Shown: one piece after another, positions 1 to 64,000 of the stretch
How positions within the stretch are numbered: the stretch's first letter is position 1
Layout: each line of letters begins with the position of its first letter
NCBI GenBank assembly: GCA_016928715.1
Contig: JAFGKG010000219.1
Span: 1 to 64,000 of the forward strand
Length of the DNA stretch: 64,000 bases
Reading direction: 5' to 3'
Origin: Chloroflexia bacterium
Lineage (GTDB): Bacteria > Chloroflexota > Chloroflexia > DTKN01
Made by a program: the position numbers and the translations under genes
Notes under the pieces: model-generated
Told to the model about the DNA's origin: nothing
The model's input: only the letters and a program-made list of their open reading frames with translations
Databases searched by the model: none

Positions 1-138
1 ACCCAGACGACCAACCCGCCGCCCAAGCCCAGCGGTTCCAGCCGCAGCGGGGGCGGCGGTGGCAGCGGCGGCTGCGCCTGTGCCTGCGCCTGTGCCTGTG
101 CCGGGTGCGCCTGTGCCTGTGCCGGGGGGGGGAGGTAA
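1..138 (+). CDS. C-terminal end of a protein with a Cys-Ala repeat tail (5' partial)
   Basis: Frame 1 is open from the window edge to a TAA at 136-138. The visible 45 residues run from a Pro/Ser-rich stretch through a Gly/Ser linker into a tail that can be written (CA)5-G-(CA)3-GGGR, with eight cysteines in the last 21 residues. The rest of the protein lies outside the window, so its function cannot be read. It is followed 181 bp later, on the same strand, by a PqqD-radical SAM-SPASM gene and a degenerate paralogue. Cys/Gly-rich C-terminal tails beside SPASM maturases are known in bacteria (NCBIfam has described membrane proteins of this kind, from memory). The inference is that this tail is the substrate of the neighbouring enzymes. 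That it is translated is likely, because the repeat is read as alternating Cys-Ala with mixed TGC/TGT codons, followed by a clean stop. Confidence 0.72.
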   Translation, partial: TQTTNPPPKPSGSSRSGGGGGSGGCACACACACAGCACACAGGGR

Positions 139-140
139 GC

Positions 141-289
141 GGTTCGATCAACCGCAAAGACACAAGGTACTGGAACCACAAAGGCTCAAAGGCACCAAGA
201 AAGGAACGTAAGGACCTTTGCGTTGGTGTCTTTGCGGTCGCTGGAATGAAGGATCCTCGTGCCTTGGTGCCTTTGTGGTTGATAGAACC
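141..289. repeat. Imperfect palindromic intergenic element (ACCACAAAGG family), copy A
   Basis: This gene-free stretch holds an imperfect inverted repeat. The outer arms are near 141-153 (GGTTCGATCAACC) and 277-289 (GGTTGATAGAACC). Inside are ACCGCAAAGACACAA with its partner GGTGTCTTTGCGGT, and ACCACAAAGG with CCTTTGTGGT. Related sequence occurs at 17499-17588 and as a single arm at 34464-34474. It lies between the Cys-rich tail gene and the radical SAM gene, so if they are co-transcribed the RNA would form a long stem here. No protein-coding signal is seen in it. Confidence 0.7.
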
Positions 290-319
290 AAGAGTCTTTC
301 TGTGCCTTAGGTGACCTGG

Positions 320-1681
320 ATGGCTTTCCTCGATCGGCTGCGCGACATCATGCGGGCGCCACAGAAGCTTCCCCCCGGCCTGCACGCCTACGAGCGGCGG
401 GATGGGGCCGGCGGGCGGGTCAAGGTGCACCTGCGCCTGGAGGCCGATGGCCGCGGGCTGCTGGCGATCAACGCCTCCCGCATCCTGCACCTGAACCAGA
501 CCGCCGCCGAGTACGCCCGCCTGGTGCTGGAGGAGGTGCCCGAGGCGGAGGCGGTCGATATCGTCTGCCGGCGCTACCAGGTGGAAGAGAACACCGCGCG
601 GGCCGATTTCCGCCGCATGGACCAGCAGCTGCAGGCCCTCCTCCAACCCGAGGGGGGCACCTGCCCGGTCCTGGGGCTGGACCTGGAGCGGGTCGACCCC
701 TTTTCGGTGCCCTTGAGCGCGCCGTACCGCATGGACCTGGCCCTGACCTACCGCTGCCAGAACGCCTGCCCGCACTGCTACGTGGCCCGCTCGGCGGAGC
801 ATCCCGAGCTGGACACGACCACCTGGCAGGCCATCCTAGAACGGGTCTGGGAGCTGGGCATCCCCCACGTCTGCTTTACCGGCGGCGAAGCCACCCTGCG
901 GGCCGACCTGCCCGAACTGGTGGCCTATGCCGAGAATCTGGGCTTGGTGACGGGCCTCTTGACCAACGGCCGGCGGCTGTGCAGCCGCACCTACGTCCAG
1001 AGCCTGATCCAGGCCGGCCTGGACCACGTCCAGATCACCATCGAGTCGGCCGAGGAAGCCGTGCACGATGCCATGGTGGGCGCCCCCGGGGCCTGGCAAG
1101 AGACCGTGCAGGGCATCCGCAACACCTGCGAGGCCGGCCTCTATACAACCACCAACACGACCATCACCCGCCAGAACGTGGCCGGGCTGCAGGGGACCAT
1201 CGCCCTGATCGCCTCGCTGGGCGTGCCCACCTTTGCCTGCAACAGCCTCATCTACAGCGGCGGGGGGACGAGTGTCGGCACCGGTTTTCGCGAGGGCGAG
1301 CTGGCACCGGTCCTGGAACGGGTGCGCGAGTGGGCCGCCGAGCACGGCCTGCGCTTGGTCTGGTACACCCCCACCCAATACTGCGCCCTTTCACCACTGC
1401 AGTTAGAGCTGGGCGTCAAGGCCTGCACCGCCGCACTCTACAATATGTGCGTGGAGCCGGACGGGGCCGTGATCCCCTGCCAGAGCTACTACCACGCCTT
1501 GGGCCACATCCTGCAGGATTCCTGGGAGAGCATCTGGAACCACGATCTGGCCCAAGGCCTGCGGGAACGGCGCTATGTGCCGGCCAAGTGCCGGGACTGC
1601 CCCGAACTGCCGCTCTGCGGCGGGGGCTGCCCGTTGTATTTGCTCCACCAGCAGGAGAATGAGGGTTCAGATACCGCCTAG
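320..1681 (+). CDS. Radical SAM/SPASM peptide maturase with N-terminal PqqD-like domain
   Basis: This 453-residue protein is a predicted S-adenosylmethionine radical enzyme that modifies a peptide. Residues about 30-105 resemble PqqD, the peptide-binding chaperone of PQQ synthesis, including an LNQTAAEYA core. The radical SAM cluster motif is C146-x3-C150-x2-C153 (RCQNACPHCYV), followed by a TGGEAT motif of the GGE type. The C-terminal about 80 residues carry the Cys-rich SPASM domain, with CVEPDG and CRDCPELPLCGGGC, which binds auxiliary iron-sulfur clusters. ATG 320 is preferred over the in-frame GTG at 311 because the downstream paralogue aligns from this point (MSFVQKIKDW against MAFLDRLRDI). 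A second gene follows after 23 bp. The likely substrate is the Cys-Ala tail encoded just upstream; that pairing is inferred from position only. Confidence 0.88.
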   Translation: MAFLDRLRDIMRAPQKLPPGLHAYERRDGAGGRVKVHLRLEADGRGLLAINASRILHLNQTAAEYARLVLEEVPEAEAVDIVCRRYQVEENTARADFRRMDQQLQALLQPEGGTCPVLGLDLERVDPFSVPLSAPYRMDLALTYRCQNACPHCYVARSAEHPELDTTTWQAILERVWELGIPHVCFTGGEATLRADLPELVAYAENLGLVTGLLTNGRRLCSRTYVQSLIQAGLDHVQITIESAEEAVHDAMVGAPGAWQETVQGIRNTCEAGLYTTTNTTITRQNVAGLQGTIALIASLGVPTFACNSLIYSGGGTSVGTGFREGELAPVLERVREWAAEHGLRLVWYTPTQYCALSPLQLELGVKACTAALYNMCVEPDGAVIPCQSYYHALGHILQDSWESIWNHDLAQGLRERRYVPAKCRDCPELPLCGGGCPLYLLHQQENEGSDTA

Positions 1682-1704
1682 ATAAAACTTGGAGGAAACG
1701 GCCC

Positions 1705-2925
1705 ATGTCCTTTGTGCAAAAAATCAAAGACTGGTTTTCCCCCCCACAGCCCCTCTCTCAGGAGATGCTGCACTACCAGACCCCGCCGGATGCCGAGCAG
1801 CAGTACCGCCTGCACCTGCGGGTAGAGCCAGACGGCCACGGCCTGCTAGTGGTCAACGCAGCCACCGTGTTGCACCTGAACCAGACCGCCACCGAGTACG
1901 CCCACCTCCTGCTGCAGGGCGCCGACGAGGAAGAGGCCGTGCGCACAATGACGCAGCGCTACCGGGTGGGGGCCAGCCAGGTCCAGGCCGACTATCGGCA
2001 CCTGCGCGACCAGATCACCACCCTGGCCACCTCGGTGGATCTCTGCCCGGTGACCTACCTGGATATGGAGCGGGTCGAGCCCTTTTCGGCAGCGACGAGC
2101 GCCCCTTATCGGGTGGACCTGGCCTTGACCTACCGCCTGGACGAGAGCGGCACACTCGATCCGGAGGCCCGCCGGCGAGTGGATCGCGAATACAGTGCCC
2201 AGGAGTGGCAGCAGGTGCTAGAACGCCTCTGGAACGTGGGCGTGCCCCACGTGACCTTTACCGGGGGCGAACCCACCCAGCGCAAGGACCTGGTGGACCT
2301 GGTCCGCCACGCCGAGAATCTGGGCCTGGTCAGCGGCCTGCTCACGGACGGCCGCCGCCTGAGCGATTGGGATTACCTGGAGCGACTGCTGCTGGCGGGC
2401 CTGGATCACCTGCAGATTACCCTGGCCTCGCACATTCCCGAACTGCACGACCGCCTGGTGGGCCGGCCGGGGGCCTGGGAGGAGACCATGGCCGGCCTGC
2501 GCAATGCCCGCATCGGGGATATCTATGTGGTGGCCCACGTCGTGGTCGGCCCGGAGAACGCCCCCAGCATCGCCGAGACCGTGGCCTACCTAGCCGAACA
2601 GGGCGTGCCCGCGTTGGCCCTGAGCAGTCCTCTGCGCGGCGCCCCGGAGGAGACGCGGGCCGGCCTGGAAGCGGCCCTGGAGCGGGCGCAAGAGGCGGCC
2701 CACACCCACGGACTGACCCTGGTCTGGGACCTGGCCGCACCCTACTCCCAGGTCAACCCGGTGGAACTAGAGACCGAGCTGTCGTCGGAGCAAATCATCC
2801 GCCAGTATCTCTACATCGAGCCGGATGGCGACGTACTGCCGGCCCAGGGCTACAATGCGGTCCTGGGCAACATCCTGCGCGATCCGTGGAAGGCGATTTG
2901 GGAGAATCCCGGCCGCAGATCATGA
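1705..2925 (+). CDS. Degenerate radical SAM paralogue lacking all cluster cysteines
   Basis: This 406-residue protein is clearly homologous along its length to the preceding maturase. It has a PqqD-like N-terminus with a matching LNQTATEYA core, a barrel with TGGEPT, and the IEPDGDVLPAQGY stretch that corresponds to the start of SPASM. However, the CX3CX2C motif is replaced (the ALTYR anchor is followed by LDESGTLDPEARR), the SPASM cysteines are absent, and the protein stops where the SPASM domain of its partner continues. It therefore cannot bind the usual [4Fe-4S]-SAM centre. The frame is intact with a good ribosome site (GGAGG at 1691-1695). It therefore looks like a maintained pseudoenzyme, perhaps a binding or scaffold partner of the active copy, rather than a decayed gene. 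A late pseudogene state cannot be excluded. Confidence 0.82.
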   Translation: MSFVQKIKDWFSPPQPLSQEMLHYQTPPDAEQQYRLHLRVEPDGHGLLVVNAATVLHLNQTATEYAHLLLQGADEEEAVRTMTQRYRVGASQVQADYRHLRDQITTLATSVDLCPVTYLDMERVEPFSAATSAPYRVDLALTYRLDESGTLDPEARRRVDREYSAQEWQQVLERLWNVGVPHVTFTGGEPTQRKDLVDLVRHAENLGLVSGLLTDGRRLSDWDYLERLLLAGLDHLQITLASHIPELHDRLVGRPGAWEETMAGLRNARIGDIYVVAHVVVGPENAPSIAETVAYLAEQGVPALALSSPLRGAPEETRAGLEAALERAQEAAHTHGLTLVWDLAAPYSQVNPVELETELSSEQIIRQYLYIEPDGDVLPAQGYNAVLGNILRDPWKAIWENPGRRS

Positions 2926-3060
2926 TCTGCGGCTCAATAAATTGCCGGGGTTGACCGGCTAAAGCCTCCACTCCTGTCCAGGAAAGCGAGACCTTTTACG
3001 GATCTTTTTGTCGAGGCTTTAGCCGGTGAGAGAGGACAGGCAGCAAAACCGCAAGTTATT
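2912..3060. repeat. Palindromic repeat element, copy 1, with a 22-bp perfect palindrome at the preceding stop codon
   Basis: A perfect 22-bp palindrome (2912-2933) has the stop codon of the preceding gene at its centre. From 2936 to 3060 is an element of about 125 bp that recurs at 19317-19445. Inner inverted arms are ACCGGCTAAAGCCTC (2954-2968) and its complement at 3013-3027. The outer ends are AATAAATTGCCGG and a weaker partner near 3050-3060. The core contains GACCTTTTACGG in both copies. It separates the radical SAM pair from the next gene and could act as a transcription-terminating hairpin or be a REP/MITE-like mobile repeat. No coding content is seen. Confidence 0.72.
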
Positions 3061-3085
3061 TAATTCCCGTTCCAAGTGAGAGACG

Positions 3086-4525
3086 ATGAAAAGACCGGGC
3101 CAACGGATTTTCGAACGCATCCTCCTCTCCGCCCTGCTGCTGCTCCTGCTCGTTCGTCTGGGCCTACTGCTCGCCCGCAGTGGGCAGACCCTCGCCCTGC
3201 CCTTCCAGTTGGACCCCACCGAGGGCATCGTGTTCAGCGAGTGCGCCATGCTGGGCCGGGGCGTCAATATCTATGCCCGTTTTAGCCCGGAGCGTTTCAT
3301 TTCGGCGCCCTATCCGCCCGCCTACTATATCATCACCGCCCTGCTGATGCGCCTGACCGGGGTGAACCTGTTGGCCGGCCGGCTCGTCTCGCTGCTGGCC
3401 ACTTGGGCCACGGCCGGGGCGATCGTCTACGCCCTGCGGCCGCAGCGCCGGGCTTGGCAGTGGCCCCTACTGGCCGGCCTGCTCTGGGTGGGCACAGCCC
3501 CGACCTTTGTCTGGGCGGCCCGGCTCAAACCGGACCTGCTGGCCGTGGCCGGCTCGCTGGCCGGAGTGGCCTGGACGCAGCGCCACCAGGGGAGCAAGGC
3601 CCAACTGTGGGCCGTCCTGCCGCTGACCGTGGCCGTTTGGAGCAAACAATCCGCCCTGGCCGGGGTGGTCGCGGTAGGCCTGGCCCTGCTGCTGCAGGAC
3701 CGCAGGGCGGCGCTGCGCTTTGGCCTGCTCTACGCTGCGGTGGCCGGCCTGCCCCTGCTGCTGGCCGATTTTCTGCTGGACCACGGGCTTTGGGAACACC
3801 TGGTCACCTTTCACGTCCTGCCCTGGTCGGCCGGCCGCTTTCTGGGGCACCTCTGGGACGTGGTCAGCGCCCATCCGCTGCTCTTTGCGGCCGGCCTGGG
3901 CCTGCTGGCCTGGGAATTGACCCGGCGGAAGCGGCCCTCCCTACTGTCGCTCTATATCCTGCTGGCGCTGGTTTTCTCCTTCTCCGGGGGCACCTTTGGC
4001 GGGTACCACAATCACTACCTGGAGGCCCTGGCTGCGGCCTGCCTGCTGACCGGGGCGGCGCTGCAGAGCGTGCCGGCCGGAGGCTGGCGCCTGGCCGCCC
4101 TGGCCCTGCTGCTGCTGCAGGTGGGCGCTTTTTGGTGGGTGCCGGCCTGGCTGCGCTACGAATTCCACAGCCCCGTCTTTGAGCAGGCCGGCCGGCTGGA
4201 GGGGCTAGCCCAATACGTCCGCGACCACGGCGGGCCCGAACGGGAGTTTTTCAGCGACAACGTGGCCCTGCTGGTCTGCAATGGACAGGAGGTGCGCTTT
4301 AACGATCCCCTCATCATGGCCCAGGCGGCCCTGCTGGGCTTGTGGGATGAGAGCGAGTTCCTGCGCACCATCGAGCAGGGCGGCTTTGAGGCCATCCTCT
4401 GGCGGGACGACCTGGCCGAAATGGGGCAGCGCAGCAACGACCTCTCGCCGGCCGCCTTTGCGGCCATCCGCCGGCATTACCGCATTCTCTACCGCGACGT
4501 GGAAAATGTCTATGTGCCGCGATAA
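3086..4525 (+). CDS. Multi-pass membrane glycosyltransferase, GT39/ArnT-like
   Basis: This 479-residue protein has about ten hydrophobic segments and begins with a strong N-terminal membrane anchor (residues 10-30). The first outer loop carries DPTEGIVFSEC followed by an SAPYPPAYY stretch. An acidic residue shortly after the first membrane segment and a P-P-Y region are typical of GT-C enzymes of the protein-mannosyltransferase/ArnT superfamily, which use lipid-phosphate sugars on the outer face of the membrane. The soluble C-terminal tail of about 120 residues is short. The start at 3086 gives the membrane segment at the expected place. It is separated from the radical SAM genes by a palindromic element, so co-function is not implied. 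The donor and acceptor cannot be told from sequence. Confidence 0.7.
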   Translation: MKRPGQRIFERILLSALLLLLLVRLGLLLARSGQTLALPFQLDPTEGIVFSECAMLGRGVNIYARFSPERFISAPYPPAYYIITALLMRLTGVNLLAGRLVSLLATWATAGAIVYALRPQRRAWQWPLLAGLLWVGTAPTFVWAARLKPDLLAVAGSLAGVAWTQRHQGSKAQLWAVLPLTVAVWSKQSALAGVVAVGLALLLQDRRAALRFGLLYAAVAGLPLLLADFLLDHGLWEHLVTFHVLPWSAGRFLGHLWDVVSAHPLLFAAGLGLLAWELTRRKRPSLLSLYILLALVFSFSGGTFGGYHNHYLEALAAACLLTGAALQSVPAGGWRLAALALLLLQVGAFWWVPAWLRYEFHSPVFEQAGRLEGLAQYVRDHGGPEREFFSDNVALLVCNGQEVRFNDPLIMAQAALLGLWDESEFLRTIEQGGFEAILWRDDLAEMGQRSNDLSPAAFAAIRRHYRILYRDVENVYVPR

Positions 4526-4549
4526 CAGGGGCAGGGTACGCCGTGCCCG

Positions 4550-6865
4550 CTACGCCTCTCCGCCTCCCTGCGGCAAGGGAGACTCCAACACCGTCCGCAC
4601 CTTTCGCGCCAACTCTTGGGGAGTGAAGGGTTTTTGCACGAGCTCCGAGCCCGGTTGGAGCATGCCGTGCTGGGCGATAAAGTGGTTGGTATAACCGGAC
4701 ATGTAGAGAACGCGCAGTTCGGGGTAGCGCTGGCGGATCTTGTCGGCCAGGACGAGTCCGCTCATGTGGGGCATGACGACGTCCGTGAGCAGTAAATCGA
4801 CAGCTCCCTCGCAAGAGGCCACCATATCCAGGGCTTGGTCGCCGTTCTCCGCTTCCAGAATTTGGTATCCCAGGCGGCGCAGGATGCGGGTGGTCAATCG
4901 CCGCACCATGTCGCTGTCCTCGACCACCAGGATGGTTTCGCTACCCCCCGACCAAGTTGCCTGCTGCCGCAGTGGCGTCTCGGGCTGTACGACTTGATCG
5001 ACCCGGGGCAGGTAAATCTTGAAGGTAGTGCCCTGGCCGACTTCGGAATAGACCTGGATGTGGCCGTTGAACTGCTTGACGATGCCATAGACGATGGCCA
5101 GGCCCAGGCCGGTGCCCTCCTCTTTGGTCGTAAAAAAGGGCTCAAAGATGTGCTCCTGCACCTCGGGGAAAATTCCAGACCCGGTATCACTGATCGATAG
5201 CAGGATGTAATCGCCGGCCTGTACCTGGGCGTGGTGCCGGGTGTAGGATTCGTCCAGTTCGACGTTGGCCGTTTCCAGGGTCAGCAGGCCCCCGGAGGGC
5301 ATGGCCTCGCGCGCGTTCACGACCAGGTTGACAATGACCTGCTCCATCTGCTGGGGATCCATACGCGCATTGCCCAGTTGGGGGTCCGGGATCACCTTGA
5401 GCCGAATGTCCTCCCCAATCAGGCGCTGCAGCATCTGTTCCAGTCCCTGCAGCACATGGTTCAAGTTCACCACGCGCAGGCTGATCACCTGACGCCGGCT
5501 AAAGGTCAGCAGTTGTTGGGTGAGCTGGGAGGCCTTGACCACCGCCTCGCGGATGGCCTCGGCCTCGTGTCGGAGGGGGTCGTTGATTTTGAGCGAGCCC
5601 AGCAGCAGCTCGCTGTAGCCGCCGATGGCGGTGAGCAAGTTGTTGAAATCGTGGGCCACGCCGCCGGCCAGTCGGCCGATGGCCTCCATCTTTTGGGCCT
5701 GGCGAAGCTGGGCCTCCAGTTGTCGGCGTTCGCTGACGTCGCGGACGACGACCAGCACGGCCGGCCGGCCCTCATAGTTCAGCGCGCTGGCCTGGACCTC
5801 GACGTTGACAATGCTGCCGTCCTTGCGTAGAAAACGCTCCTCCTGCCAGGGCACCGTGCAGCCGGCGGCCAAATGCTTCATCCGTTCCAACACCTGCGGG
5901 TGATCCTCTGGATGCACGGCCTCCAGCGCCGGCCGGCCGAGCATTTCCTGGTCCGAGTCGTAACCCAGCATGTCAACCCCGGCCTGGTTGATCATGCACA
6001 GCCGCCCGTCCTGATGGATGGCCAGCCCCAGGGGCATAAATTCCACCAGATGGCGGTAGCGCTCCTCCGACTCGGAGAGGGCTTCCAAGGCCTGTTTGTG
6101 CACGGTGATATCGCGTACCACCCCCTGGGTAGCCAGGCCGCCGCGGTAGGGGATGTAGGAAACGGAGGTCTCGGCCTGAAACTCGCGTCCACCGGCGGTC
6201 AGCGCCGTAAATTCGTAGCGCAGGGGCACCGGTTCACCCCGGTCGATCTTGTTGTCCCGCTCTTGAATCATGGGCCGGCTTTTGGACGCGATCAATTCCA
6301 AAAAGCTGAAATCCGGCGAACGCACCTGCTCGCGGCTGATTTCGAACATTTCCTCAAAGCGCGTGTTGGTCAGCACAAAACGACCATCAAAGAGCAGGTA
6401 AATCCCATCATTGGACTGTTCAAACAGGGTGCGGTAGCGTTCCTCGCTCTCCCGCAGGGCGTTCCAGGTCTGCCACCGCTCCGTAACGTCCTGGGCCACC
6501 AGGAGGGCCGCGGAGGCCTGGCCCTGCTCATCCAAAATGGGCGAGATCCGTCCCTGGAACCACCTTTCCTCATCGGCGATGGGCAACATGTACTCGATGG
6601 TAGTGACCTGACCCGTTTCGATGGTCTTGCGCACGGCCGTATGAAAAAAGTCCGCCTCCTCGGGGGGAAAGAGCTCGTAGGGGGTCTTGCCGATAATGTC
6701 CTCCGCAGGGCGGTAGAGCAGATGCTGGCGGGTGGGGGCAACATCCAAGTAGCGGCCATCTCGACCAATGACAATGATGATATCCTCCATCGCCTGGAGA
6801 AAGGAGCGCAGGCGACGAACTTGATGTTCGGGAGAGCCTTCCGGCATCGTTTTCGCTTGGGGCAT
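4550..6865 (-). CDS. PAS-rich hybrid histidine kinase with C-terminal receiver domain
   Basis: This 771-residue cytoplasmic sensor kinase has no obvious membrane segment. Three PAS domains cover about residues 15-135, 140-270 and 270-395, two of them opening with an SEERYR motif. They are followed by HisKA with the phospho-accepting H405 in [10 protein letters not shown], the HATPase domain (NAREAM, DTGSGI and GTGLGLAIV boxes) and a receiver domain with D695 in LLLTDVVMP. The AHDFNNLL form is that of PAS-linked HPK4-type kinases. ATG at 6863-6865 was chosen because AGGAG lies 8 bases upstream and the PAS region begins soon after; a longer reading into the preceding gene gives only low-complexity sequence. 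It follows murT by 28 bp, so it is probably co-transcribed. The last residues ([10 protein letters not shown]) seem to come from repeat-like DNA. The signal and target are unknown. Confidence 0.88.
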
Positions 6866-6893
6866 TGTTTCGTCTCCTAACGGTGGGTCCTGG

Positions 6894-8282
6894 CTAATCC
6901 TCCCAAAAGGGGGCGACGTAGCCTCGCCGAACCATAAGCGCCCGCATCTCCAGCATCGCGGTGTAGGTAGGCAGCAGGTAGACCGTCTCGCCGGCCGCGG
7001 CGTGTTGAAAGGCCGTATCGAGGGCCGGGGCCAGCTCGGGGCGCACCAGGATGCGGGATGGCTCCACGCCGGCGTACTTGAGGCGCACGGCCATATCCTG
7101 GGCGCGGGTCCCCGCGACCACGGCAAAGTCCACCTGCCCGGCCAACGCTTCAAAGGGGGCATCCCAGAGCCAAGACACGTCCGTGCCATCGGCGATGAGG
7201 TCATTGATCACGATCAAGTAGCCTTGGGGTCGTTCAGCCTGGTGCAGCATGTGCAGCACCTGTCCAGCACCCACCGGATTTTTGATCAGGGCGAGCAGGA
7301 CGCGGCGTCCCTGCGCCTCGACCCGTTCCAGGCGGCCAAAAGCAGCCTGGAAGCGGCCCAGGGTATCCAGCACCCGCTCCAGATCCAGGCCCAGGGCCAG
7401 GGCTGCACTGATGGCGGCCAGAGCATTGTAGGCGTTGTACAGGCCGGGCAATGGGAGCCGAATGCTCTGCGCTCCGGCCGCCGTGACCAGGACGCCGTGA
7501 GCCGCGTTCGTTCCGTCCAAATGCAGCTCGGACAGGCGCACATCCGGGCGGGGCCGACCGTGGCCGCAGACCGGACAGCGATAGCGGCCAATGTGCCCAT
7601 AGTAAGCCGGGTCATAGTCGTAAGGTGCGCCGCAGCGCCGGCAAAAGCGGGCATCGGCGGTGTGATCCGGGCCGGCGCGCCCCAGTTCCGGCGCGTCCAG
7701 GCCATAGTAGAGCACCCGGGCGTCCAGTCCTGGGCCCAGGCTGGCCACAGCCGGATCGTCGGCGTTGAGCACGACCGTGGCGTCGACCGGCAAGGTCCGC
7801 AGGGCCTCGGCCCAACGATTGCGCACGTAATCCACCTCGCCGTAACGGTCCAGTTGATCGCGAAATAGATTGTGCAGGAGGATCAGCCGGGGTTGGGAGA
7901 GGGCCGCCGCCCGGGGCAGGTGCGCCTCATCCACTTCAAAGAGGCCGCAATCCCCGGCCGGCCGGCCACGCCAATCGCTGCTGTAGAGCAGCGCAGTGGC
8001 AATCCCCTCTACCAGATTGGCCCCAGCCCGATTGTGAATGGGGCACCAACCAGCCGCACGCAGGATTTGCACCAGCATGCGAGCAGTAGTTGTCTTGCCG
8101 TTCGTCCCGGTAACCAGGAATACACCCAGAGGCAGCTGCGCGGAGAGAGAGGGCACCAATTGGGGATCTAGCCGCTGGGCTATACTACCGGGTAGCGTCG
8201 TCCCTCCTCCCAGCCCCAAGCGGCGACTGAGAAAACCCGCACTCTTGCCTGCCAACAGGGCAATCCATCGCAAGGGCCGCAT
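6894..8282 (-). CDS. murT: MurT-like Mur ligase (lipid II isoglutaminyl synthase subunit)
   Basis: This 462-residue protein is of the MurT family, the ligase half of the MurT-GatD complex that amidates the alpha-carboxyl of D-glutamate in lipid II. Seen in the sequence are the ATP-binding loop VTGTNGKTTTARM, the HNRAGANLVEGIATAL stretch, an FEVDEA motif, FRDQLDRYGE, the MurT-specific zinc ribbon inserted in the middle domain (CRRC about 20 residues before CPVC), and the C-terminal MurT domain with DGTDVSWLWDAPFE. ATG 8280-8282 was chosen because family members begin MRxxxAI at this place; an upstream TTG would add 13 residues. No GatD amidotransferase gene is seen beside it or anywhere in the window, although the two genes are usually adjacent. 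Upstream is ylxP, downstream a histidine kinase. Confidence 0.9.
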   Translation of the reverse strand: MRPLRWIALLAGKSAGFLSRRLGLGGGTTLPGSIAQRLDPQLVPSLSAQLPLGVFLVTGTNGKTTTARMLVQILRAAGWCPIHNRAGANLVEGIATALLYSSDWRGRPAGDCGLFEVDEAHLPRAAALSQPRLILLHNLFRDQLDRYGEVDYVRNRWAEALRTLPVDATVVLNADDPAVASLGPGLDARVLYYGLDAPELGRAGPDHTADARFCRRCGAPYDYDPAYYGHIGRYRCPVCGHGRPRPDVRLSELHLDGTNAAHGVLVTAAGAQSIRLPLPGLYNAYNALAAISAALALGLDLERVLDTLGRFQAAFGRLERVEAQGRRVLLALIKNPVGAGQVLHMLHQAERPQGYLIVINDLIADGTDVSWLWDAPFEALAGQVDFAVVAGTRAQDMAVRLKYAGVEPSRILVRPELAPALDTAFQHAAAGETVYLLPTYTAMLEMRALMVRRGYVAPFWED

Positions 8283-8336
8283 CTCTGTAAAATTCCATGG
8301 GAGCAGTCGTCCAGCATCCAAGATCGAAAAGTACCG

Positions 8337-8621
8337 TTAACAGAGTTCTATGCGATAGTCCACCAGGGTCACGTCGGGACGCTTTTGCTCGATCCAGTGG
8401 ACAATATTCTCCAACTGGCGATGGGCATAGGCGCTGTCGTTGGAAATACAGGCCACCCCCAGGCAGCTCGACTGCCAGACGTCCTGGAGGTCCAGTTCAA
8501 CGATCGAGACGTTGAATTGCTGGCGAATCCGCGTGACGATCGAACGGACAATGCTCCGTTTTTCCTTCAGGGAGTGGTTGTTGGGAATATGCAAGTCGAT
8601 TTGGCAGATCCCCACAATCAT
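8337..8621 (-). CDS. ylxP: YlxP family protein (DUF503)
   Basis: This 94-residue protein matches the DUF503/YlxP family along its whole length: MIVGICQIDLHIP, then HSLKEKRSIVRSIVTRIRQ, the F-N-V-S-I-V-E core, and the C-terminal LVDYRIEL strand. The family has a ferredoxin-like fold and is often found near rbfA/infB/nusA. Its role is thought to be in ribosome biogenesis but is not firmly known. A good ribosome site (GAGGTAG) precedes the ATG. Here it sits 8 bp after the roadblock protein gene and 54 bp before murT, not in the usual nusA-infB-rbfA setting. Confidence 0.9.
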   Translation of the reverse strand: MIVGICQIDLHIPNNHSLKEKRSIVRSIVTRIRQQFNVSIVELDLQDVWQSSCLGVACISNDSAYAHRQLENIVHWIEQKRPDVTLVDYRIELC

Positions 8622-8629
8622 CGTCTACC

Positions 8630-9736
8630 TCAAAAGTAATCGCTCAAGCGACTGATCGTCTGCAGCAGGACAGCTTGCGCATGGCGCAGTTGGTCCGCCG
8701 AATCCAGTTCGGCCAGGAGAAAGGCAAAATAGTCCTCATTCAGGGGGGATAGCAAATAGGTCTCGTCCCCAGATCGAAAAGCCAACGTCATCAGTGTCCC
8801 CATATCCAGAGCGGCCATCGACGGCCAGGTGCTGCCCACAAAATCGGCCAGCTCGACATAGACCAGTTCGTCCAGCTCCCTCTCGGGCCGTTTGGCCGTC
8901 TCAACGTTCAGGCCATCGCGACCAAAAAGGCCTACCGCTTTGGCTGTGGGCAGATTGTTCAGAGACTCCTGGAGCAAGCTCTCCAGGACGTCAGCGATCG
9001 CCATGTCCTCCGGCAGGGGAGCCAGCACGAACTCTTCCTCGGGAAGGACCGCCACGGCCTCTTCCGCGACCCCCTCCGCGGGAGGAACGACCGCAATCTC
9101 TTTCTCGGCAGGGAGAACCAGGACCTCCTCGGTGGGCGGGACGAGCGAGACCTCCTCCGCGGCAGGAACAGGCACGACCGGCGGAAGGGACGCCTTGGCC
9201 AGGGTGGCCTCAATGTTGGCCAGTCCCTGTCGCAGATGGGATACTTCTTCCTGCACCAGCGAACGGATCTGGATCAGGCTCTCGTCCTGGAGGACCAGGC
9301 GGTTTTCCAGGGAGGACAGGCGCGCCACAATCTGTTGGAGGGGCTCCTCTCCCACCTCGGTCGTACGTCCAAGCAAGAGGGTTTCGGCCTGGGACAACTG
9401 CTCCTGAAGGGCCTGGATTTTGGACTCCCGCTGGGCCAATTGGTTGCGCAGTTCCTGCAGTTCCTGATCCTGCTGGGACGAAATACTCGCGCCGGCCTCC
9501 AGGTGGCTGCGCAGCTCGGCCAACTCTCGCTCCCGTTCCTCCAACGTCGCTGTCAGTTCGTCGATGCGGCTCTGCTGCTCGACCAACTGTTCATCGCGCT
9601 GACGGATGAGGAACTCTAGCTCTTCCAACTGGCTCTGCTGATTGCGGGCGACCGTCTCGAGCTCTTCGGCCTGTTGGGCCAAAGTGTCCATTTCCTCGCG
9701 CAGGTCGCCCATACGAGATCGAAAATCCTCAAGCAT
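8630..9736 (-). CDS. Coiled-coil protein with C-terminal roadblock/LC7-like domain
   Basis: This 368-residue protein is built in three parts. Residues 1 to about 170 are a long charged coiled coil rich in Gln, Glu and Leu heptads. Residues about 170-255 are a Pro/Ala/Val/Glu-rich linker with repeated V-P-P-x-E units. The last about 110 residues form a domain with alternating strands and helices (AVGLFGRDGLNVE, then YVELADFVGSTW, LMTLAFRSGDETYLLSPL) resembling roadblock/LC7 or MglB-like proteins that regulate small GTPases. The ATG at 9736 has GGAGG just upstream. No GTPase gene is adjacent in the window. Its likely role is as a scaffold or regulator, but this is an inference from fold resemblance only. 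Confidence 0.65.
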   Translation of the reverse strand: MLEDFRSRMGDLREEMDTLAQQAEELETVARNQQSQLEELEFLIRQRDEQLVEQQSRIDELTATLEERERELAELRSHLEAGASISSQQDQELQELRNQLAQRESKIQALQEQLSQAETLLLGRTTEVGEEPLQQIVARLSSLENRLVLQDESLIQIRSLVQEEVSHLRQGLANIEATLAKASLPPVVPVPAAEEVSLVPPTEEVLVLPAEKEIAVVPPAEGVAEEAVAVLPEEEFVLAPLPEDMAIADVLESLLQESLNNLPTAKAVGLFGRDGLNVETAKRPERELDELVYVELADFVGSTWPSMAALDMGTLMTLAFRSGDETYLLSPLNEDYFAFLLAELDSADQLRHAQAVLLQTISRLSDYF

Positions 9737-9801
9737 TGCCCCCTCCTGCCGCAGGCTGAGAACAAAACGAGGCCATCCGGCCGCCGCAGTCTCTGCCCCA
9801 G

Positions 9802-10155
9802 TTATTCCTGATCGTCGGCCTGAGCCACCATCACCACGGGTTTATAGCTCAGATCTTTGGACTCAAAAAGCAGCACCAGCGCGCTGGCGGTTCGGGTAAT
9901 GGGGCGATGGTGCTGACCGGCCTGGACCAATAAACCCTCTTTTTCGTGCAAGGTGACGGTGCCGGCCCCTTCAATCTCGATATCCACTGTGCCCTCCAAC
10001 ACCAAAAAGAACTCGTCCTTGTCGTGGTGGTGAGCGGGATAGGAGCCCTGGTAGAGAACCAGCAGACAGTGATAGTCCCCCAGCCGAGCAACCTCCAGTG
10101 GCAACCAAGGAGTCTCTAGCCTGGCCCCCAAGGCCGCAAGATTCATTTTGGCCAT
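9802..10155 (-). CDS. Small cupin-domain protein
   Basis: This single-domain cupin of 117 residues has the two conserved motifs of the superfamily. The first is the metal-binding GSYPAHHHDKDEFFLVLEG, giving H-x-H with a distal Glu. The second is a later G-x-H stretch (AGQHHRPITR). Such proteins are often metal-dependent isomerases, dioxygenases or sugar-binding proteins; the exact reaction cannot be told. The start MAKMNLAALG at 10155 is used because the longer reading begins inside the promoter at 10205-10233. It is the first gene of the minus-strand run that continues with the coiled-coil protein 65 bp later. Confidence 0.85.
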   Translation of the reverse strand: MAKMNLAALGARLETPWLPLEVARLGDYHCLLVLYQGSYPAHHHDKDEFFLVLEGTVDIEIEGAGTVTLHEKEGLLVQAGQHHRPITRTASALVLLFESKDLSYKPVVMVAQADDQE

Positions 10156-10204
10156 GTCTGCCCCCCTACTACTGACCCCAAAGGGTGGTGGTCGATATGT
10201 CCAC

Positions 10205-10233
10205 ATTATAGCATGTTCATTGTGTTTTGGCAA
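10205..10233 (-). promoter_or_regulatory. Sigma70-type promoter for the cupin gene
   Basis: Read on the minus strand: -35 TTGCCA (10228-10233), 17-bp spacer, -10 TATAAT (10205-10210). It lies about 50 bp before the chosen ATG at 10155. Confidence 0.72.
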
Positions 10234-10249
10234 TGAGCGAGTCTGGCCG

Positions 10250-11551
10250 CTAGCCTTGGTCCAAATTCAATTCCCAGTGATGATCGGGCCGGTAAACCCC
10301 CTTGTCGCTGACCTGAGAATAGACCGAGAACTCGCAACAGCGCTGCCAATAGTCATAGGGAGTTCCATCACGGGCATGGACCGCTACCGACAGCCAATAC
10401 TGCCCCTCCAGCAGGTTCAGCTTGGGGAATTGAAAGCGCACCCCCCCCCGCCGCTCCACCCGCCGGATGGCGATGCGCTCGATATCGGTATTGGTGCCAT
10501 ACACCCACAGGCCATCCTGGCGATAGAGGCCTATGCCAAAGACGGGGTTCTCTGTGGGCACACAGGCCTCGTAGGACAACTCGATGGTCGCCGGATCGCC
10601 GCTTTTGTGCAAAAAGCAGTCCTCTCCGGCCGCATCCAAAAAGCGCACCTCTAGCAGGCGCACCTCGCCCGAGCCCCAACGCTCCTGCCCGTCCAGCTCA
10701 GTTCCTTGGGGCTGGCAACTGGGAGCGGGTATCTCGGCCTGTTCGGTTGGGGGTATAGATTGTTCCACTTGGATTTGGGCACGGCGCTTGGCCAGCTTTT
10801 GGGCCTCTTGTTCGTGGACGAGAAGCAGGTAAGCATCGACGACCTGTTCCACGTCACCCATGGCCCGTACCCGGCCCTCGTGCAGCCAGAGCACCTGGCT
10901 GCAGATATTGCGGATGGTGTCCATACTGTGAGAAACAAAGAGGATGGTCTTGCCCTGCTGCTGTAGGTCGGCGATCTTGTCCATGCACTTGCGCTGGAAG
11001 GATTCGTCCCCCACGGCCAGGACCTCATCGGTCAAGAGGATATCCGGGTCCACGTGGATGGCTACCGAAAAGCCCAGCCGCATGTTCATTCCTGAAGAGT
11101 AGTGTTTGAGGGGGATGTCGATAAAACGGTCCAGTTCGGCAAACTGGACGATCTCGTCCACCTTGTCGCGGATTTCGCGCCGGCTAAAGCCCAGCACGGC
11201 CGCGTTCAGGTAGATATTCTCCCGGCCCGTCAGATCGGGGTGAAAGCCGGCGCCCAATTCCAGCAGCGCCGAGACGCGCCCATTCACGACAATGCGGCCC
11301 GTCGTCGGCTCCAGGATACGGCTGATCAACTTGAGCGTGGTGCTTTTGCCCGAACCGTTCTCCCCAATGATGCCCAGGGTCTCGCCGGGCCGGACCGTAA
11401 AGCTGGCGTCCCGCAGCGCCCAAAAGTCCTCGCGCTCGCGGGTCTGACGCAGACGCCGCCACAAGTTCACGAGCAACTCCTGGAAGGAGCGGTCCCGCTC
11501 GTGTTCCAGCACAAAATGCTTGGAGACGCGGGAAAACTGGATGGCAACCAT
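10250..11551 (-). CDS. Polysaccharide ABC exporter ATP-binding subunit (Wzt-like)
   Basis: This 433-residue ATPase is of the Wzt/TagH type that powers export of O-antigen, teichoic acid or similar glycans. It contains Walker A GENGSGKST, the ABCA-type GAGFHPDLTGREN motif typical of polysaccharide exporters, signature HYSSGMNMRL, Walker B DILLTDEVLAVGDE and the switch histidine in LFVSHS. After about residue 265 there is a separate C-terminal domain of beta character (about residues 305-433) like the carbohydrate-binding Wzt C domain, which in known systems recognises the finished chain end. The ATG overlaps the stop of the permease gene by one base, so the two are translated together. Confidence 0.9.
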   Translation of the reverse strand: MVAIQFSRVSKHFVLEHERDRSFQELLVNLWRRLRQTREREDFWALRDASFTVRPGETLGIIGENGSGKSTTLKLISRILEPTTGRIVVNGRVSALLELGAGFHPDLTGRENIYLNAAVLGFSRREIRDKVDEIVQFAELDRFIDIPLKHYSSGMNMRLGFSVAIHVDPDILLTDEVLAVGDESFQRKCMDKIADLQQQGKTILFVSHSMDTIRNICSQVLWLHEGRVRAMGDVEQVVDAYLLLVHEQEAQKLAKRRAQIQVEQSIPPTEQAEIPAPSCQPQGTELDGQERWGSGEVRLLEVRFLDAAGEDCFLHKSGDPATIELSYEACVPTENPVFGIGLYRQDGLWVYGTNTDIERIAIRRVERRGGVRFQFPKLNLLEGQYWLSVAVHARDGTPYDYWQRCCEFSVYSQVSDKGVYRPDHHWELNLDQG

Positions 11552-13293
11552 CAGAGTTCCTCTCCAAAACGGGGACTGTAGCGCACAAAGACCAGGTAGC
11601 CCAGCAGCAACACCAAGAGGGAGGTGATCAAAGTACGGATCAGGGCATCCCAGGCCGGCATGCCGCCCAGGTAGAGAATGTCACGATAAAAGTCGACCAA
11701 GGCGGCCATCGGATTGAGCCAGCGCACCAGCCGGGCCAGTCGCTCGTTGACGATATCGTCGAGTCGGTAAAAGATCGGGGTGAGAAAGAACCAGGCGGTC
11801 AGGAATACCTCAATGATTACCTGTGTGTCCCGGAAAAATACGTTCAGGCAGGAGAGCAAAAAGGCCACCCCCAGCAAAAACATGGTTTGGATCAAGGCGA
11901 TCAAGAAAAAGAGTAGGGCCACCCACTCAAATTTAGCATTGAGCAGGACCATGATCAGCACCATGGCCGGCATGGCAGCGAAAAAGTTGATCAGGTTGGC
12001 CAACACGACGGCGATGGGGATCACCTCGCGCGGAAAGTACACCTTTTTGACCAGGTTGGGCTGACCGGTGATGCTGACCACCGCACTCGATACCGCCGCC
12101 GCGCAAAAGTTCCAGGGCAGCAGGGCCACGATGATAAAGACGGGAAAGTTGGGGATGCTGCCCGCCAGCAAGAACTTGAAGAGGATCGTAAAGACCACCA
12201 TGAGCAACAGCGGGTTGATCAGGGACCAGAGATAGCCCAAGAGGGAACTTTTGTAGCGCCCTTTGAGGTCGCGCATGGTCAAGTTCCAGATGAGGTCCCC
12301 GTAGGAGCTCAATTCGCGCAGCCGGCCCACCAGGTCCAGGGACCCGTCAAAGAGGGCCAGCAGTATGCCCAACAGCAGCCCGGCCGCCGTCCCGAGCGGC
12401 AGATAGATCCAGCGCGGCAGACCGAGGGGTCGCTCTGGCGGCCCATCCGACAGGAGCACCTGGGGACCGCCAACGCCATTTTCGGCCTGGGCAATCTCGC
12501 TGCCCTGCCGATAGAGCGTAATCAGGGTCTCGCGCAGGATCTCGCGCTGCCAGATCAGCCGATCCACCTCGGCCTGGACGGCAGCCTCCTCAGTGGAACT
12601 GCCGGCCCGCTCCTTTTGAGCAAAAAGCTGGTTGATCTCGGTCGTCAGGCGCTGCTCCATCTGCTGCATGGCCAGGGTCACGTCGGCGACGTCCTGGGCG
12701 GTAAGCGAGGTCGGAGCAGCGGCAAAAGCGGGGTCGTAGCGCAGAAAGCCGGCCTCCAGCAGGGCGTAGAGATGCGGGGTCAGGGCTGTGGGCTGCTCCG
12801 GCCGGCCCTGTCCCTGCAAATAGATCTCCCGCCGCAGCAAGCCGCGCAGCAGGTTCCAACCATACATGCTGCGCAGGGAGGCGGAAAGAGACTGGCTGGC
12901 GTGGTCGGCGATCTCGTAGGCACGCTGTGCATCCGTGGCTCGAACGATAGCTAGTATCGTCCCCGGGGCATCGCCCGGGACAAAGCGCACCGGCTGGCCA
13001 ATGATCTCGGTGCCCCGCTGGTCGGCGAGGTACTGCCAGGAAAGCCCCTCCCGCGTCTCCTCCAGCAGCAGGGGGTCTATCGAGGCCGATCCCTCCCCTT
13101 CCTGTAGTGCAAATCCATAGCGCTGCGGGTCAAAGGCGACAACACTCTGGACCTCATAGACCGGTGGACGGGTCCACAACAGTACAGCGCCCAGCATGGC
13201 GCCTATGAGCGTGCAGAGCAGCAGGAAGCGCCAGCTCTTGCGCAGGGAATGGCCCCAGTATTGTTTTGGGCGATCTTGACGGCTCGTATACAA
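11551..13293 (-). CDS. Fusion of Wzz-like chain-length domain and ABC-2 polysaccharide permease (Wzm-like)
   Basis: This is a protein of about 580 residues. The first about 325 residues look like a Wzz/chain-length determinant: an N-terminal membrane segment (FLLLCTLIGAMLGAVLLW), a periplasmic region with an EINQLFAQKER-type helix, and a second membrane segment after a Pro-rich stretch (GLPRWIYLPLGTAAGLLLG). The remainder is an ABC-2 permease with LIWNLTMRDLKGRYKSSLLG, six hydrophobic segments and PNLVKKVYFPRE, as in Wzm/TagG. The start is taken as TTG 13291-13293, with GGAG 7 bases upstream. The ATG at 13332 in the same frame lies inside the -10 hexamer of the promoter and so cannot be in the transcript. 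Joining length control and export in one chain is unusual. Partner: Wzt at 10250-11551. Confidence 0.82.
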   Translation of the reverse strand: MYTSRQDRPKQYWGHSLRKSWRFLLLCTLIGAMLGAVLLWTRPPVYEVQSVVAFDPQRYGFALQEGEGSASIDPLLLEETREGLSWQYLADQRGTEIIGQPVRFVPGDAPGTILAIVRATDAQRAYEIADHASQSLSASLRSMYGWNLLRGLLRREIYLQGQGRPEQPTALTPHLYALLEAGFLRYDPAFAAAPTSLTAQDVADVTLAMQQMEQRLTTEINQLFAQKERAGSSTEEAAVQAEVDRLIWQREILRETLITLYRQGSEIAQAENGVGGPQVLLSDGPPERPLGLPRWIYLPLGTAAGLLLGILLALFDGSLDLVGRLRELSSYGDLIWNLTMRDLKGRYKSSLLGYLWSLINPLLLMVVFTILFKFLLAGSIPNFPVFIIVALLPWNFCAAAVSSAVVSITGQPNLVKKVYFPREVIPIAVVLANLINFFAAMPAMVLIMVLLNAKFEWVALLFFLIALIQTMFLLGVAFLLSCLNVFFRDTQVIIEVFLTAWFFLTPIFYRLDDIVNERLARLVRWLNPMAALVDFYRDILYLGGMPAWDALIRTLITSLLVLLLGYLVFVRYSPRFGEEL

Positions 13294-13330
13294 ACAAAGT
13301 CTCCACGTAAATAAGCTGTGATCGCTTTGC

Positions 13331-13359
13331 ATTATACTTGGGAAAACGGGGGGCGTCAA
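13331..13359 (-). promoter_or_regulatory. Sigma70 promoter for the polysaccharide exporter operon
   Basis: Minus strand: -35 TTGACG (13354-13359), 17-bp spacer, -10 TATAAT (13331-13336). Its -35 is only 2 bp from the -35 of the divergent lpdA promoter. The position of its -10 rules out the ATG at 13332 as a start codon. Confidence 0.8.
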
Positions 13360-13361
13360 CC

Positions 13362-13390
13362 TTGCGTCCTGCCCCATGTTGCAGTACAAT
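13362..13390 (+). promoter_or_regulatory. Sigma70 promoter for lpdA
   Basis: Plus strand: -35 TTGCGT (13362-13367), 17-bp spacer, -10 TACAAT (13385-13390). The sequence around the -10 (GTTGCAGTACAATGCAGACA) closely resembles that of the promoter at 27526-27554. Confidence 0.7.
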
Positions 13391-13441
13391 GCAGACAGCC
13401 AACACTTGCATGACAGTAGATCGCTTTTCAGGAGGGCAAAT

Positions 13442-14860
13442 ATGAGCGAACATTTTGACCTGGCCATTATCGGTGCCGGCCCCGGCGGTTACGTCGCCGC
13501 GATCCGCGCCGCCCAACTGGGCGCCCGCGTGGCCCTGTTGGAGAAGGAGCGGGTCGGCGGGGTCTGCCTGAACCACGGCTGTATTCCGACCAAGGCCCTG
13601 CTCTGGGGCGCGGAGGTGCTGCACCTGGCCCGCGAGGGGGAACAGTATGGGATTCTAGGCAGCGAGTCGGCCCGTCCCGACTGGGCGCGCATGCAGGACC
13701 GCAAGGCCGAGATCGTGGAAAGCCTGGTCTCGGGGGTCGAAAAGCTGCTCCAGTCCCACAATGTCCAGGTAATGGCCGGCCGCGCCGCACTGCTGGATCC
13801 GCAGACCTTGCAGTTCGGCCCGGACGATGGGGGCGAGTCCCTCACGCTGCAGGCCGATCGGCTCATTTTGGCCACCGGCTCGCTGCCGATCCCACTGCCC
13901 GTACCCGGGGCCGATCTGCCCGGGGTGCTCAACTCGCGCCAGGCGCTGCAGTTGGAGCAAATCCCCCATCGCCTGGTCGTAGTGGGGGCCGGCGTTATTG
14001 GCATCGAACTGGGAGTGCTCTTTAGCCTGCTGGGCAGCGAGGTGACCGTGGTGGAAATGCTGCCGCGCATTCTGCCAGCGGTGGAGGGCGACCTGGCCAA
14101 GCGTTTTGGCCCAAGCCTGCGCCGCCTGGGCCTCACAGTGCGCACCAACTCGCGGGTTGAAGAGATTGTACAGGGGGAGGACGGCGCACTGGGCGTGGTA
14201 ATGACCGGGCGCAAGGGCGAGGAGACGATCTGGGGGGAGCGGGTCCTGGTAGCGATCGGCCGGCGGCCCTGCGACGGCGGGCTGGAACTGGAGCGACTGG
14301 GCATCGATCGAGAGGGTCGGGCCATCGCGGTCAACGGCTACCTAGAGACCACAGTCGAGGGCGTCTATGCCATTGGGGACTGCACCGGCGGCAGCCTACT
14401 GGCCCACCGGGCCTCTTATCACGGCGAGGTGGCGGTGGAGAACGCCATGGGCCACCGCCGCCAGGTGGACGAACGGGCCCTGCCCTACGTCGTCTATACC
14501 ATGCCCGAGATCGCCGGCGTCGGTTTGACCTCCGAACAGGCCCAGGAGATGGAGCGTCCCTTTGAGCTGGCCACCTTTCCCCTGCGTGCCAACGGCCGGG
14601 CACTGACCCGGGGCGAGAGCGATGGCCTGGTACGACTGCTCTACGATCCCGACGAGGGCACCATCCTGGGCGTGCACCTGTTGGCGCCCCATGCCAGTGA
14701 ACTATTGGCCGAGGCCACCCTGGCTGTACAGGCGCGGCTCAAGGTCGGGCAGTTGGCCGACACCATGCACGCCCACCCCACCCTTTCCGAGGCGCTGATG
14801 GAGGCGGCCAAGGCGGCGGCCTATGGCGAGGCCATCCATTTCCGCACGCTGCGGCGTTGA
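13442..14860 (+). CDS. lpdA: Dihydrolipoyl dehydrogenase
   Basis: This 472-residue flavoprotein disulfide reductase reoxidises dihydrolipoamide in 2-oxoacid dehydrogenase or glycine cleavage complexes using NAD+. It has the FAD-binding IIGAGPGGYVAAIRAAQLG near the N-terminus, the redox-active GGVCLNHGCIPTK pair, the NAD-binding VVGAGVIGIELG with ESVTVVEM-like follow-up, the second FAD motif YAIGDCTGG, and the C-terminal HAHPTLSEAL with the catalytic His-Glu pair. ATG 13442 follows AGGAGGG by 6 bases. No E1, E2 or lipoyl-protein genes are adjacent, so which complex it serves cannot be told. It converges on ispG with only 4 bp between the stop codons. Confidence 0.95.
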   Translation: MSEHFDLAIIGAGPGGYVAAIRAAQLGARVALLEKERVGGVCLNHGCIPTKALLWGAEVLHLAREGEQYGILGSESARPDWARMQDRKAEIVESLVSGVEKLLQSHNVQVMAGRAALLDPQTLQFGPDDGGESLTLQADRLILATGSLPIPLPVPGADLPGVLNSRQALQLEQIPHRLVVVGAGVIGIELGVLFSLLGSEVTVVEMLPRILPAVEGDLAKRFGPSLRRLGLTVRTNSRVEEIVQGEDGALGVVMTGRKGEETIWGERVLVAIGRRPCDGGLELERLGIDREGRAIAVNGYLETTVEGVYAIGDCTGGSLLAHRASYHGEVAVENAMGHRRQVDERALPYVVYTMPEIAGVGLTSEQAQEMERPFELATFPLRANGRALTRGESDGLVRLLYDPDEGTILGVHLLAPHASELLAEATLAVQARLKVGQLADTMHAHPTLSEALMEAAKAAAYGEAIHFRTLRR

Positions 14861-14864
14861 GGGA

Positions 14865-15956
14865 TCAGCCGCGCTCGATCTCTTCCATGAGGGCCTGCAG
14901 CAGTTCATCCTCCGGCACGGTGCGCACGATCTGGCCGTGCCGAAAGACGGCGCCCTGGCCGCGGCCGGCGGCGATGCCGAAATCGGCCTCGCGGGCCTCA
15001 CCCGGTCCATTGACCACGCAGCCCATCACGGCCACCGTAATCGGCGCCTGCATCCCCTGCAGGCGCTCCTCAACCTGGCGGGCCAGCGCCGGCAGGTCCA
15101 CCTCGGTCCGGCCGCAGGTGGGGCAAGAGATCAAGGTCGGCCCGCACTGGCGCAGGTTCAGCGCCCGCAGCACCTCATAGGCCACCCGCACCTCCTCCAC
15201 CGGATCGCCGGTGAGGGAGACCCGGATGGTATCGCCGAGCCCCTCGAAGAGCAGGAGGCCCAGTCCCACGGCGGAGCGGATGGTGCCGGCCCAGGGCAGG
15301 CCGGCCTCGGTAATGCCCAGGTGCAGGGGATAGGGGACCTGTCGGGCCAGCAGCCGATTGGCGGTCACGGTCAAGGGCACATCAAAGGCCTTGAGCGAGA
15401 CGACGATATCCTCGAAATCCAGATCCTGCAGGATGCGAATGTGGCCCAGGGCGGCCTCGACGAGGCGATCGGGGAGGCCGGCCCGCAGTTCCTGCACCGT
15501 CGGCGGCGGTTGATCCGGCGGCGTCTCGATGGGCGGCAGCGAGCCGGCATTGACGCCGACGCGGATGGGCACGCCCCGCTCTTGGGCCGCCCGCGCCACC
15601 TGGCGCACCTTGTCCGCGCTGCGGATGTTGCCGGGGTTGAGGCGGAGGCCGTGTACGCCGGCCTCCAGCGCGGCCAAAGCCAGGCGGTAGTTAAAGTGGA
15701 TATCGGCGACAACGGGAAGGGGGCTCTGCCGGAGGATCTCGGGCAGAGCGGCAGCCGCGGCCCGGTCGGGAACGGCCAGGCGGACCAACTCGCAGCCGGC
15801 CTCGGCCAGGGCGGCTATCTGCGCGCTCGTGGCGGCGACGTCGCGGGTATCCGTGCTGCACATCGACTGGACCACGATGGGCGCCGTGCCGCCAATGGTC
15901 ACGGCCCCTACCTGCACCGGGCGCGAGGGACGGCGGGACGGCGGCGAAAACGTCAC
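14865..15956 (-). CDS. ispG: 4-hydroxy-3-methylbut-2-enyl diphosphate synthase
   Basis: This 363-residue GcpE/IspG is the iron-sulfur enzyme of the non-mevalonate isoprenoid pathway that reduces MEcPP to HMBPP. The N-terminal TIM-barrel part begins VGAVTIGGTAPIVVQSMCSTDT and includes DIHFNYRLAL and RLNPGNI. The C-terminal ferrite-reductase-like part carries the cluster cysteines in LISCPTCGRTEVD and MGCVVNGPGEA. It starts at GTG 15954-15956, overlapping the rseP stop by 4 bases, so the pair is translationally coupled. The rseP-ispG arrangement is common in bacteria, where dxr often precedes; dxr is not seen here. Confidence 0.95.
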   Translation of the reverse strand: MTFSPPSRRPSRPVQVGAVTIGGTAPIVVQSMCSTDTRDVAATSAQIAALAEAGCELVRLAVPDRAAAAALPEILRQSPLPVVADIHFNYRLALAALEAGVHGLRLNPGNIRSADKVRQVARAAQERGVPIRVGVNAGSLPPIETPPDQPPPTVQELRAGLPDRLVEAALGHIRILQDLDFEDIVVSLKAFDVPLTVTANRLLARQVPYPLHLGITEAGLPWAGTIRSAVGLGLLLFEGLGDTIRVSLTGDPVEEVRVAYEVLRALNLRQCGPTLISCPTCGRTEVDLPALARQVEERLQGMQAPITVAVMGCVVNGPGEAREADFGIAAGRGQGAVFRHGQIVRTVPEDELLQALMEEIERG

Positions 15957-17272
15957 GGTGTGCCCCCATTCGTAAAGATGCGCACCAGGTCATAATAGGT
16001 AACCAGCACCAAAAAACCCATCAGCAGCAGGAAAAAGACCATGTGCAGCAGGCCCTCTCTTTCTGGGGAGATCCGCTTGCCACCCCGGACCCATTCCAGC
16101 AGGGCAAAGGCCATGCGCCCGCCATCCAGCGCCGGGATGGGCAACAGGTTGACCAGGAAAAAGTTGACGCTGATGAGAGCGCTCAGGTGCAGGATGCCAT
16201 ACAGGCCGGCCGCGCGGGCGACCTGGGCGGTGGCATAAGTAATCCCGACCGGGCCCGAGATGTCGCTGACCGGCACGGAACTGCGAAAGATGCCGGCCAG
16301 GGTCCGGGGAACCAGCGCCGCCGCATCCACGGTCTCGCGCCAACCCTCTGCCAGGCCCTTTCCCAGGGGGGAGGACTTGTGCGCCAGACGCATAAAGTCC
16401 AGGCCCAGGGGGATGGCCTCGTAATCGGGGTCGTTGAACAAACTCAGTTCCAGGTACTGCCCGTCCCGCTGCACATTCAGGACGACCTCCTCGCCCATCG
16501 CAGCGCTGGCCAGGCGCATATACTGCAGGCTGTCCTGCACGGGCTCCCCATCCAAGGCCATCACCACGTCCCCCTCCTGCAGACCGGCGGCGGCGGCCGG
16601 CGAGTCCTCAAAGACGTACTGCACCTCCAGGGGCGCTTCGTAGTAGGCCATACGGATGCCGATGGGCCCCTGCCCCTCGGGCGGGTCCTTGCGCGGCACC
16701 AACTCGGTGGTGATCAACTGGCCGTCCCGCTCGATCACCAAGGTCACCGGGTGGCCCCGCTGCAGGGTGGTCTCGATCTGCAGTTCCTCGTAAGAAGTGA
16801 TGGGCCGTCCATTGATCGAGACAAAAAGGTCCCCGGGCTGCAGACCGGCCTCTTGGGCCGGCGAGCCCAGCTCGACGTAATAGACACCCACCTGCTGGCT
16901 GACAATTTCCATGTGGCCGGCCATGGCCAGTCCGGTAAAGAGCAAAAAGGCCAGCACCAGGTTCATGAGGGGTCCGGCGCTCAGGACGATCAGCCGTCTC
17001 CAGGGCGGGGCCGAGGACAACCCTCCCCCTACATCCGGGTCATCCTCACCGGCCATGCGCACAAAACCGCCAAAAGGGATCCAGTTCAGGGTATATTCGA
17101 CGCCATTTTTCTCAAACAACCTGAGCGCGCGGGGGGGCATACCGATGCCAAACTCCTCAATGCCCACCTTCATCCAGCGGGCCGCCCAAAAGTGGCCAAT
17201 TTCGTGGATCAAGATCAAGATGCCCAGGATAGGGATGGCCAACAGGATCAACACCAGAAACGGTACCTGCAT
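15953..17272 (-). CDS. rseP: Site-2 intramembrane metalloprotease RseP/M50
   Basis: This 439-residue membrane zinc protease performs regulated intramembrane proteolysis, for example of anti-sigma factors. It has the zinc motif HEIGH in the first membrane helix, a conserved GPLMNLVLAF segment, two PDZ domains (SPAQEAGLQPGD about residue 175, and SPAAAAGLQEGD about residue 255), and the C-terminal NLLPIPALDGGRM motif holding the third zinc ligand. The start MQVPFLVLIL at 17272 is chosen because AGGAGG lies directly upstream and the first membrane helix then begins at once. A longer reading would add 27 non-hydrophobic residues. It is the first gene of the unit with ispG. Confidence 0.93.
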   Translation of the reverse strand: MQVPFLVLILLAIPILGILILIHEIGHFWAARWMKVGIEEFGIGMPPRALRLFEKNGVEYTLNWIPFGGFVRMAGEDDPDVGGGLSSAPPWRRLIVLSAGPLMNLVLAFLLFTGLAMAGHMEIVSQQVGVYYVELGSPAQEAGLQPGDLFVSINGRPITSYEELQIETTLQRGHPVTLVIERDGQLITTELVPRKDPPEGQGPIGIRMAYYEAPLEVQYVFEDSPAAAAGLQEGDVVMALDGEPVQDSLQYMRLASAAMGEEVVLNVQRDGQYLELSLFNDPDYEAIPLGLDFMRLAHKSSPLGKGLAEGWRETVDAAALVPRTLAGIFRSSVPVSDISGPVGITYATAQVARAAGLYGILHLSALISVNFFLVNLLPIPALDGGRMAFALLEWVRGGKRISPEREGLLHMVFFLLLMGFLVLVTYYDLVRIFTNGGTP

Positions 17273-17371
17273 GAATATCCTCCTGGATGGCGCCCCCAAC
17301 AGGGGTCGAAAGGCCGATTCCACGGCGGGCCGGCCGAATTTACGCCATCCCATTATTCTATTGCCAGCGCT

Positions 17372-17400
17372 ATTCTAACGGAATGTGGGTCGGAAGTCAA
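17372..17400 (-). promoter_or_regulatory. Sigma70 promoter for rseP-ispG
   Basis: Minus strand: -35 TTGACT (17395-17400), 17-bp spacer, -10 TAGAAT (17372-17377). It lies 100 bp upstream of the rseP ATG and is back to back with the trpS promoter. Confidence 0.72.
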
Positions 17401-17418
17401 CTTGGCACGCAGCACGGG

Positions 17419-17447
17419 TTGACGTCGTTGCCGCAGCATGCTATACT
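17419..17447 (+). promoter_or_regulatory. Sigma70 promoter for trpS
   Basis: Plus strand: -35 TTGACG (17419-17424), 17-bp spacer, -10 TATACT (17442-17447). Initiation near 17454 would give a leader of about 170 nt containing a long hairpin. Confidence 0.75.
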
Positions 17448-17498
17448 AACGTGGATCATATAGCCCACAGTGGAATTCCTGCCAAATGACAGGATTTC

Positions 17499-17617
17499 AA
17501 CCACAAAGGCCTGTCCTGAACCGGTCGGAAGGGGCCTGTCAAAGGGACACAGAACTTGTAAAGGAATTTTTTTGTGTCCTTTGTGGTTCTTTTTGATTCC
17601 GGCTCAGCCGGGTTAGG
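17499..17617. repeat. ACCACAAAGG-family palindrome in the trpS leader, copy B
   Basis: Arms AACCACAAAGG (17499-17509) and CCTTTGTGGTT (17578-17588), with inner GGGACACA against TGTGTCC, form a long hairpin followed by CTTTTTG. After it is a short hairpin CCGGCTCAGCCGG and GTTAGGA directly before the trpS ribosome site; the same GC hairpin plus GTTAGGA recurs on the minus strand at 34415-34433. The 353 bp between rseP and trpS hold only this element and the two promoters. The hairpin with a T-rich tail could lower read-through into trpS. Confidence 0.65.
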
Positions 17618-17625
17618 AGATAGAC

Positions 17626-18615
17626 ATGAGCAGAGAGCGCGTCTTTTCGGGTATCCAGCCCACGGGTACCCTACAGCTAGGCAATTACCTGGGTGCGATC
17701 AAGGGCATGATCGAGCTGGTCGAACACTATGAGTGCATCTATGGCATCGTCGACTATCACGCCGTGACCGTGCCTTATAACGTAGAGAAAATGCCCCAAA
17801 ACAAGCTGAACGTGGCCATTGGCTATCTAGCGGCCGGCCTGGACCCCCAAAAGGCCACCCTCATGGTCCAATCGGACGTCCCCGAGCACACCGAGCTGGC
17901 CTGGCTCTTTGGCTGCATTACCTCGGTCAACAAGCTGGAACACCTGCCCACCTTGAAGGACAAGCTCGAGACGGTGGATTTCTTTAGCTCTGGCCTGCTC
18001 AACTATCCCATCCTGCAGGCGGCGGACATTGTGATCTACAAGGCCACCCTGGTGCCGGTGGGCCGGGATCAGGAGGCCCACATCGAGTTCACCCGCGAGG
18101 TGGTCCGCAAGTTCAACAACACCTTTGGCCAGACCTTTCCCGAGCCGGCCTCCTACAACACGCCCGGGGCAATCGTGCCCAGCCTGAGCGGGGAGGGCAA
18201 GATGAGCAAGAGCGTTCCCGGCAGCTACATCGCGCTGACCGATACGCCCGAGGAAATCTGGCAGAAACTGGCCCAGACCCTCACCGACCCCCGCCGGGTG
18301 CGGCGCGATGATCCCGGCGACCCCGAGGCCTGCCCGGTGATCTGGCAACTGCACCATATCTATACCCCGGAGGAAAAACGGGCCGAGCTGGCCGAGGGCT
18401 GTCGCACCGCCGGCATTGGCTGCCTCCAGTGCAAGCGCGAACTATACCGCTTGATGATGGAGGACCTCAGCCCTCTACAGGAGCGTTGGCGCGACCTGGC
18501 CGCCCACCCCGATTACGTGCGGGACGTGCTGCGCGAGGGCGCCGCGCGGGTGCGGCCCATCGCCCAGGCCACCATGGCCGAGGTGCGGGAAAAGATGGGC
18601 CTGGCGGGCGTGTAA
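17626..18615 (+). CDS. trpS: Tryptophanyl-tRNA synthetase
   Basis: This 329-residue class I aminoacyl-tRNA synthetase charges tRNA-Trp. It has the HIGH-equivalent in SGIQPTGTLQLGNYLGAI near the N-terminus, the ATP-binding KMSKS loop as GKMSKSVPGSYI, and the TrpRS-specific LLNYPILQAADIV and VPVGRDQEAHIE stretches. The length is normal for the bacterial short form. ATG 17626 is preceded by TTAGGAGATAGAC. A transcription unit with the phosphoesterase 24 bp downstream is likely. Confidence 0.96.
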   Translation: MSRERVFSGIQPTGTLQLGNYLGAIKGMIELVEHYECIYGIVDYHAVTVPYNVEKMPQNKLNVAIGYLAAGLDPQKATLMVQSDVPEHTELAWLFGCITSVNKLEHLPTLKDKLETVDFFSSGLLNYPILQAADIVIYKATLVPVGRDQEAHIEFTREVVRKFNNTFGQTFPEPASYNTPGAIVPSLSGEGKMSKSVPGSYIALTDTPEEIWQKLAQTLTDPRRVRRDDPGDPEACPVIWQLHHIYTPEEKRAELAEGCRTAGIGCLQCKRELYRLMMEDLSPLQERWRDLAAHPDYVRDVLREGAARVRPIAQATMAEVREKMGLAGV

Positions 18616-18639
18616 TAGGACGACTGGACTGGAGAACTA

Positions 18640-19125
18640 GTGAAAATCGCCGTGATCTCGGACGTCCACGACCATCTGCAGGAGTTGGGTCGGGCGCTGG
18701 ACCAGGTGCAAGGGTGCAAGGCGCTCTTGTGCTGCGGAGACCTCTGCGCACCTTTTAGCCTGAGGGCGATGGCCGAAGGATTCCCAGGGGAGATCCACGT
18801 CGTCTCGGGCAACAATGACGGCGACCCCTTGCTCTTGTCCCGGGTGGCCCAACAGTACGACCAGGTCATCCTGCACGGCGTCTATGCCGAGATCGAACTG
18901 GACGGCCAGCGCATCGCCCTGGTCCACTATCCCCGCCTGGCCGAGGGGCTGGCCGCCACCGCGGACTATGACCTGGTCTGCCACGGCCACGACCACCAGG
19001 CCCGCCAGGCACGGGTGGGCAGGACGCTGCTGCTGAACCCGGGCGAGGTCATGGGCTGGAAGGGGCGTTCCTCCTGCGCCATCTATGATACCACAACCAG
19101 GAGCGCAGAGATTATTGACCTCTGA
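18640..19125 (+). CDS. YfcE/MJ0936-type metallophosphoesterase
   Basis: This 161-residue calcineurin-like phosphoesterase of the compact phosphodiesterase family has all five metal motifs in order: SDVHDH (D-x-H), CCGDL (GD), SGNNDG (GN-N/H), VHYP (H) and CHGHDHQ (GH-x-H). Such proteins hydrolyse phosphodiester bonds with Mn or Ni; the substrate in the cell is not known. The start is a GTG at 18640, 5 bases after GGAG. It lies 24 bp after trpS and is probably co-transcribed. Confidence 0.88.
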   Translation: MKIAVISDVHDHLQELGRALDQVQGCKALLCCGDLCAPFSLRAMAEGFPGEIHVVSGNNDGDPLLLSRVAQQYDQVILHGVYAEIELDGQRIALVHYPRLAEGLAATADYDLVCHGHDHQARQARVGRTLLLNPGEVMGWKGRSSCAIYDTTTRSAEIIDL

Positions 19126-19130
19126 GAAAA

Positions 19131-19272
19131 GCACAAAGCGATACGCCGGGCTGGATATCGCCGGCACCCAGCGGAGGACTATCCCGCCACCGCCTCCATC
19201 CCCAGCCTGACCTACAAGACCGACTCCGCGGAGGAAAGTCCGCGCGTGGTCTATTGGAGATCCTATGTTTAG
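19131..19272 (+). pseudogene. Decayed remnant of a longer gene (possibly Hsp70/actin-fold N-terminus)
   Basis: Two short stretches look protein-like but are in different frames. The first reads KRYAGLDIAGTQ in one frame. The second reads EDYPATASIPSLTYK and ends RVVYWRSYV with a TAG at 19270-19272. The pieces together resemble the start of an Hsp70 or similar ATPase (phosphate-binding GLDIG-T, then a ...YPAT..SIPSLTYK segment). No start codon or ribosome site fits, and the region ends at a repeat element. Treated as a frameshifted remnant; the family guess is weak. Confidence 0.35.
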
Positions 19273-19316
19273 TGTCTGTGGGGTCATAGCTTGTAGACCC
19301 TAAAGAGACGGCAAGG

Positions 19317-19445
19317 AATAACTTGCCGGTTTTGACCGGCTAAAGCCTCAACTCCGGTCCGGGAATTAAAGACCTTTTACGGGTCCTTTTGGAGTCGAGG
19401 CTTTAGCCGGTGACGGTAAACAGGCAGCAAAACCGGCAAGTTATT
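19317..19445. repeat. Palindromic repeat element, copy 2
   Basis: About 129 bp, matching 2936-3060. Outer arms are AATAACTTGCCGGTTTTG and, at the other end, CAAAACCGGCAAGTTATT. Inner arms are ACCGGCTAAAGCCTC (19335-19349) and its complement (19397-19411). The core GACCTTTTACGG is shared with copy 1. The outer arms are better preserved here than in copy 1. It sits between the gene remnant and the YcaQ-like gene. Confidence 0.75.
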
Positions 19446-19481
19446 CTTTTACAGGCCCTTAGCGTCTCGAGGAGTAATGGA

Positions 19482-20726
19482 ATGGCCCCCACAGCGGACC
19501 GCTCCCCTGATCTAAAGTTGAGCAGGACCGAGGCCCGCCGCTTTATGCTGGCCCATCAGCGGCTCTGGCCGCCGCGCCAACTGCAGGGCCAAGAGGGCGT
19601 GCTGTCCCTGATCGGCCACCTCGGCTGCATCCAGTACGACCCCATCAACGTTGTCGGGCGCAACCCCGACCTGGTGCTGCAGTCCCGGGTGGCCGATTAC
19701 CGACCGCCGCTGCTGGACGAAATGCGTTACCAGGAGCGCATCCTGCTCGATGGCTGGGACAAGATGGCCTCCATCCACCTCGCCACGGACTGGCCCTATT
19801 TCGCCCGCCAGCGGGCGCGCATGATCGAGCAGCACGGGCGGGAGGACAATCCGGCCTGGGAGGTTGCACCCCGGGTCCTGCAGGCCATGCACGAACGGGG
19901 GCCGCTTTCCTCCATCGACCTGAAATACGAGCAAAAGGTGGATTGGTTCTGGGCGCCCACGCGGCTGGCGCGGGCCGCGCTGGAGACGCTCTACGCGATG
20001 GGCCACCTGGGCATCCACCACCGCATCGGCACCCGCCGCGTCTTTGACCTCATCGAACGCCTGCTGCCGGCCGAACTGCTGCAGGCCCCCGACCCCAACG
20101 AGACGCTGGAGGATTACCAGCGCTGGCACGTGCTGCGCCGCCTGGGCAGCCTGGGGCTGGCCTACCCACGCCGCGACGCCCACTGGTACGGCATCATCGG
20201 GGTCAAGACGCGGGAACTCGAGGTCGTGTTGGCCCAGTTGATCGAGCGTGAACAAGTGCTGGCCGTGGAGGTGGAGGGCCTGTCCGACCGCACCCTGTTT
20301 ATACGCCAGACCGATCTGCCGACCCTGGAGGCCGTCCGGGGCGGCACCCCCCCCCGGCGACAGGCGGCGCTGATCGCTCCCCTGGACAACCTGATCTGGG
20401 ATCGCCAGTTGGCCGAGTGGATTTTTGAATTCAACTACAGGTGGGAGGTCTATACTCCCGTGGCCAAACGGCAGTACGGTTATTACGTGCTGCCGGTGCT
20501 CTATGGGGATCATTTCGTGGCCCGCTGCGAGCCGGTCCTGGACAAGAAAAGCCGCCACCTGATCCTCCAGAGCTGGTGGTGGGAGGACGGAGTGCGGCCA
20601 GATGGGGAGATGCTGGAGGCCTTGGGCGGCTGCCTGTGTAGCTTTGGGCGCTATTTGGCGGCAGAGCAGGTCCAGTTTGGCCCGCAGGCAACGGCCCAGT
20701 TTGACGACCTTCCCCATGTCTGCTAA
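19482..20726 (+). CDS. YcaQ-like DNA glycosylase (HTH_42 family)
   Basis: This 414-residue protein is of the winged-helix HTH_42/DUF1006 family, which includes E. coli YcaQ, a glycosylase that unhooks DNA interstrand crosslinks, and Streptomyces AlkZ. The segment HLGCIQYDPINVVGRNPDLV near residues 46-65 carries a Q-aromatic-D triad (Q51-Y52-D53), the catalytic form reported for the YcaQ subgroup, followed by LQSRV. Later segments RHLILQSWWWED and ALIAPLDNLIWDR are also typical. The start is ATG 19482 with GAGGAG 7 bases upstream; a longer reading begins inside the repeat element. The stop-proximal part of the gene contains the -35 box of the next promoter. Confidence 0.85.
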   Translation: MAPTADRSPDLKLSRTEARRFMLAHQRLWPPRQLQGQEGVLSLIGHLGCIQYDPINVVGRNPDLVLQSRVADYRPPLLDEMRYQERILLDGWDKMASIHLATDWPYFARQRARMIEQHGREDNPAWEVAPRVLQAMHERGPLSSIDLKYEQKVDWFWAPTRLARAALETLYAMGHLGIHHRIGTRRVFDLIERLLPAELLQAPDPNETLEDYQRWHVLRRLGSLGLAYPRRDAHWYGIIGVKTRELEVVLAQLIEREQVLAVEVEGLSDRTLFIRQTDLPTLEAVRGGTPPRRQAALIAPLDNLIWDRQLAEWIFEFNYRWEVYTPVAKRQYGYYVLPVLYGDHFVARCEPVLDKKSRHLILQSWWWEDGVRPDGEMLEALGGCLCSFGRYLAAEQVQFGPQATAQFDDLPHVC

Positions 20727-20729
20727 AAT
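20701..20729 (+). promoter_or_regulatory. Sigma70 promoter for the HdrA-like gene
   Basis: -35 TTGACG (20701-20706), 17-bp spacer, -10 TAAAAT (20724-20729). The -35 and most of the spacer lie in the last codons of the YcaQ-like gene. Initiation near 20736 gives a leader of about 75 nt. Confidence 0.7.
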
Positions 20730-20810
20730 GCCTTTGCAATTGACTTTGACGCAAACAACTAGATCCATCCAAAAGCTTCTGCCCCCTGCTGAGTGCAAAG
20801 GAGGACACTG

Positions 20811-23800
20811 GTGTCAGCGCACATTGTCGTGCTGGGGGGAACACTGGCAGGGGTCCGGGCTGCGCGCCGCCTGGCGGCGGCCGGCCTGGAGGTCACCCTG
20901 CTGGAACCCTCCCCCTTTCTTGGCGGTGATCTTGCCGGCAGCCTCACGGACTGGATGTCGGCCGCACCGGACCTGTTCGAGGCCGCACGGGAACCCCAAA
21001 TCCACTTGATGACCCAATCCACGGTCCAGAACGTGGCCCGGCATCCGGACGGGCTGCAGTTAGTAGTCCAGCAGGAGCCCCGCTACGTGGACCTGAGCCG
21101 CTGCACCGCCTGCGGCGAATGCGTGTTGGTCTGCCCGGTCGCCGTGCCGGTCGACAGCGCCGAGCCACAGCGGCGGGCCATCTACCGGCTGCCCCTGGAA
21201 CGTTCCGCGCCTAACGTCTATGCCATCCAAAAACGCGGAGAAGCCCCCTGCAGCCACACCTGCCCCGGGGGCATCCACGTCCAGGGATATGTCGCCCTCG
21301 TGGCCCAGGGCAAATTCCTGCCGGCCTACGACCTTATCTGTCAAGCCATTCCCTTTCCGGGGATCTGCGGCCGGGTCTGCCACCATCCCTGCGAGGCGGA
21401 GTGCAGCCGACGCGACCTGGACGGGCCGGTGGCCGTGCGCCCGCTGAAGCGCTTTGTGGCCGACTATGCCGTCGAACACGGGCACACGGCCTGGGAAGCG
21501 GTAGAGCCGGACCCCGATCTTGCCCCCGTAGCCGTGATCGGCGCCGGCCCGGCCGGCCTGACCGTGGCCTGGGAACTGGCCCGGCAGGGCGTCCGAGCCA
21601 CCGTTTTCGAGGCCCTGCCGGTGGCCGGCGGCATGATGGCCGTGGGCATCCCGGCCTACCGCCTGCCCCGCCAGGACCTGCAGCGCGAGATCGAGGCCAT
21701 CGAGGCCCTGGGCGTCGAGATCTGTTTGAACACGCCCCTGGGCCCCGAATTGACCCTGGACGAACTGTTCGACCGGGGCTATGGGGCCGTCTTTTTGGGG
21801 CTCGGGGCACACCGCGGCCGCGAACTGGGCGTGCCCGGGGAGGATCTGTGCGGCGTGGTGCCGGCGCTGGACCTGCTGCGCTCTGTCAGTATGGCCCAGT
21901 GGGAGGGCCTGCCCGATCCAGAGCTACCGGCGCACCTACAGCAGGACTGCGCGATATCGATCGGCCGGCGGGCCGCCGTCATTGGCGGCGGCAATACCGC
22001 CGTGGACTCGGCCCGCAGCCTGCTGCGCCTGGGCGCGGAAGGCGTCTATATTCTCTACCGCCGCTCCCGCCAAGAGATGCCCTGCCTGCCCGAAGAGATC
22101 GACGCCGCCGAGGAGGAGGGCGCCGTCCTCGAGATCCTGGTGACCCCCAAACGCATTTTGGGCCAGGATGGCCGGGTAACGGCCATCGAGTGCCTGCGCA
22201 TGGAATTGGGCGAGCCCGACGAGAGCGGCCGCCGCCGGCCCATCCCCATCCCGGGCAGCGAGTTCACCCTGGAGGTGGACATGGTCGTGCCGGCCATCGG
22301 CCAGCAGTTGGACCTGCCGCCGCAGTTGAAATCGCTGTGCGACGAGCGCGGCGGGCTGTGCGTCGACCCCGAGACGGGCTGTACACCCCGGGCCGGCGTC
22401 TTTGCCGCAGGCGACGTGGTCCGGGTACGCTCTGTGATCGACGCGGTCGGCGAGGCCAAGCGCGCCGCCGAAAATATCCTGCACTATCTGCGCGACGAGG
22501 AACTGTCCTGCCCCACCGCCGAAGCGGAACGCACCGTAGCCCATCCCCCGGCAGAGGAACTCGAGGCTGCCAGTAGAGAAACGCGGCATAATCCGATCGA
22601 GATTCCTCTCGTTCAGCGCCAGCGCAGTTTTGCCGAGGTCGAGTGCGTGCTGACGGAGGAGGAGGCCCTCGCCGAGGCCGGCCGCTGCCTGGCCTGCGGG
22701 ATCTGTTCCGAATGTATGGAGTGCGTCGCCGTCTGCGAGCCCCAGGCCATCCACCACGAGGCCCGGCCCCGTCACCTGACCCTGGAGGCCGATGCCGTCC
22801 TGCTGGCCAACGGCCAGGGATTGCCCCCCATGGAAGGCGTGTACCGCCTGCAGGAAGGCGATCCCGAGGCCATGGTCCGGGCGATGCTGACGGCCTTTGG
22901 CCAAGAGCAAGCACGGCCATCCCCGCTGCGCCAACGCCTGCAGCCCGCAGCGAGCGAAATGTCCCGCCTGGGCATCTTTCTCTGCCGCTGCGGCGAACAG
23001 ATTGCCGGGGCCGTCGACCTCGATGTCCTGCAGGCCCGCCTCTCCAAGCTGCCCCACGTGGTACGCGTGGAACAGGTTCGCTTTGCCTGCCTGCCCGAGG
23101 GCATCGAATTCCTGCGGCAGGCCAGCGCGGACCTGGACGGCGCCGTCCTGGCGGCCTGCTCCTGCTGCAACCTGGCCCAAACCTGTTACAGTTGTACCAG
23201 CCAGCGCGTGCGCTGCCGCGAGGGACTGGGCCTCTGGCAGGAATCCTTGGCCGAAAGCCTGCCCTCCTGGGCCTGGGAGTTTGTGAACCTGCGCGAGCAC
23301 TGCGCCTGGGTGCACGGCCCGGAGGATGCCCTGGAGACGGCCGGTGACTATATCGCCGCCGCCGCCGCGCGCCTGCGGGCCGATCCGCTGGTCCCCCTGG
23401 TCGCCCGGGTGGACGCGGCGCTCTGCCGGGCCTGCGGCACCTGCGAGAGCCTCTGCCAGGCCGAGGCCATCCGCCTGGAAGTGGACGCCCAGGGACGCCT
23501 CTGCGCCCGGGTAGACGAATCCCGCTGCCTGGCCTGTGGCACCTGCGCCGCGCACTGTCCCACCGGCGCGGTCGTGGCCGGCCGGGTCAGCGACCGCCAG
23601 ATCGAGGCCACGGTCGAGGCCATGGGCTATGCCGGCCCGGCCGAGCGCGTGGTCGTCTTTGCCTGCAACTGGGGCGGCCACAGCGGCGCCGAGGCGCTGG
23701 GCATGCAGCACCGGCAACTGCCGGCCGAGGTGCGCACCGTGCGGGTGCCCTGCCTGGGCCGCCTCTCGCCGGGGCTGCTGCTGCGTACATTGGAATTGGG

Positions 23801-24032
23801 CGCAGCCGGGGTGCTGCTGGCCGGCTGCCACGAGGACAGCTGCCGCTTTGAGTTTGGCCGCGAGTGGGCCGGGCAGGCCCTGCAGCAGGCCCAGGTGCTG
23901 GCCGACCTGGTCGGGCTGGGAGCGCAGCGCTTGGACATGGTCGGCATTGCCCCAGGCGATGCCGAGACGCTGGCCCAGGCCCTGGAACGCTTTGTGCGGC
24001 AGCTTACCCCGGAGCAATTGGCTCCCGTCTGA
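20811..24032 (+). CDS. Giant HdrA-like flavoprotein with GltD-type domain, ferredoxin domains and MvhD domain
   Basis: This 1073-residue redox protein consists of fused modules. Residues 1-95 are a HdrA-type FAD-binding half. C98 begins a [4Fe-4S] motif CTACGECVLVCP. Residues about 135-580 form a complete GltD/small glutamate synthase-like NAD(P)H:flavin unit, with CPGGIHVQGYVAL, AVIGAGPAGLTVA, AVIGGGNTAVDSAR and VFAAGDVV. Next are a further Cys cluster near 626 (CLACGICSECMECVAVC) and the HdrA CxCG domain near 720 (LGIFLCRCGEQIAG), followed by AACSCCNLAQTC. Two ferredoxin motifs follow near 872 and 905. Last is an MvhD domain from about 942 (VVVFACNWGGHSG). Such proteins take part in flavin-based electron bifurcation with HdrBC partners. 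GTG 20811 is chosen because AGGAGG lies 6 bases upstream. Iron-sulfur partner proteins are encoded downstream at 25091 and 27627. Confidence 0.85.
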   Translation: MSAHIVVLGGTLAGVRAARRLAAAGLEVTLLEPSPFLGGDLAGSLTDWMSAAPDLFEAAREPQIHLMTQSTVQNVARHPDGLQLVVQQEPRYVDLSRCTACGECVLVCPVAVPVDSAEPQRRAIYRLPLERSAPNVYAIQKRGEAPCSHTCPGGIHVQGYVALVAQGKFLPAYDLICQAIPFPGICGRVCHHPCEAECSRRDLDGPVAVRPLKRFVADYAVEHGHTAWEAVEPDPDLAPVAVIGAGPAGLTVAWELARQGVRATVFEALPVAGGMMAVGIPAYRLPRQDLQREIEAIEALGVEICLNTPLGPELTLDELFDRGYGAVFLGLGAHRGRELGVPGEDLCGVVPALDLLRSVSMAQWEGLPDPELPAHLQQDCAISIGRRAAVIGGGNTAVDSARSLLRLGAEGVYILYRRSRQEMPCLPEEIDAAEEEGAVLEILVTPKRILGQDGRVTAIECLRMELGEPDESGRRRPIPIPGSEFTLEVDMVVPAIGQQLDLPPQLKSLCDERGGLCVDPETGCTPRAGVFAAGDVVRVRSVIDAVGEAKRAAENILHYLRDEELSCPTAEAERTVAHPPAEELEAASRETRHNPIEIPLVQRQRSFAEVECVLTEEEALAEAGRCLACGICSECMECVAVCEPQAIHHEARPRHLTLEADAVLLANGQGLPPMEGVYRLQEGDPEAMVRAMLTAFGQEQARPSPLRQRLQPAASEMSRLGIFLCRCGEQIAGAVDLDVLQARLSKLPHVVRVEQVRFACLPEGIEFLRQASADLDGAVLAACSCCNLAQTCYSCTSQRVRCREGLGLWQESLAESLPSWAWEFVNLREHCAWVHGPEDALETAGDYIAAAAARLRADPLVPLVARVDAALCRACGTCESLCQAEAIRLEVDAQGRLCARVDESRCLACGTCAAHCPTGAVVAGRVSDRQIEATVEAMGYAGPAERVVVFACNWGGHSGAEALGMQHRQLPAEVRTVRVPCLGRLSPGLLLRTLELGAAGVLLAGCHEDSCRFEFGREWAGQALQQAQVLADLVGLGAQRLDMVGIAPGDAETLAQALERFVRQLTPEQLAPV

Positions 24033-24042
24033 TCGACAGGTG

Positions 24043-24051
24043 TGGTATAAT
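24043..24051 (+). promoter_or_regulatory. Extended -10 promoter for the heptad-repeat gene
   Basis: TGG-TATAAT at 24043-24051, an extended -10 form (TGn before TATAAT). No convincing -35 was found at the expected distance. It suggests the gene at 24116 has its own transcript as well as any read-through. Confidence 0.5.
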
Positions 24052-24115
24052 GGTCCTGTAGCATATTGTGTCTGGACCATGGAAGGGAGTGGACCCGATA
24101 GGGTCGGAGGCTACG

Positions 24116-25081
24116 ATGGACGAACAATCATTGCCCGGATTGACCGCAGAGGCCTACCGTGCGGTCGTCGCCCTGATCGATGACCGCATGCGGGAGATTC
24201 GCGTCACCCGCGAGGATTTTGACCGGCTGACCTCCAGGGTCGCCGCGCTGGCCGAGGCGCAGTGGCGCACCGAGGAGCGCGTGAACGCCCTGGTCGAGGC
24301 GCAGCAGCACATCCTGGAACGGTTGGAACGCTTGGAGGCCACCGTCCAGGCCCTGGCCGAGGCGCAGTTGCGCACCGAGGAGCGGCTGGAGCGCTTGGAG
24401 GCCACTGTCCAGAATCTGGTCGAGGCGCAGCAGTACATCCTGGAACGGCTGGAACGCTTGGAGGCCACCGTCCAGGCCCTGGCCGAGGCGCAGTTGCGCA
24501 CCGAGGAGTGTGTGAACGTCCTGGTCGAGACGCAGCAGCACCTCCTGGAACGGTTGGATCGCTTGGAGGCCACCGTCCAGGCCCTGGCCGAGGCGCAGTT
24601 GCGCACCGAGGAGCGCGTGAACGACATACAGATCGACCTGGCCGGGATCAAGGGACGCGTCCTAGAGATGGATTACCGGGACAAGGCGCCCTCTTACTTT
24701 GGCCTGCTGCTGCGCCGGCTGCGGCTGCTACCCCTGGTCGAGATCGAGGACGAGATAGAGGCGCATCTTTCCGCCGGCGAGGTCGGAGAGATATTCCGTC
24801 TCGATTTCCTGCTGAGCGGCCGGCCGCGGCAGGTGCAGGATGCCCCGGAGGTCTGGCTGGCGGTGGAGGTCTCGTCGGTGGTGGACCGGCACGACGTCGA
24901 GCGGGCGCTACGCCGGGCCCGGCTGCTGCAGCGGCTGGGCCGGCCGGTGGTGCCGGTCGTCGCCGGGCTGGAGGCGACCCTGGGCGCCGCGCAGCAGGCC
25001 GAAGCGTCCGGCCTCCTGCTGCTCCAAGACGGCCGGACATTGTATTGGGAAGAGGCCCTGGCGGCGGCCTTGTCGGCATAA
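24116..25081 (+). CDS. Heptad-repeat coiled-coil protein with DUF3782-like nuclease-fold C-terminus
   Basis: This 321-residue protein has at residues about 35-180 near-exact repeats built from multiples of seven residues (units of 35 and 21), each containing LERLEATVQALAEAQ and LRTEER; the DNA repeats are also near-exact. These should form a long coiled coil. The C-terminal about 130 residues have FRLDFLLSG and VWLAVEVSSVVDR, a D...E-x-S pattern and helices like the PD-(D/E)xK fold found in DUF3782 proteins, which are common in filamentous and thermophilic bacteria. Whether it cuts DNA is unknown, and the usual E-x-K lysine is replaced by Ser here. ATG 24116 follows GGAGG. It sits between two redox genes, 9 bp before the next, but appears unrelated to them. 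Confidence 0.72.
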   Translation: MDEQSLPGLTAEAYRAVVALIDDRMREIRVTREDFDRLTSRVAALAEAQWRTEERVNALVEAQQHILERLERLEATVQALAEAQLRTEERLERLEATVQNLVEAQQYILERLERLEATVQALAEAQLRTEECVNVLVETQQHLLERLDRLEATVQALAEAQLRTEERVNDIQIDLAGIKGRVLEMDYRDKAPSYFGLLLRRLRLLPLVEIEDEIEAHLSAGEVGEIFRLDFLLSGRPRQVQDAPEVWLAVEVSSVVDRHDVERALRRARLLQRLGRPVVPVVAGLEATLGAAQQAEASGLLLLQDGRTLYWEEALAAALSA

Positions 25082-25090
25082 GAGGAAACG

Positions 25091-26239
25091 ATGAACTCAA
25101 TCAGAACCATTTCGTCCCAAACCCGTGCCGTGGCCTGCCTGGAGTGCGGCAAGTGCACGGCCGTCTGCCCGGTGGCCCGGCGCGACCCGGCCTTTTCGCC
25201 GCGGCGGCTGGTGGAGGAGGTGATCCAGGGCCGGCCGGGGGAGACACTGCACAACCCGGCCCTCTGGGAATGCCTGACCTGCCGAGCCTGCCACGAGCGC
25301 TGCCCGATGGGCGTGGACTATATCTCCTTTGTCCGCGACGTGCGTGCCCTGGCCCGGGAGGACGCGGTCGAAGCCCCCTGTTCCCACGGCGGTCTCTTGC
25401 AGACCCTGATGCGCCTGACGGCCGAACCGGCCCGCCGGCCGAACCGGCTGGGCTGGCTCGACGACAATCTCGAAATCTCGGAGGACGGCGAGACGCTCTA
25501 CTTTGTCGGCTGCACGCCCTTTTTCGAGGTCGCCTTTGCCGATCTGGAGGTCCCCGCACTGGAGACGGCCCGCAGCGTGGTGCGGCTGTTGAACGCCGCC
25601 GGCGAGCGGCCGCAGGTACTGGCCGAGGAGCGCTGCTGCGGGCACGACCTGCTCTGGGAGGGCGATGTGGAAAGTTTTGAGCGGCTGGCCGAGGCCAACC
25701 AGGCGCTCATCCGCGAGAGCGGGGTAAAGCGCATCGTCAGCGCCTGTCCCGAGGGCGTGCGCACGCTGGCGGTGGACTATCCGGCGCACGGCTACGACCT
25801 GGGGGTGGAGGTGCTGCACATCTCGCAGTGGCTGGCCGAGGCCCTGCGGCAGGGCCGGCTGGCGCTGCGGCCGCAGGAGCGGCGGCTGACCTACCAGGAC
25901 CCCTGCCGGCTGGGCCGGCACCTGGGCGAGTACGAGGCGCCCCGGACCGTGCTGGGCGCGCTGGGTGACCTGGTCGAGATGGAGCGCAGCGGCCGGCTGG
26001 CCCAATGCTGCGGCACGAGCTGCTGGACCGCCTGCGGGGCGGTGAACAAGCAGCTCCAGTTGGACCGCCTGCGCCAGGCCCGGGCTACCGGCGCCGACCT
26101 GCTGGTCACGGCCTGCCTCAAGTGCCAGATCCACTTTCTCTGCGCCATGGATGATCCGGATGTGGAGGAGGGGGAGCGGATCGAGGTGATCGACCTGGCC
26201 CAACTGGCGGCGCGGGGGCTAGAAACAGTTGAAGGATAG
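25091..26239 (+). CDS. HdrCB-like iron-sulfur protein with two CCG domains
   Basis: This 382-residue protein is of the heterodisulfide reductase/GlpC type. The N-terminal part has two [4Fe-4S] ferredoxin motifs (CLECGKCTAVCP and CLTCRACHERCP). It is followed by two cysteine-rich CCG domains: the first with FVGCTPFF and ERCCGHD, the second with YQDPCRLGRHLGEY, QCCGTSC and CLKCQIHF. The first domain lacks the final CxxC (it reads SACPEGV), so probably only the second binds a noncubane or similar cluster. It is the natural HdrBC-like partner of the HdrA-MvhD protein upstream, and the physiological electron acceptor is unknown. AGAGGAAAC precedes the ATG. It converges with the gene at 26246. Confidence 0.85.
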   Translation: MNSIRTISSQTRAVACLECGKCTAVCPVARRDPAFSPRRLVEEVIQGRPGETLHNPALWECLTCRACHERCPMGVDYISFVRDVRALAREDAVEAPCSHGGLLQTLMRLTAEPARRPNRLGWLDDNLEISEDGETLYFVGCTPFFEVAFADLEVPALETARSVVRLLNAAGERPQVLAEERCCGHDLLWEGDVESFERLAEANQALIRESGVKRIVSACPEGVRTLAVDYPAHGYDLGVEVLHISQWLAEALRQGRLALRPQERRLTYQDPCRLGRHLGEYEAPRTVLGALGDLVEMERSGRLAQCCGTSCWTACGAVNKQLQLDRLRQARATGADLLVTACLKCQIHFLCAMDDPDVEEGERIEVIDLAQLAARGLETVEG

Positions 26240-26245
26240 ATTCCC

Positions 26246-27334
26246 CTACTCCACCACGCTCAACCTGTCATTGGGCTCGTAGTGCACGCCGGCCCGGGCG
26301 CAGGGCGCGCCGTCCACCTCGACAATGTCGGCGTAATAGGCCAGCCGGCCCCGCAGCAGGGAACGGCCCACCGCGTAGGCGTCCACCGGCACACCGGCCT
26401 GCTCAAAGGCGCGGATGCGCTTGGGCGAAAAATCGCCGGCCACCACGATGCGGATAAAGGCAAAGCCGGCCTCGTCCAAGGCCTGCCGGACATTGCGCAC
26501 CAACTGCGGGTTCACACCCGTGGGCTTGAATTGGCCCATCTGCTCCAACAGCGAACGGTCCACCATGGTCTCGTCCGTGCCCAGGCGCACTCCCCACAAC
26601 CGCCGCTCCATGCGCCGCGCGACCGCCAGCGCGGCGCCCACGCAGTCGTTGTCAAAGTCCACCGAGACGATCAGGTCGACCTCGGGCTCCAGGTGGGCCT
26701 CGAACTGCAAGGCCGCCCGCACCGTGTCCCCCCCGTAGCAGGCGATCAGCGAGGCCGGCACCGTGGCCAGACCCGGCCGGCCCCACCAGGCCCCCTGAGC
26801 GTCCGTGCCCACCCCCAGCGCGCCGCTGATGTAGGCGGCGTAGCCGTCGCCGGTCTGGACCAGGTGGTGGTCGAAACGGGCGGGGAAAAAGAGCACCGGC
26901 TTGCCCCCCGCCGCCTCCACTACCGCCGCCGTGTTCGTGGCCACCCGCGTCCGCCGGGCCAGCACGCCCAGAAAATCCGTCTCTAGCTGGGCGAACAGGG
27001 CATAGTCCCCCTCGATGGTCATGACCGGCTCGTAGGGCGTGGCCCGCTCGCCGTCGTAGAGGCTCTGCACCCGCAACTGCTCCCAGCCCTCGACCCAGTC
27101 GCCCCCCTCCCCAGGATGCCCGCTGCATAACTTGAGGATGGCGATGGCCTCGTCCGTCCCGCCGACAACCACGGCCTGCCGCTGGTACACCACCATCAGC
27201 ACCCGCGGGTGCCTGTCCTCCCGCAGCAGGACCTGCTGGGCCCGCGAGAGGTCCTGGTCCGCATAGTAGCCCACCCGCATCTTTTCCACGGGCAGGTTCA
27301 AAATGGCCGGGTCCAAGCGTTTCCGCAGCAACAT
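26246..27334 (-). CDS. Nicotinate phosphoribosyltransferase-like protein
   Basis: This 362-residue protein is of the nicotinate/quinolinate phosphoribosyltransferase superfamily, most like the archaeal-type nicotinate phosphoribosyltransferases that make NaMN from nicotinate and PRPP. The N-terminal VGYYADQDLSRAQQVLL is the family's opening, followed by the barrel with ARFDHHLVQTGDGYAAY, LIVSVDFDNDCVGAAL, RLGTDETM, VVAGDFSPKRIRAFE and the DIVEVDGAPCARAG ending typical of PncB proteins. ATG 27334 has GAGGTGGAGC directly upstream; a longer reading runs into the tRNA gene. The gene starts 63 bp downstream of tRNA-Leu on the same strand and may share its promoter. Confidence 0.82.
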   Translation of the reverse strand: MLLRKRLDPAILNLPVEKMRVGYYADQDLSRAQQVLLREDRHPRVLMVVYQRQAVVVGGTDEAIAILKLCSGHPGEGGDWVEGWEQLRVQSLYDGERATPYEPVMTIEGDYALFAQLETDFLGVLARRTRVATNTAAVVEAAGGKPVLFFPARFDHHLVQTGDGYAAYISGALGVGTDAQGAWWGRPGLATVPASLIACYGGDTVRAALQFEAHLEPEVDLIVSVDFDNDCVGAALAVARRMERRLWGVRLGTDETMVDRSLLEQMGQFKPTGVNPQLVRNVRQALDEAGFAFIRIVVAGDFSPKRIRAFEQAGVPVDAYAVGRSLLRGRLAYYADIVEVDGAPCARAGVHYEPNDRLSVVE

Positions 27335-27397
27335 GCTCCACCTCTTTTTTTCAGCTAGGGCCGTCACTCCCATGATTCCCGGCCCGGTGGGGGAAGG

Positions 27398-27478
27398 TGG
27401 GCAAGGAGGGATTCGAACCCTCACGCCTGGCGGCATATGCTCCTAAGGCATACGTGTCTGCCGTTCCACCACTTGCCC
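27398..27478 (-). tRNA. tRNA-Leu (anticodon UAG)
   Basis: On the minus strand an 81-nt class II tRNA can be folded: acceptor GGGCAAG pairing with CTTGCCC, discriminator A, D-arm TGGTGGAACGGCAGACACG, anticodon stem-loop with loop CTTAGGA giving anticodon UAG, a long variable arm (TGCCGCCAGGCG region) and T-loop GGTTCGAATCC. The CCA end is not fully encoded (CCT follows the discriminator). It reads CUA and other CUN leucine codons. Confidence 0.95.
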
Positions 27479-27486
27479 ACGGATTT

Positions 27487-27515
27487 ATGATAACACAACT
27501 TGCAGGCCGGTGCAA
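27487..27515 (-). promoter_or_regulatory. Promoter of the tRNA-Leu gene
   Basis: Minus strand: -35 TTGCAC (27510-27515), 17-bp spacer, -10 TATCAT (27487-27492). Initiation would be very close to the mature tRNA 5' end, 8 bp downstream of the -10. Confidence 0.65.
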
Positions 27516-27525
27516 CTGCCGGCGT

Positions 27526-27554
27526 TTGCGCGTCCGGGGGGGTTGTAGTACAAT
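27526..27554 (+). promoter_or_regulatory. Promoter of the GlcF-like/ino1 operon
   Basis: Plus strand: -35 TTGCGC (27526-27531), 17-bp spacer, -10 TACAAT (27549-27554). It is similar around the -10 to the lpdA promoter (GTTGTAGTACAATGCGGACA), and is divergent from the tRNA promoter. Confidence 0.7.
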
Positions 27555-27626
27555 GCGGACACAGGGTCCGAGCAGCGCTGCTGCCTGTTCAAGTGGCCGG
27601 CGAGGCCGCCGACCAGAGGATAAAAG

Positions 27627-28955
27627 ATGTCAGAGAAGGAAATCCAGAGCAAACCATTTCCCCAGGGGGCGCTCCCTGACGAGGCCCAGATCCAGTCCTG
27701 CATCCGCTGCGGGCTCTGCTCCGCCGTCTGCCCCATCTACCAGGAGACGCGCATGGAAACCGACGCGCCGCGCGGCCGCATCGCCCTGGTGCGGGCAGTC
27801 CTGGAGGGCCGGCTGGAGCCCAGCCCGCGCTTTAAAAAGATCGTCTACCAATGCCTGGCCTGCCAGGCCTGCGTCGATATCTGCCCGGCCGGCGTGCGCA
27901 CGGACCAACTGATGATGGCCGCCCGCGCCTACCTCCTTGAATTGGAGGGCCGCCACTGGTTCCGCAACATGCTCTTTGGCTGGCTCCTGCCCAAACCGGC
28001 CCGCCTAGAAAAGGCCACCATGCCCCTGCGCTGCTACGAACGGCTGGGCCTGCGCCGCCTGGTCGACCGCGCCGGCCTGGATCGGCTGCTGCCCCGGCGC
28101 CTGCGCGAGATGTCCTGGCTGCTGCCCCCCATCCCCCGCCGGCCCCTGCGCCCCCAGTTGGAGCGGGTGACCCCCGCCTATAACGGTTCGGCCGGCCAGG
28201 AGCCCCGCTGCCGGATTGGCTATTTCCTGGGCTGCGCCCAGGACGTCATGTTCGCCTCGGCCAGCGCGGCCACAGTGCGCGTCCTGACCCGCAATGGCTG
28301 CGAGGTCTATACGCCCGCGGTGACCTGCTGCGGTATGCCCCATCTGGGCTACGGCGAACTGGAGCGGGCCAAGGACCTGGCCCGCCAGAACATCGACGCC
28401 TTTACCGGCCAGGACCTGCAGGCCGTCATTACAGACTGCGCCTCCTGCGCCTCCACCCTGCACGAGTACGGCGAACTGCTGGCCGACGACCCCGCCTACG
28501 CCGAAAAGGCCCGTGCCTTTTCGGAGCGGGTGCGCGATATCAGCCAATTCCTCGACGAGATCGGCATCGAGCCGCCCCAGGGCCGGCTGGACGTGCGCGT
28601 CACCTATCACGATCCCTGCCACCTGGTGCGCGGAATGGGTGTCTCGGCCGCGCCGCGCCGGCTGCTGCAGTCCATCCCCGGCCTCGAACTGGTCGAGATG
28701 GAGGAGGCCAATTGGTGCTGCGGCAACGCCGGCAGCCACGCCATCACCGAGACGGAGGAATCGGGCCGCCTGCTGGACCGCAAGATGGCCCACGTGGCCG
28801 ACACCGATGCCCAACTCGTCGCCAGCGGCTGCCCCGGCTGCCAACTGCAGCTCTGGCGCGGCGTGCGCCGCTGGAACCTGCCCATGCAGGTGGTCCACCC
28901 CATCGAACTGCTCGACCAGGCCTACCGCAACGGAGAAAAGACAAACAAGCGCTGA
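27627..28955 (+). CDS. GlcF/HdrD-like iron-sulfur oxidoreductase subunit
   Basis: This 442-residue protein resembles GlcF, the iron-sulfur subunit of glycolate oxidase, and the LutA/GlpC family. It has two [4Fe-4S] motifs near the N-terminus (CIRCGLCSAVCP, CLACQACVDICP) and two CCG domains: IGYFLGCAQD with VTCCGMPHLGYGE and DCASCASTLHEYG, then TYHDPCHLVRGMG with WCCGNAG and GCPGCQLQL. Both CCG domains are complete, unlike those of the protein at 25091. GlcD-type flavoprotein genes, the usual partners in glycolate or lactate oxidation, are not in the window. It may instead work with the HdrA-like protein; this is inferred only from distance (about 3.6 kb). The ribosome site AGAGGAT is upstream. 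Confidence 0.85.
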   Translation: MSEKEIQSKPFPQGALPDEAQIQSCIRCGLCSAVCPIYQETRMETDAPRGRIALVRAVLEGRLEPSPRFKKIVYQCLACQACVDICPAGVRTDQLMMAARAYLLELEGRHWFRNMLFGWLLPKPARLEKATMPLRCYERLGLRRLVDRAGLDRLLPRRLREMSWLLPPIPRRPLRPQLERVTPAYNGSAGQEPRCRIGYFLGCAQDVMFASASAATVRVLTRNGCEVYTPAVTCCGMPHLGYGELERAKDLARQNIDAFTGQDLQAVITDCASCASTLHEYGELLADDPAYAEKARAFSERVRDISQFLDEIGIEPPQGRLDVRVTYHDPCHLVRGMGVSAAPRRLLQSIPGLELVEMEEANWCCGNAGSHAITETEESGRLLDRKMAHVADTDAQLVASGCPGCQLQLWRGVRRWNLPMQVVHPIELLDQAYRNGEKTNKR

Positions 28956-28976
28956 TCGCAGCCAAAGGAGAGAGCT

Positions 28977-30074
28977 ATGGCGGAAAAGATTCGGGTGGCC
29001 ATCATTGGCGTGGGCAACTGCGCCTCGTCCCTGGTGCAGGGGGTGCAGTATTACCGCGAGGCCAAGACCGGCGATGTCGTCCCCGGCCTGATGCACGCCG
29101 TGTTGGGGGGATACCACGTCCGGGACATCGAGTTCTCGGCCGCCTTTGACATCGACAAGAACAAGGTGGGCCTGGACCTGTCCCAGGCTATCTTTAGCCC
29201 GCCCAATAACACCCGCCGCTTTGCCAAGGTCCCCAAGCTGAACGTCCCCGTCCACCGGGGCATGACCCACGATGGGCTGGGCAAGTACCTTTCGCAGATC
29301 ATCGAAAAGGCCCCCGGCCCCACCGACGACATTGTGGGCATCCTGCGCGACAGCGGCACCGACGTGGTGGTCAATTTCCTGCCCGTCGGCTCCGAGATGG
29401 CCACCAAGTGGTACGTGGAACAGATCCTGGACGCCGACTGCGGTTTCGTCAACTGCGTGCCCGTCTTTATCGCCTCCCAACCCTACTGGCAGTGCCGCTT
29501 TGCCAAGCGCGACCTGCCCCTCATCGGCGACGACATCAAGTCCCAGGTGGGCGCGACCATCGTCCACCGCGTCCTGACCCACCTCTTTCGCCTGCGCGGG
29601 GTGCACCTGGACCGCACCTACCAGCTCAACTTTGGCGGCAATACCGACTTTCTCAACATGCTGGAACGGGAGCGCCTCGAATCCAAAAAGATATCCAAAA
29701 CCGGCGCCGTGACCAGCCAACTCGACTACCCCCTGGCGGAGAAGGACGTCCACGTCGGGCCCAGCGATTACGTGCCCTGGCTGGAGGACCGCAAGTGGTG
29801 CCACATCCGCATGGAGGGCGAGGCCTTTGGCGGCAGCCCGCTGAACCTGGAACTCAAGCTGGAGGTCTGGGACAGCCCCAACTCGGCCGGCGTGGTCATT
29901 GACGCCATCCGCTGCTGCCGGCTGGCCCTGGACCGCGGCCTCAAGGGCGCCATCCTGGCCCCCTCGGCCTATTTTATGAAGACCCCACCCGTGCAGTTGT
30001 CCGACGACGAGGCCTATCACCGCACCGAGGCCTACATCGCCGGGGACGAAGAGGCGGCGCTGACGGGCGAGTAG
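28977..30074 (+). CDS. ino1: myo-Inositol-1-phosphate synthase
   Basis: This 365-residue enzyme converts glucose 6-phosphate to inositol 1-phosphate (1L-myo- or 3-phosphate numbering) using bound NAD+. It is the short prokaryotic/archaeal form. Seen are the N-terminal NAD fold [40 protein letters not shown], the catalytic region [28 protein letters not shown] with the [10 protein letters not shown] lysine-rich stretch, and the [19 protein letters not shown] helix. The ribosome site is AAGGAGAG. It follows the GlcF-like gene by 21 bp. Inositol phosphate is used for phosphatidylinositol-type lipids, known in some Chloroflexota and Actinobacteria; no lipid synthase is seen here. Confidence 0.93.
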
Positions 30075-30115
30075 CGCCACTGAGCGGCGAACACGAGCAG
30101 TCCCAACACGAGCAC

Positions 30116-30214
30116 TTGATCTCGACCGAGTGGGGCTATGCCTGGGCCCACTACCAGGCACCCGACGGCTGGAAGCGCAAATATTGGAAACGTGTACCAG
30201 AGAGAAAAGAATGA
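30116..30214 (+). CDS. Possible small Trp-rich ORF between ino1 and the CapA lipoprotein
   Basis: Between two real genes a frame reads STEWGYAWAHYQAPDGWKR and ends at a TGA overlapping the next gene's ATG (ATGA-type). A TTG at 30116 would give 32 residues. The composition looks protein-like, with four Trp, but no ribosome site fits the TTG, and the frame is also open upstream into ino1. It could be a real small protein, the tail of a decayed gene, or chance. Confidence 0.25.
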   Translation: MISTEWGYAWAHYQAPDGWKRKYWKRVPERKE

Positions 30215-32460
30215 GGTCGCGCCAACCCAAAAAACAAACCAGCGCCCTCCTGCTGTTGCTGGGGATCCTGCTCTGCGCCTGCGGGCCGGCCCTGACCTCC
30301 CCCGCGGCCTCCTCGCCGCCGGCAGTGGCCACGACCTCGCTGCCGTCTACCCAGGTCCCGCCGGCGACTGCAGTCCCCTTGGCCACGCCCGCGCCGCCCA
30401 CAGCGACGCCCATTCCCACGGAGCGGCCCACCCCCACCCCGCCGCTGCCGCCCCCGCCGGCCCTGGGCCTCAGCCGCCTGTGGGCCTGGACGGCCGACGA
30501 CATTATCAACGACTTTTTGCCGCGCGACCTGGACGGGGACGGCCTTCCCGAGATCGTCGTCGCCTCCTACGACCGGCGGGTCTATGTCGTGGACGCCTGG
30601 GGACAGACCTGGTGGTCCTGGGACACTGGCGCTTCGGTGTTCAGCCTGGAGTTGGCCGATCTGGACGGCGACGGCCGGGACGAGATCCTGGCCGGCACCG
30701 AGGCCGGCGAGCTGCTGGCCCTGGATGCCGGCGGGGGCCTGCTCTGGCAGGTACCCCTGGCCGGCCGCGTCACCGCCATCGCCGCGGTCGACCTGGAGGG
30801 CGACGACCGCCCCGAGATCCTGGCCGGCGCCCGCCCGGCCGGCGCCTGGGCCCTGCGGGGGGACGGCAGCGTGCTCTGGCAGCAGCAGACCACCGGCGCC
30901 CCCACCGCCTTTGCCAGCTTTGCCAGCGGCCACAACCAGCTCATCGTGCTCAGCACCGAGGCCGGGGCCGTGCAGGCGCTGGACGCCGCCGGCGTCCCCT
31001 CCTGGCGCTGGGAGGACGCCGGCTATATCCGCGGTATGGCGGCCTTGGAGGGCGGCGTGCTCGCCGGGGGCCGCGACGGCCTGCTGCGCCGCTTTGGCTT
31101 TGGCGGCGACCTGGCCGCCGAGATCGACCTGGACAGTCCCATCCCCATCGTCCTCCCGGTCGAACTGTACGGGGACGCCCAGCCTGAGATTCTGGTCGGG
31201 ACCCGGAAACGCCTGATCGCGCTAGAGTCCAACCCCTCCGAGGAGCGGGCACACCGCCACTGGGACGTCTTTGTCGAGGGCGGCGTCTGGTCGCTGGCCC
31301 TGGCCGACCTGGAGGGGGACGGCCAGCCCGAGATCGCCGCCGGCACCGACACCGGCCAGATACTGATCGTCGAGTCCCACGGCATGCCGCGCGGCTATAC
31401 CTGGGTGCCCTTTCGCGTGCACGGCCTGTGGGCGGCCGACCTGGACGGCGACGGCCAGGACGAGCTGCTGGCGCGGGCCAGTAACCACCTCTACGCCTTT
31501 GTGGGCAATTCCCGGGGCGAGGTCGGCGAGCCGCAGCCGCTGGTCCGCACCCTGGAGCGCTGGCCGGAGGAGACCGTCCTGCTGCAGCCGGCCGAGGACG
31601 AGATCGTCCTGGCCGCCGTGGGCGATATCATGATCGGGCGGGCCGTGGAGCCGCGCATGCTGATGTACGGGGCCCTCTTTCCCTTTGAAGCCCTGCTGCC
31701 CCTGCTGCAGGGGGCCGACCTGACCACCGGCAACCTGGAGGGCGTGCTGGCCTTTTATGGCGAGCCCCTGCAGAAATCCTACACCTTTCGCGGGCACCCC
31801 GGCCTGGCCACGGGCCTGCAGCAGGCCGGCTTTGACCTGCTAAACCTGGCCAACAACCACGCCAGGGACTTTGGCCAAGAGGGCCTGGACGAGACCATAG
31901 CCACCCTGGAGGAGGCTGGCATCGCCGCGGTGGGGGCCGGGCCGGCCGCCTACGAGCCGGTTTTCATCGAGGTCAAGGGCATTCGCCTGGCCTTCCTGGG
32001 CCGCACCGCCGCGATCGGCCCCCAGGAGGGCGTGGCCTGGACCGAAGCGGAGGAACTGCGCCAGGCGGTGATTGCGGCCCAGCAGCAGGCCGACCTGGTC
32101 ATCGTACACCTGCACGCGGGCTACGAATACTGGACGACTTACGAGGCCACCCAGCAGCAGTTGGCCCAGGCCGCCGCTGCCGGCGGGGCGGCCCTGGTCA
32201 TCGGCCACCACCCCCACGCCCTCCAGGAGGTGGAGTGGATCAGGGAAACGCTGGTGGCCTACAGCCTGGGCGATTTCGTCTTTGACATTGACGACCACAA
32301 CGTCGCCCGCGACGCGGTAGTGCTGCGGGTGCTGCTCTCCCGCCAGGGCGTCCAGGGCGTGGAGTGGATCCGGGCCCGCATCATCAATGATGTGCAGCCA
32401 CGGCCGATGGTCGACGAGGAGGGTGGCCCCTGGGTCGAGGTGCTGTTCGGGGAGCCATGA
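30211..32460 (+). CDS. Lipoprotein with FG-GAP beta-propeller repeats and C-terminal CapA phosphoesterase-like domain
   Basis: This 749-residue exported protein begins with a positively charged N-terminus, a Leu-rich signal segment and a lipobox LLCAC, so it is a predicted lipoprotein. A Pro/Thr/Ala-rich linker (residues 30-95) follows. Then come repeated FG-GAP/VCBS-like units with Ca-binding DLDGDGxPEI motifs (at least DLDGDGLPEI, DLDGDGRDEI, DLEGDDRPEI, DLEGDGQPEI, DLDGDGQDEL), predicted to form a beta-propeller. The last about 280 residues match CapA/PgsA: AVGDIMIGRAVEP, TGNLEGVL, NLANNHARDFGQEGL, HLHAGYEYW and GHHPHALQ, a metallophosphatase-like fold linked to poly-gamma-glutamate/capsule. 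ATG 30211 puts the signal peptide at the N-terminus. It overlaps the ChbG gene by 4 bp. Confidence 0.85.
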   Translation: MRSRQPKKQTSALLLLLGILLCACGPALTSPAASSPPAVATTSLPSTQVPPATAVPLATPAPPTATPIPTERPTPTPPLPPPPALGLSRLWAWTADDIINDFLPRDLDGDGLPEIVVASYDRRVYVVDAWGQTWWSWDTGASVFSLELADLDGDGRDEILAGTEAGELLALDAGGGLLWQVPLAGRVTAIAAVDLEGDDRPEILAGARPAGAWALRGDGSVLWQQQTTGAPTAFASFASGHNQLIVLSTEAGAVQALDAAGVPSWRWEDAGYIRGMAALEGGVLAGGRDGLLRRFGFGGDLAAEIDLDSPIPIVLPVELYGDAQPEILVGTRKRLIALESNPSEERAHRHWDVFVEGGVWSLALADLEGDGQPEIAAGTDTGQILIVESHGMPRGYTWVPFRVHGLWAADLDGDGQDELLARASNHLYAFVGNSRGEVGEPQPLVRTLERWPEETVLLQPAEDEIVLAAVGDIMIGRAVEPRMLMYGALFPFEALLPLLQGADLTTGNLEGVLAFYGEPLQKSYTFRGHPGLATGLQQAGFDLLNLANNHARDFGQEGLDETIATLEEAGIAAVGAGPAAYEPVFIEVKGIRLAFLGRTAAIGPQEGVAWTEAEELRQAVIAAQQQADLVIVHLHAGYEYWTTYEATQQQLAQAAAAGGAALVIGHHPHALQEVEWIRETLVAYSLGDFVFDIDDHNVARDAVVLRVLLSRQGVQGVEWIRARIINDVQPRPMVDEEGGPWVEVLFGEP

Positions 32461-33242
32461 CGATAAAACGTCTGATCGTCAACGCCGACGACTATGGTTA
32501 CACGCCCGGCGTCTCGGCGGGCATCCGCCGGGCGCACCTGGAGGGCATCGTCAGCAGCACCACGGCCATGATGACAATGCCGCCGGCCGCGGCGGAACTG
32601 CGCCTGGCCCGGGAGCAATGCCCCCATCTGGGTATCGGCGTGCATCTGACGGTGACCAAGGGGCACTGCCTGCGGCCGGCCGGGTCCATCCCCTCCCTGG
32701 TGCCGGCCTCGGGACAGTTTCCGGGGGTGCGGGAACTGTCGGCACTGCTGGAGCGGGCCGCGCCCGGGGAACTGCGGGACGAGTGGCGCGCCCAGATCGA
32801 GGCCCTGCTGGCCCTGGGCATCCAGCCGGATCACCTGGACAGCCACCACCACGCATTTTACTGCCACGAAAAGGCCCTGCTGGTGACACTGGACCTGGCC
32901 GAGGAGTACGCCCTCCCCCTGCGCACCCCCCCGCCGCCCCTGGCCGGCCGCGATTTCGTCCAAAGGCTGCTGCAGCAGCGACAGCCTCCCCGTCCCGACC
33001 GCACCCTCTTTTCCTTCTACAAGCAGCGGGCCACCCTGGATCACCTGCGACAGCTCATCAGTTCGCTCCCCCCGGGGACGAGCGAGTTGATGTGCCACCC
33101 GGCCTATGCTGACGACGCGCTGTACGCCCTCAGCAGCTACCACGACCTGCGCGAACAGGAATTGGCCGTGCTGGCCGACCCGACCCTGCCCGCGCTATTG
33201 GAACAATGCGGGGTGGAACTGGGGCGGTTTCCCGAACTTTAG
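32457..33242 (+). CDS. ChbG/YdjC-type carbohydrate deacetylase
   Basis: This 261-residue protein is of the YdjC/ChbG/HpnK family, metal-dependent deacetylases of N-acetylated sugars. Motifs: LIVNADDYGYTPGVSAGI at the N-terminus (metal-binding D-D), GIGVHLTVTKG (His), and LDSHHHAF, the second metal-binding histidine group. The C-terminal ELMCHPAYADD is also typical. The start overlaps the preceding stop by 4 bases (ATGA), so it is translationally coupled to the CapA lipoprotein gene. This suggests a shared role in processing an envelope glycan. Confidence 0.9.
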   Translation: MTIKRLIVNADDYGYTPGVSAGIRRAHLEGIVSSTTAMMTMPPAAAELRLAREQCPHLGIGVHLTVTKGHCLRPAGSIPSLVPASGQFPGVRELSALLERAAPGELRDEWRAQIEALLALGIQPDHLDSHHHAFYCHEKALLVTLDLAEEYALPLRTPPPPLAGRDFVQRLLQQRQPPRPDRTLFSFYKQRATLDHLRQLISSLPPGTSELMCHPAYADDALYALSSYHDLREQELAVLADPTLPALLEQCGVELGRFPEL

Positions 33243-33478
33243 CCATCCCCCTCGGCCCAACGTCCCAGCCAAACCAGCAGCAGCCAGAGCAGCGATCCCA
33301 GAGCCAGCGGGCCCAGGATACAGGCCAGCCCGCCCAAGACCCCGCCCCAGCCATAATTCCAAAAGATCAACCCGCCCCCCACGACCAGCAGCAGCAGGAT
33401 AAAGCCAAACAGCAGCCAGCGCTCGGTCTGCTGCCGGTGGGCGCGCAGGTCTCGCGGGGGGCGCTCATCGAGCGGCAT
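33239..33478 (-). CDS. Small membrane protein with two transmembrane segments
   Basis: This 79-residue protein has a charged N-terminal tail with Arg-rich RPPRDLRAHRQQTERW, then two hydrophobic segments (LLFGFILLLLVVGGGLIFW and the GGLACILGPLALGSLLWLLL stretch). No family is recognised. ATG 33478 is preferred over an upstream in-frame GTG because GGGGTGG is placed upstream of it. It overlaps the 3' end of ogt by 14 bp and its stop codon overlaps that of chbG on the other strand. Confidence 0.72.
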   Translation of the reverse strand: MPLDERPPRDLRAHRQQTERWLLFGFILLLLVVGGGLIFWNYGWGGVLGGLACILGPLALGSLLWLLLVWLGRWAEGDG

Positions 33479-34004
33479 GGGTTCCACCCGAAGGGGGTGG
33501 CCCGACCTCGCCGCCGCCCTCCAACCGGAGCAGTGCCCGCTTCAGAGGCAGGCCGCCGCCATACCCCCCCAAAGAGCCATCGCTGCGCACGACCCGGTGG
33601 CAGGGAATGATAATGGGCAGGGGATTGGCCCCGTTGGCCGCCCCCACCGCCCGCACCGCCCGCGGTCGGCCGATCGCGTCGGCCACCTGGGCGTAACTGC
33701 GCGTCTGTCCATAGGGAATCTCCAGCAGGGCCTGCCACACCTGGAGTTGAAAGGGGGTGCCCCGCAGATCCAGCGGCAGGTCAAAGGAGCGGCGTTCCCG
33801 GGCCACGTACTGCTCCAGTTGGGCCGCGGCCTCCCGGAGCAGATCGCCCCCCTCGATCGGCGTGTGGCTGGAAAGATGCCGCCCCATCCAGGAGGCCACG
33901 GGGCCGCCTGCGGGCAGAGCCAGCAGGCAGAGGCCCTCCGGGGTGGCGAAAAGGCGCAGTGTGCCCCAGGGAGAGGGAAAACGCTTCCAGTACAGGTAGG
34001 GCAT
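33465..34004 (-). CDS. ogt: Methylated-DNA-protein cysteine methyltransferase
   Basis: This 179-residue DNA repair protein removes alkyl groups from O6-guanine (and O4-thymine) by transferring them to its own cysteine in a single-use reaction. The active site is IIPCHRVV, preceded by the DNA-binding helix TRSYAQVADAIGRPRAVRAVG and followed by GSLGGYGGGLPLKRALLRLEG. The N-terminal domain begins YWKRFPSPWGTLRLFAT. ATG 34004 is chosen because AAAGGAAAA lies just upstream; an alternative TTG at 34022 would put that ribosome site inside the gene. Confidence 0.93.
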   Translation of the reverse strand: MPYLYWKRFPSPWGTLRLFATPEGLCLLALPAGGPVASWMGRHLSSHTPIEGGDLLREAAAQLEQYVARERRSFDLPLDLRGTPFQLQVWQALLEIPYGQTRSYAQVADAIGRPRAVRAVGAANGANPLPIIIPCHRVVRSDGSLGGYGGGLPLKRALLRLEGGGEVGPPPSGGTHAAR

Positions 34005-34081
34005 GGGCTTTTTCCTTTCCAATCGGCGATCCAGTACGGACCCCGTTCTCTGGCCCTGATCCTTTCTGCGGCCGGCAGGGC

Positions 34082-34109
34082 AAAAAACGCCGCCGGTATC
34101 AGCGGCGGC
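34082..34109 (-). terminator. Rho-independent terminator
   Basis: On the minus strand a 7-bp GC stem (GCCGCCG, loop of 7, CGGCGGC) is followed by GTTTTTTG. It lies 36 bp after the stop codon of the small gene at 34145-34363 and upstream of ogt. Confidence 0.85.
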
Positions 34110-34144
34110 ATTCGCTAAAAGATCACTTGAAAGCGGACCGGGAG

Positions 34145-34363
34145 CTACTTTTTGCCCAGCCCTCCCAATAGACCCTCCAGGCTTTGGCCCAGATCCCCGG
34201 CCTGCTCGAGCAAATCATCGCTACCCAACAGGGTTTCCAGGTGCCCAGAGATAGAAGATGGCAATTTCTCTTTCACAAAATTGATCACCATGTCCACCGC
34301 CTGCTGGGCGTCCTCCTCGGACAGGTTGAGTTTCTGCGAGATCATTTTGACCAATTCGTCCAT
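34145..34363 (-). CDS. Small helical protein, DUF2267/DUF937-like
   Basis: This 72-residue protein starts MDELVKMISQKLNLSEEDAQQ and continues with amphipathic helices, then ends in a Gly-rich LEGLLGGLGKK tail. It resembles small helical proteins of the DUF937/DUF2267/DUF2780 type, whose function is not known. ATG 34363 follows AAGGAG by 9 bases; a longer in-frame reading has no ribosome site. A strong terminator follows, so it is a single-gene unit. The family call is uncertain. Confidence 0.7.
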   Translation of the reverse strand: MDELVKMISQKLNLSEEDAQQAVDMVINFVKEKLPSSISGHLETLLGSDDLLEQAGDLGQSLEGLLGGLGKK

Positions 34364-34396
34364 GTGGGCGCTCCTTTTGCTCACCGCGATTCCCCG

Positions 34397-34510
34397 GATG
34401 AGCAGCACTCATCCTAACCCGGCAGAGCCGGACCCAAAAAGGGAAGAAATCCCAAGTCCATTCCCTTTGTGGTTGAAATCCTTGTTTTTTTGTGCCAGAA
34501 TTTCGGTGGT
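34397..34510. repeat. Single-arm ACCACAAAGG repeat and GC hairpins, copy C
   Basis: The gene-free stretch 34364-34550 contains a hairpin GGATGAG-x5-CTCATCC (34397-34415), the CCGGCTCTGCCGG hairpin with GTTAGGA next to it (34415-34433, minus-strand reading) also found before trpS, and one arm CCTTTGTGGTT (34464-34474). The full palindrome is not preserved. Confidence 0.5.
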
Positions 34511-34550
34511 AAGGTACTAAAAGCCCGCTTGTAATGGGGCAGGCCCGGAT

Positions 34551-34955
34551 TCAGTACGAGACCACCCGGGGCAGCTCTTTGGCCTGTTCCACCCAACCCG
34601 CCACCTTTTTGAGGCTGGGGGTCTGCCGGACCAGCTTTTTCTCCGCGTTCACCTCGAGCATTTTCTGCAGCAGGTTCTGCGGATTGCGCTGGGCCAGCTC
34701 AATTACAGTATCGACCCCGGACTGCTCCAGCAGGTCCGCGTATTCCTCCCCGACGCCCGAGATCCGCATGAGATCGGCCTGGTTGACCCAACCGAGGATC
34801 TTTTTTTCCGCAAGGCCCGTCTGGGCTGCCAATTCTTGACGGCCGTTGGGTGTGGCCCCCTTTTGGAGCAGGTCCTCTACACTGCAAAGACCTGCGCCCT
34901 CTAGTTTCTCGGCAAAAGCCGGACCGATGCCCTCAATCGTCTGTAGTTTAGCCAT
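34551..34955 (-). CDS. Helix-hairpin-helix protein, DUF4332-like
   Basis: This 134-residue protein is composed of helix-hairpin-helix units: residues 1-60 with TIEGIGPAFAEKLEGAGLCS, then residues about 65-134 with RISGVGEEYADLLEQSGVDT. G-I/V-G hairpins of this kind bind DNA backbone or act as protein-interaction modules, and DUF4332 proteins have two such units. ATG 34955 (MAKLQTIEGIG) is chosen because GGGGGG is placed upstream; an ATG eight codons earlier is possible. It has a promoter (35124-35152) divergent from trmFO and a leader of about 160 nt. Confidence 0.8.
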   Translation of the reverse strand: MAKLQTIEGIGPAFAEKLEGAGLCSVEDLLQKGATPNGRQELAAQTGLAEKKILGWVNQADLMRISGVGEEYADLLEQSGVDTVIELAQRNPQNLLQKMLEVNAEKKLVRQTPSLKKVAGWVEQAKELPRVVSY

Positions 34956-35123
34956 TTGGAACCCCCCAATCTTGCTCATGTCGGTGCTCTATACGTGGAG
35001 CAAGCCACGACCCTATTCAAAAAACTGCTTTGTGGTCAGGCAAGTAACGAAACTCACCTGACATGTTACGAGGCGGCCTTGAAAATCACTCCCCACAAGA
35101 GGCCCACCCTCTGGCTAGGATTC

Positions 35124-35152
35124 ATTATAGCACTTTTTTACGTTCAGGGCAA
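35124..35152 (-). promoter_or_regulatory. Sigma70 promoter for the helix-hairpin-helix gene
   Basis: Minus strand: -35 TTGCCC (35147-35152), 17-bp spacer, -10 TATAAT (35124-35129). It gives a leader of about 160 nt in which no known riboswitch was recognised. Confidence 0.68.
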
Positions 35153-35163
35153 GCCCTCATTTG

Positions 35164-35172
35164 TGGTATAAT
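35164..35172 (+). promoter_or_regulatory. Extended -10 promoter for trmFO
   Basis: TGG-TATAAT at 35164-35172, an extended -10 promoter about 40 bp before the GTG start; only a weak -35 (TTCAGG, 18 bp upstream) is present. Its layout matches the element at 24043-24051. Confidence 0.6.
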
Positions 35173-35211
35173 GAACACATCATTGGAGCCGAACAGATTT
35201 GAGGCAAAATC

Positions 35212-36564
35212 GTGGACAAGCCAAGTGAAGAGCAACTCGACGTGATCGGTGGGGGGCTGGCCGGCAGCGAGGCGGCCTGGCAGGCGGCCGAGCGCGGCCT
35301 GCAGGTGCGCCTTTACGAAATGCGCCCCCGGCAGATGACGCCGGCGCACCAAAGCGAGTACCTGGCCGAATTGGTCTGCAGCAATTCGCTGGGCGCCCGG
35401 CAGTTGGACCGGGCCCTGGGACTGCTCAAACAAGAACTGCGCCGGCTGGGTTCAATGCTGCTGGAATGCGCCCAAGAGACCGCCCTGCCGGCCGGCGGCG
35501 CCCTGGCCGTAGGGCGGACGGCCTTTGCCCGGGCCGTGACCGCCCGCATCCAGGCCCACCCGCGCATCACGGTGGTGCGGGAAGAGATCGACAGGCTGCC
35601 CGGCGGGCCGGCCATCGTCGCCACCGGACCCCTGACCTCGCCGGCCCTGGCCCAGGAGATCGCCTCTTGGGCCGGCCAGGAGCACCTGTACTTTTACGAC
35701 GCCATGGCCCCCATCGTGACCGCCGAGTCGGTCGACATGGAGGTAGCCTTTCGCGCCTCCCGCTACGGCCGCGGCGGGGACGACTATATCAACTGTCCCC
35801 TGGACGAACAAGCCTACGACCGCTTTGTGCAGGCCCTGCTCTCGGCCGAGACGGCCCCACGCCGCGAGTTTGAGGACCCCTGTTTCTTTGAGGCCTGCCT
35901 GCCCGTGGAAGAGATCGCCCGGCGTGGTCCCCAATCGCTGGCCTACGGGCCGCTGCGGCCGGTCGGACTGACGGACCCCCGCACCGGCCGGCGGCCCTAT
36001 GCGGTGGTGCAACTGCGCCAGGACGACCTGGCCGGCCGGCTCTACAACCTGGTCGGATTTCAGACCAACCTGCGCTGGCCCGATCAGCGGCGGGTCTTTC
36101 GTCTGATTCCAGGCCTGGAGCAGGCCGAGTTCGTCCGGCTGGGCCAAATGCACCGCAACACCTTTTTGCACAGCCCGGCCCTATTGCAGCCGAGCATGCA
36201 AAGCCGAGCCCGCCAGGATCTCTTTTTTGCCGGGCAGCTCATCGGCAGCGAGGGCTATGTGGGATCGATCGCCACGGGCCTGCTGGCCGGCATCAACGCC
36301 GCGGGGCTGCTGCAGGGCCGCCCCCTCTGCGTTCTGCCCCAGACCACCATGCTGGGGGCGCTGGCGGCTTATCTCAGCGGCGGGGATCCGCGGCGGGAAT
36401 TCCAACCGATGAAGGCCAACTTTGGCCTGCTGCCCCCGCTGGAGCCGCCGGTGCGGGGTAAACGCGAGCGCTATGCCGCCTACGCCAGGCGGGCGCTGGA
36501 GGCGCTGGAGACGTTTCTGCAGCGCGAGCGATCCCAGGAGGCTGAGGATGGCCGCCGAGATTAG
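35212..36564 (+). CDS. trmFO: Folate/FAD-dependent tRNA m5U54 methyltransferase TrmFO
   Basis: This 450-residue flavoprotein methylates U54 of the tRNA T-loop using methylene-tetrahydrofolate. The N-terminal FAD fold is [20 protein letters not shown], followed by [71 protein letters not shown] and the C-terminal [22 protein letters not shown], all signature stretches of the family. The length is usual. The start is GTG 35212, after GAGG. The histidine kinase gene begins inside its last codons (17-nt overlap), so the two are translated together. Confidence 0.96.
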
Positions 36565-39500
36565 TTGTCGGGCGCTGCACCCGCTGTTCCAAGCCCTTAA
36601 CGAACGCGGCATTCCCCTCTCGGATCTCTTGGGGAATTTTCCTGAGGGCCATACTTTTTTCTGTGCGGAGAGCTGGATCAGCCAGGCTACCTTTGCCAAA
36701 TTGTTCGACCGGGCGATCGCGCTCAGTGGCAGCCCCGACCTCATCGCCTGGGTGGGCCGGCTGGCGGCGGAACCCTGCGTGGCCGGGCTGGTGCAGCCGC
36801 AGGCTGTTTTGGAAAAGAGCCCGCTGGAGCTGCTGCGCCAGGCCGATCGCTTTTTGGGCCCACTGCAGCGGGAGGGCCAGGTCATCGTCCAGGCCGGCCG
36901 TCCTGGATACGTCCGGCTGGCCTGCCTGCCTCCCCCGGGTGGGCGGCGCAGCTATCACCTCTGCACCTACACCCGGCACCTGCTGGCGGCCATCCCCGGT
37001 CTCTGGCAGATCGAGGACGTCCAGGTGCGGGAGATTTGCTGTACCGTCCCTTTGGTCGAACTGCGGCCCGCCTCCGGCGAGCGCTATGCCATCGAGGAGC
37101 AAGGGCAGGTCTGGCAAGTTCTGGCCCAAGGAGAGTTCGCCAGCCGGCGTTGCTTGGGCAAATTGAACGAGGATGGCACATTTCAGCAAGGGGGCACCCT
37201 CTATGGTGCGGAGCACTGTCTCTACGAGATCCGCTGGTCGCATCCCCGCTCCCGCCGCCGATCCTGGTCCCCCCGTTTTGTACCTCGGGCCCATCACTGC
37301 GAACGGGCTCTGCGCGTGGTACAGCGTCAGGAGCATACGATCCAGGCACTGCACGAGCAGATCCAACACATGCAGCGCACCATGGAGGCGCGCATGCTAG
37401 AGCGCACGGAGAAACTGCGCGCCAAGGCCCGGCAGTCCGCCCTGGTTGAGCAGGCCGGCCGGCGATTTGCTTCCATTCTGGACCCCCAGGCGCTCTGGCA
37501 GGAAGCGGTGAGAACCTTGCGAGAGGACCTGGGCTATTTCAGCGTGGCCATGTACCTGCAACACGAGAACCGCTGGACCCTGGTTGCGCTGTCCAGTGGT
37601 GACGAAACTGTGCAGCGGCAGATCGGCGCGATCTTTTATCGGCAAGCAGCCCTGGACGATCTCCTGGATCGCAGCGGCCGGCCCCTACGGCAGGACGACC
37701 TGGAACAGCAGCCCCATCCGCTGGGGCTGCCCCGATGGGGACGGGGGCGCTCTCTGCTCTGTGTCCCGTTGGTGGCCTCCAATCGCCTATTGGGCATCCT
37801 GGATCTGCAAAGCCCGCTGGCCGGGCACCTGAACGAGGAGGATGCCCTGCTGCTGTACACCCTGGCCCCGCAGATTGCGATTGCTCTGGAGCGCAGCCTC
37901 CTCTACCAGGAGGAACAATGGGCTCGCCAAAAGGCCCGGGCCATGGCCAACCTAGCCCGGGTGGTGACCACCTCTCTAGAAATGGACCAAGTGCTTAGTT
38001 CGGTCCTGGAGCAACTCCGCAGCGTCCTACCCTACGACAGCGCGATCATCCTGCTGCAACAAGGGACTCGGCTTTCCTCGGGGATAAGCCATGGCTTATC
38101 CCCGCAGGCGGAACACGGTCTACTCCAGTTCTGCCTGAAGCGGACCAAGGGGCCACTGGCGCTCCTGTTCCAACAAGGCCGCTCTTTTCTGCAGAGCAGT
38201 CCCGGCGGAGCCACCGGGTACCTTCCACCGCAGTTGGCCCATTTGCGCTCCTGGCTGGGGGTGTCCCTGACCTCCCGGAACACCGTGATCGGAGCCGTGA
38301 TCCTGGCCAGTCAACAGCAGGGGCTTTACGGCCCGGAGGACCTGCGCCTGGCCGAGGATTTAGCCGGACAGGTCTCCACAGCCATCGAGAACGCCCGCCT
38401 GTACAGCCGCATCCGCCAGGAGCGGGATCGCCTGGAAAGCCTCTATGAAATCGCTCGACAACTGCACGCGAACTTGGGGATTGAAGATATCCTGAGCCAC
38501 GTTCTAGAGTTGGCCCTAACCAGTGTGGGAGCGCTGGCCGGCAGCATCATCCTCTTGGATGGGCAAGGCCAATTGAGGCACAGCATCCTCTCCCGACCTG
38601 GGCAGGATTCCTTCTCCCTGCTGCAGCGGGTCATTCGCGAAGGGGCGGCCGCATGGGTCATTCGGGAAAAACAAGCGCTGCTTATACGGGATACCCACAG
38701 CGACTCCCGCTGGATCGAACTGCAGGGCAAGCCCTGGGTGACCCGTTCCGCTATCCTGGTCCCCCTGTTGGTCCAAGACCAGATCCTGGGGGTGCTGACA
38801 GTGGACCACCCGCAGGTCAACCGCTTTAACCAGGACGATCTGGCCCTGCTGCTTTCCGTGGCCAGCCAGGCCAGCGTCGTCGTCCAACGGGCTCACCTCT
38901 TTGCGGCCATCCAAAATGAGCGGGCCCGCCTGGAAGCGGTGATCGAGGGCACCGCCGACGCCGTCGTTCTATTGAACGAGTCCGGCCAGGTACTACACAT
39001 GAACCACTCCGCAGCCCATCTTTTCGGATTGGAGAGCCCAGATCCGACCAGCAAATCCCTGGATTGGCTGGCCATCAGTCCAGCACTGCAATCATTGATC
39101 ACCCCGCAGTCCCTGCGGGAAGGGCCGCGCCGGGCCGAGATCCCCCTAGAGGACGAGCGTATTTTTTACGCCACGCTCAACCCAATTCCATCGGTGGGCG
39201 CGGTGCTCACTATGCAGGACATCAGCCCTCTCAAAGAGCTGGATCGGCTGAAAAGCGACTTTATCGCCACTGTCTCACACGACCTGCGCAGCCCCCTGGG
39301 GGCTGTACAAACACTGACCGAGATGATAGAGGTAGCCGGCCCCTTGAACAAAGACCAGCGCCGCTTTATCGAACAAGTCCTGTTCTCTGTGGACAAAATG
39401 ATCGCCCTGGTCCAAGACCTCTTGGACCTGACCCGGATTGAAGCCGGGGTAGAGATGTCAATGGCCCCCTGCCAACTCGCGGCCGTGATCGCCGACGCCG

Positions 39501-39946
39501 TGGACCAGGTAGAGGCCCTGGCCGCGATCAGGTCGGTTTCCCTCCAGGTTGTTGTTGCCCCGGACCTGCCCCTGGTCTGGGGCAACGGGCGGCGGTTGGG
39601 CCAGGTCATCACGAACCTGTTGGATAATGCCATCAAGTACAGCCCAAGCAGGAAAGAGGTCCTCTTTCGCGCCTATCCCCAGGGGGACATACTGCAGGTA
39701 GACGTCACCGACTATGGACCGGGCATTCCCAACGCGGACCTGCCCTATGTGTTTGAAAAGTTCTACACTATCCGACAGAATAAACCAGGCGAAAAGGGAA
39801 CTGGTTTGGGACTCTCCATCGCCCGCTCTATTATCCTGGCTCACGGGGGCAAAATTTGGGTTAAAAGCAAAGAAGGAGAAGGTTCCACCTTCTCCTTCAG
39901 TCTTTTATGTCGGGATATGCCGGCTCAGACGTCCGACAAGCTATGA
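36548..39946 (+). CDS. Multi-GAF/PAS sensor histidine kinase
   Basis: This 1132-residue cytoplasmic sensor kinase has no receiver domain. Residues 1 to about 240 form an N-terminal domain with [20 protein letters not shown], resembling the sensory domain seen ahead of some AraC-type regulators and kinases. A coiled linker follows (255-300), then three GAF domains (about 312-465, 490-630, 645-795), a PAS domain (about 800-900), HisKA with H911 in [12 protein letters not shown], and HATPase with [17 protein letters not shown] and [11 protein letters not shown]. It overlaps the end of trmFO by 17 bp, with GGAGG upstream of ATG 36548. The end overlaps the stop of rpoC on the other strand by 6 bp. 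The ligand and response regulator are unknown. Confidence 0.88.
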
Positions 39947-42900
39947 GTCCTCTTCGGCAGCCGGTTTGAGCGAATCCCAGGGCAGGCTTTCAAACTCTGG
40001 GCTATCGCTCTCCTCCAGGTCATCACCGCGCAAGAAGCGCATCGCCTGTTCACGCTCGAGACTGCGGGAGCCTTCCTCCTCCAGCGCGATGCGGGCCAGG
40101 CGCTGACGCTCTTCGGCCCGTTTACGGCGGATCTCCAGTCCTGTCCCAGCCGGGATCAGCCGCCCGATAATGACATTTTCCTTCAGGCCGCGCAAATAGT
40201 CCATCTTGCCCATCACGGCCGCCTCTGTCAGCACACGGGTTGTCTCCTGGAAGGAGGCCGCGGCCAGCCAGGAATCGGTGTTCAAGGCCGCCTTGGTAAT
40301 GCCGAGCAGGACCAGGTGCGCCGTCGCCGGTTCCCCACCGGCGGCGATCACGCGTGAATTCTCCTCTTGGTAGCTAGAACGATCCACCAGGTCCCCGGGC
40401 AAAAAGTCCGTATCCCCGGGGTCATCCACCTGGACCCGGCGCAGCATCTGCCGGATGATGATTTCCAGGTGCTTGTCATTGATGTCCACGCCCTGCGAGC
40501 AGTAGACGCTTTGGGCCTCATTGACCAGGTACGACTGGACCGCTTCGCGGCCGGCAATCTGCAATAGAGCTCGCGGATCGATCGAGCCCTCGGTCAGGCG
40601 ATGGCCGGCCTCGATCCACTGTTCTTCGCGTACACGCAGGCGAACGGGAATCGGCACTTCGTACTCGCGCACCTCTTCCTCGGCCCCCCGCAGCACAATC
40701 CGGCCGTCCTCCATAAAGACCTGACCGGCGACGCTGGCTACAATCGAAGGGCGGTCGTCGTCCTCTACATTAGTCTCGGCCAACAGATCGCCCTCCTCGA
40801 CCTCATCACCTTCCTCTACCCGGCAGACGAATTGTTCGGGGATCTCGTACACATCGCTGTAGGCCTCGCTGTGGACCACCCGGATAATGCGATGGTCGCC
40901 CTCGCGAATGATCTCGACGGTGCCATCGATATCGGCGATCTCGGCTTTCCCCTTGGGCAGGCGGGCCTCGAAAACCTCCTGCACCCGGGGCAGACCCTTG
41001 GTAATATCCAACTCGGATTTGACCCCACCGGTGTGAAAGGTGCGCAGCGTAAGCTGGGTACCCGGCTCACCAATGGACTGGGCGGCGATGATACCAATGG
41101 CCTCGCCGATGCCCACCAGATTGCCGGTGGCCAAATTGCGGCCATAGCAGAGCGAGCAGAGACCGATCGGGGCCTGGCAGGAGAGCGGCGAGCGGACGAA
41201 AAAGTTGGTGAGGGCCTCCTCTTCCAAGAGACGCCGGGCCTCCGCGGGCACCTCTTCGTCTCCTCGCAGGATCGCCTTGCGGCGCTCTGGCCGCAGCAAG
41301 GGCAGGGGGCGATCGAGGATCTTGGCCACCTGCTGCCAGACCTTTTGATTGATCTGGTCCACCCGCTCCCAGGCCTGTTCGTCAAATTCGTCGTTGCGGT
41401 CCACCAGGATTTCGCCACTGCTCGGATCGGCTACGGGCAAGGCCATCCGGCGCCCAATCAGGCGGGCGCTCAGTTCCTCGATAGTATGGTCGGCCTCGCG
41501 GACCCAGATGCCGCCTTCCGTCTCGCAGTCCTCACTGACAATGGTGACATCCTGGGCCACATCGACCAGGCGGCGGGTCAGATAACCGGCCTCGGCCGTA
41601 CGCAGAGCGGTATCGGCCAGGCCTTTGCGTCCACCGTGGGTAGAGACAAAGTACTCCAGAACCGAAAGTCCCTCACGAAAGTTGGAACGAATGGGCAGGT
41701 CGATAATCCGGCCCGCCGGATCGGTCATCAGACCGCGCATGCCGGCCATCTGGCGAATCTGCTCGATATTGCCGCGGGCGCCGGAGGTGGCCATCATATA
41801 GACCGGGCCAAAGCGATCCAGTGTATTCGAGACCTCGGAGGTAATTTTTTGCGTGGCCTCGGTCCAGACCTCCACAGTGCCCCGATAGCGCTCGCCCTCG
41901 GTAATCAGACCGCGCCGGAACTGCCGCTCCAGGTTTTCCACCTCGCTATCGGCCTTGGAAAGGAGCTCCGTCTTGCCCTCGGGGATCTCGATATCCTCTA
42001 TCCCGATGGTCAGGCCGGCCCGCGTGGCAAAGCGAAAGCCCAGTTGCTTAATCCGGTCGGCCATAGCGGCCGTCTCTTCGGCGCCATACTGACGGTAGCA
42101 CTCGGCGATGATGCGACGCAAGGCCTTTTTATCCATAATCTCGTTGCGGAAGCGCAAACCTTCGGGCAGTACCTCATTGAGAATGACCCGACCCAGGCAG
42201 GTTTCCAGAAGCTCATTGCCGATCTGGTAAGAGGGGGGAAGCAGGATGCGGATCTTGGTCTGGAGTCCGATCAGGCCGGCATCGTAGGCCATCAGGGCCT
42301 CCTCCAGGCTGGAGAAAGCCTTGCCCTCCCCCCAAGCACCCGGCCGAACCAAGGTCATATAGTAGCAACCCAAGACCATCTCCTGGCTAGGGGTAATGAT
42401 GGGGGAACCGGTGGCCGGAGAGAGCAGATTGTGCACTGAAAGCATACGATTGCGCGCTTCCTGCTGTGCCCGTTCTGAAAGCGGCACATGCACGGCCATC
42501 TGGTCGCCATCAAAGTCGGCGGCAAAAGCCGTACAGACGAGCGGGTGCAATTGGATGGCACTGCCCTCGATCAGGACGGGCTCAAAAGCCTGAATGGAAA
42601 GGCGGTGCAGGGAGGGAGCCCGGTTCAGCAGCACCAAATAATTCTGCACGACCTCTTCCAGGACATCCCAGACCTCTGGACGGATCCGCTCGACACTGCG
42701 TTTGGCACTCTTGATGTTATGCGCATAGCCCCGTGCGACCAGGCCACGCATCACAAAAGGCTTGAACAGCTCGAGGGCCATCCGCTTGGGCAGACCACAC
42801 TGGTGCAGCTTGAGATTGGGGCCGACCACAATGACCGAGCGGCCGGAATAGTCGACCCGCTTGCCCAAGAGATTTTGCCGAAAGCGGCCCTGCTTGCCCT

Positions 42901-44398
42901 TGAGCATATCCGAGAGGGACTTGAGGCGGTGTTTGCCCCGCCCAGAGACGGCCCTCCCGCGCCGACCATTGTCAATGAGTGCGTCTACAGCCTCCTGCAG
43001 CATACGCTTTTCGTTGCGGATAATGATCTCTGGCGCTTTGAGTTCCAACAAGCGGCGCAGGCGGTTGTTACGGTTGATCACGCGGCGGTACAGGTCGTTG
43101 AGATCCGAGGTAGCGAAACGACCCCCATCCAACTGCACCATCGGTCTCAAATCCGGGGGCAGCACGGGCAGCACCGTCATGATCATCCACTCCGGACGGT
43201 TGCCAGACTTGCGGAAGGACTCGACCACCCGCAGCCGTTTGCCCGCCTTTTTGCGGCGCTGGGCCGACGTACTGGTCTCCATTTCCTCCTTCAGTTCCAC
43301 GGACAAGAGATTCAGGTCCAAGCGCCCCAAGATGTCCCGCACGGCCCCCGCGCCCATATCGGCCCGAAAGATGTTGCCGCAGGCCTCTCGATACTCGCGG
43401 TACTGCGCCTCTGTGAGGAGCATAGAGCGATACAGTTCCTTGACCATACGCTGGCGGCGATCGGCTTCTTGGCGAATCTGGTCTATCTGCTCCTGGGCGG
43501 ACTCTTCCAGGCGGGCGCTCTCTTGCTCGGCCACGTAGGAACGCTGGTCGCGCTCGGCCTCGGTTTGCATCCGGGCATCCGATTGTTTTTGGCGTCCGAT
43601 AGGTTCGACGGTCTCGATAGCCGCCTGGACAACATGGGTCAACTCGACCAAGTTGTCAGCAGTGACGGTCTCTCCCTCCTGAACAATGACCTCTCCAGTG
43701 GGCTCAAAAACGAGGGTGCGATGGGCCGGCCCGCCTTTCCAGGCCTCCAGTTCGGCTTCGATCTCTTTGGCCGCCTGCACAAAGGTCTCGGTCTGCTCCA
43801 GCAGCTCTTCCTCAAAGCGCTCCAGGGTAGCCTCCAGGGCGCGATCCAGCACGCCGAGTTCCCCTGCCAACTGCTCGCGGAGGCGTTCTATTTGCTCGCC
43901 GGTCTCGGCTTCCACCTGGGCAATTTCCTCGGACACTTGTTTTTCGATGCGCTCCAGCAGGCTGGCCCGGCGGTCCTCATCCACATCGGTGACAATATAG
44001 GCAGCAAAATAGATGACCCGTTCCAGATTGCGCAGGGTGACGTTCAGCAGCAGACCCAGGCGGCTGGGAGTCCCCTTGACAAACCAGATGTGGGTAATCG
44101 GCGCCGCCAACTCGATGTGGCCCATGCGTTCGCGGCGCACGCGGGAACGCGTCACTTCGACCCCACACTTGTCGCAGATAATGCCATGGTGGCGCACGCG
44201 CTTGTACTTGCCACAGGCACATTCCCAGTCCTTGGTAGGACCAAAGATGCGTTCACAAAACAGCCCGTCCCGCTCGGCCCGCAGAGTACGGTAGTTGATC
44301 GTCTCCGGTTTGGTCACTTCTCCGTGAGACCAACGGCGGATTTCCTCCGGCGAAGCCACACCAATGCGAATGGCCGTAATCTCGTTGATTCTTGTCAT
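39941..44398 (-). CDS. rpoC: DNA-directed RNA polymerase subunit beta prime
   Basis: This 1485-residue largest subunit of RNA polymerase has the zinc ribbon C60-x-C62 and C75-x2-C78, the lid/rudder region [28 protein letters not shown], the catalytic aspartates D628, D630 and D632 in [11 protein letters not shown], the trigger loop/bridge helix [19 protein letters not shown], and a second zinc site with CxxC pairs ([17 protein letters not shown]). Two oddities are seen. The Asn that normally opens the NADFDGD motif is Ala (A626), and residues about 140-325 form a long charged coiled-coil insertion with a short barrel-like piece ([13 protein letters not shown]). It follows rpoB by 61 bp. The ribosome site is GAGAGGATAG. 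Confidence 0.98.
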
Positions 44399-44459
44399 TC
44401 AGCTATCCTCTCAGTCCAGGCAGGTCAGCACAAGCCCCCGGCCGGATCTCCTAACAACG

Positions 44460-47400
44460 CTATTCTCTTTCGATACCAGAGAGGTTGATCCCCTCCAGCC
44501 CAATCAGGGGCCGAGTTTGTTGCCCCGCGTTGTCAATATCCACTGCCGCCTCATCGTCGCCATAGATCTCGACCGACAATCCCAAGCTTTGCAGTTCCTT
44601 GACCAACACCTTAAAGGCCTCAGGGATACCCACCTCCTGAATGGGCTCCCCTTTGACAATCGCCTCATAGGTCTTGCTGCGGCCATTGATATCATCGGAC
44701 TTGACCGTGAGCATTTCTTGCAGCGTATAAGCCGCCCCATAAGCCTCCAGCGCCCAGACCTCCATCTCGCCAAAGCGCTGCCCACCGAACTGGGCTTTGC
44801 CGCCCAGGGGCTGCTGGGTGACCAGGGAATAGGGGCCGGTAGAGCGGGCGTGGATTTTGTCCTCCACCAGGTGGGCCAGCTTCATCATATAGATATAGCC
44901 CACCGCGACAGGATTTTCAAAGGGCTCTCCGGTGCGGCCATCGTAGAGCGTGATCTTGCCATTATCGGGGAGGCCGGCTTTTACCAGCATATCTTCGATA
45001 TCCCTTTCCTCGGCGCCGTCAAAGACGGGGGTGGCGACCTTGATCCCCAATCTGAGTGCGGCCCAGCCGAGATGGGTCTCGAGTAGCTGCCCAATGTTCA
45101 TGCGCGAGGGCACGCCCAGCGGGTTGAGGACAATATCCACCGGCGTACCATCGGGCAGAAAGGGCATATCTTCAACGGGCAGGATACGCGAGATGACGCC
45201 CTTGTTGCCGTGCCGCCCGGCCATCTTGTCCCCGGCGGCGATTTTACGCCGCTGGGCAATGAGGACCCGCACCATCGTGTGCACGCCAACCGAGAGTTCG
45301 TCGCCCTGGTCGCGGGAAAATATCTTGACATCAATCACCCGGCCGGAGACCCCATGGGGAACCCGCAGGGAAGAATCCCGCACCTCGCGGGCCTTTTCTC
45401 CAAAGATCGCCCGCAGCAGGCGCTCCTCGGCGGTCAGGTCCGTCTCTCCCTTGGGCGTGATCTTGCCCACCAGGATCTCACCCGGCCCGACCTCGGCCCC
45501 GATATAAACCACGCCGGCTTCGTCCAGATTGGCGAGCAGGTCCTGACCTACATTGGGGATATCCCGGGTAATCTCCTCCGGGCCCAACTTGGTATCGCGG
45601 GCCTCACATTCGTACTTTTCGATGTGCACGGAGGTATAGACGTCCTCCCGTTCCAGCCGCTCGCTGATGAGGATGGCGTCCTCAAAGTTACCTCCCTCCC
45701 AGGGCAAAAAGGCCACCAGGACGTTGCGCCCCAAGGCCAGTTCTCCATTGTCGGTAGAAGGCCCATCGGCGATGACCTGCCCGGCGACCACCCCATCCCC
45801 CTTTTGCACAATCGGCCGCTGGTGAATGCAGGTATCCTGATTGGAACGACGGAATCCAATCAGCGGATAGGTGCGCTCAAAACCATCCTCTTCCCGCACC
45901 AGGATTTCGTCGGCCACCGCCCGCAGCACCTCGCCGTCAGCGGCGGCAATAGCCACCAGGCCGGAATCACGGGCCGCCTGGTACTCCATGCCCGTACCGA
46001 CCAGGGGCGATTCCGGCACCAGCAGGGGCACGGCCTGTCGCTGCATGTTGGAACCCATCAGGGCACGGTTGGCATCGTCATGTTCCAGGAAGGGGATCAG
46101 GGCCGTGGATACCGAAACAACCTGTTTGGGCGACACATCCATAAAGTCGATTTGGTCGGCGCGCTCCAGGGTGGGCCGGGAACCTCGCCGGGCCGTGACC
46201 CGCTCGTCGATGAAGCGATTGCGCTCGTCCAGGCGGGCATTGGCTTGGGCAATGGTATACCGATCGTCCTCGTCGGCGGAGAGATAGGTGATCTCTTGGC
46301 TTACCGTCGGATGCACCGCAATGCGTTTCAAGGGCAGCGCCGCGATCCGCTTGCTCAGGGCCTCGTCAATTTCTGTGCCGGCTGCCGCGACCAACTCGCC
46401 GCTCTGCGGATCGGTTACGTCCTGGCGCAACAGATGCCCTTCCAGGAGTACCGCCCGGTTCTCCAACTCGCGGACGACCCGGCGATAGGGGGTCTCGATA
46501 AAACCAAGCGGGTTAACCCGCCCATAGGTCGCCAGGCTGCCAATCAAGCCGATGTTGGGGCCCTCGGGGGTTTCTACCGGACAAATACGCCCATAGTGTG
46601 AATGGTGCACATCTCGGACCTCAAAGCCGGCCCGATCACGGGAAAGGCCACCCGGCCCCAGCGCCGAAAGGCGCCGCTTGTGGGTCAACTCGGCCAAGGG
46701 GTTGGTCTGGTCCATGAACTGGGAAAGCTGGCTGCCACCAAAGAATTCTCGAATCGCCGCCACCAGCGGTCGAATGTTGATCAGACGATTGGGCATCACT
46801 GTTTCGGGCTCGCTCATGGTCATCCGCTCACGGATGATGCGCTCTATGCGCAGCAAGCCAATACGGAATTGGTTCTGCACGAGCTCGCCCACCGTGCGGA
46901 CCCGGCGATTGCCCAGATGGTCAATATCATCCGGTTCGCCCCAACCATTGTTCAGACGGATCAGCTCTTCAACGATGCGAATAATGTCCGCCGTAACCAG
47001 GGTGCGCTGGTTCAAGGGCGGCGGATCCTGATGCCCACTGATCACGCGCACGTAAAAGCGGCTGCAAAGATGCTCAAACTCGTATTCCGCAGGACCAATC
47101 CAAAGGTCCTGGCCCTCTTGACACATCTCGCAGCCCGGGCAGATGTACCAGCCGCACTCGGGGCACATCTCGACTTTGCTCGAGTCAATCAAATGGGCCT
47201 CATCCCGCCAGCAGGTCACGGATTCCCCACTCAGGGCCAGTTCTACCACCTCTTGGGTCTGGGCCCGCAGTGCTTTTATCTCGTTCTCTTCCAGGCTGAG
47301 CCCCCCCCTGGCCCGCTCCAACCACCAGACGCGCTGCTGCACCATGTCATCAACAAGTTCTTGATCCGCCCCATGCTCGCGGGCCTGCTGCCAAAGATCC

Positions 47401-48380
47401 AGCCAGGCGCGCCGGCGCTCCAAACCCTCTCGGACCTCCGGCTCCAGCGTGCGATTCTCCCACAAGCGGCGGTTCAATTTGTAGCGTCCGACCTTGGCCA
47501 GGTTGTAACGCCGCTCATCAAAGAGCATGCTCTCCAGTAAATTGCGCGCATTGTCCAAAGTAGGGGGATCGCCGGGACGAAGCCGCCGATAGATTTCCAG
47601 CAATGCCTCCGGCTGGTCCGTACTGGGATCCCGGCCCAGCGTGGCCTCGATAAAGGAACGATCCGTCGAGGTATCCACATGTTGGAAAAGAGCCCGAAGC
47701 TCGTCATCCGTATCGTAGCCCAACGCTCGCAATAGAATGGTCACCGGGATTTTGCGCCGCCGATCCATCTTGACCGAGAGAACATTGCGGCGATTGGTCT
47801 CGAAATCCAGCCAGGCTCCCCGCGCCGGAATCAACTTGGCTGCGTACAGGGGCAAACCATCGCGGGTCTCGTCCTTGAACTGAAAATAGCAACCCGGGGA
47901 ACGGACCAACTGGGAGACCACCACCCGCTCAGCCCCGTTGATGATAAAGGTAGCCCGGTTGGTCATCCAGGGAAAATCACCACAAAAAATCTCTTGCTCC
48001 CGGACCTCACCCGACTCTTTGATGTGGAGTTGGACTTGAACGCGCAGAGGACGAGCGTAGGTGGCATCCCGTTCCCGGGCCTCGCTCTCACTGTAACGGG
48101 GCTCCCCAAAGTAATAGTGCAAAAAGTACAGCTCCATCTTGCGCCCGGTGAAATCCTGTACCGGCGAGATCTCGGTAAAAATCTGCTGCAGGCCCTCCTC
48201 GACAAACCAATGGAAGGACTCCAACTGGGTCTGGATCAGGTGGGGCATGGGTAAAATTTCAGGGATCCGCGAGAAGGAATGCCGCTCGGGTCGCTTGACC
48301 TCTCGAATGGGGTGCTGTGGACCCGGTAAAGAATCCTCTACCGTCACAGACTGTTCAGGAGTACGAACAACAACGGACAT
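44460..48380 (-). CDS. rpoB: DNA-directed RNA polymerase subunit beta
   Basis: This 1306-residue second-largest subunit has family stretches throughout: the rifampicin pocket [20 protein letters not shown] with [17 protein letters not shown] (no known resistance change), [35 protein letters not shown], and C-terminal [20 protein letters not shown]. Residues about 310-458 hold an insertion of about 140 residues not found in E. coli beta, between KLNRRL and LVTADII. It contains helices and a Cys cluster (C406, C409, C414, C417, C420 in [16 protein letters not shown]), likely a metal-binding knuckle. ATG 48380 follows GGAGG. No clear promoter was found in the 118 bp before the divergent promoter at 48497; rplJ/rplL are not adjacent. 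Confidence 0.98.
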
Positions 48381-48496
48381 TCAACGCCTCCACAGTGTTA
48401 AGGCCGGTCCTCACAGACCAGGCGAGCTTTTCGATAGGTTGGGGGTACCGTTCTTTAGGGGGATAAAACACCAACGAACCGCCCATCCAGTAGCAC

Positions 48497-48525
48497 TGGA
48501 CAGGAACCTTGGTTTTGTGTATAAT
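48497..48525 (+). promoter_or_regulatory. Sigma70 promoter for the glycoside hydrolase-O-antigen ligase gene
   Basis: Plus strand: -35 TGGACA (48497-48502), 17-bp spacer, -10 TATAAT (48520-48525). The leader is about 155 nt to the ATG at 48688. The 306-bp stretch 48381-48687 otherwise holds the rpoB ribosome site and no other recognised element. Confidence 0.72.
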
Positions 48526-48687
48526 ACCCTTGATCCAGGAAAGCACATCGCTTGGAGAGAATGCCCCAGAGACCTGTTGGTCCAGGTATGTTTTTGCGAG
48601 GAAACAGGAACTCAAATCTTGCCGCCTACCGCTCGGTTTCCGTTCCTGGCAACGTACCAATTTTTGTGCCCCACCCCCGAGGACACA

Positions 48688-51600
48688 ATGCCCCACTTTA
48701 AGAAAACTTCAATCGAACAGTATACCATAAAAAGAATTATTTGTCAACTCACCGCCTTGACCATTCTAACGAGCCTGCTGGCGACGCTGCTGGCCGCCGT
48801 CGTCTGGCTGGATAACAACTATAACCGCGGGGTCTCCTGGGGGCCAGAGCTGCCCCGCATCGCCCAAGCCGACGTACATCCCTTGGGCGTCAACCTCTTT
48901 TTGGACCGCGAGCCGGCAGAGAGCAACATCCGCCGCACTCTGAAGCTGACGCAGGACATGGGCGCTCATTGGGTCAAGCAGCTCTTCCCCTGGGACCAAA
49001 TCGAGCCCACGGCCAAGGGGGACTTTTGGGACGAGCGCTACGGCCACAGCACCTGGTCCCATTATGATCTCATCGTCCAGCTCTGCCAGGAGCATAACCT
49101 GTCCTTGATCGTCCGCCTGGACCGTCCACCCGAGTGGGCCCGCCAGGAGGCACTGCGCAACCCGACCCTGCAGGCAGCCCTACAGGAAAACCCAGCCCTC
49201 GATATCACGGGACCCCCGGACCACCTCTCCGATTATGGCGATTTTGTCTATGCCGTCGTCTCCCGCTATCGGGGCCAGATCCACTACGTCCAAATCTGGA
49301 ACGAACCCAATCTGGCCAATGAATGGAACTGGGACGCCATCGATCCAGAGCACTTTGTCGAGCTACTGCGCATCGCTTACAGCCGCGCCAAAGAGGCCGA
49401 TCCGGACGTGCAGGTGATCTTTCCCAGCCTGGCCCCCAATGATGGCCGCGATCCCCGTCACATGAGTGACCTGGAGTTTTTAAAACGAGTTTATGAGGCC
49501 GGCGGGGGAGGCTATTTTGACATCATGTCCGCCCAGCTCTATGGCCTGGGCCAACCCCCCACAGAGCACTCCCCCCTAGGTCTGGACCGAACCCAGGGGC
49601 GCTTACTGACCCGCACGGACGTCTCGCGCATTGTCCTGCTGCGCGAGATCATGGAGCAGCACGGAGATTGGGACAAGGCTATCTGGATCGGCGAACTGGG
49701 CTGGAATGCTGTCCCCAATGATTGGGCCGGCCAAGCCAGTCCATGGGGCGCCTCCGTCGACGAGCAGACCAAAGGCCGCTACATCACAGCCGCCCTAGAC
49801 CGTTCCCTGCACGAATGGCCCTGGGCAGGCGTGCACAACCTCTGGTTCCTGCACTGGGATGGCCCTGCGCCCAAGGCGGATGACCCCACACCCTTTTTTG
49901 CCCTGGTGGACCATGATTACAATGCATTGCCGGCCTACGCGGCTGTGCAAAAGTGGGCCACCCAGGGCATTCCCCTCGGCGTGGGCTATCACCGTCTCCC
50001 GCCCCAATCCGGCCTGGACCTGCGCTTTGTGGGGACCCGCCTGGACCTGCTGCTGCCGGCGAACGATGACGCCCAGGGGCTAGAGTTCATTGTGGATGGC
50101 GTCCGCCAAGAGCCGCACTTTTGGCGCTATGAGGGCACCGAGTCTCGCTACATCGTCGCCCGGGACCTGCCGGATACAACGCATACACTGCGGCTGTCCG
50201 CCCCAGCCGGGCTCTCCTGGTCTTGCTACGTCGTGCGCGAACAGCCCTGGCCCTGGCTTTTCCCCAGCCTGAGCGCCCTCCTGGCCATCGCCCTGCTCAT
50301 CAGCGTGATCCTCCTACTGCGACGCCTGCCGGCCAGCCTGGCCGCGCTCTGGACCTGGGCCTGGCGCGCCAGGGCCCGCTTCCACGCCTGCCCGAACGCG
50401 CTGCAGAACGGACTGATCCTCGGCGGTATGGCCCTGAGCCTGCTCCTGTTCTACCTCCTGCGCGGGCAGCCCTCCCTCCTGGCCCTGCCGGCCGCCCTAT
50501 TGCTGTTAGCCGCCCAGGTCCTCTTGGCCCTGCTGCGCCTCGACCTGGCCCTGCTGGCCGCGGTTTTCTTTATCCCCCTCTACGCCCAACCCGTCCAGTT
50601 CGCCGGACGGCAGTTCGCCCCCTTTGAGCTGATCATCCTGGCCTGCCTGGCCGCGGCCGGCCTGGAACTGCTGCGCTCGGACCGCCGGCGCGCTTTTCTA
50701 GCCCGGCTGAACCTCTCGCAACTGCTGCCAGCCCTGCTCTTTATGTTAGTCTGCGCCGGTTCCCTGCTCTGGTCGACCGATCGCTCCTTCGTCACCGACG
50801 AGGGGATCGGCCTGCTGCGAATTTCCCTGCGCGAGTTCCGCGTCACCGTGCTGGAACCTTTCCTGCTCTACCCCCTGCTGCTGCTGGCCCTGCCCCGGCT
50901 CCGTTCGGCCGGCGCGCCGGTCGGCAGTCCGGAACGAGAAGCACAACTGCAGCAACAGCATCGGCAGGCGGGACAATTCTGGTGGCCCATCGACGCCCTG
51001 GTCTTCAGCGCTGCCTTGGTCTCGCTGGGGGGGATCGTGCAGGTGCTCAACCCCGCCCTGCACGCCGAGGTCGCCGATGGCGTACGCCGGGCCAGCTCGG
51101 TCTATGGGACCTTTTCGCCCAACAACCTGGCCCTCTTTTTGGGCCGGGTGCTGGCCCTGGCCGCCGCTGGCGGGATCTTTTTGGCACGGGGCCGGCGCAA
51201 GCGGCTGTACCTGGCCGCGCTGCCCCTGCTGGGAACCGCCTTTTTGCTGACCTACTCTCGGAGCGGGCTCATCGCCTTGGCCCTGCTGCTGCTGTTCTAC
51301 GGCCTCCAGGTCAGCCGATTGCTGCTCTGGGCGGAACTGGGACTGGGTGCCGCAGGGTCTCTTTTCCTCTGGCTGACCGGGGGCCTGCAACGTCTACTGG
51401 CCACAGATACCCTGGGCAACCGCCTGACCATGTGGCGCAGGGCCTGGGTCCTGGTACGCGAGCACCCCTGGCTGGGCCTCGGCCTGGATGCATTTTACCA
51501 TCACTACCACCGACGTTATCCCGAGCTGGGAGCAGAAGCCTACTGGACGCCGCATAATGTTGTACTGGAATTTTGGACGCGCTTGGGCCTGTTGGGGCTC

Positions 51601-51813
51601 GCCGGGGCGGCCTGGCTCTATGGGGCCTTTTTCGCCCGGGCCGGCCGGCTCTACCGGCAACTGCAGGATCCCCAGATGCGCTGCCTGCTGCTGGGGCTCT
51701 TGGGAAGCGTGGTCTATGGACTGGCCCATGGCCTGCTGGACGGCACCTTTTTTGCCCCAGACTGGGCGGCCCTCTTTTGGCTGGCCTACGGCCTGGTGGC
51801 CGCACTGCCCTAA
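48688..51813 (+). CDS. Fusion of glycoside hydrolase (TIM barrel) and O-antigen ligase/polymerase
   Basis: This is a 1041-residue membrane protein. The N-terminus has one membrane anchor (about residues 20-45). Residues about 70-430 look like a clan GH-A glycoside hydrolase: HWVKQLFPWDQIEPT, the acid/base E206 in QIWNEPNLANEW, and the nucleophile E336 in IWIGELGWNA, 130 residues apart. A small beta domain follows to about 510. The last about 520 residues are a Wzy/WaaL-type membrane domain with around ten hydrophobic segments, a YGTFSPNNLALFLGRVL loop and the RLTMWRRAWVLVREHPWLG motif of the Wzy_C family. Start ATG 48688 is chosen because it follows GAGGACACA and the promoter; longer readings would overlap rpoB. 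The fusion implies a glycan cut or trimmed outside the cell and then polymerised or ligated. Confidence 0.82.
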   Translation: MPHFKKTSIEQYTIKRIICQLTALTILTSLLATLLAAVVWLDNNYNRGVSWGPELPRIAQADVHPLGVNLFLDREPAESNIRRTLKLTQDMGAHWVKQLFPWDQIEPTAKGDFWDERYGHSTWSHYDLIVQLCQEHNLSLIVRLDRPPEWARQEALRNPTLQAALQENPALDITGPPDHLSDYGDFVYAVVSRYRGQIHYVQIWNEPNLANEWNWDAIDPEHFVELLRIAYSRAKEADPDVQVIFPSLAPNDGRDPRHMSDLEFLKRVYEAGGGGYFDIMSAQLYGLGQPPTEHSPLGLDRTQGRLLTRTDVSRIVLLREIMEQHGDWDKAIWIGELGWNAVPNDWAGQASPWGASVDEQTKGRYITAALDRSLHEWPWAGVHNLWFLHWDGPAPKADDPTPFFALVDHDYNALPAYAAVQKWATQGIPLGVGYHRLPPQSGLDLRFVGTRLDLLLPANDDAQGLEFIVDGVRQEPHFWRYEGTESRYIVARDLPDTTHTLRLSAPAGLSWSCYVVREQPWPWLFPSLSALLAIALLISVILLLRRLPASLAALWTWAWRARARFHACPNALQNGLILGGMALSLLLFYLLRGQPSLLALPAALLLLAAQVLLALLRLDLALLAAVFFIPLYAQPVQFAGRQFAPFELIILACLAAAGLELLRSDRRRAFLARLNLSQLLPALLFMLVCAGSLLWSTDRSFVTDEGIGLLRISLREFRVTVLEPFLLYPLLLLALPRLRSAGAPVGSPEREAQLQQQHRQAGQFWWPIDALVFSAALVSLGGIVQVLNPALHAEVADGVRRASSVYGTFSPNNLALFLGRVLALAAAGGIFLARGRRKRLYLAALPLLGTAFLLTYSRSGLIALALLLLFYGLQVSRLLLWAELGLGAAGSLFLWLTGGLQRLLATDTLGNRLTMWRRAWVLVREHPWLGLGLDAFYHHYHRRYPELGAEAYWTPHNVVLEFWTRLGLLGLAGAAWLYGAFFARAGRLYRQLQDPQMRCLLLGLLGSVVYGLAHGLLDGTFFAPDWAALFWLAYGLVAALP

Positions 51814-51828
51814 CAACGAGGGCGCTGC

Positions 51829-52539
51829 CTAGAATCCCGGCGGCCGCTCGATCGTCACCGGGGCCTCCCAGTTGGAGAACTGGAGCAGCCAAATCGTGGG
51901 GTAACCATCCTCCTGCGGCGGGGGCTCCTCAAAGCGCAGTTGGTAGATGCGCCAGTCCGCCTGCCCCACCCAGGCCTCTACCTCAACCTGTTCCGAGGTG
52001 ATGAGCCAGGCCGTCAGGGGCGCCAGCAGCTGGCCGGGGGCCTGACCACGCAGATGATAGCAGCGCACCCCCTGGATCTTTTCGTCGCCTAGTTGCTCGG
52101 ACCACTGCACCTGGGTAATCGCCGTCTCGACGCCAATCTCCCGATCAAAGAGCACCGTGGGATCAAAGCCCCAGCCTGCCGGCATGCGTTGCCACTCCCC
52201 ACTGATGGGCTTGGTCAGGAACTGCTCCGACCCGATCCCGATAAAGCGCAGATCGATAACGGCCAGACCACCGGCACCAACCTTGAGATCGGCCTGCACC
52301 CGATCTGGGCGGACCATATCCCCCTCGGCGGAGCGCAGGGACAGCGAGGACTCGGTATCGATGTAGGCCGGGCCGCCCTCCACACCAATGTTGAAATGGA
52401 GGCTTTCCAGCTCGGCCATGGCCTGGCCGGCCCGCTGGGCGATCTCTTCCATAGAGAACGCTGGGGCGCCACAGGCGAACAAGAGCAGGGCCAGCAGCAG
52501 GCTCTGCAGCCATAGAGGTCCTCGCCACCTTGGAGACAT
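51829..52539 (-). CDS. LppX/LprG-like lipoprotein
   Basis: This 236-residue exported lipoprotein has a positively charged start, a hydrophobic signal segment and the lipobox LLFACG. The mature part begins with an AQRAGQAMAELESLHFNIGVE helix-strand and continues with alternating strands (QADLKVGAGGLAVIDLRFIG, WGFDPTVLFD, GVRCYHLRG), as in LppX/LprAFG proteins that carry lipids between membranes in Mycobacteria. In other phyla the role is unproved. AGGAGG lies just before the ATG. It is the last gene of a minus-strand group with the CpXC and M23 genes. Confidence 0.75.
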   Translation of the reverse strand: MSPRWRGPLWLQSLLLALLLFACGAPAFSMEEIAQRAGQAMAELESLHFNIGVEGGPAYIDTESSLSLRSAEGDMVRPDRVQADLKVGAGGLAVIDLRFIGIGSEQFLTKPISGEWQRMPAGWGFDPTVLFDREIGVETAITQVQWSEQLGDEKIQGVRCYHLRGQAPGQLLAPLTAWLITSEQVEVEAWVGQADWRIYQLRFEEPPPQEDGYPTIWLLQFSNWEAPVTIERPPGF

Positions 52540-52572
52540 CGTTCCTCCTGTAGGCCTGTTCCGGAAACAGCT

Positions 52573-53625
52573 CTAGAGGTTCTCAATCTCTTCCAAAATT
52601 GCCCGCAGTCCGCCGGCTGACTCCGCCTGACCGGCCGCATCCATCTCTTGAGCACGCTCGTGCAGATAGTCCAGGGCTTCCTCGTTGAGCAGGATGGGGT
52701 ACTGGCTCAAGAGTTCGCCTATTTCGGCGGATGACATCTCGGGCGACAAGGTCAACAGATGCTGCTGGATCTCTTGCAGCAATTTCTCAGCCTCTTCCAG
52801 GGGCAGGCCACTGATTTTCTCCAAAAAGGCCGCCTGCAGGCCCACCCGACGACAGCGCTGCAGCAGTTGGCGGTGCTCCTGCAGCATGTCGACCGTCTCC
52901 TCATCCTGGCGATCCTGAGCATAGTCAATCATCCGGGCCAGCTCGCTGTCAGAGGGCGGGGCCAACAACTCGGGATGTGACTCCAGCATCTCTTTGGATT
53001 CCCCCCAAGTATCCAGTTGGGCAAAGGTGAGCAGGTCCTGCTGCAATTGGGATGTCGCGATGCCGGCAATCTCCAAGGCTTCGCGCAGCTCGGGCCGCTC
53101 GTCCAGAAAGGCGCTCATGCCTTCAATGGTCTCGACCTCCGCAGCCTTGAGTTCCCGCAGGGCCGTCTGCACGTGAGGCGGAAATCGACGCATCGACTGC
53201 TCCCACATCTCATCCAGAGCCGCCTCTACCGCTTGATTTCCCCCGGTCAGGTAGGCCGGCAAGAGGGGCAACGGGACAAAGACCGGCTGCTCCAGGTGGG
53301 AAACATCCGCTGCATCGGGCAGCGCCTGCTGCAGCCGTTCCAACAATTGTACAAAATCCTGGCTGTCCCGATCCCGGGTGGTTCCTTGGGAGGGGGCAAA
53401 GATCAGTTGTTCCTGGCTCGCGTCGTGGTAGAGTAGGGGTGCATCGAGCCAGCCAATGGTCTCTTGGCAGTGGGGGCACTGCACCTGGCGCAGCGTACCT
53501 GCCTGGACCTGTGCCGCCAGTTCGGGTCGCTCGACTGCGTCGACCAGGAGCCAGAGGGTGTAGCCAAAGTTTTGCTCGCAGTGGGGGCAAGTCAGCCAGA
53601 TCTCTTCATAGTGGGAAATATTCAC
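52573..53625 (-). CDS. CpXC-domain protein
   Basis: This 350-residue protein has an N-terminal CpXC domain of about 100 residues with two Cys pairs, LTCPHCEQNF and VQCPHCQETIGW, a likely zinc ribbon. The rest is a long helical acidic region with repeated short helices and no membrane segment. CpXC proteins are widespread in Chloroflexota and other phyla but their function is not known. The start is GTG 53625, 6 bases after GGAG. It follows the M23 gene by about 120 bp, with a terminator-like hairpin between them. Confidence 0.85.
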   Translation of the reverse strand: MNISHYEEIWLTCPHCEQNFGYTLWLLVDAVERPELAAQVQAGTLRQVQCPHCQETIGWLDAPLLYHDASQEQLIFAPSQGTTRDRDSQDFVQLLERLQQALPDAADVSHLEQPVFVPLPLLPAYLTGGNQAVEAALDEMWEQSMRRFPPHVQTALRELKAAEVETIEGMSAFLDERPELREALEIAGIATSQLQQDLLTFAQLDTWGESKEMLESHPELLAPPSDSELARMIDYAQDRQDEETVDMLQEHRQLLQRCRRVGLQAAFLEKISGLPLEEAEKLLQEIQQHLLTLSPEMSSAEIGELLSQYPILLNEEALDYLHERAQEMDAAGQAESAGGLRAILEEIENL

Positions 53626-53700
53626 AGCTATCTCCTTTTTAGCAGTCAGGCCTATCCGTCCAGAGCCGCAACCCAGAAAATAGCCTTCACCAACAAATTA

Positions 53701-53719
53701 GCCGCCAGCGAGTGGCGGC
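53701..53719 (-). terminator. Terminator-like hairpin after the M23 peptidase gene
   Basis: Minus strand: GCCGCCA, loop of 5, TGGCGGC, followed by TAATTTGTT, 27 bp after the stop codon at 53747. The T-run is imperfect, so termination may be partial. Confidence 0.6.
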
Positions 53720-53746
53720 CAGCAGAAACAAGCTTTGGCCAGAGGA

Positions 53747-55075
53747 TCACTGCAAATAGCTCAACGGGTCGACGTAATTGCCCTCGTAACGTATCTCAAA
53801 GTGAACATGAGAACCTGTACAATAGCCAGTGCAACCCATAAAGCCGATCAACTGGCCCCTTTCGACCCATTGCCCGGTACCCACCTCGGGGAACTGGCAC
53901 ATATGGCCATAGCGAGTCACCCAGCCCTCGCCGTGGTCGATCTCGACCATATAGCCCATATTGCCGCGCCATCCGGCATAGGACACGGTACCGGCGGCGG
54001 AGGAGTAGAGCGCCGTGCTCCAGGGGGCGGCGATATCCAGGCCGGTGTGCCAACGGGTGCCGGTCCAGCCAAAGTGGTCGGTGATGCGGCCCCAGGCCGG
54101 CCAGGAGAAGCGTTCTCCACCAGGCAGAGCGGCATAGGGTGGAGTGTTCGAGGAGGAGATATACGAAGGGGTTCCTTTATGGGTAACGGCCGGCTGAGGG
54201 ATCGGCTTGGCCGCACCGGGTACAAAGATCTCCTGCTCTACCTGCAACGTATAGGGTTCGCGCAGGTCGTTGGGCTTGTAGGCGATCATGTTCCCTTTGC
54301 GCACCCCATAGTCCTCAGCTATGCTGTCCAAAGTCTCCTCTTCTTCGACCTTGTGCAACAACCCATCCACCGGTGGAACCAATAGTTCCTGATCAATGGA
54401 CAGCACTTCGGCGCTTTCCAGATCGTTGAACCAATAGAGCGTCTCGACACTCAGGTCAAAGCGGGCGGCAATAGACCCCAGCGTGTCCCCTTCCTGCACC
54501 ACGTAGGTAATGACCTCCCCGTGCAGGGGGATTTCCGAGTTCAAATCCTGCTCCTGTTCAACCGGCATCGGCGGTGGGAGCACCTGGCGGGGCTGCGAGA
54601 TGATCACGGGCATAGGCGGGATGCTGTCATAGGCGTTCGCGGTAGCAGCAATCTCGTCGGGAACCCGCAGAATATGCCAGGAGGGATCCTTGCCGCTGGT
54701 GTTCGCCGTGATGGGTTGCGCCAGCGCTCCCCGAAAGCCGCTAAAGAACAGCATCAGGCCCAACACAAGCAACAGGACCAGGTGCGCGGGAAGGCGTTGC
54801 AAGGAAAGAAAAGAATTCCCCGACCGGGTAGGCCGGCGCTTTCGCGCCAAAAGGCCGGGGGCGGAAAAGCGCTCCCCTCTCTGTCGGAGACGGGATAGCC
54901 AAACCATCCCTCCACGCAGCCAGGGAGGCTTTTGCGAGACGGTAGAAATACCGCTGACTTGTTCTAGAGCTGAACGGGCTTCAGCTACCGCTTCCCCCAG
55001 GCAAATCCGCCGGGAGAGAGCGGCAGCAGACCGCTTTTTTTCCAGACCGCGCGAGCGCGGCGAGCGCTTCATCAT
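53747..55075 (-). CDS. LysM and M23 peptidoglycan endopeptidase
   Basis: This 442-residue cell-wall enzyme is bound to the membrane by a single segment near residues 95-115 (LVLLLVLGLMLFF) after a basic cytoplasmic tail of about 95 residues. Two LysM modules bind glycan (YVVQEGDTLGSIAARFDLS and KVEEEETLDSIAEDYGV). The C-terminal LytM/M23 domain has the zinc motifs HTGLDIAAPW and HVHFEI, and cuts peptide crosslinks, or acts as an amidase activator when degenerate; here both motifs are intact. ATG 55075 follows AAGGAG by 7 bases; a longer reading adds ten residues. A long cytoplasmic tail is unusual for this class. Confidence 0.88.
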   Translation of the reverse strand: MMKRSPRSRGLEKKRSAAALSRRICLGEAVAEARSALEQVSGISTVSQKPPWLRGGMVWLSRLRQRGERFSAPGLLARKRRPTRSGNSFLSLQRLPAHLVLLLVLGLMLFFSGFRGALAQPITANTSGKDPSWHILRVPDEIAATANAYDSIPPMPVIISQPRQVLPPPMPVEQEQDLNSEIPLHGEVITYVVQEGDTLGSIAARFDLSVETLYWFNDLESAEVLSIDQELLVPPVDGLLHKVEEEETLDSIAEDYGVRKGNMIAYKPNDLREPYTLQVEQEIFVPGAAKPIPQPAVTHKGTPSYISSSNTPPYAALPGGERFSWPAWGRITDHFGWTGTRWHTGLDIAAPWSTALYSSAAGTVSYAGWRGNMGYMVEIDHGEGWVTRYGHMCQFPEVGTGQWVERGQLIGFMGCTGYCTGSHVHFEIRYEGNYVDPLSYLQ

Positions 55076-55110
55076 CCATAGGCTCCTTATACAGGATACC
55101 CTCAAATCCT

Positions 55111-55139
55111 AGGTTACTACAACAATACGGATTTGTCAA
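55111..55139 (-). promoter_or_regulatory. Sigma70 promoter for the M23 peptidase gene
   Basis: Minus strand: -35 TTGACA (55134-55139), 17-bp spacer, -10 TAACCT (55111-55116). It diverges from the promoter at 55214-55242. Confidence 0.65.
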
Positions 55140-55213
55140 GTGCTTCTCAGAACAAGGGTTTCAAAGTAGGGCGTGGAAACGCAACATTTACAGCAATTCT
55201 GTCCTAAAACCGC

Positions 55214-55242
55214 TTGACCGCGCTGCTTGTTTGGGATACAAT
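55214..55242 (+). promoter_or_regulatory. Sigma70 promoter for the HD protein-pyk operon
   Basis: Plus strand: -35 TTGACC (55214-55219), 17-bp spacer, -10 TACAAT (55237-55242), about 80 bp before the ATG at 55325. Confidence 0.72.
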
Positions 55243-55324
55243 AGCAGCAGACTGATGGATCCCCTGCCAGTTCACGCCCGGCGGGAAACCTTTCCTGTAA
55301 AAATTCCAGATCAAGGAGGCGACG

Positions 55325-55894
55325 ATGCCAGTCAATCGTGAAAAGGCCTGGGCCTTGCTGACCGAGTTTACCGAGAGCCCAAACTTGCTCAAGCACGCCC
55401 TAGCGGTGGAAGCATCCATGCGAGCCTATGCCCGACATTTTGGCGAGGATGAGGAGACATGGGGAGTGGTGGGACTGATCCACGACTTTGACTATGAACA
55501 ACACCCCACGCTGGAAGAGCACGTCTTTGCCGGCATGGAGATTTTGCGAGAGCGGGGCTGGCCAGAGGATGTGATCCGGGCGATGGCCGGTCACAGCAAC
55601 CACAGCGGTGTGCCTCGGGACACCTTGATGGCAAAAACGCTATATGCAGTGGACGAACTCACCGGGTTGATTGTTGCCGTGGCACTGGTCCGGCCCAGCA
55701 AGAGCATCCTGGATGTCAAACCCAAGTCGATCAAGAAAAAATGGAAGGATAATGCCTTTGCCCGCGGGGTCAATCGAGAGGAAATCGAGGAGGGCGCCGC
55801 GGCCATTGGTGTGCCCCTGAACGAGCATATTGCCCTGGTCCTGGAAGCGATGAAGGGCATCGCTGATGAGCTGGGGCTGTGTGGCCAAGCCTAG
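55325..55894 (+). CDS. HD-domain phosphohydrolase
   Basis: This 189-residue protein is of the HD superfamily (HDIG type). It has NLLKHALAVEASMRAYA with the first His, the HD pair in LIHDFDYEQHP, and EEHVFAGMEIL followed by MAGHSNHSG with further metal-binding His residues. Such enzymes hydrolyse phosphate esters, often nucleotides; the substrate is unknown. It has a good ribosome site (AAGGAGG). It is the first gene of the plus-strand unit, with pyk starting 11 bp later. Confidence 0.85.
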   Translation: MPVNREKAWALLTEFTESPNLLKHALAVEASMRAYARHFGEDEETWGVVGLIHDFDYEQHPTLEEHVFAGMEILRERGWPEDVIRAMAGHSNHSGVPRDTLMAKTLYAVDELTGLIVAVALVRPSKSILDVKPKSIKKKWKDNAFARGVNREEIEEGAAAIGVPLNEHIALVLEAMKGIADELGLCGQA

Positions 55895-55905
55895 GAGAAT
55901 GGGGA

Positions 55906-57354
55906 ATGCGTCGAGCCAAGATTGTCGCTACATTGGGGCCGTCCAGCAATTCTGAGGAGATGATCCGGGATTTGATCGAGGCCGGGGCTAATACCTTCCG
56001 CCTCAACTTTTCTCACGGCAGTCACGAGGATCATCGGATTCGCCTGGAAACGATCCGACGCGTTTCGCGTGAATTGGAACGACCCGTGGCCATCCTGCAG
56101 GATCTGTCCGGCCCCAAGATCCGGACGGGCCGCCTGCGCGGCCGAGAGCCAATTGAACTGCAGGAGGGCGCCTCCGTCCTTCTGAGCAATCGCGCCGTGG
56201 AGGGAACGGAGGATATCCTCCCCATTAGCTACCCACACCTGGTCGACGACGTCGAGCCGGGACATCGTATTTTGATCGATGACGGCAATATCGAGCTAGA
56301 GGCCATCGAGGCCGAGGGATCGGATCTGCGCTGTCGCGTGCTGCACGGCGGGCTGGTCAAGGAGCGCAAGGGGGTCAATTTTCCCGGCGTGCCCCTGCGG
56401 GTCTATGCCCCGACAGAGAAGGACCGCCGCGATCTGGCCTTCGGGCTTGCTCTGGATGTGGATTACGTGGCCCTATCCTTTGTCCGGCGCGCCGAGGACA
56501 TCCTGGCGACCAAACGGCTGATGGCCCAGGAGGGCAAAGAGGTCCCCCTGATCGCTAAAATTGAGAAACCCGAAGCCCTGGAGGATCTGCCGGCCATCCT
56601 GGAGGCCAGCGAGGGCGTCATGGTGGCCCGGGGCGATTTGGGCGTAGAGATGCCCCCTGAGCGGGTCCCCATCTTGCAGAAACAGATCGTAGAGCAGGCC
56701 AACCAATGCGACTGTCTCTGTATCATTGCCACCCAAATGCTCGAATCGATGATGCACCACCCCCGCCCGACCCGGGCTGAGGCCTCTGACGTGGCCAATG
56801 CCATTATCGATGGGGCCGATGCGGTAATGCTCTCCGGGGAAACGGCGGTGGGGGAATTCCCCGTGGAGACCGTGCGCATGATGGGGCGCATTGTGCAAGA
56901 GGCCGAGAGCAGTGGTCGCCCCCAAATGACAGCCGGCCTGCCGCGCCGTACGCCCCCCACCTATGCCCACGCCATCGCTCACGCCGCGCGGGAAATCGCC
57001 CACGACCTGGAGATCAAGGCAATTGTGGCCTTTACCCGTTCCGGATTCAGCGCTCGCCTGATTTCCAAAGAGCGTCCAAGAGTTCCCATCCTGGCCATTA
57101 CGCCCAGCGATATCGTCTGGCGACAGTTGGGATTGGTCTGGGGCGTGACTCCCATCTGCTGTCCTTTTGTCCAAGGCACCGATGGAATGATCCACGTGGT
57201 CGAGGCCGAACTCGTCGCGCGGGGCCTGGTCCAACCGGGCGACCTGATTGTCATTATGGGCGGGATGCCCATGACCACCCGCGGCAGGACAAACTTTATC
57301 AAGGTCCAGGTGGTCGAGAGCACGGGCAAAATCCGCATGATTCGCCCTGACTAG
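55906..57354 (+). CDS. pyk: Pyruvate kinase
   Basis: This 482-residue glycolytic enzyme transfers phosphate from PEP to ADP. It has the N-terminal KIVATLGPSSNSEEMIRDL, RLNFSHGSHEDH (substrate/K+ binding), DLSGPKIRTG, the active-site Lys in IAKIEKPEALEDL, GVMVARGDLGVEMP, ATQMLESMMHHPRPTRAEAS (activity signature), DAVMLSGETAVGEFPV, and the C-terminal allosteric domain with VAFTRSGFSARLISKERP. ATG 55906 with AGGAGA upstream is chosen; a start nine codons earlier would overlap the HD gene. The C-terminal domain has the usual length and no extra PEP-utilising domain is present. Confidence 0.97.
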   Translation: MRRAKIVATLGPSSNSEEMIRDLIEAGANTFRLNFSHGSHEDHRIRLETIRRVSRELERPVAILQDLSGPKIRTGRLRGREPIELQEGASVLLSNRAVEGTEDILPISYPHLVDDVEPGHRILIDDGNIELEAIEAEGSDLRCRVLHGGLVKERKGVNFPGVPLRVYAPTEKDRRDLAFGLALDVDYVALSFVRRAEDILATKRLMAQEGKEVPLIAKIEKPEALEDLPAILEASEGVMVARGDLGVEMPPERVPILQKQIVEQANQCDCLCIIATQMLESMMHHPRPTRAEASDVANAIIDGADAVMLSGETAVGEFPVETVRMMGRIVQEAESSGRPQMTAGLPRRTPPTYAHAIAHAAREIAHDLEIKAIVAFTRSGFSARLISKERPRVPILAITPSDIVWRQLGLVWGVTPICCPFVQGTDGMIHVVEAELVARGLVQPGDLIVIMGGMPMTTRGRTNFIKVQVVESTGKIRMIRPD

Positions 57355-57397
57355 CCCTCGATTGAGGCGCTTGGGGCAATTTTTTCCGGAGGGAACC

Positions 57398-59131
57398 ATG
57401 CCGCCAGCTACAGATGTACCCCCCTATAGCCGCCAGTTGCCCCCGGTCCATCCCGGTCAGCCGCGCGAGACGGTGCAGGTTCGTTTTCCAGACGGCCGTA
57501 TCTTGGAAGGACCGCGCCATGCCCCCCTGGAGGCCTTTATCGCTGCCATGCGCCGGCCGGGAGACCCCCCCGTGGTCTCGGCCATCGTGGAGGGCAAGCT
57601 CGTCGAACTCGCCCACCCAGTGGAGCACGAAATCGACGTGGAGCCCATCTCGATCCGCCACAGCGACGGCACCCGCATCTACCAGCGATCCCTCTGCTTT
57701 CTGCTGATCGTCGCCGCCCACGAGTTATTCCCCGAGGCGCTGATCCACATCGATTACTCCCTGACCCTGAACGGGCTGTATTGCCGGGTGGAAGGAAGAG
57801 ATACGTTCAGCAAAGAGGATTTGGAGCAACTGGAATCGCACATGCGCGCCTTGGTGCAGGCCGACCTGCCCATTGTTAAAAAGCGGATCTCCCTGGAAGA
57901 GGCGCGGGAGATTTTTGAACAGCAGGGCTACCTGGATAAAATTCGCCTGCTGGTCTTTCGACAGAAAGGCTATCTGAAGGTCTATGGCCTGCGCGGGCTG
58001 TACGACTATTTTTACGGCCATATGGTGCCCTCTACGGGCTATCTGCACCTTTTCGCCCTGCAGCCTTATCCTCCGGGCTTTATCCTGCGCTTCCCCCGCC
58101 GATCCCAACCGGGCCGGCTGCCCCCCTTTCGCGATTCCCCCAAACTGGCCGCAGTCTTTGAGGAATATGGCGAGTGGATGGATTTCTTGGAGGTCAAGGA
58201 CGTCGCCGGCCTCAACCGGGCCATCGCCGAGCGGCGCATCCGGGAGGTCATCCTGGTGGCCGAAGCCCTGCATGCCCAACGGGTGACCGAGATTGCCCAA
58301 GAGATCGCCCGGCAGCGCGAAAGCATCCGCCTGGTCTTGATCGCCGGCCCTTCTTCCGCCGGCAAGACCACCTTTACCAAGCGCCTGGCTGTGCAGCTTC
58401 TGGCCAACGGCATCCGCCCCCTGCCCATTGGCCTGGACGACTATTTTGTCCCTCGGGCCGAAACCCCCCGCGACGAGGAGGGCCAGTTCGATTACGAGAT
58501 CCTGGAGGCCATCGACCTCGAGTTGTTCAACGAGCAGCTCCTGGCACTGCTGGAGGGAAGGGAAATCCGCCTGCCCCACTATAACTTTATCAGCGGACTG
58601 CGCGAGGAAGGGCCAACCCTGTCGTTGCAACAAGGCCAGGTGCTGCTCATCGAGGGCCTGCACGGCCTGAACCCCCGCCTGGTGCCCCGCATTCCCCCGG
58701 CCTCGGTCTATCGGGTCTATGTCTCGGCTCTGACCCAGTTGAATCTGGATTGGCACAACCGTGTACCCACTACGGACACCCGCTTGCTGCGCCGGCTGGT
58801 GCGGGATGCCCGCGACCGCGGCTACAGCGCCCACGAGACCATCACCCGTTGGGAAAAGGTGCGCCGGGGAGAGACCCGCAACATTTTCATCTACCAGGAG
58901 AACGCCGACTGCATGTTCAACTCGGCCCTGGTCTACGAACTGGCCGTGCTCAAACCCCTGGCCGAGCCCTTGCTGCGCCAGATCGAGCCCGGCACGCTGC
59001 CCTGGGTCGAGGCCCGGCGGCTCCTGGCCTTCCTGGAATGGTTCCTGCCCTGTCCCCCGGACCTGATCCCGGATAATTCCCTGCTGCGTGAATTTATCGG
59101 CGGCTCCATTCTGCGAGATTTTCGCTTTTAG
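57398..59131 (+). CDS. Uridine kinase-like protein with ThrRS-like N-terminal domains
   Basis: This 577-residue protein starts with a TGS-like domain (VQVRFPDGRILEGPRHAPLE) and then the second N-terminal editing-type domain seen in threonyl-tRNA synthetase (AAHELFPEALIHIDYSLTLN, SKEDLEQLESHM, SLEEAREIFEQQG). The C-terminal half, from about residue 310, is a P-loop nucleoside/uridine kinase: Walker A GPSSAGKTTF near 317, then GLDDYFVPRAETP, PHYNFISGLR and LLIEGLHGLNP. This fusion is known in Chloroflexota, Firmicutes and others and is usually annotated as uridine kinase; the true nucleoside substrate and the role of the ThrRS-like part are not established. ATG 57398 follows GGAGGG. It is 43 bp after pyk and 8 bp before the SARP gene. 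Confidence 0.86.
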   Translation: MPPATDVPPYSRQLPPVHPGQPRETVQVRFPDGRILEGPRHAPLEAFIAAMRRPGDPPVVSAIVEGKLVELAHPVEHEIDVEPISIRHSDGTRIYQRSLCFLLIVAAHELFPEALIHIDYSLTLNGLYCRVEGRDTFSKEDLEQLESHMRALVQADLPIVKKRISLEEAREIFEQQGYLDKIRLLVFRQKGYLKVYGLRGLYDYFYGHMVPSTGYLHLFALQPYPPGFILRFPRRSQPGRLPPFRDSPKLAAVFEEYGEWMDFLEVKDVAGLNRAIAERRIREVILVAEALHAQRVTEIAQEIARQRESIRLVLIAGPSSAGKTTFTKRLAVQLLANGIRPLPIGLDDYFVPRAETPRDEEGQFDYEILEAIDLELFNEQLLALLEGREIRLPHYNFISGLREEGPTLSLQQGQVLLIEGLHGLNPRLVPRIPPASVYRVYVSALTQLNLDWHNRVPTTDTRLLRRLVRDARDRGYSAHETITRWEKVRRGETRNIFIYQENADCMFNSALVYELAVLKPLAEPLLRQIEPGTLPWVEARRLLAFLEWFLPCPPDLIPDNSLLREFIGGSILRDFRF

Positions 59132-59139
59132 GGGCGCTT

Positions 59140-62100
59140 ATGGGCACGCTGCGTATCTTTCTCTTCGGGGGCTTGCACCTCTCTTATGGGCAGCAGCACC
59201 TGCCCACGTTTCCCACCCAGAAAACGCGTTCCCTGTTCGCCTACCTGGTAACGTTCCGCGATCGGCCGCACGCCCGAGAGGATCTGGCCCGTACCTTCTG
59301 GCGCCACAGCCCCCTGGACCGCGCTCGCCGCAGCCTCAACACCACCGTGTGGCGACTGCGGCGGATCGTGCCGCCCGGCTATCTGCAATCCGTTGGGGAA
59401 CAGCTTGCCTTTGAGCCCAGCGGGGACTATTGGGTCGACGTGGTCGCCTTTGAACAGGCCCTCCAACAGGCGGGCTGGACCCCGGGGCGGGACGCGTCCT
59501 CGTTTTTCCCAGCCCATCCCCAGGCTTTCGAGGCCCTGCAGCGGGCGGCGGAACTCTATCGGGGCGATTTCCTGGACGGTTTTGGCGAGGAGTGGCGCCT
59601 GGTTGAGGCCGAACGGCTGCGCTCCCTCTACCTGCAGGCACTGAAGCAATTGTTGGCCGGCTATCGCGATCGAGGCGATGACGAACAGGCCCTGCAGATC
59701 GCCCAGCGCTTGCTGCAGCTTGACCCACTGCACGAACAAGCCCACCAGCAGGCCATCGAACTGTACGCCCGGCTGGGCCGGATGAAGGATGCCCATACCC
59801 AATTCGAGACCTGTCGCCGCTTGCTTAGGGAGGAACTGGACGTCAAACCAATGCCCGAGACAGTGTCCGTATACCAGCGCATTTGCCGCACCAGCCCTAA
59901 CGCTGCGCTCCCACCGCCTTCCTCCAACTTGCCTTTTAGCGACCAATCGATACCTGGACCTCTCTCCCGCAGCCCCTTTGACAATTTCGGACAGGTACCG
60001 ATGGTGGGCCAGGAGCAGGTCTGGTCCTCCCTGTTGTCTCGTTTTTCGCTGGCCGCCCGGGGAGAGGGTGGGTTGGTCATGCTGATGGGTCGAGCCGGCG
60101 AGGGTAAAACCCGCCTGGCCCAAGAGTTAGCCCGTTATGCCAAAAGCCGGGGTTGGCTATCCCTTTGGGGGAACTGCCACGAGTTCAAAGAGCCCCCTCC
60201 GTATCAGGCCTGGACTGAAGCGCTTCGCTCCGCCCTCTCCTGGCTGGGCCGGCAAAACTGGAATTTACTGCCCTCAGCCTGCCTGAGCGAGATCACGCTG
60301 CTGCTGCCCGAGTTGGGCCGGCTGCTGCCGAGTTTACCGCCCCCAGCGAACGTCCCCGCCCCGCAGCGGCGGGAACAATTGCAGCAGGCCCTATGGGGCT
60401 TTTTGCTTGGCCTGGGCCGGGTGCGCCCCTGCCTGGTCGTCCTGGACGACCTGCACTGGGCGGACGAGGCCACCCTGCAGGCATTGGCCAGCTTGACCCG
60501 CTTGCCGGACTGCCCCCTGCTCATCCTGGGAACCACCCGCTCGGACGAGCAGCCCCCCCTCCTGCACACACTGCTGCAGGAGGGGACCGACACCGAGGCC
60601 CTGCAGCAGTACAAATTGAAGCCCCTCTCGCGGTCAGAGGTCGGCGAGTTGAGCCAGGCGCTGCTGGGCCGGGCCTTGCCCGATGCACTTTTTGTCGAAC
60701 GTCTCTATCAAGAAACGGGGGGAAATCCTTTCTATATCATCGAGTCGCTCAAAGGCCTCTACGAGCAGGGCCTGCTCTCACAGGATCGTCAGGGCCGGTG
60801 GCACCTTGAGCAGGACTCCACCCAACTGCTCCAGGCCGACTGGCCCCTCCCTCGTGGGATTGGCCAGGTGGTGCGCCGCCGCCTGGAGCAACTTGCCCGG
60901 AACGAGTGTGCCCTGTTAGAACTCGCCGCAGTTCTGGGAAGGAGAATGCCTTTTGACCTGCTCTGGCAGTCCAGCGGCTGGTCGGAGGAGCGGGTACTGG
61001 AGGTCACGGACGAACTGCTGCGGCGGCAGTTCCTGGTCGAGGGGGATGACGCCCTGAGATTTGTTCACGATCACGTGCGCCAAATCATCTACCAGGGCAT
61101 CGGGCCGGCTCGTCGTCAATTTTTGCATCGGCGTGCGGGGGAAGTGTTGGAGGCATACGACGCCGGGTGCATTGAGGAATTGGCCCACCATTTTTTCCTG
61201 AGCCGGCAACTAGAGCGGGCGATGCCATACTGCTTGCAGGCGGGAAATCGGGCCATGAGTCTCTATGCTTACCAGTCCGCCCTGACTTATTACAATTGGA
61301 TCGTCCAGGCCGCCCAAGAGTTGGGTGAAATAGAGCACGCGACGGAATTATTGAGGGCTTATGAGTGTTTTGGTTACGTGTGGGGACACCTGGGTAACAT
61401 TGACCGAGCGCTGGAAAATTATGCCGCTATGCGCCAGGTGGCCCAATCCGCCAAAAATTGGGCCGCTGTTGCCCGATCCGAGAGACGAGTGGCCTGGGTA
61501 TATGGAAGTATGTTGCATGATTGGAATGAGGGGCTATCTCGCGCTCGCCAGGCCGGCCAATTGGCCCGCGAGGCAGAGGATTGGCGGGAAACGGTCATCG
61601 CTATGCTGGATACAGGCTTTTTCCACAACATGTTGGGGCAATATGCCCAGGCACTGGATACCCTGCAGCAGGCCCTGGCCCTCTCTAGAGAACAGGGCGA
61701 AGCCGGACCGGCGGCGCACTGCTTACAATATATTGGCCTGGCACAGCAAGCCCTAGGTCAATATCAAGAATCCCAGACCGCATTTCAGGAAGCCTTGCAA
61801 GTCTTTGTAGAGATCGGTAATCGATGGGCACAAGCCAGTACTTGGGCCGATCTCGGTTATCTTTACCTGAGTATGGGAAATCTGGCCCTGGCGGAAGACT
61901 CTTTTTTCAAGACCCAGTCCGTGTTGAACGACACGGTCTCTTATCTTGGCTCTCCCTATGAACTGATTGGCCTGGCGGCCGTGCAGCGCTGGCGGGGAGC
62001 GTGTGCTAAAAGTCTGGAATGGCTGGACCAGGCCTCCAAGGTGGGGCATCGTTTTGAGGAGAGCCACTATACCGCTGCTCTATATCTCTTTTATCGATCG

Positions 62101-63195
62101 TTGGTTCACTGGGACCTGGGCCAGATTGGGGCCAGCCTCGACGATCTGTGGCTGGCCTTGGAGCGGGCTCGCCAAAGCAATACCCCAACGCTGGTGATCG
62201 ACCTGTTGAATAGCCTGGGCTTTAGCCTGCGTGTTTTGGGCCAGGTCGAGCAGTCCGCTGCCTGTCATCAAGAGGGGCTGGACCTTGCCAACCGATCAGC
62301 ATCTCTCTCCGGTAAGAAAGAATCCCTGGTCGGACTCGGTCTTGTCCATGTCTATCAGGGCAATCTCGTGGGAGGGCGTGCACACCTGGCGCGGTCCGTG
62401 CAACTGGCCCGTCTCCTGGGATCAAAGCATCGGGCGACAGCTCTCGCCGCGCTGGCCGAGGGCTGCCTGGTCAATTGGGACCTAGAACCAGCCCGGTCGT
62501 TGGCCCAAAAATCCTTGGGCTTGGCCGAACAAATGGACCTGCTTCCCCTGCAGGTCCACTCGCTGCATTTGCTGGGCTGGGCCTTGCTTGGACTGGGCTA
62601 CCCCGAGCAGGCCAGGACCGCACTGGAACAGGCCCTGCACAGGGCTTCCCCACCCGGTTATCCCATGCGGCGGTGGATGATTCTCGTGGGACTGTCGAAT
62701 ACACTGGCAGAACTGGGCGAACAGGCCGAGTCCGTACGACTGCGGCGACAGGCCGTCAGCCTGGTCCAAGGGATACTGGACGGCCTGGAAGACGAGGATA
62801 TAAAGCGTTCTTTTAAATCACAGGGGGCCGTGAGGACATTACTTGGGGAGAGCGAGCCGGTTCCTTTAGAGTCCGGCCAAACTTGCGTTGGCTTGGCCCG
62901 ACTGGGGGCGCCCACCGGCAGGCACCTGCTCCCGGAGGAACAGGTGCTCGTGCTGTGGACGGCACAAGTCGATCCCTTGCCGGGTGAGGACAAGGTCGCC
63001 CGCCGCAGGCGCCATATCCTGCACCTGTTGAGCGAGGCTGCTGTGCAGGGCGGCGATCCCACAGAGGCCGATTTGGCCGCCGTCCTCGGAGTGAGTACGC
63101 GCACCGTGCGCAGCGACGTCGCCGCTCTGCGCGCGTCCGGCCGGACGATCCGCACCCGCGGCGGCCGGACGACCACAAGGCGGGCTCCCGCGTAA
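59140..63195 (+). CDS. Large SARP/BTAD-type transcriptional regulator with ATPase, TPR and C-terminal HTH
   Basis: This 1351-residue regulator is built as follows. Residues 1 to about 95 are the OmpR-type DNA-binding domain of SARP proteins (IFLFGGLHLSY, LFAYLVTFRDRPHARED, RRSLNTTVWRLRR). Residues about 100-245 are BTAD, the TPR-like helical domain ending in EELDVKPMPETVSVYQ. Next is an AAA/STAND ATPase with Walker A GRAGEGKTRL near 317 and Walker B VVLDDLHWADE near 433, followed by about 600 residues of TPR repeats (for example ALDTLQQALALSREQGE). The last about 70 residues form an extra helix-turn-helix, DLAAVLGVSTRTVRSDVAAL, with a basic tail. Such STAND regulators bind a signal through TPRs and use ATP to assemble. 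It is 8 bp after the uridine kinase-like gene. Targets are unknown. Confidence 0.88.
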   Translation: MGTLRIFLFGGLHLSYGQQHLPTFPTQKTRSLFAYLVTFRDRPHAREDLARTFWRHSPLDRARRSLNTTVWRLRRIVPPGYLQSVGEQLAFEPSGDYWVDVVAFEQALQQAGWTPGRDASSFFPAHPQAFEALQRAAELYRGDFLDGFGEEWRLVEAERLRSLYLQALKQLLAGYRDRGDDEQALQIAQRLLQLDPLHEQAHQQAIELYARLGRMKDAHTQFETCRRLLREELDVKPMPETVSVYQRICRTSPNAALPPPSSNLPFSDQSIPGPLSRSPFDNFGQVPMVGQEQVWSSLLSRFSLAARGEGGLVMLMGRAGEGKTRLAQELARYAKSRGWLSLWGNCHEFKEPPPYQAWTEALRSALSWLGRQNWNLLPSACLSEITLLLPELGRLLPSLPPPANVPAPQRREQLQQALWGFLLGLGRVRPCLVVLDDLHWADEATLQALASLTRLPDCPLLILGTTRSDEQPPLLHTLLQEGTDTEALQQYKLKPLSRSEVGELSQALLGRALPDALFVERLYQETGGNPFYIIESLKGLYEQGLLSQDRQGRWHLEQDSTQLLQADWPLPRGIGQVVRRRLEQLARNECALLELAAVLGRRMPFDLLWQSSGWSEERVLEVTDELLRRQFLVEGDDALRFVHDHVRQIIYQGIGPARRQFLHRRAGEVLEAYDAGCIEELAHHFFLSRQLERAMPYCLQAGNRAMSLYAYQSALTYYNWIVQAAQELGEIEHATELLRAYECFGYVWGHLGNIDRALENYAAMRQVAQSAKNWAAVARSERRVAWVYGSMLHDWNEGLSRARQAGQLAREAEDWRETVIAMLDTGFFHNMLGQYAQALDTLQQALALSREQGEAGPAAHCLQYIGLAQQALGQYQESQTAFQEALQVFVEIGNRWAQASTWADLGYLYLSMGNLALAEDSFFKTQSVLNDTVSYLGSPYELIGLAAVQRWRGACAKSLEWLDQASKVGHRFEESHYTAALYLFYRSLVHWDLGQIGASLDDLWLALERARQSNTPTLVIDLLNSLGFSLRVLGQVEQSAACHQEGLDLANRSASLSGKKESLVGLGLVHVYQGNLVGGRAHLARSVQLARLLGSKHRATALAALAEGCLVNWDLEPARSLAQKSLGLAEQMDLLPLQVHSLHLLGWALLGLGYPEQARTALEQALHRASPPGYPMRRWMILVGLSNTLAELGEQAESVRLRRQAVSLVQGILDGLEDEDIKRSFKSQGAVRTLLGESEPVPLESGQTCVGLARLGAPTGRHLLPEEQVLVLWTAQVDPLPGEDKVARRRRHILHLLSEAAVQGGDPTEADLAAVLGVSTRTVRSDVAALRASGRTIRTRGGRTTTRRAPA

Positions 63196-63568
63196 GCGGG
63201 GGGGATTTGCGTTCTTTGGGGTGGCCGCCCCGGCTGCGCCGGGGTTGGATCGTGGGCACCTGCTCCGGAAATAGACCGTAAAGGCGTCCGCCTGCGCGGA
63301 CGCCCGGCCAAAGGCCCGTCAGGCTTCAGCCGGCGCTTGAATTCCCCAGGCGGCTAAAGCCTCTGCTGGGGGGACTCAAACCGCATGCCATGCCCGCTTT
63401 TGGCCCGGCGGTATGCTGGAGCACAGAAACTTCAAGTTTCTGGGTAGCGCAGTCGAGGAATCGCGTGGATAGCAAAACGATTCCTCGTCTCCGGGCCAAA
63501 CCCGGCGGAGTTTGGGAGCAAAAGTCGGCGGAGCCATGTGCCAGACTCGGCTGAGTCATGTGCCAGAC
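63196..63568. repeat. Cluster of short palindromes and a tandem 22-bp repeat
   Basis: The 470 bp after the SARP gene hold no gene but several repeats. These are a hairpin CCCCGGC-TGC-GCCGGGG (63228-63244), GGCGTCCGC with its complement (63283-63304), a degenerate GGCTTCAGCCG / CGGCTAAAGCCTC pair (63322-63363) related to the elements at 2936 and 19317, a palindrome AGAAACTT-C-AAGTTTCT (63425-63441), GAGGAATCG with CGATTCCTC (63455-63486), and two tandem near-identical 22-mers beginning TCGGCNGAG (63525-63546 and 63547-63568). The rest up to 63665 shows nothing recognisable. Confidence 0.7.
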
Positions 63569-63665
63569 TCTCGCCTCATTTTTTCCTCATGGTTCCTCCC
63601 TACAGCCGATCCTTGTGATAGCCTTCGACTATACTGGGTCCAACGATTGCATTCAAGGAGCGCCC

Positions 63666-63899
63666 ATGACGTTAATTCCGCGCCGCAGCGCCGCCTTTGT
63701 CGTCCGCATCTGGTGGGAACGCCCCGAAGGGGAGCAGTCGCTCTGGCGGGGCCAGGCGATCCACACGGACAGCCGCCAGGTTCAGTACTTCGACTGTCTG
63801 GAGGATCTGTTGGAATTCATCGAAACCTGGACGGGCGAACTGCATGGACAGTCACCGTCCTCTGAGGCCTCCCCAAAGGCCCCGAGAAAAATGGGGTAG
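63666..63899 (+). CDS. Small conserved-looking hypothetical protein
   Basis: This 77-residue protein contains FVVRIWWERPEGEQSLWRGQ, then HTDSRQVQYFDCLEDLLEFIETWTG, a pattern of strands followed by a helix. It resembles small proteins frequently seen in Chloroflexota whose function is unknown. ATG 63666 follows AAGGAG; a longer in-frame reading has no ribosome site. The Ser/Pro-rich tail of about 20 residues is poorly ordered. Confidence 0.65.
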   Translation: MTLIPRRSAAFVVRIWWERPEGEQSLWRGQAIHTDSRQVQYFDCLEDLLEFIETWTGELHGQSPSSEASPKAPRKMG

Positions 63900-63949
63900 G
63901 ATAATGGACCCGGAAATTTACCCTCGAAACAAGCCTGGAGGTCTCCCCA

Positions 63950-64000
63950 GTGCAAACGCCCCCGGCAAAAAGCACTTGGCCCCACCGGCGCTCAGCCGGC
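63950..64000 (+). CDS. Start of a further gene (3' partial)
   Basis: A GTG at 63950 with GGAGG 9 bases upstream opens a frame of 17 codons that runs off the window (MQTPPAKSTWPHRRSAG). Too little is present to name a function; the call rests on the ribosome site and the gap after the preceding gene. Confidence 0.4.
   Translation, partial: MQTPPAKSTWPHRRSAG

Follow-up and report, generated by a model that had tools for sequence, protein, structure and literature searches.

A reduced, MvhD-fused relative of tandem HdrA proteins as a probable non-bifurcating NAD(P)H-to-MvhD electron relay

HdrA belongs to the small number of flavin-based electron-bifurcating units known so far, and a single chain that joins HdrA parts to a GltD-type NAD(P)H unit and an MvhD domain raises the question of whether it bifurcates electrons by itself. 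Such a chain, here called P0001, is encoded in a 64,000-nucleotide stretch of a Chloroflexia genome (the window, meaning the whole stretch that was analysed). The first-pass annotation proposed that its HdrA domains are permuted and that it forms a self-contained bifurcating core. The features on which the analysis rests are as follows:

20800–20804, + strand: ribosome-binding site GGAGG (sequence)
20811–24032, + strand: the whole P0001 gene, 1073 aa (open frame, profile matches)
20811–21080, + strand: N-half of the first HdrA FAD (TrxR-like) domain, GGxxAG kept, Cys197 motif lost (alignment to HdrA 145–235, motif count, modelled Rossmann strands and helices)
21102–21140, + strand: first cluster motif of the HdrA inserted ferredoxin, CxxCxxCxxxCP (profile match, alignment, sequence)
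21240–22496, + strand: GltD unit with a two-cluster N-terminal domain and FAD and NAD(P)H Rossmann folds; Lys213 at the StnC K170 position (profiles, structure match)
22683–22736, + strand: six-cysteine region (residues 625–642), the last four cysteines forming the second cluster motif of the split HdrA ferredoxin (alignment)
22788–22886, + strand: FAD-domain remnant after GltD, an ADAVLLANG strand and a degenerate GVY...helix (alignment; the tail match in P0001 is weak)
22956–23390, + strand: CxCG domain, homologous to the HdrA N-terminal Fe-S domain (alignment)
23151–23216, + strand: CxCC-x5-C-x2-C motif, common only to P0001, L009 and L030 among the relatives compared (alignment)
23424–23558, + strand: two C-terminal [4Fe-4S] motifs, the HdrA C-terminal ferredoxin domain (profiles, alignment)
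23649–24005, + strand: fused MvhD/FlpD domain with four cysteines (FlpD profile; 9sw2_D and 5odc_D matches)
25091–26239, + strand: HdrCB-like partner candidate with HdrC-like ferredoxin (Fer4) and CCG domains (Pfam, NCBIfam)

The reading frame begins with a GTG codon at 20811, preceded by an AGGAGG site (GGAGG at 20800), and its GC and GC3 are high and even across all domains. Pfam and NCBIfam profiles divide the product into an HdrA FAD N-half (residues 1–90), a ferredoxin motif (98–108), a GltD unit (Fer4_20 and Pyr_redox_2, 144–562), a Cys-rich stretch, a CxCG domain, two ferredoxin motifs (872–916) and FlpD/MvhD (947–1065, cluster cysteines 952, 981, 1006 and 1011), with E-values far above chance (FlpD 3e-28, Pyr_redox_2 4e-32). 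In sequence alignments to solved HdrA (residue numbering of 5odc), P0001 residues 4–142 correspond to HdrA 145–291, the stretch C-terminal to GltD to HdrA ~293–329, residues 716–860 to HdrA 2–135 (the N-terminal CxCG Fe-S domain, positioned here after GltD) and residues 862–938 to HdrA 567–647 (the C-terminal ferredoxin domain), so that both the inserted and the C-terminal ferredoxin domains of HdrA are present. The second half of the split inserted ferredoxin, at residues 625–642, had been overlooked in the first-pass annotation; the domain order which that annotation described, and its view that a single chain combines the NAD(P)H unit, the clusters and MvhD, are both confirmed. The C-terminal ferredoxins directly abut the CxCG domain because the second FAD domain is absent. 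An AlphaFold2 model has a mean pLDDT of 81, with residues 1–660 mostly above 90 and the MvhD part below 50. The VIA-align matches listed for it include no HdrA structure for the first 140 residues, since GltD matches fill the list; sequence alignment identifies these residues as HdrA-derived.

The unusual order of these parts is explained by the relatives of P0001. Intact relatives adopt three layouts: CxCG first, followed by FAD/Fd/GltD/FAD/Fd (~1120–1150 aa, e.g. L017, L063, L081); FAD/Fd/GltD/FAD alone (~920–970 aa, e.g. L089); and a tandem form, FAD/Fd/GltD/FAD-CxCG-FAD-Fd (~1500 aa; L010, L048, L082, L083, L084, L088), with the same order as P0001. The window genome itself encodes two intact tandem paralogues of P0001, of 1502 aa on contig C17 and 1525 aa on contig C75. 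Intact GltD-containing tandem HdrA proteins of ~1500 aa also occur at L010, L012, L014, L016, L025, L027, L029, L032, L034 and L048, in MAGs and genomes assigned to Chloroflexota, Spirochaetota, Gemmatimonadota, Actinomycetota, Bacillota, Myxococcota and Pseudomonadota. The order in P0001 is not permuted, as the first-pass annotation had it, because intact tandem relatives share it: the order is real and inherited from the tandem type, a known type that the annotation did not recognize. A circular permutation of HdrA is likewise ruled out, since tandem proteins of identical order account for the layout. In the HdrA of Moorella thermoacetica, an extra N-terminal ferredoxin and TrxR domain, interrupted by GltD, precedes a second HdrA unit (PMC9430772), and insertion of GltD/NfnB into the HdrA ferredoxin is known for archaeal type III or HdrA9-11 proteins (PMC12054007; PMC9012536).

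Comparison with these systems defines what P0001 retains. The Moorella thermoacetica-type protein, part of HdrABC-MvhD-MetVF, has the same GltD-split TrxR/Fd part followed by an N-terminal-type Fe-S domain and C-terminal ferredoxins, and likewise has MvhD as a partner. It differs in its size of 162.8 kDa, its two TrxR/FAD domains and its separate MvhD (PMC9430772), whereas in P0001 little of the first FAD domain and none of the second is left, and MvhD is fused. The same loss, with the first TrxR/FAD domain truncated and the second absent, distinguishes it from L010, L048, L082, L083, L084 and L088. Type III HdrA and HdrA9-10-11 (ANME-1, Bathyarchaeota) share the insertion of NfnB/GltD at the inserted ferredoxin, but E356 and K409 occur in all type III sequences (PMC12054007) and P0001 lacks that segment. 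HdrA2-type (type Ia) HdrA-MvhD fusions resemble P0001 in having C-terminal ferredoxins followed by fused MvhD; they possess a complete TrxR/FAD domain and no GltD, in contrast to the truncated FAD domain and the GltD unit of P0001, which scores 292 bits against the NCBIfam HdrA2 model (cut-off 1100). Qmo families are not found among the best 25 of its 102 NCBIfam matches. On alignment, P0001 is a cut-down paralogue of the Moorella-type tandem HdrA with MvhD fused; the GltD-containing tandem group is already known, and the reduced, MvhD-fused form is new.

The reduction removes the part of HdrA associated with bifurcation. Between the strand that follows the split ferredoxin and the last FAD-domain helix, ~180–190 residues present in relatives are gone from P0001 and from two MAG proteins, L009 and L030. 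This segment, passed over in the first-pass annotation, corresponds approximately to HdrA 332–545 (5odc) and contains E356, K409, C386, C399, C403 and C404; nothing in P0001 aligns to it, which leaves the TrxR-like FAD domain incomplete and without the C386/C399/C403/C404 cluster. E356 and K409 serve to distinguish bifurcating from non-bifurcating HdrA; every type III protein and most other HdrA proteins retain both (PMC12054007). Of the second FAD domain nothing remains in P0001, and L009 and L030 keep a decayed version of ~170 residues. All three proteins have a degenerate pyrophosphate/ribityl-side motif (GPKDIP...QASAAA), and L030 lacks the acidic residue of the FAD fingerprint as well, while the C-terminal FAD-domain helix is still recognizable in L009 and L030. 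Regarding the two FAD-binding sites, whose joint lack the first-pass annotation had named as evidence against its own proposal, the HdrA site is truncated and the GltD site is intact.

The Cys197 motif of HdrA (DCSxC/DCxxC) donates a cluster ligand to a partner HdrA (PMC9012536). It is present in 46 of the 51 rows counted and absent from P0001, L009, L030, L027 and L032, in agreement with the earlier remark that the LDCSAC cluster motif after the FAD fold is missing; given L027 and L032, this loss is not an exclusive marker of P0001, L009 and L030. The CxCC-x5-C-x2-C motif of the CxCG domain occurs in these three proteins and in no other open reading frame with a BLAST match to P0001, and its additional cysteines may stand in for Cys197, as the three sequences suggest. 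In a tree built from only the GltD part, P0001 and L009 fall together (SH-aLRT 94), and constraining P0001, L009 and L030 to one group improves the tree by 4.65 log units over the free quick search (p-AU 0.675). The sequences are thus compatible with a single origin of the reduced form, and the GltD tree falls short of proving the clade because L030 is a long branch. The architecture of P0001 was found in none of 158 genomes of the class or 400 of the phylum (E 1e-100), in none of the phylum when searched with its C-terminal half, and in none of 13 genomes of the order of G184, whose contig C50 seems to be the L009 locus; the window genome is the only one in its own order. Among the genomes searched, MvhD fusion and total loss of the second FAD domain are seen in P0001 only.

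The sole complete flavin unit that remains is GltD. The top structure match of the P0001 model is the GltD part of NfnABC (9bov_A; Z 48.5, rmsd 1.8, 471 aligned), followed by that of StnC (8oh5_C; Z 46.6, rmsd 1.8, 471 aligned), and both matches extend to residue ~654. The FAD and NAD(P)H motifs GAGPAG, GGGNTA and AAGD are intact. In StnC, a conserved lysine (K170) ligands the cluster next to an FAD that is non-bifurcating and feeds a linear cluster chain (PMC10482914). The corresponding residue is K213 in P0001 and also a lysine in 9bov and 9n5u, whereas the bifurcating NfnB enzymes have a glutamate at this ligand position (LERF in 4ylf_B and 5vj7_A versus LKRF in P0001), a Lys/Glu distinction based on few characterized enzymes. 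The NfnB R201 equivalent in P0001 is R284, and StnC also has a conserved arginine at this position (PMC10482914). StnC and the NfnA of NfnABC (8oh5_C, 9bov_A, 9n5u_A) resemble P0001 in combining a GltD unit with a C-terminal Cys motif and a lysine cluster ligand. StnC continues into a NuoG/FdhF-like remainder, in place of which P0001 carries HdrA- and MvhD-like parts, with no NuoG/FdhF-like Pfam match. By analogy with StnC as an NAD(P)H-to-cluster wire, the GltD of P0001 would be a non-bifurcating entry point for NAD(P)H. Its NAD(P) motif, the second Rossmann motif, lies at window positions 21978–22007 and reads GGGNTA (GxGxxA); NAD preference in type III HdrA has been argued from a GxGxxG motif (PMC12054007), and that motif may be the FAD motif found in every GltD.

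The genes at 20811–24032, 24068–25081 and 25091–26239 are tightly packed on one strand. The first-pass annotation had suggested the products of 25091 and 27627 as partners, and the former suggestion is upheld by conserved linkage in two other MAG loci: in L009 and L030, orthologues of 25091 (~45% identity) come after the gene for the reduced HdrA-GltD protein and one for a stand-alone MvhD. Orthologues also lie near HdrA-GltD genes in L062, L069 and L070. The gene order in L009 and L030 is KorABC-like, reduced HdrA-GltD, MvhD, HdrCB and selenocysteine-type HdrA-MvhD. The KorABC-like genes, for a 2-oxoacid:ferredoxin oxidoreductase, are directly upstream of the reduced gene (L009 5388–7954, L030 5272–7373); in the window genome, KorABC genes are found at the very start of contig C85 (C85:1-2613, L125; 52, 47 and 43% identity). 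The HdrA-MvhD gene contains an in-frame TGA at DCS-CILGPKM, probably encoding selenocysteine, in L009 (13324–15762), in L030 (12867–15428) and on contig C110 of the window genome (L085 1462–4098, − strand; 69% identity). The set is therefore present in the window genome but not as one operon, HdrCB adjoining P0001 and HdrA-MvhD and KorABC being located on other contigs.

The gene at 24068–25081 (+ strand), between P0001 and the HdrCB gene, encodes a coiled-coil protein of repeated LEATVQALAEAQLRTEER units with a different C-terminal domain, and no orthologue of it lies beside L009 or L030. The gene at 27627–28955 (+ strand) belongs to a separate unit past an opposite-strand gene and encodes a GlcF/LdhH-like iron-sulfur protein that has Fer4 and two CCG domains. 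It was rejected as a partner: its best NCBIfam scores are to LdhH and GlcF, the opposite-strand gene (26246–27436) separates it from 25091, and it has no orthologue beside the reduced genes of L009 and L030, where only the HdrCB-like genes themselves are matched. It is likely unrelated to P0001. Elsewhere in the same genome, contig C155 (L086) carries a cluster of HdrA fragments with NuoF-like, formate-dehydrogenase-like and further Hdr-like genes.

Taken as a whole, P0001 is probably a reduced tandem-HdrA paralogue that works as a non-bifurcating electron relay from NAD(P)H to MvhD, with an HdrCB-type protein and probably also a separate HdrA as the partners it serves. The anatomy of the chain, the missing segment, the kinship with tandem HdrA and the linkage to HdrCB are observed. 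From these we infer cofactor occupancy, cluster order, direction of flow, the HdrA partner and the lack of bifurcation. NAD(P)H would be oxidized at the GltD FAD, and electrons would exit singly via the GltD clusters and those of the split HdrA ferredoxin, continue through the CxCG-domain cluster and then the C-terminal ferredoxins, and arrive at the [2Fe-2S] cluster of the fused MvhD. MvhD would pass them to, or receive them from, a partner complex comprising the HdrCB-like protein of 25091 and probably a separate, complete HdrA, in which any bifurcation would take place. P0001 itself would be non-bifurcating, given its truncated HdrA flavin domains and StnC-like GltD. Several points count against this relay: the low model confidence of the MvhD part, the location of the proposed HdrA partner on a different contig, the singleton status of the exact architecture, and the kept, confidently modelled GGxxAG Rossmann half, which might still bind a flavin. 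An analogy is offered by FlxABCD-HdrABC, an NADH dehydrogenase/heterodisulfide reductase named in a title that PMC5861303 cites: there too an NADH input module serves an Hdr complex, as a separate multi-subunit module rather than one chain.

The relay has to be weighed against readings that assign more, or less, to the same parts. The self-contained bifurcating core, in which NAD(P)H electrons are split within P0001 at the truncated HdrA flavin or at an NfnB-like GltD FAD, draws on a chain that contains every cluster motif needed for two exits, an intact, confidently modelled GGxxAG half-site, and the NfnB-type arginine R284, which StnC nevertheless shares. It is doubtful: E356, K409 and C386/C399/C403/C404 are missing with the whole surrounding segment, the only complete flavin unit has the lysine ligand of non-bifurcating StnC (PMC10482914) rather than the NfnB glutamate, and the chain lacks an NfnA-like second flavin subunit. 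A milder alternative, that the truncated HdrA fold binds FAD as an ordinary one-electron relay or structural cofactor, giving two flavins and no bifurcation, is somewhat better placed, yet still unlikely. Residues 1–88 and 654–665 are predicted with high confidence to form a Rossmann sheet and the last FAD-domain helix persists in L009 and L030, but the GPKDIP...QASAAA degeneration in all three proteins and the lost acidic residue of L030 speak against a bound flavin.

Finally, P0001 could have lost its function and be in decay beside its intact tandem HdrA paralogues of the same genome, in keeping with its big internal losses, long branch and singleton architecture and with the complete paralogues elsewhere in the genome. 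This appears very improbable: the 3.2-kb frame is intact behind a strong ribosome site with high GC3 over every domain, cluster cysteines are kept throughout, the gene is tightly packed with that for HdrCB, and related reduced proteins occur in two other lineages, in ordered operons.

The relay reading can be carried further, tentatively, to the three reduced proteins together. P0001, L009 and L030 may constitute a clade whose HdrA is no longer a bifurcating flavoprotein but has become an Fe-S wire equipped with an NAD(P)H entry of its own, the CxCG cluster being re-liganded within its domain by CxCC-x5-C-x2-C in place of the cross-subunit Cys197; P0001 would add the fused MvhD exit, yielding a one-chain NAD(P)H-to-Hdr adaptor. 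A lineage that has full Fe-S wiring and an NAD(P)H site, minus the bifurcating flavin domain, would represent a natural deletion experiment that tells the wire parts of HdrA from its switch parts. It also cautions that domain content alone is insufficient to label every HdrA-GltD-MvhD fusion as bifurcating.
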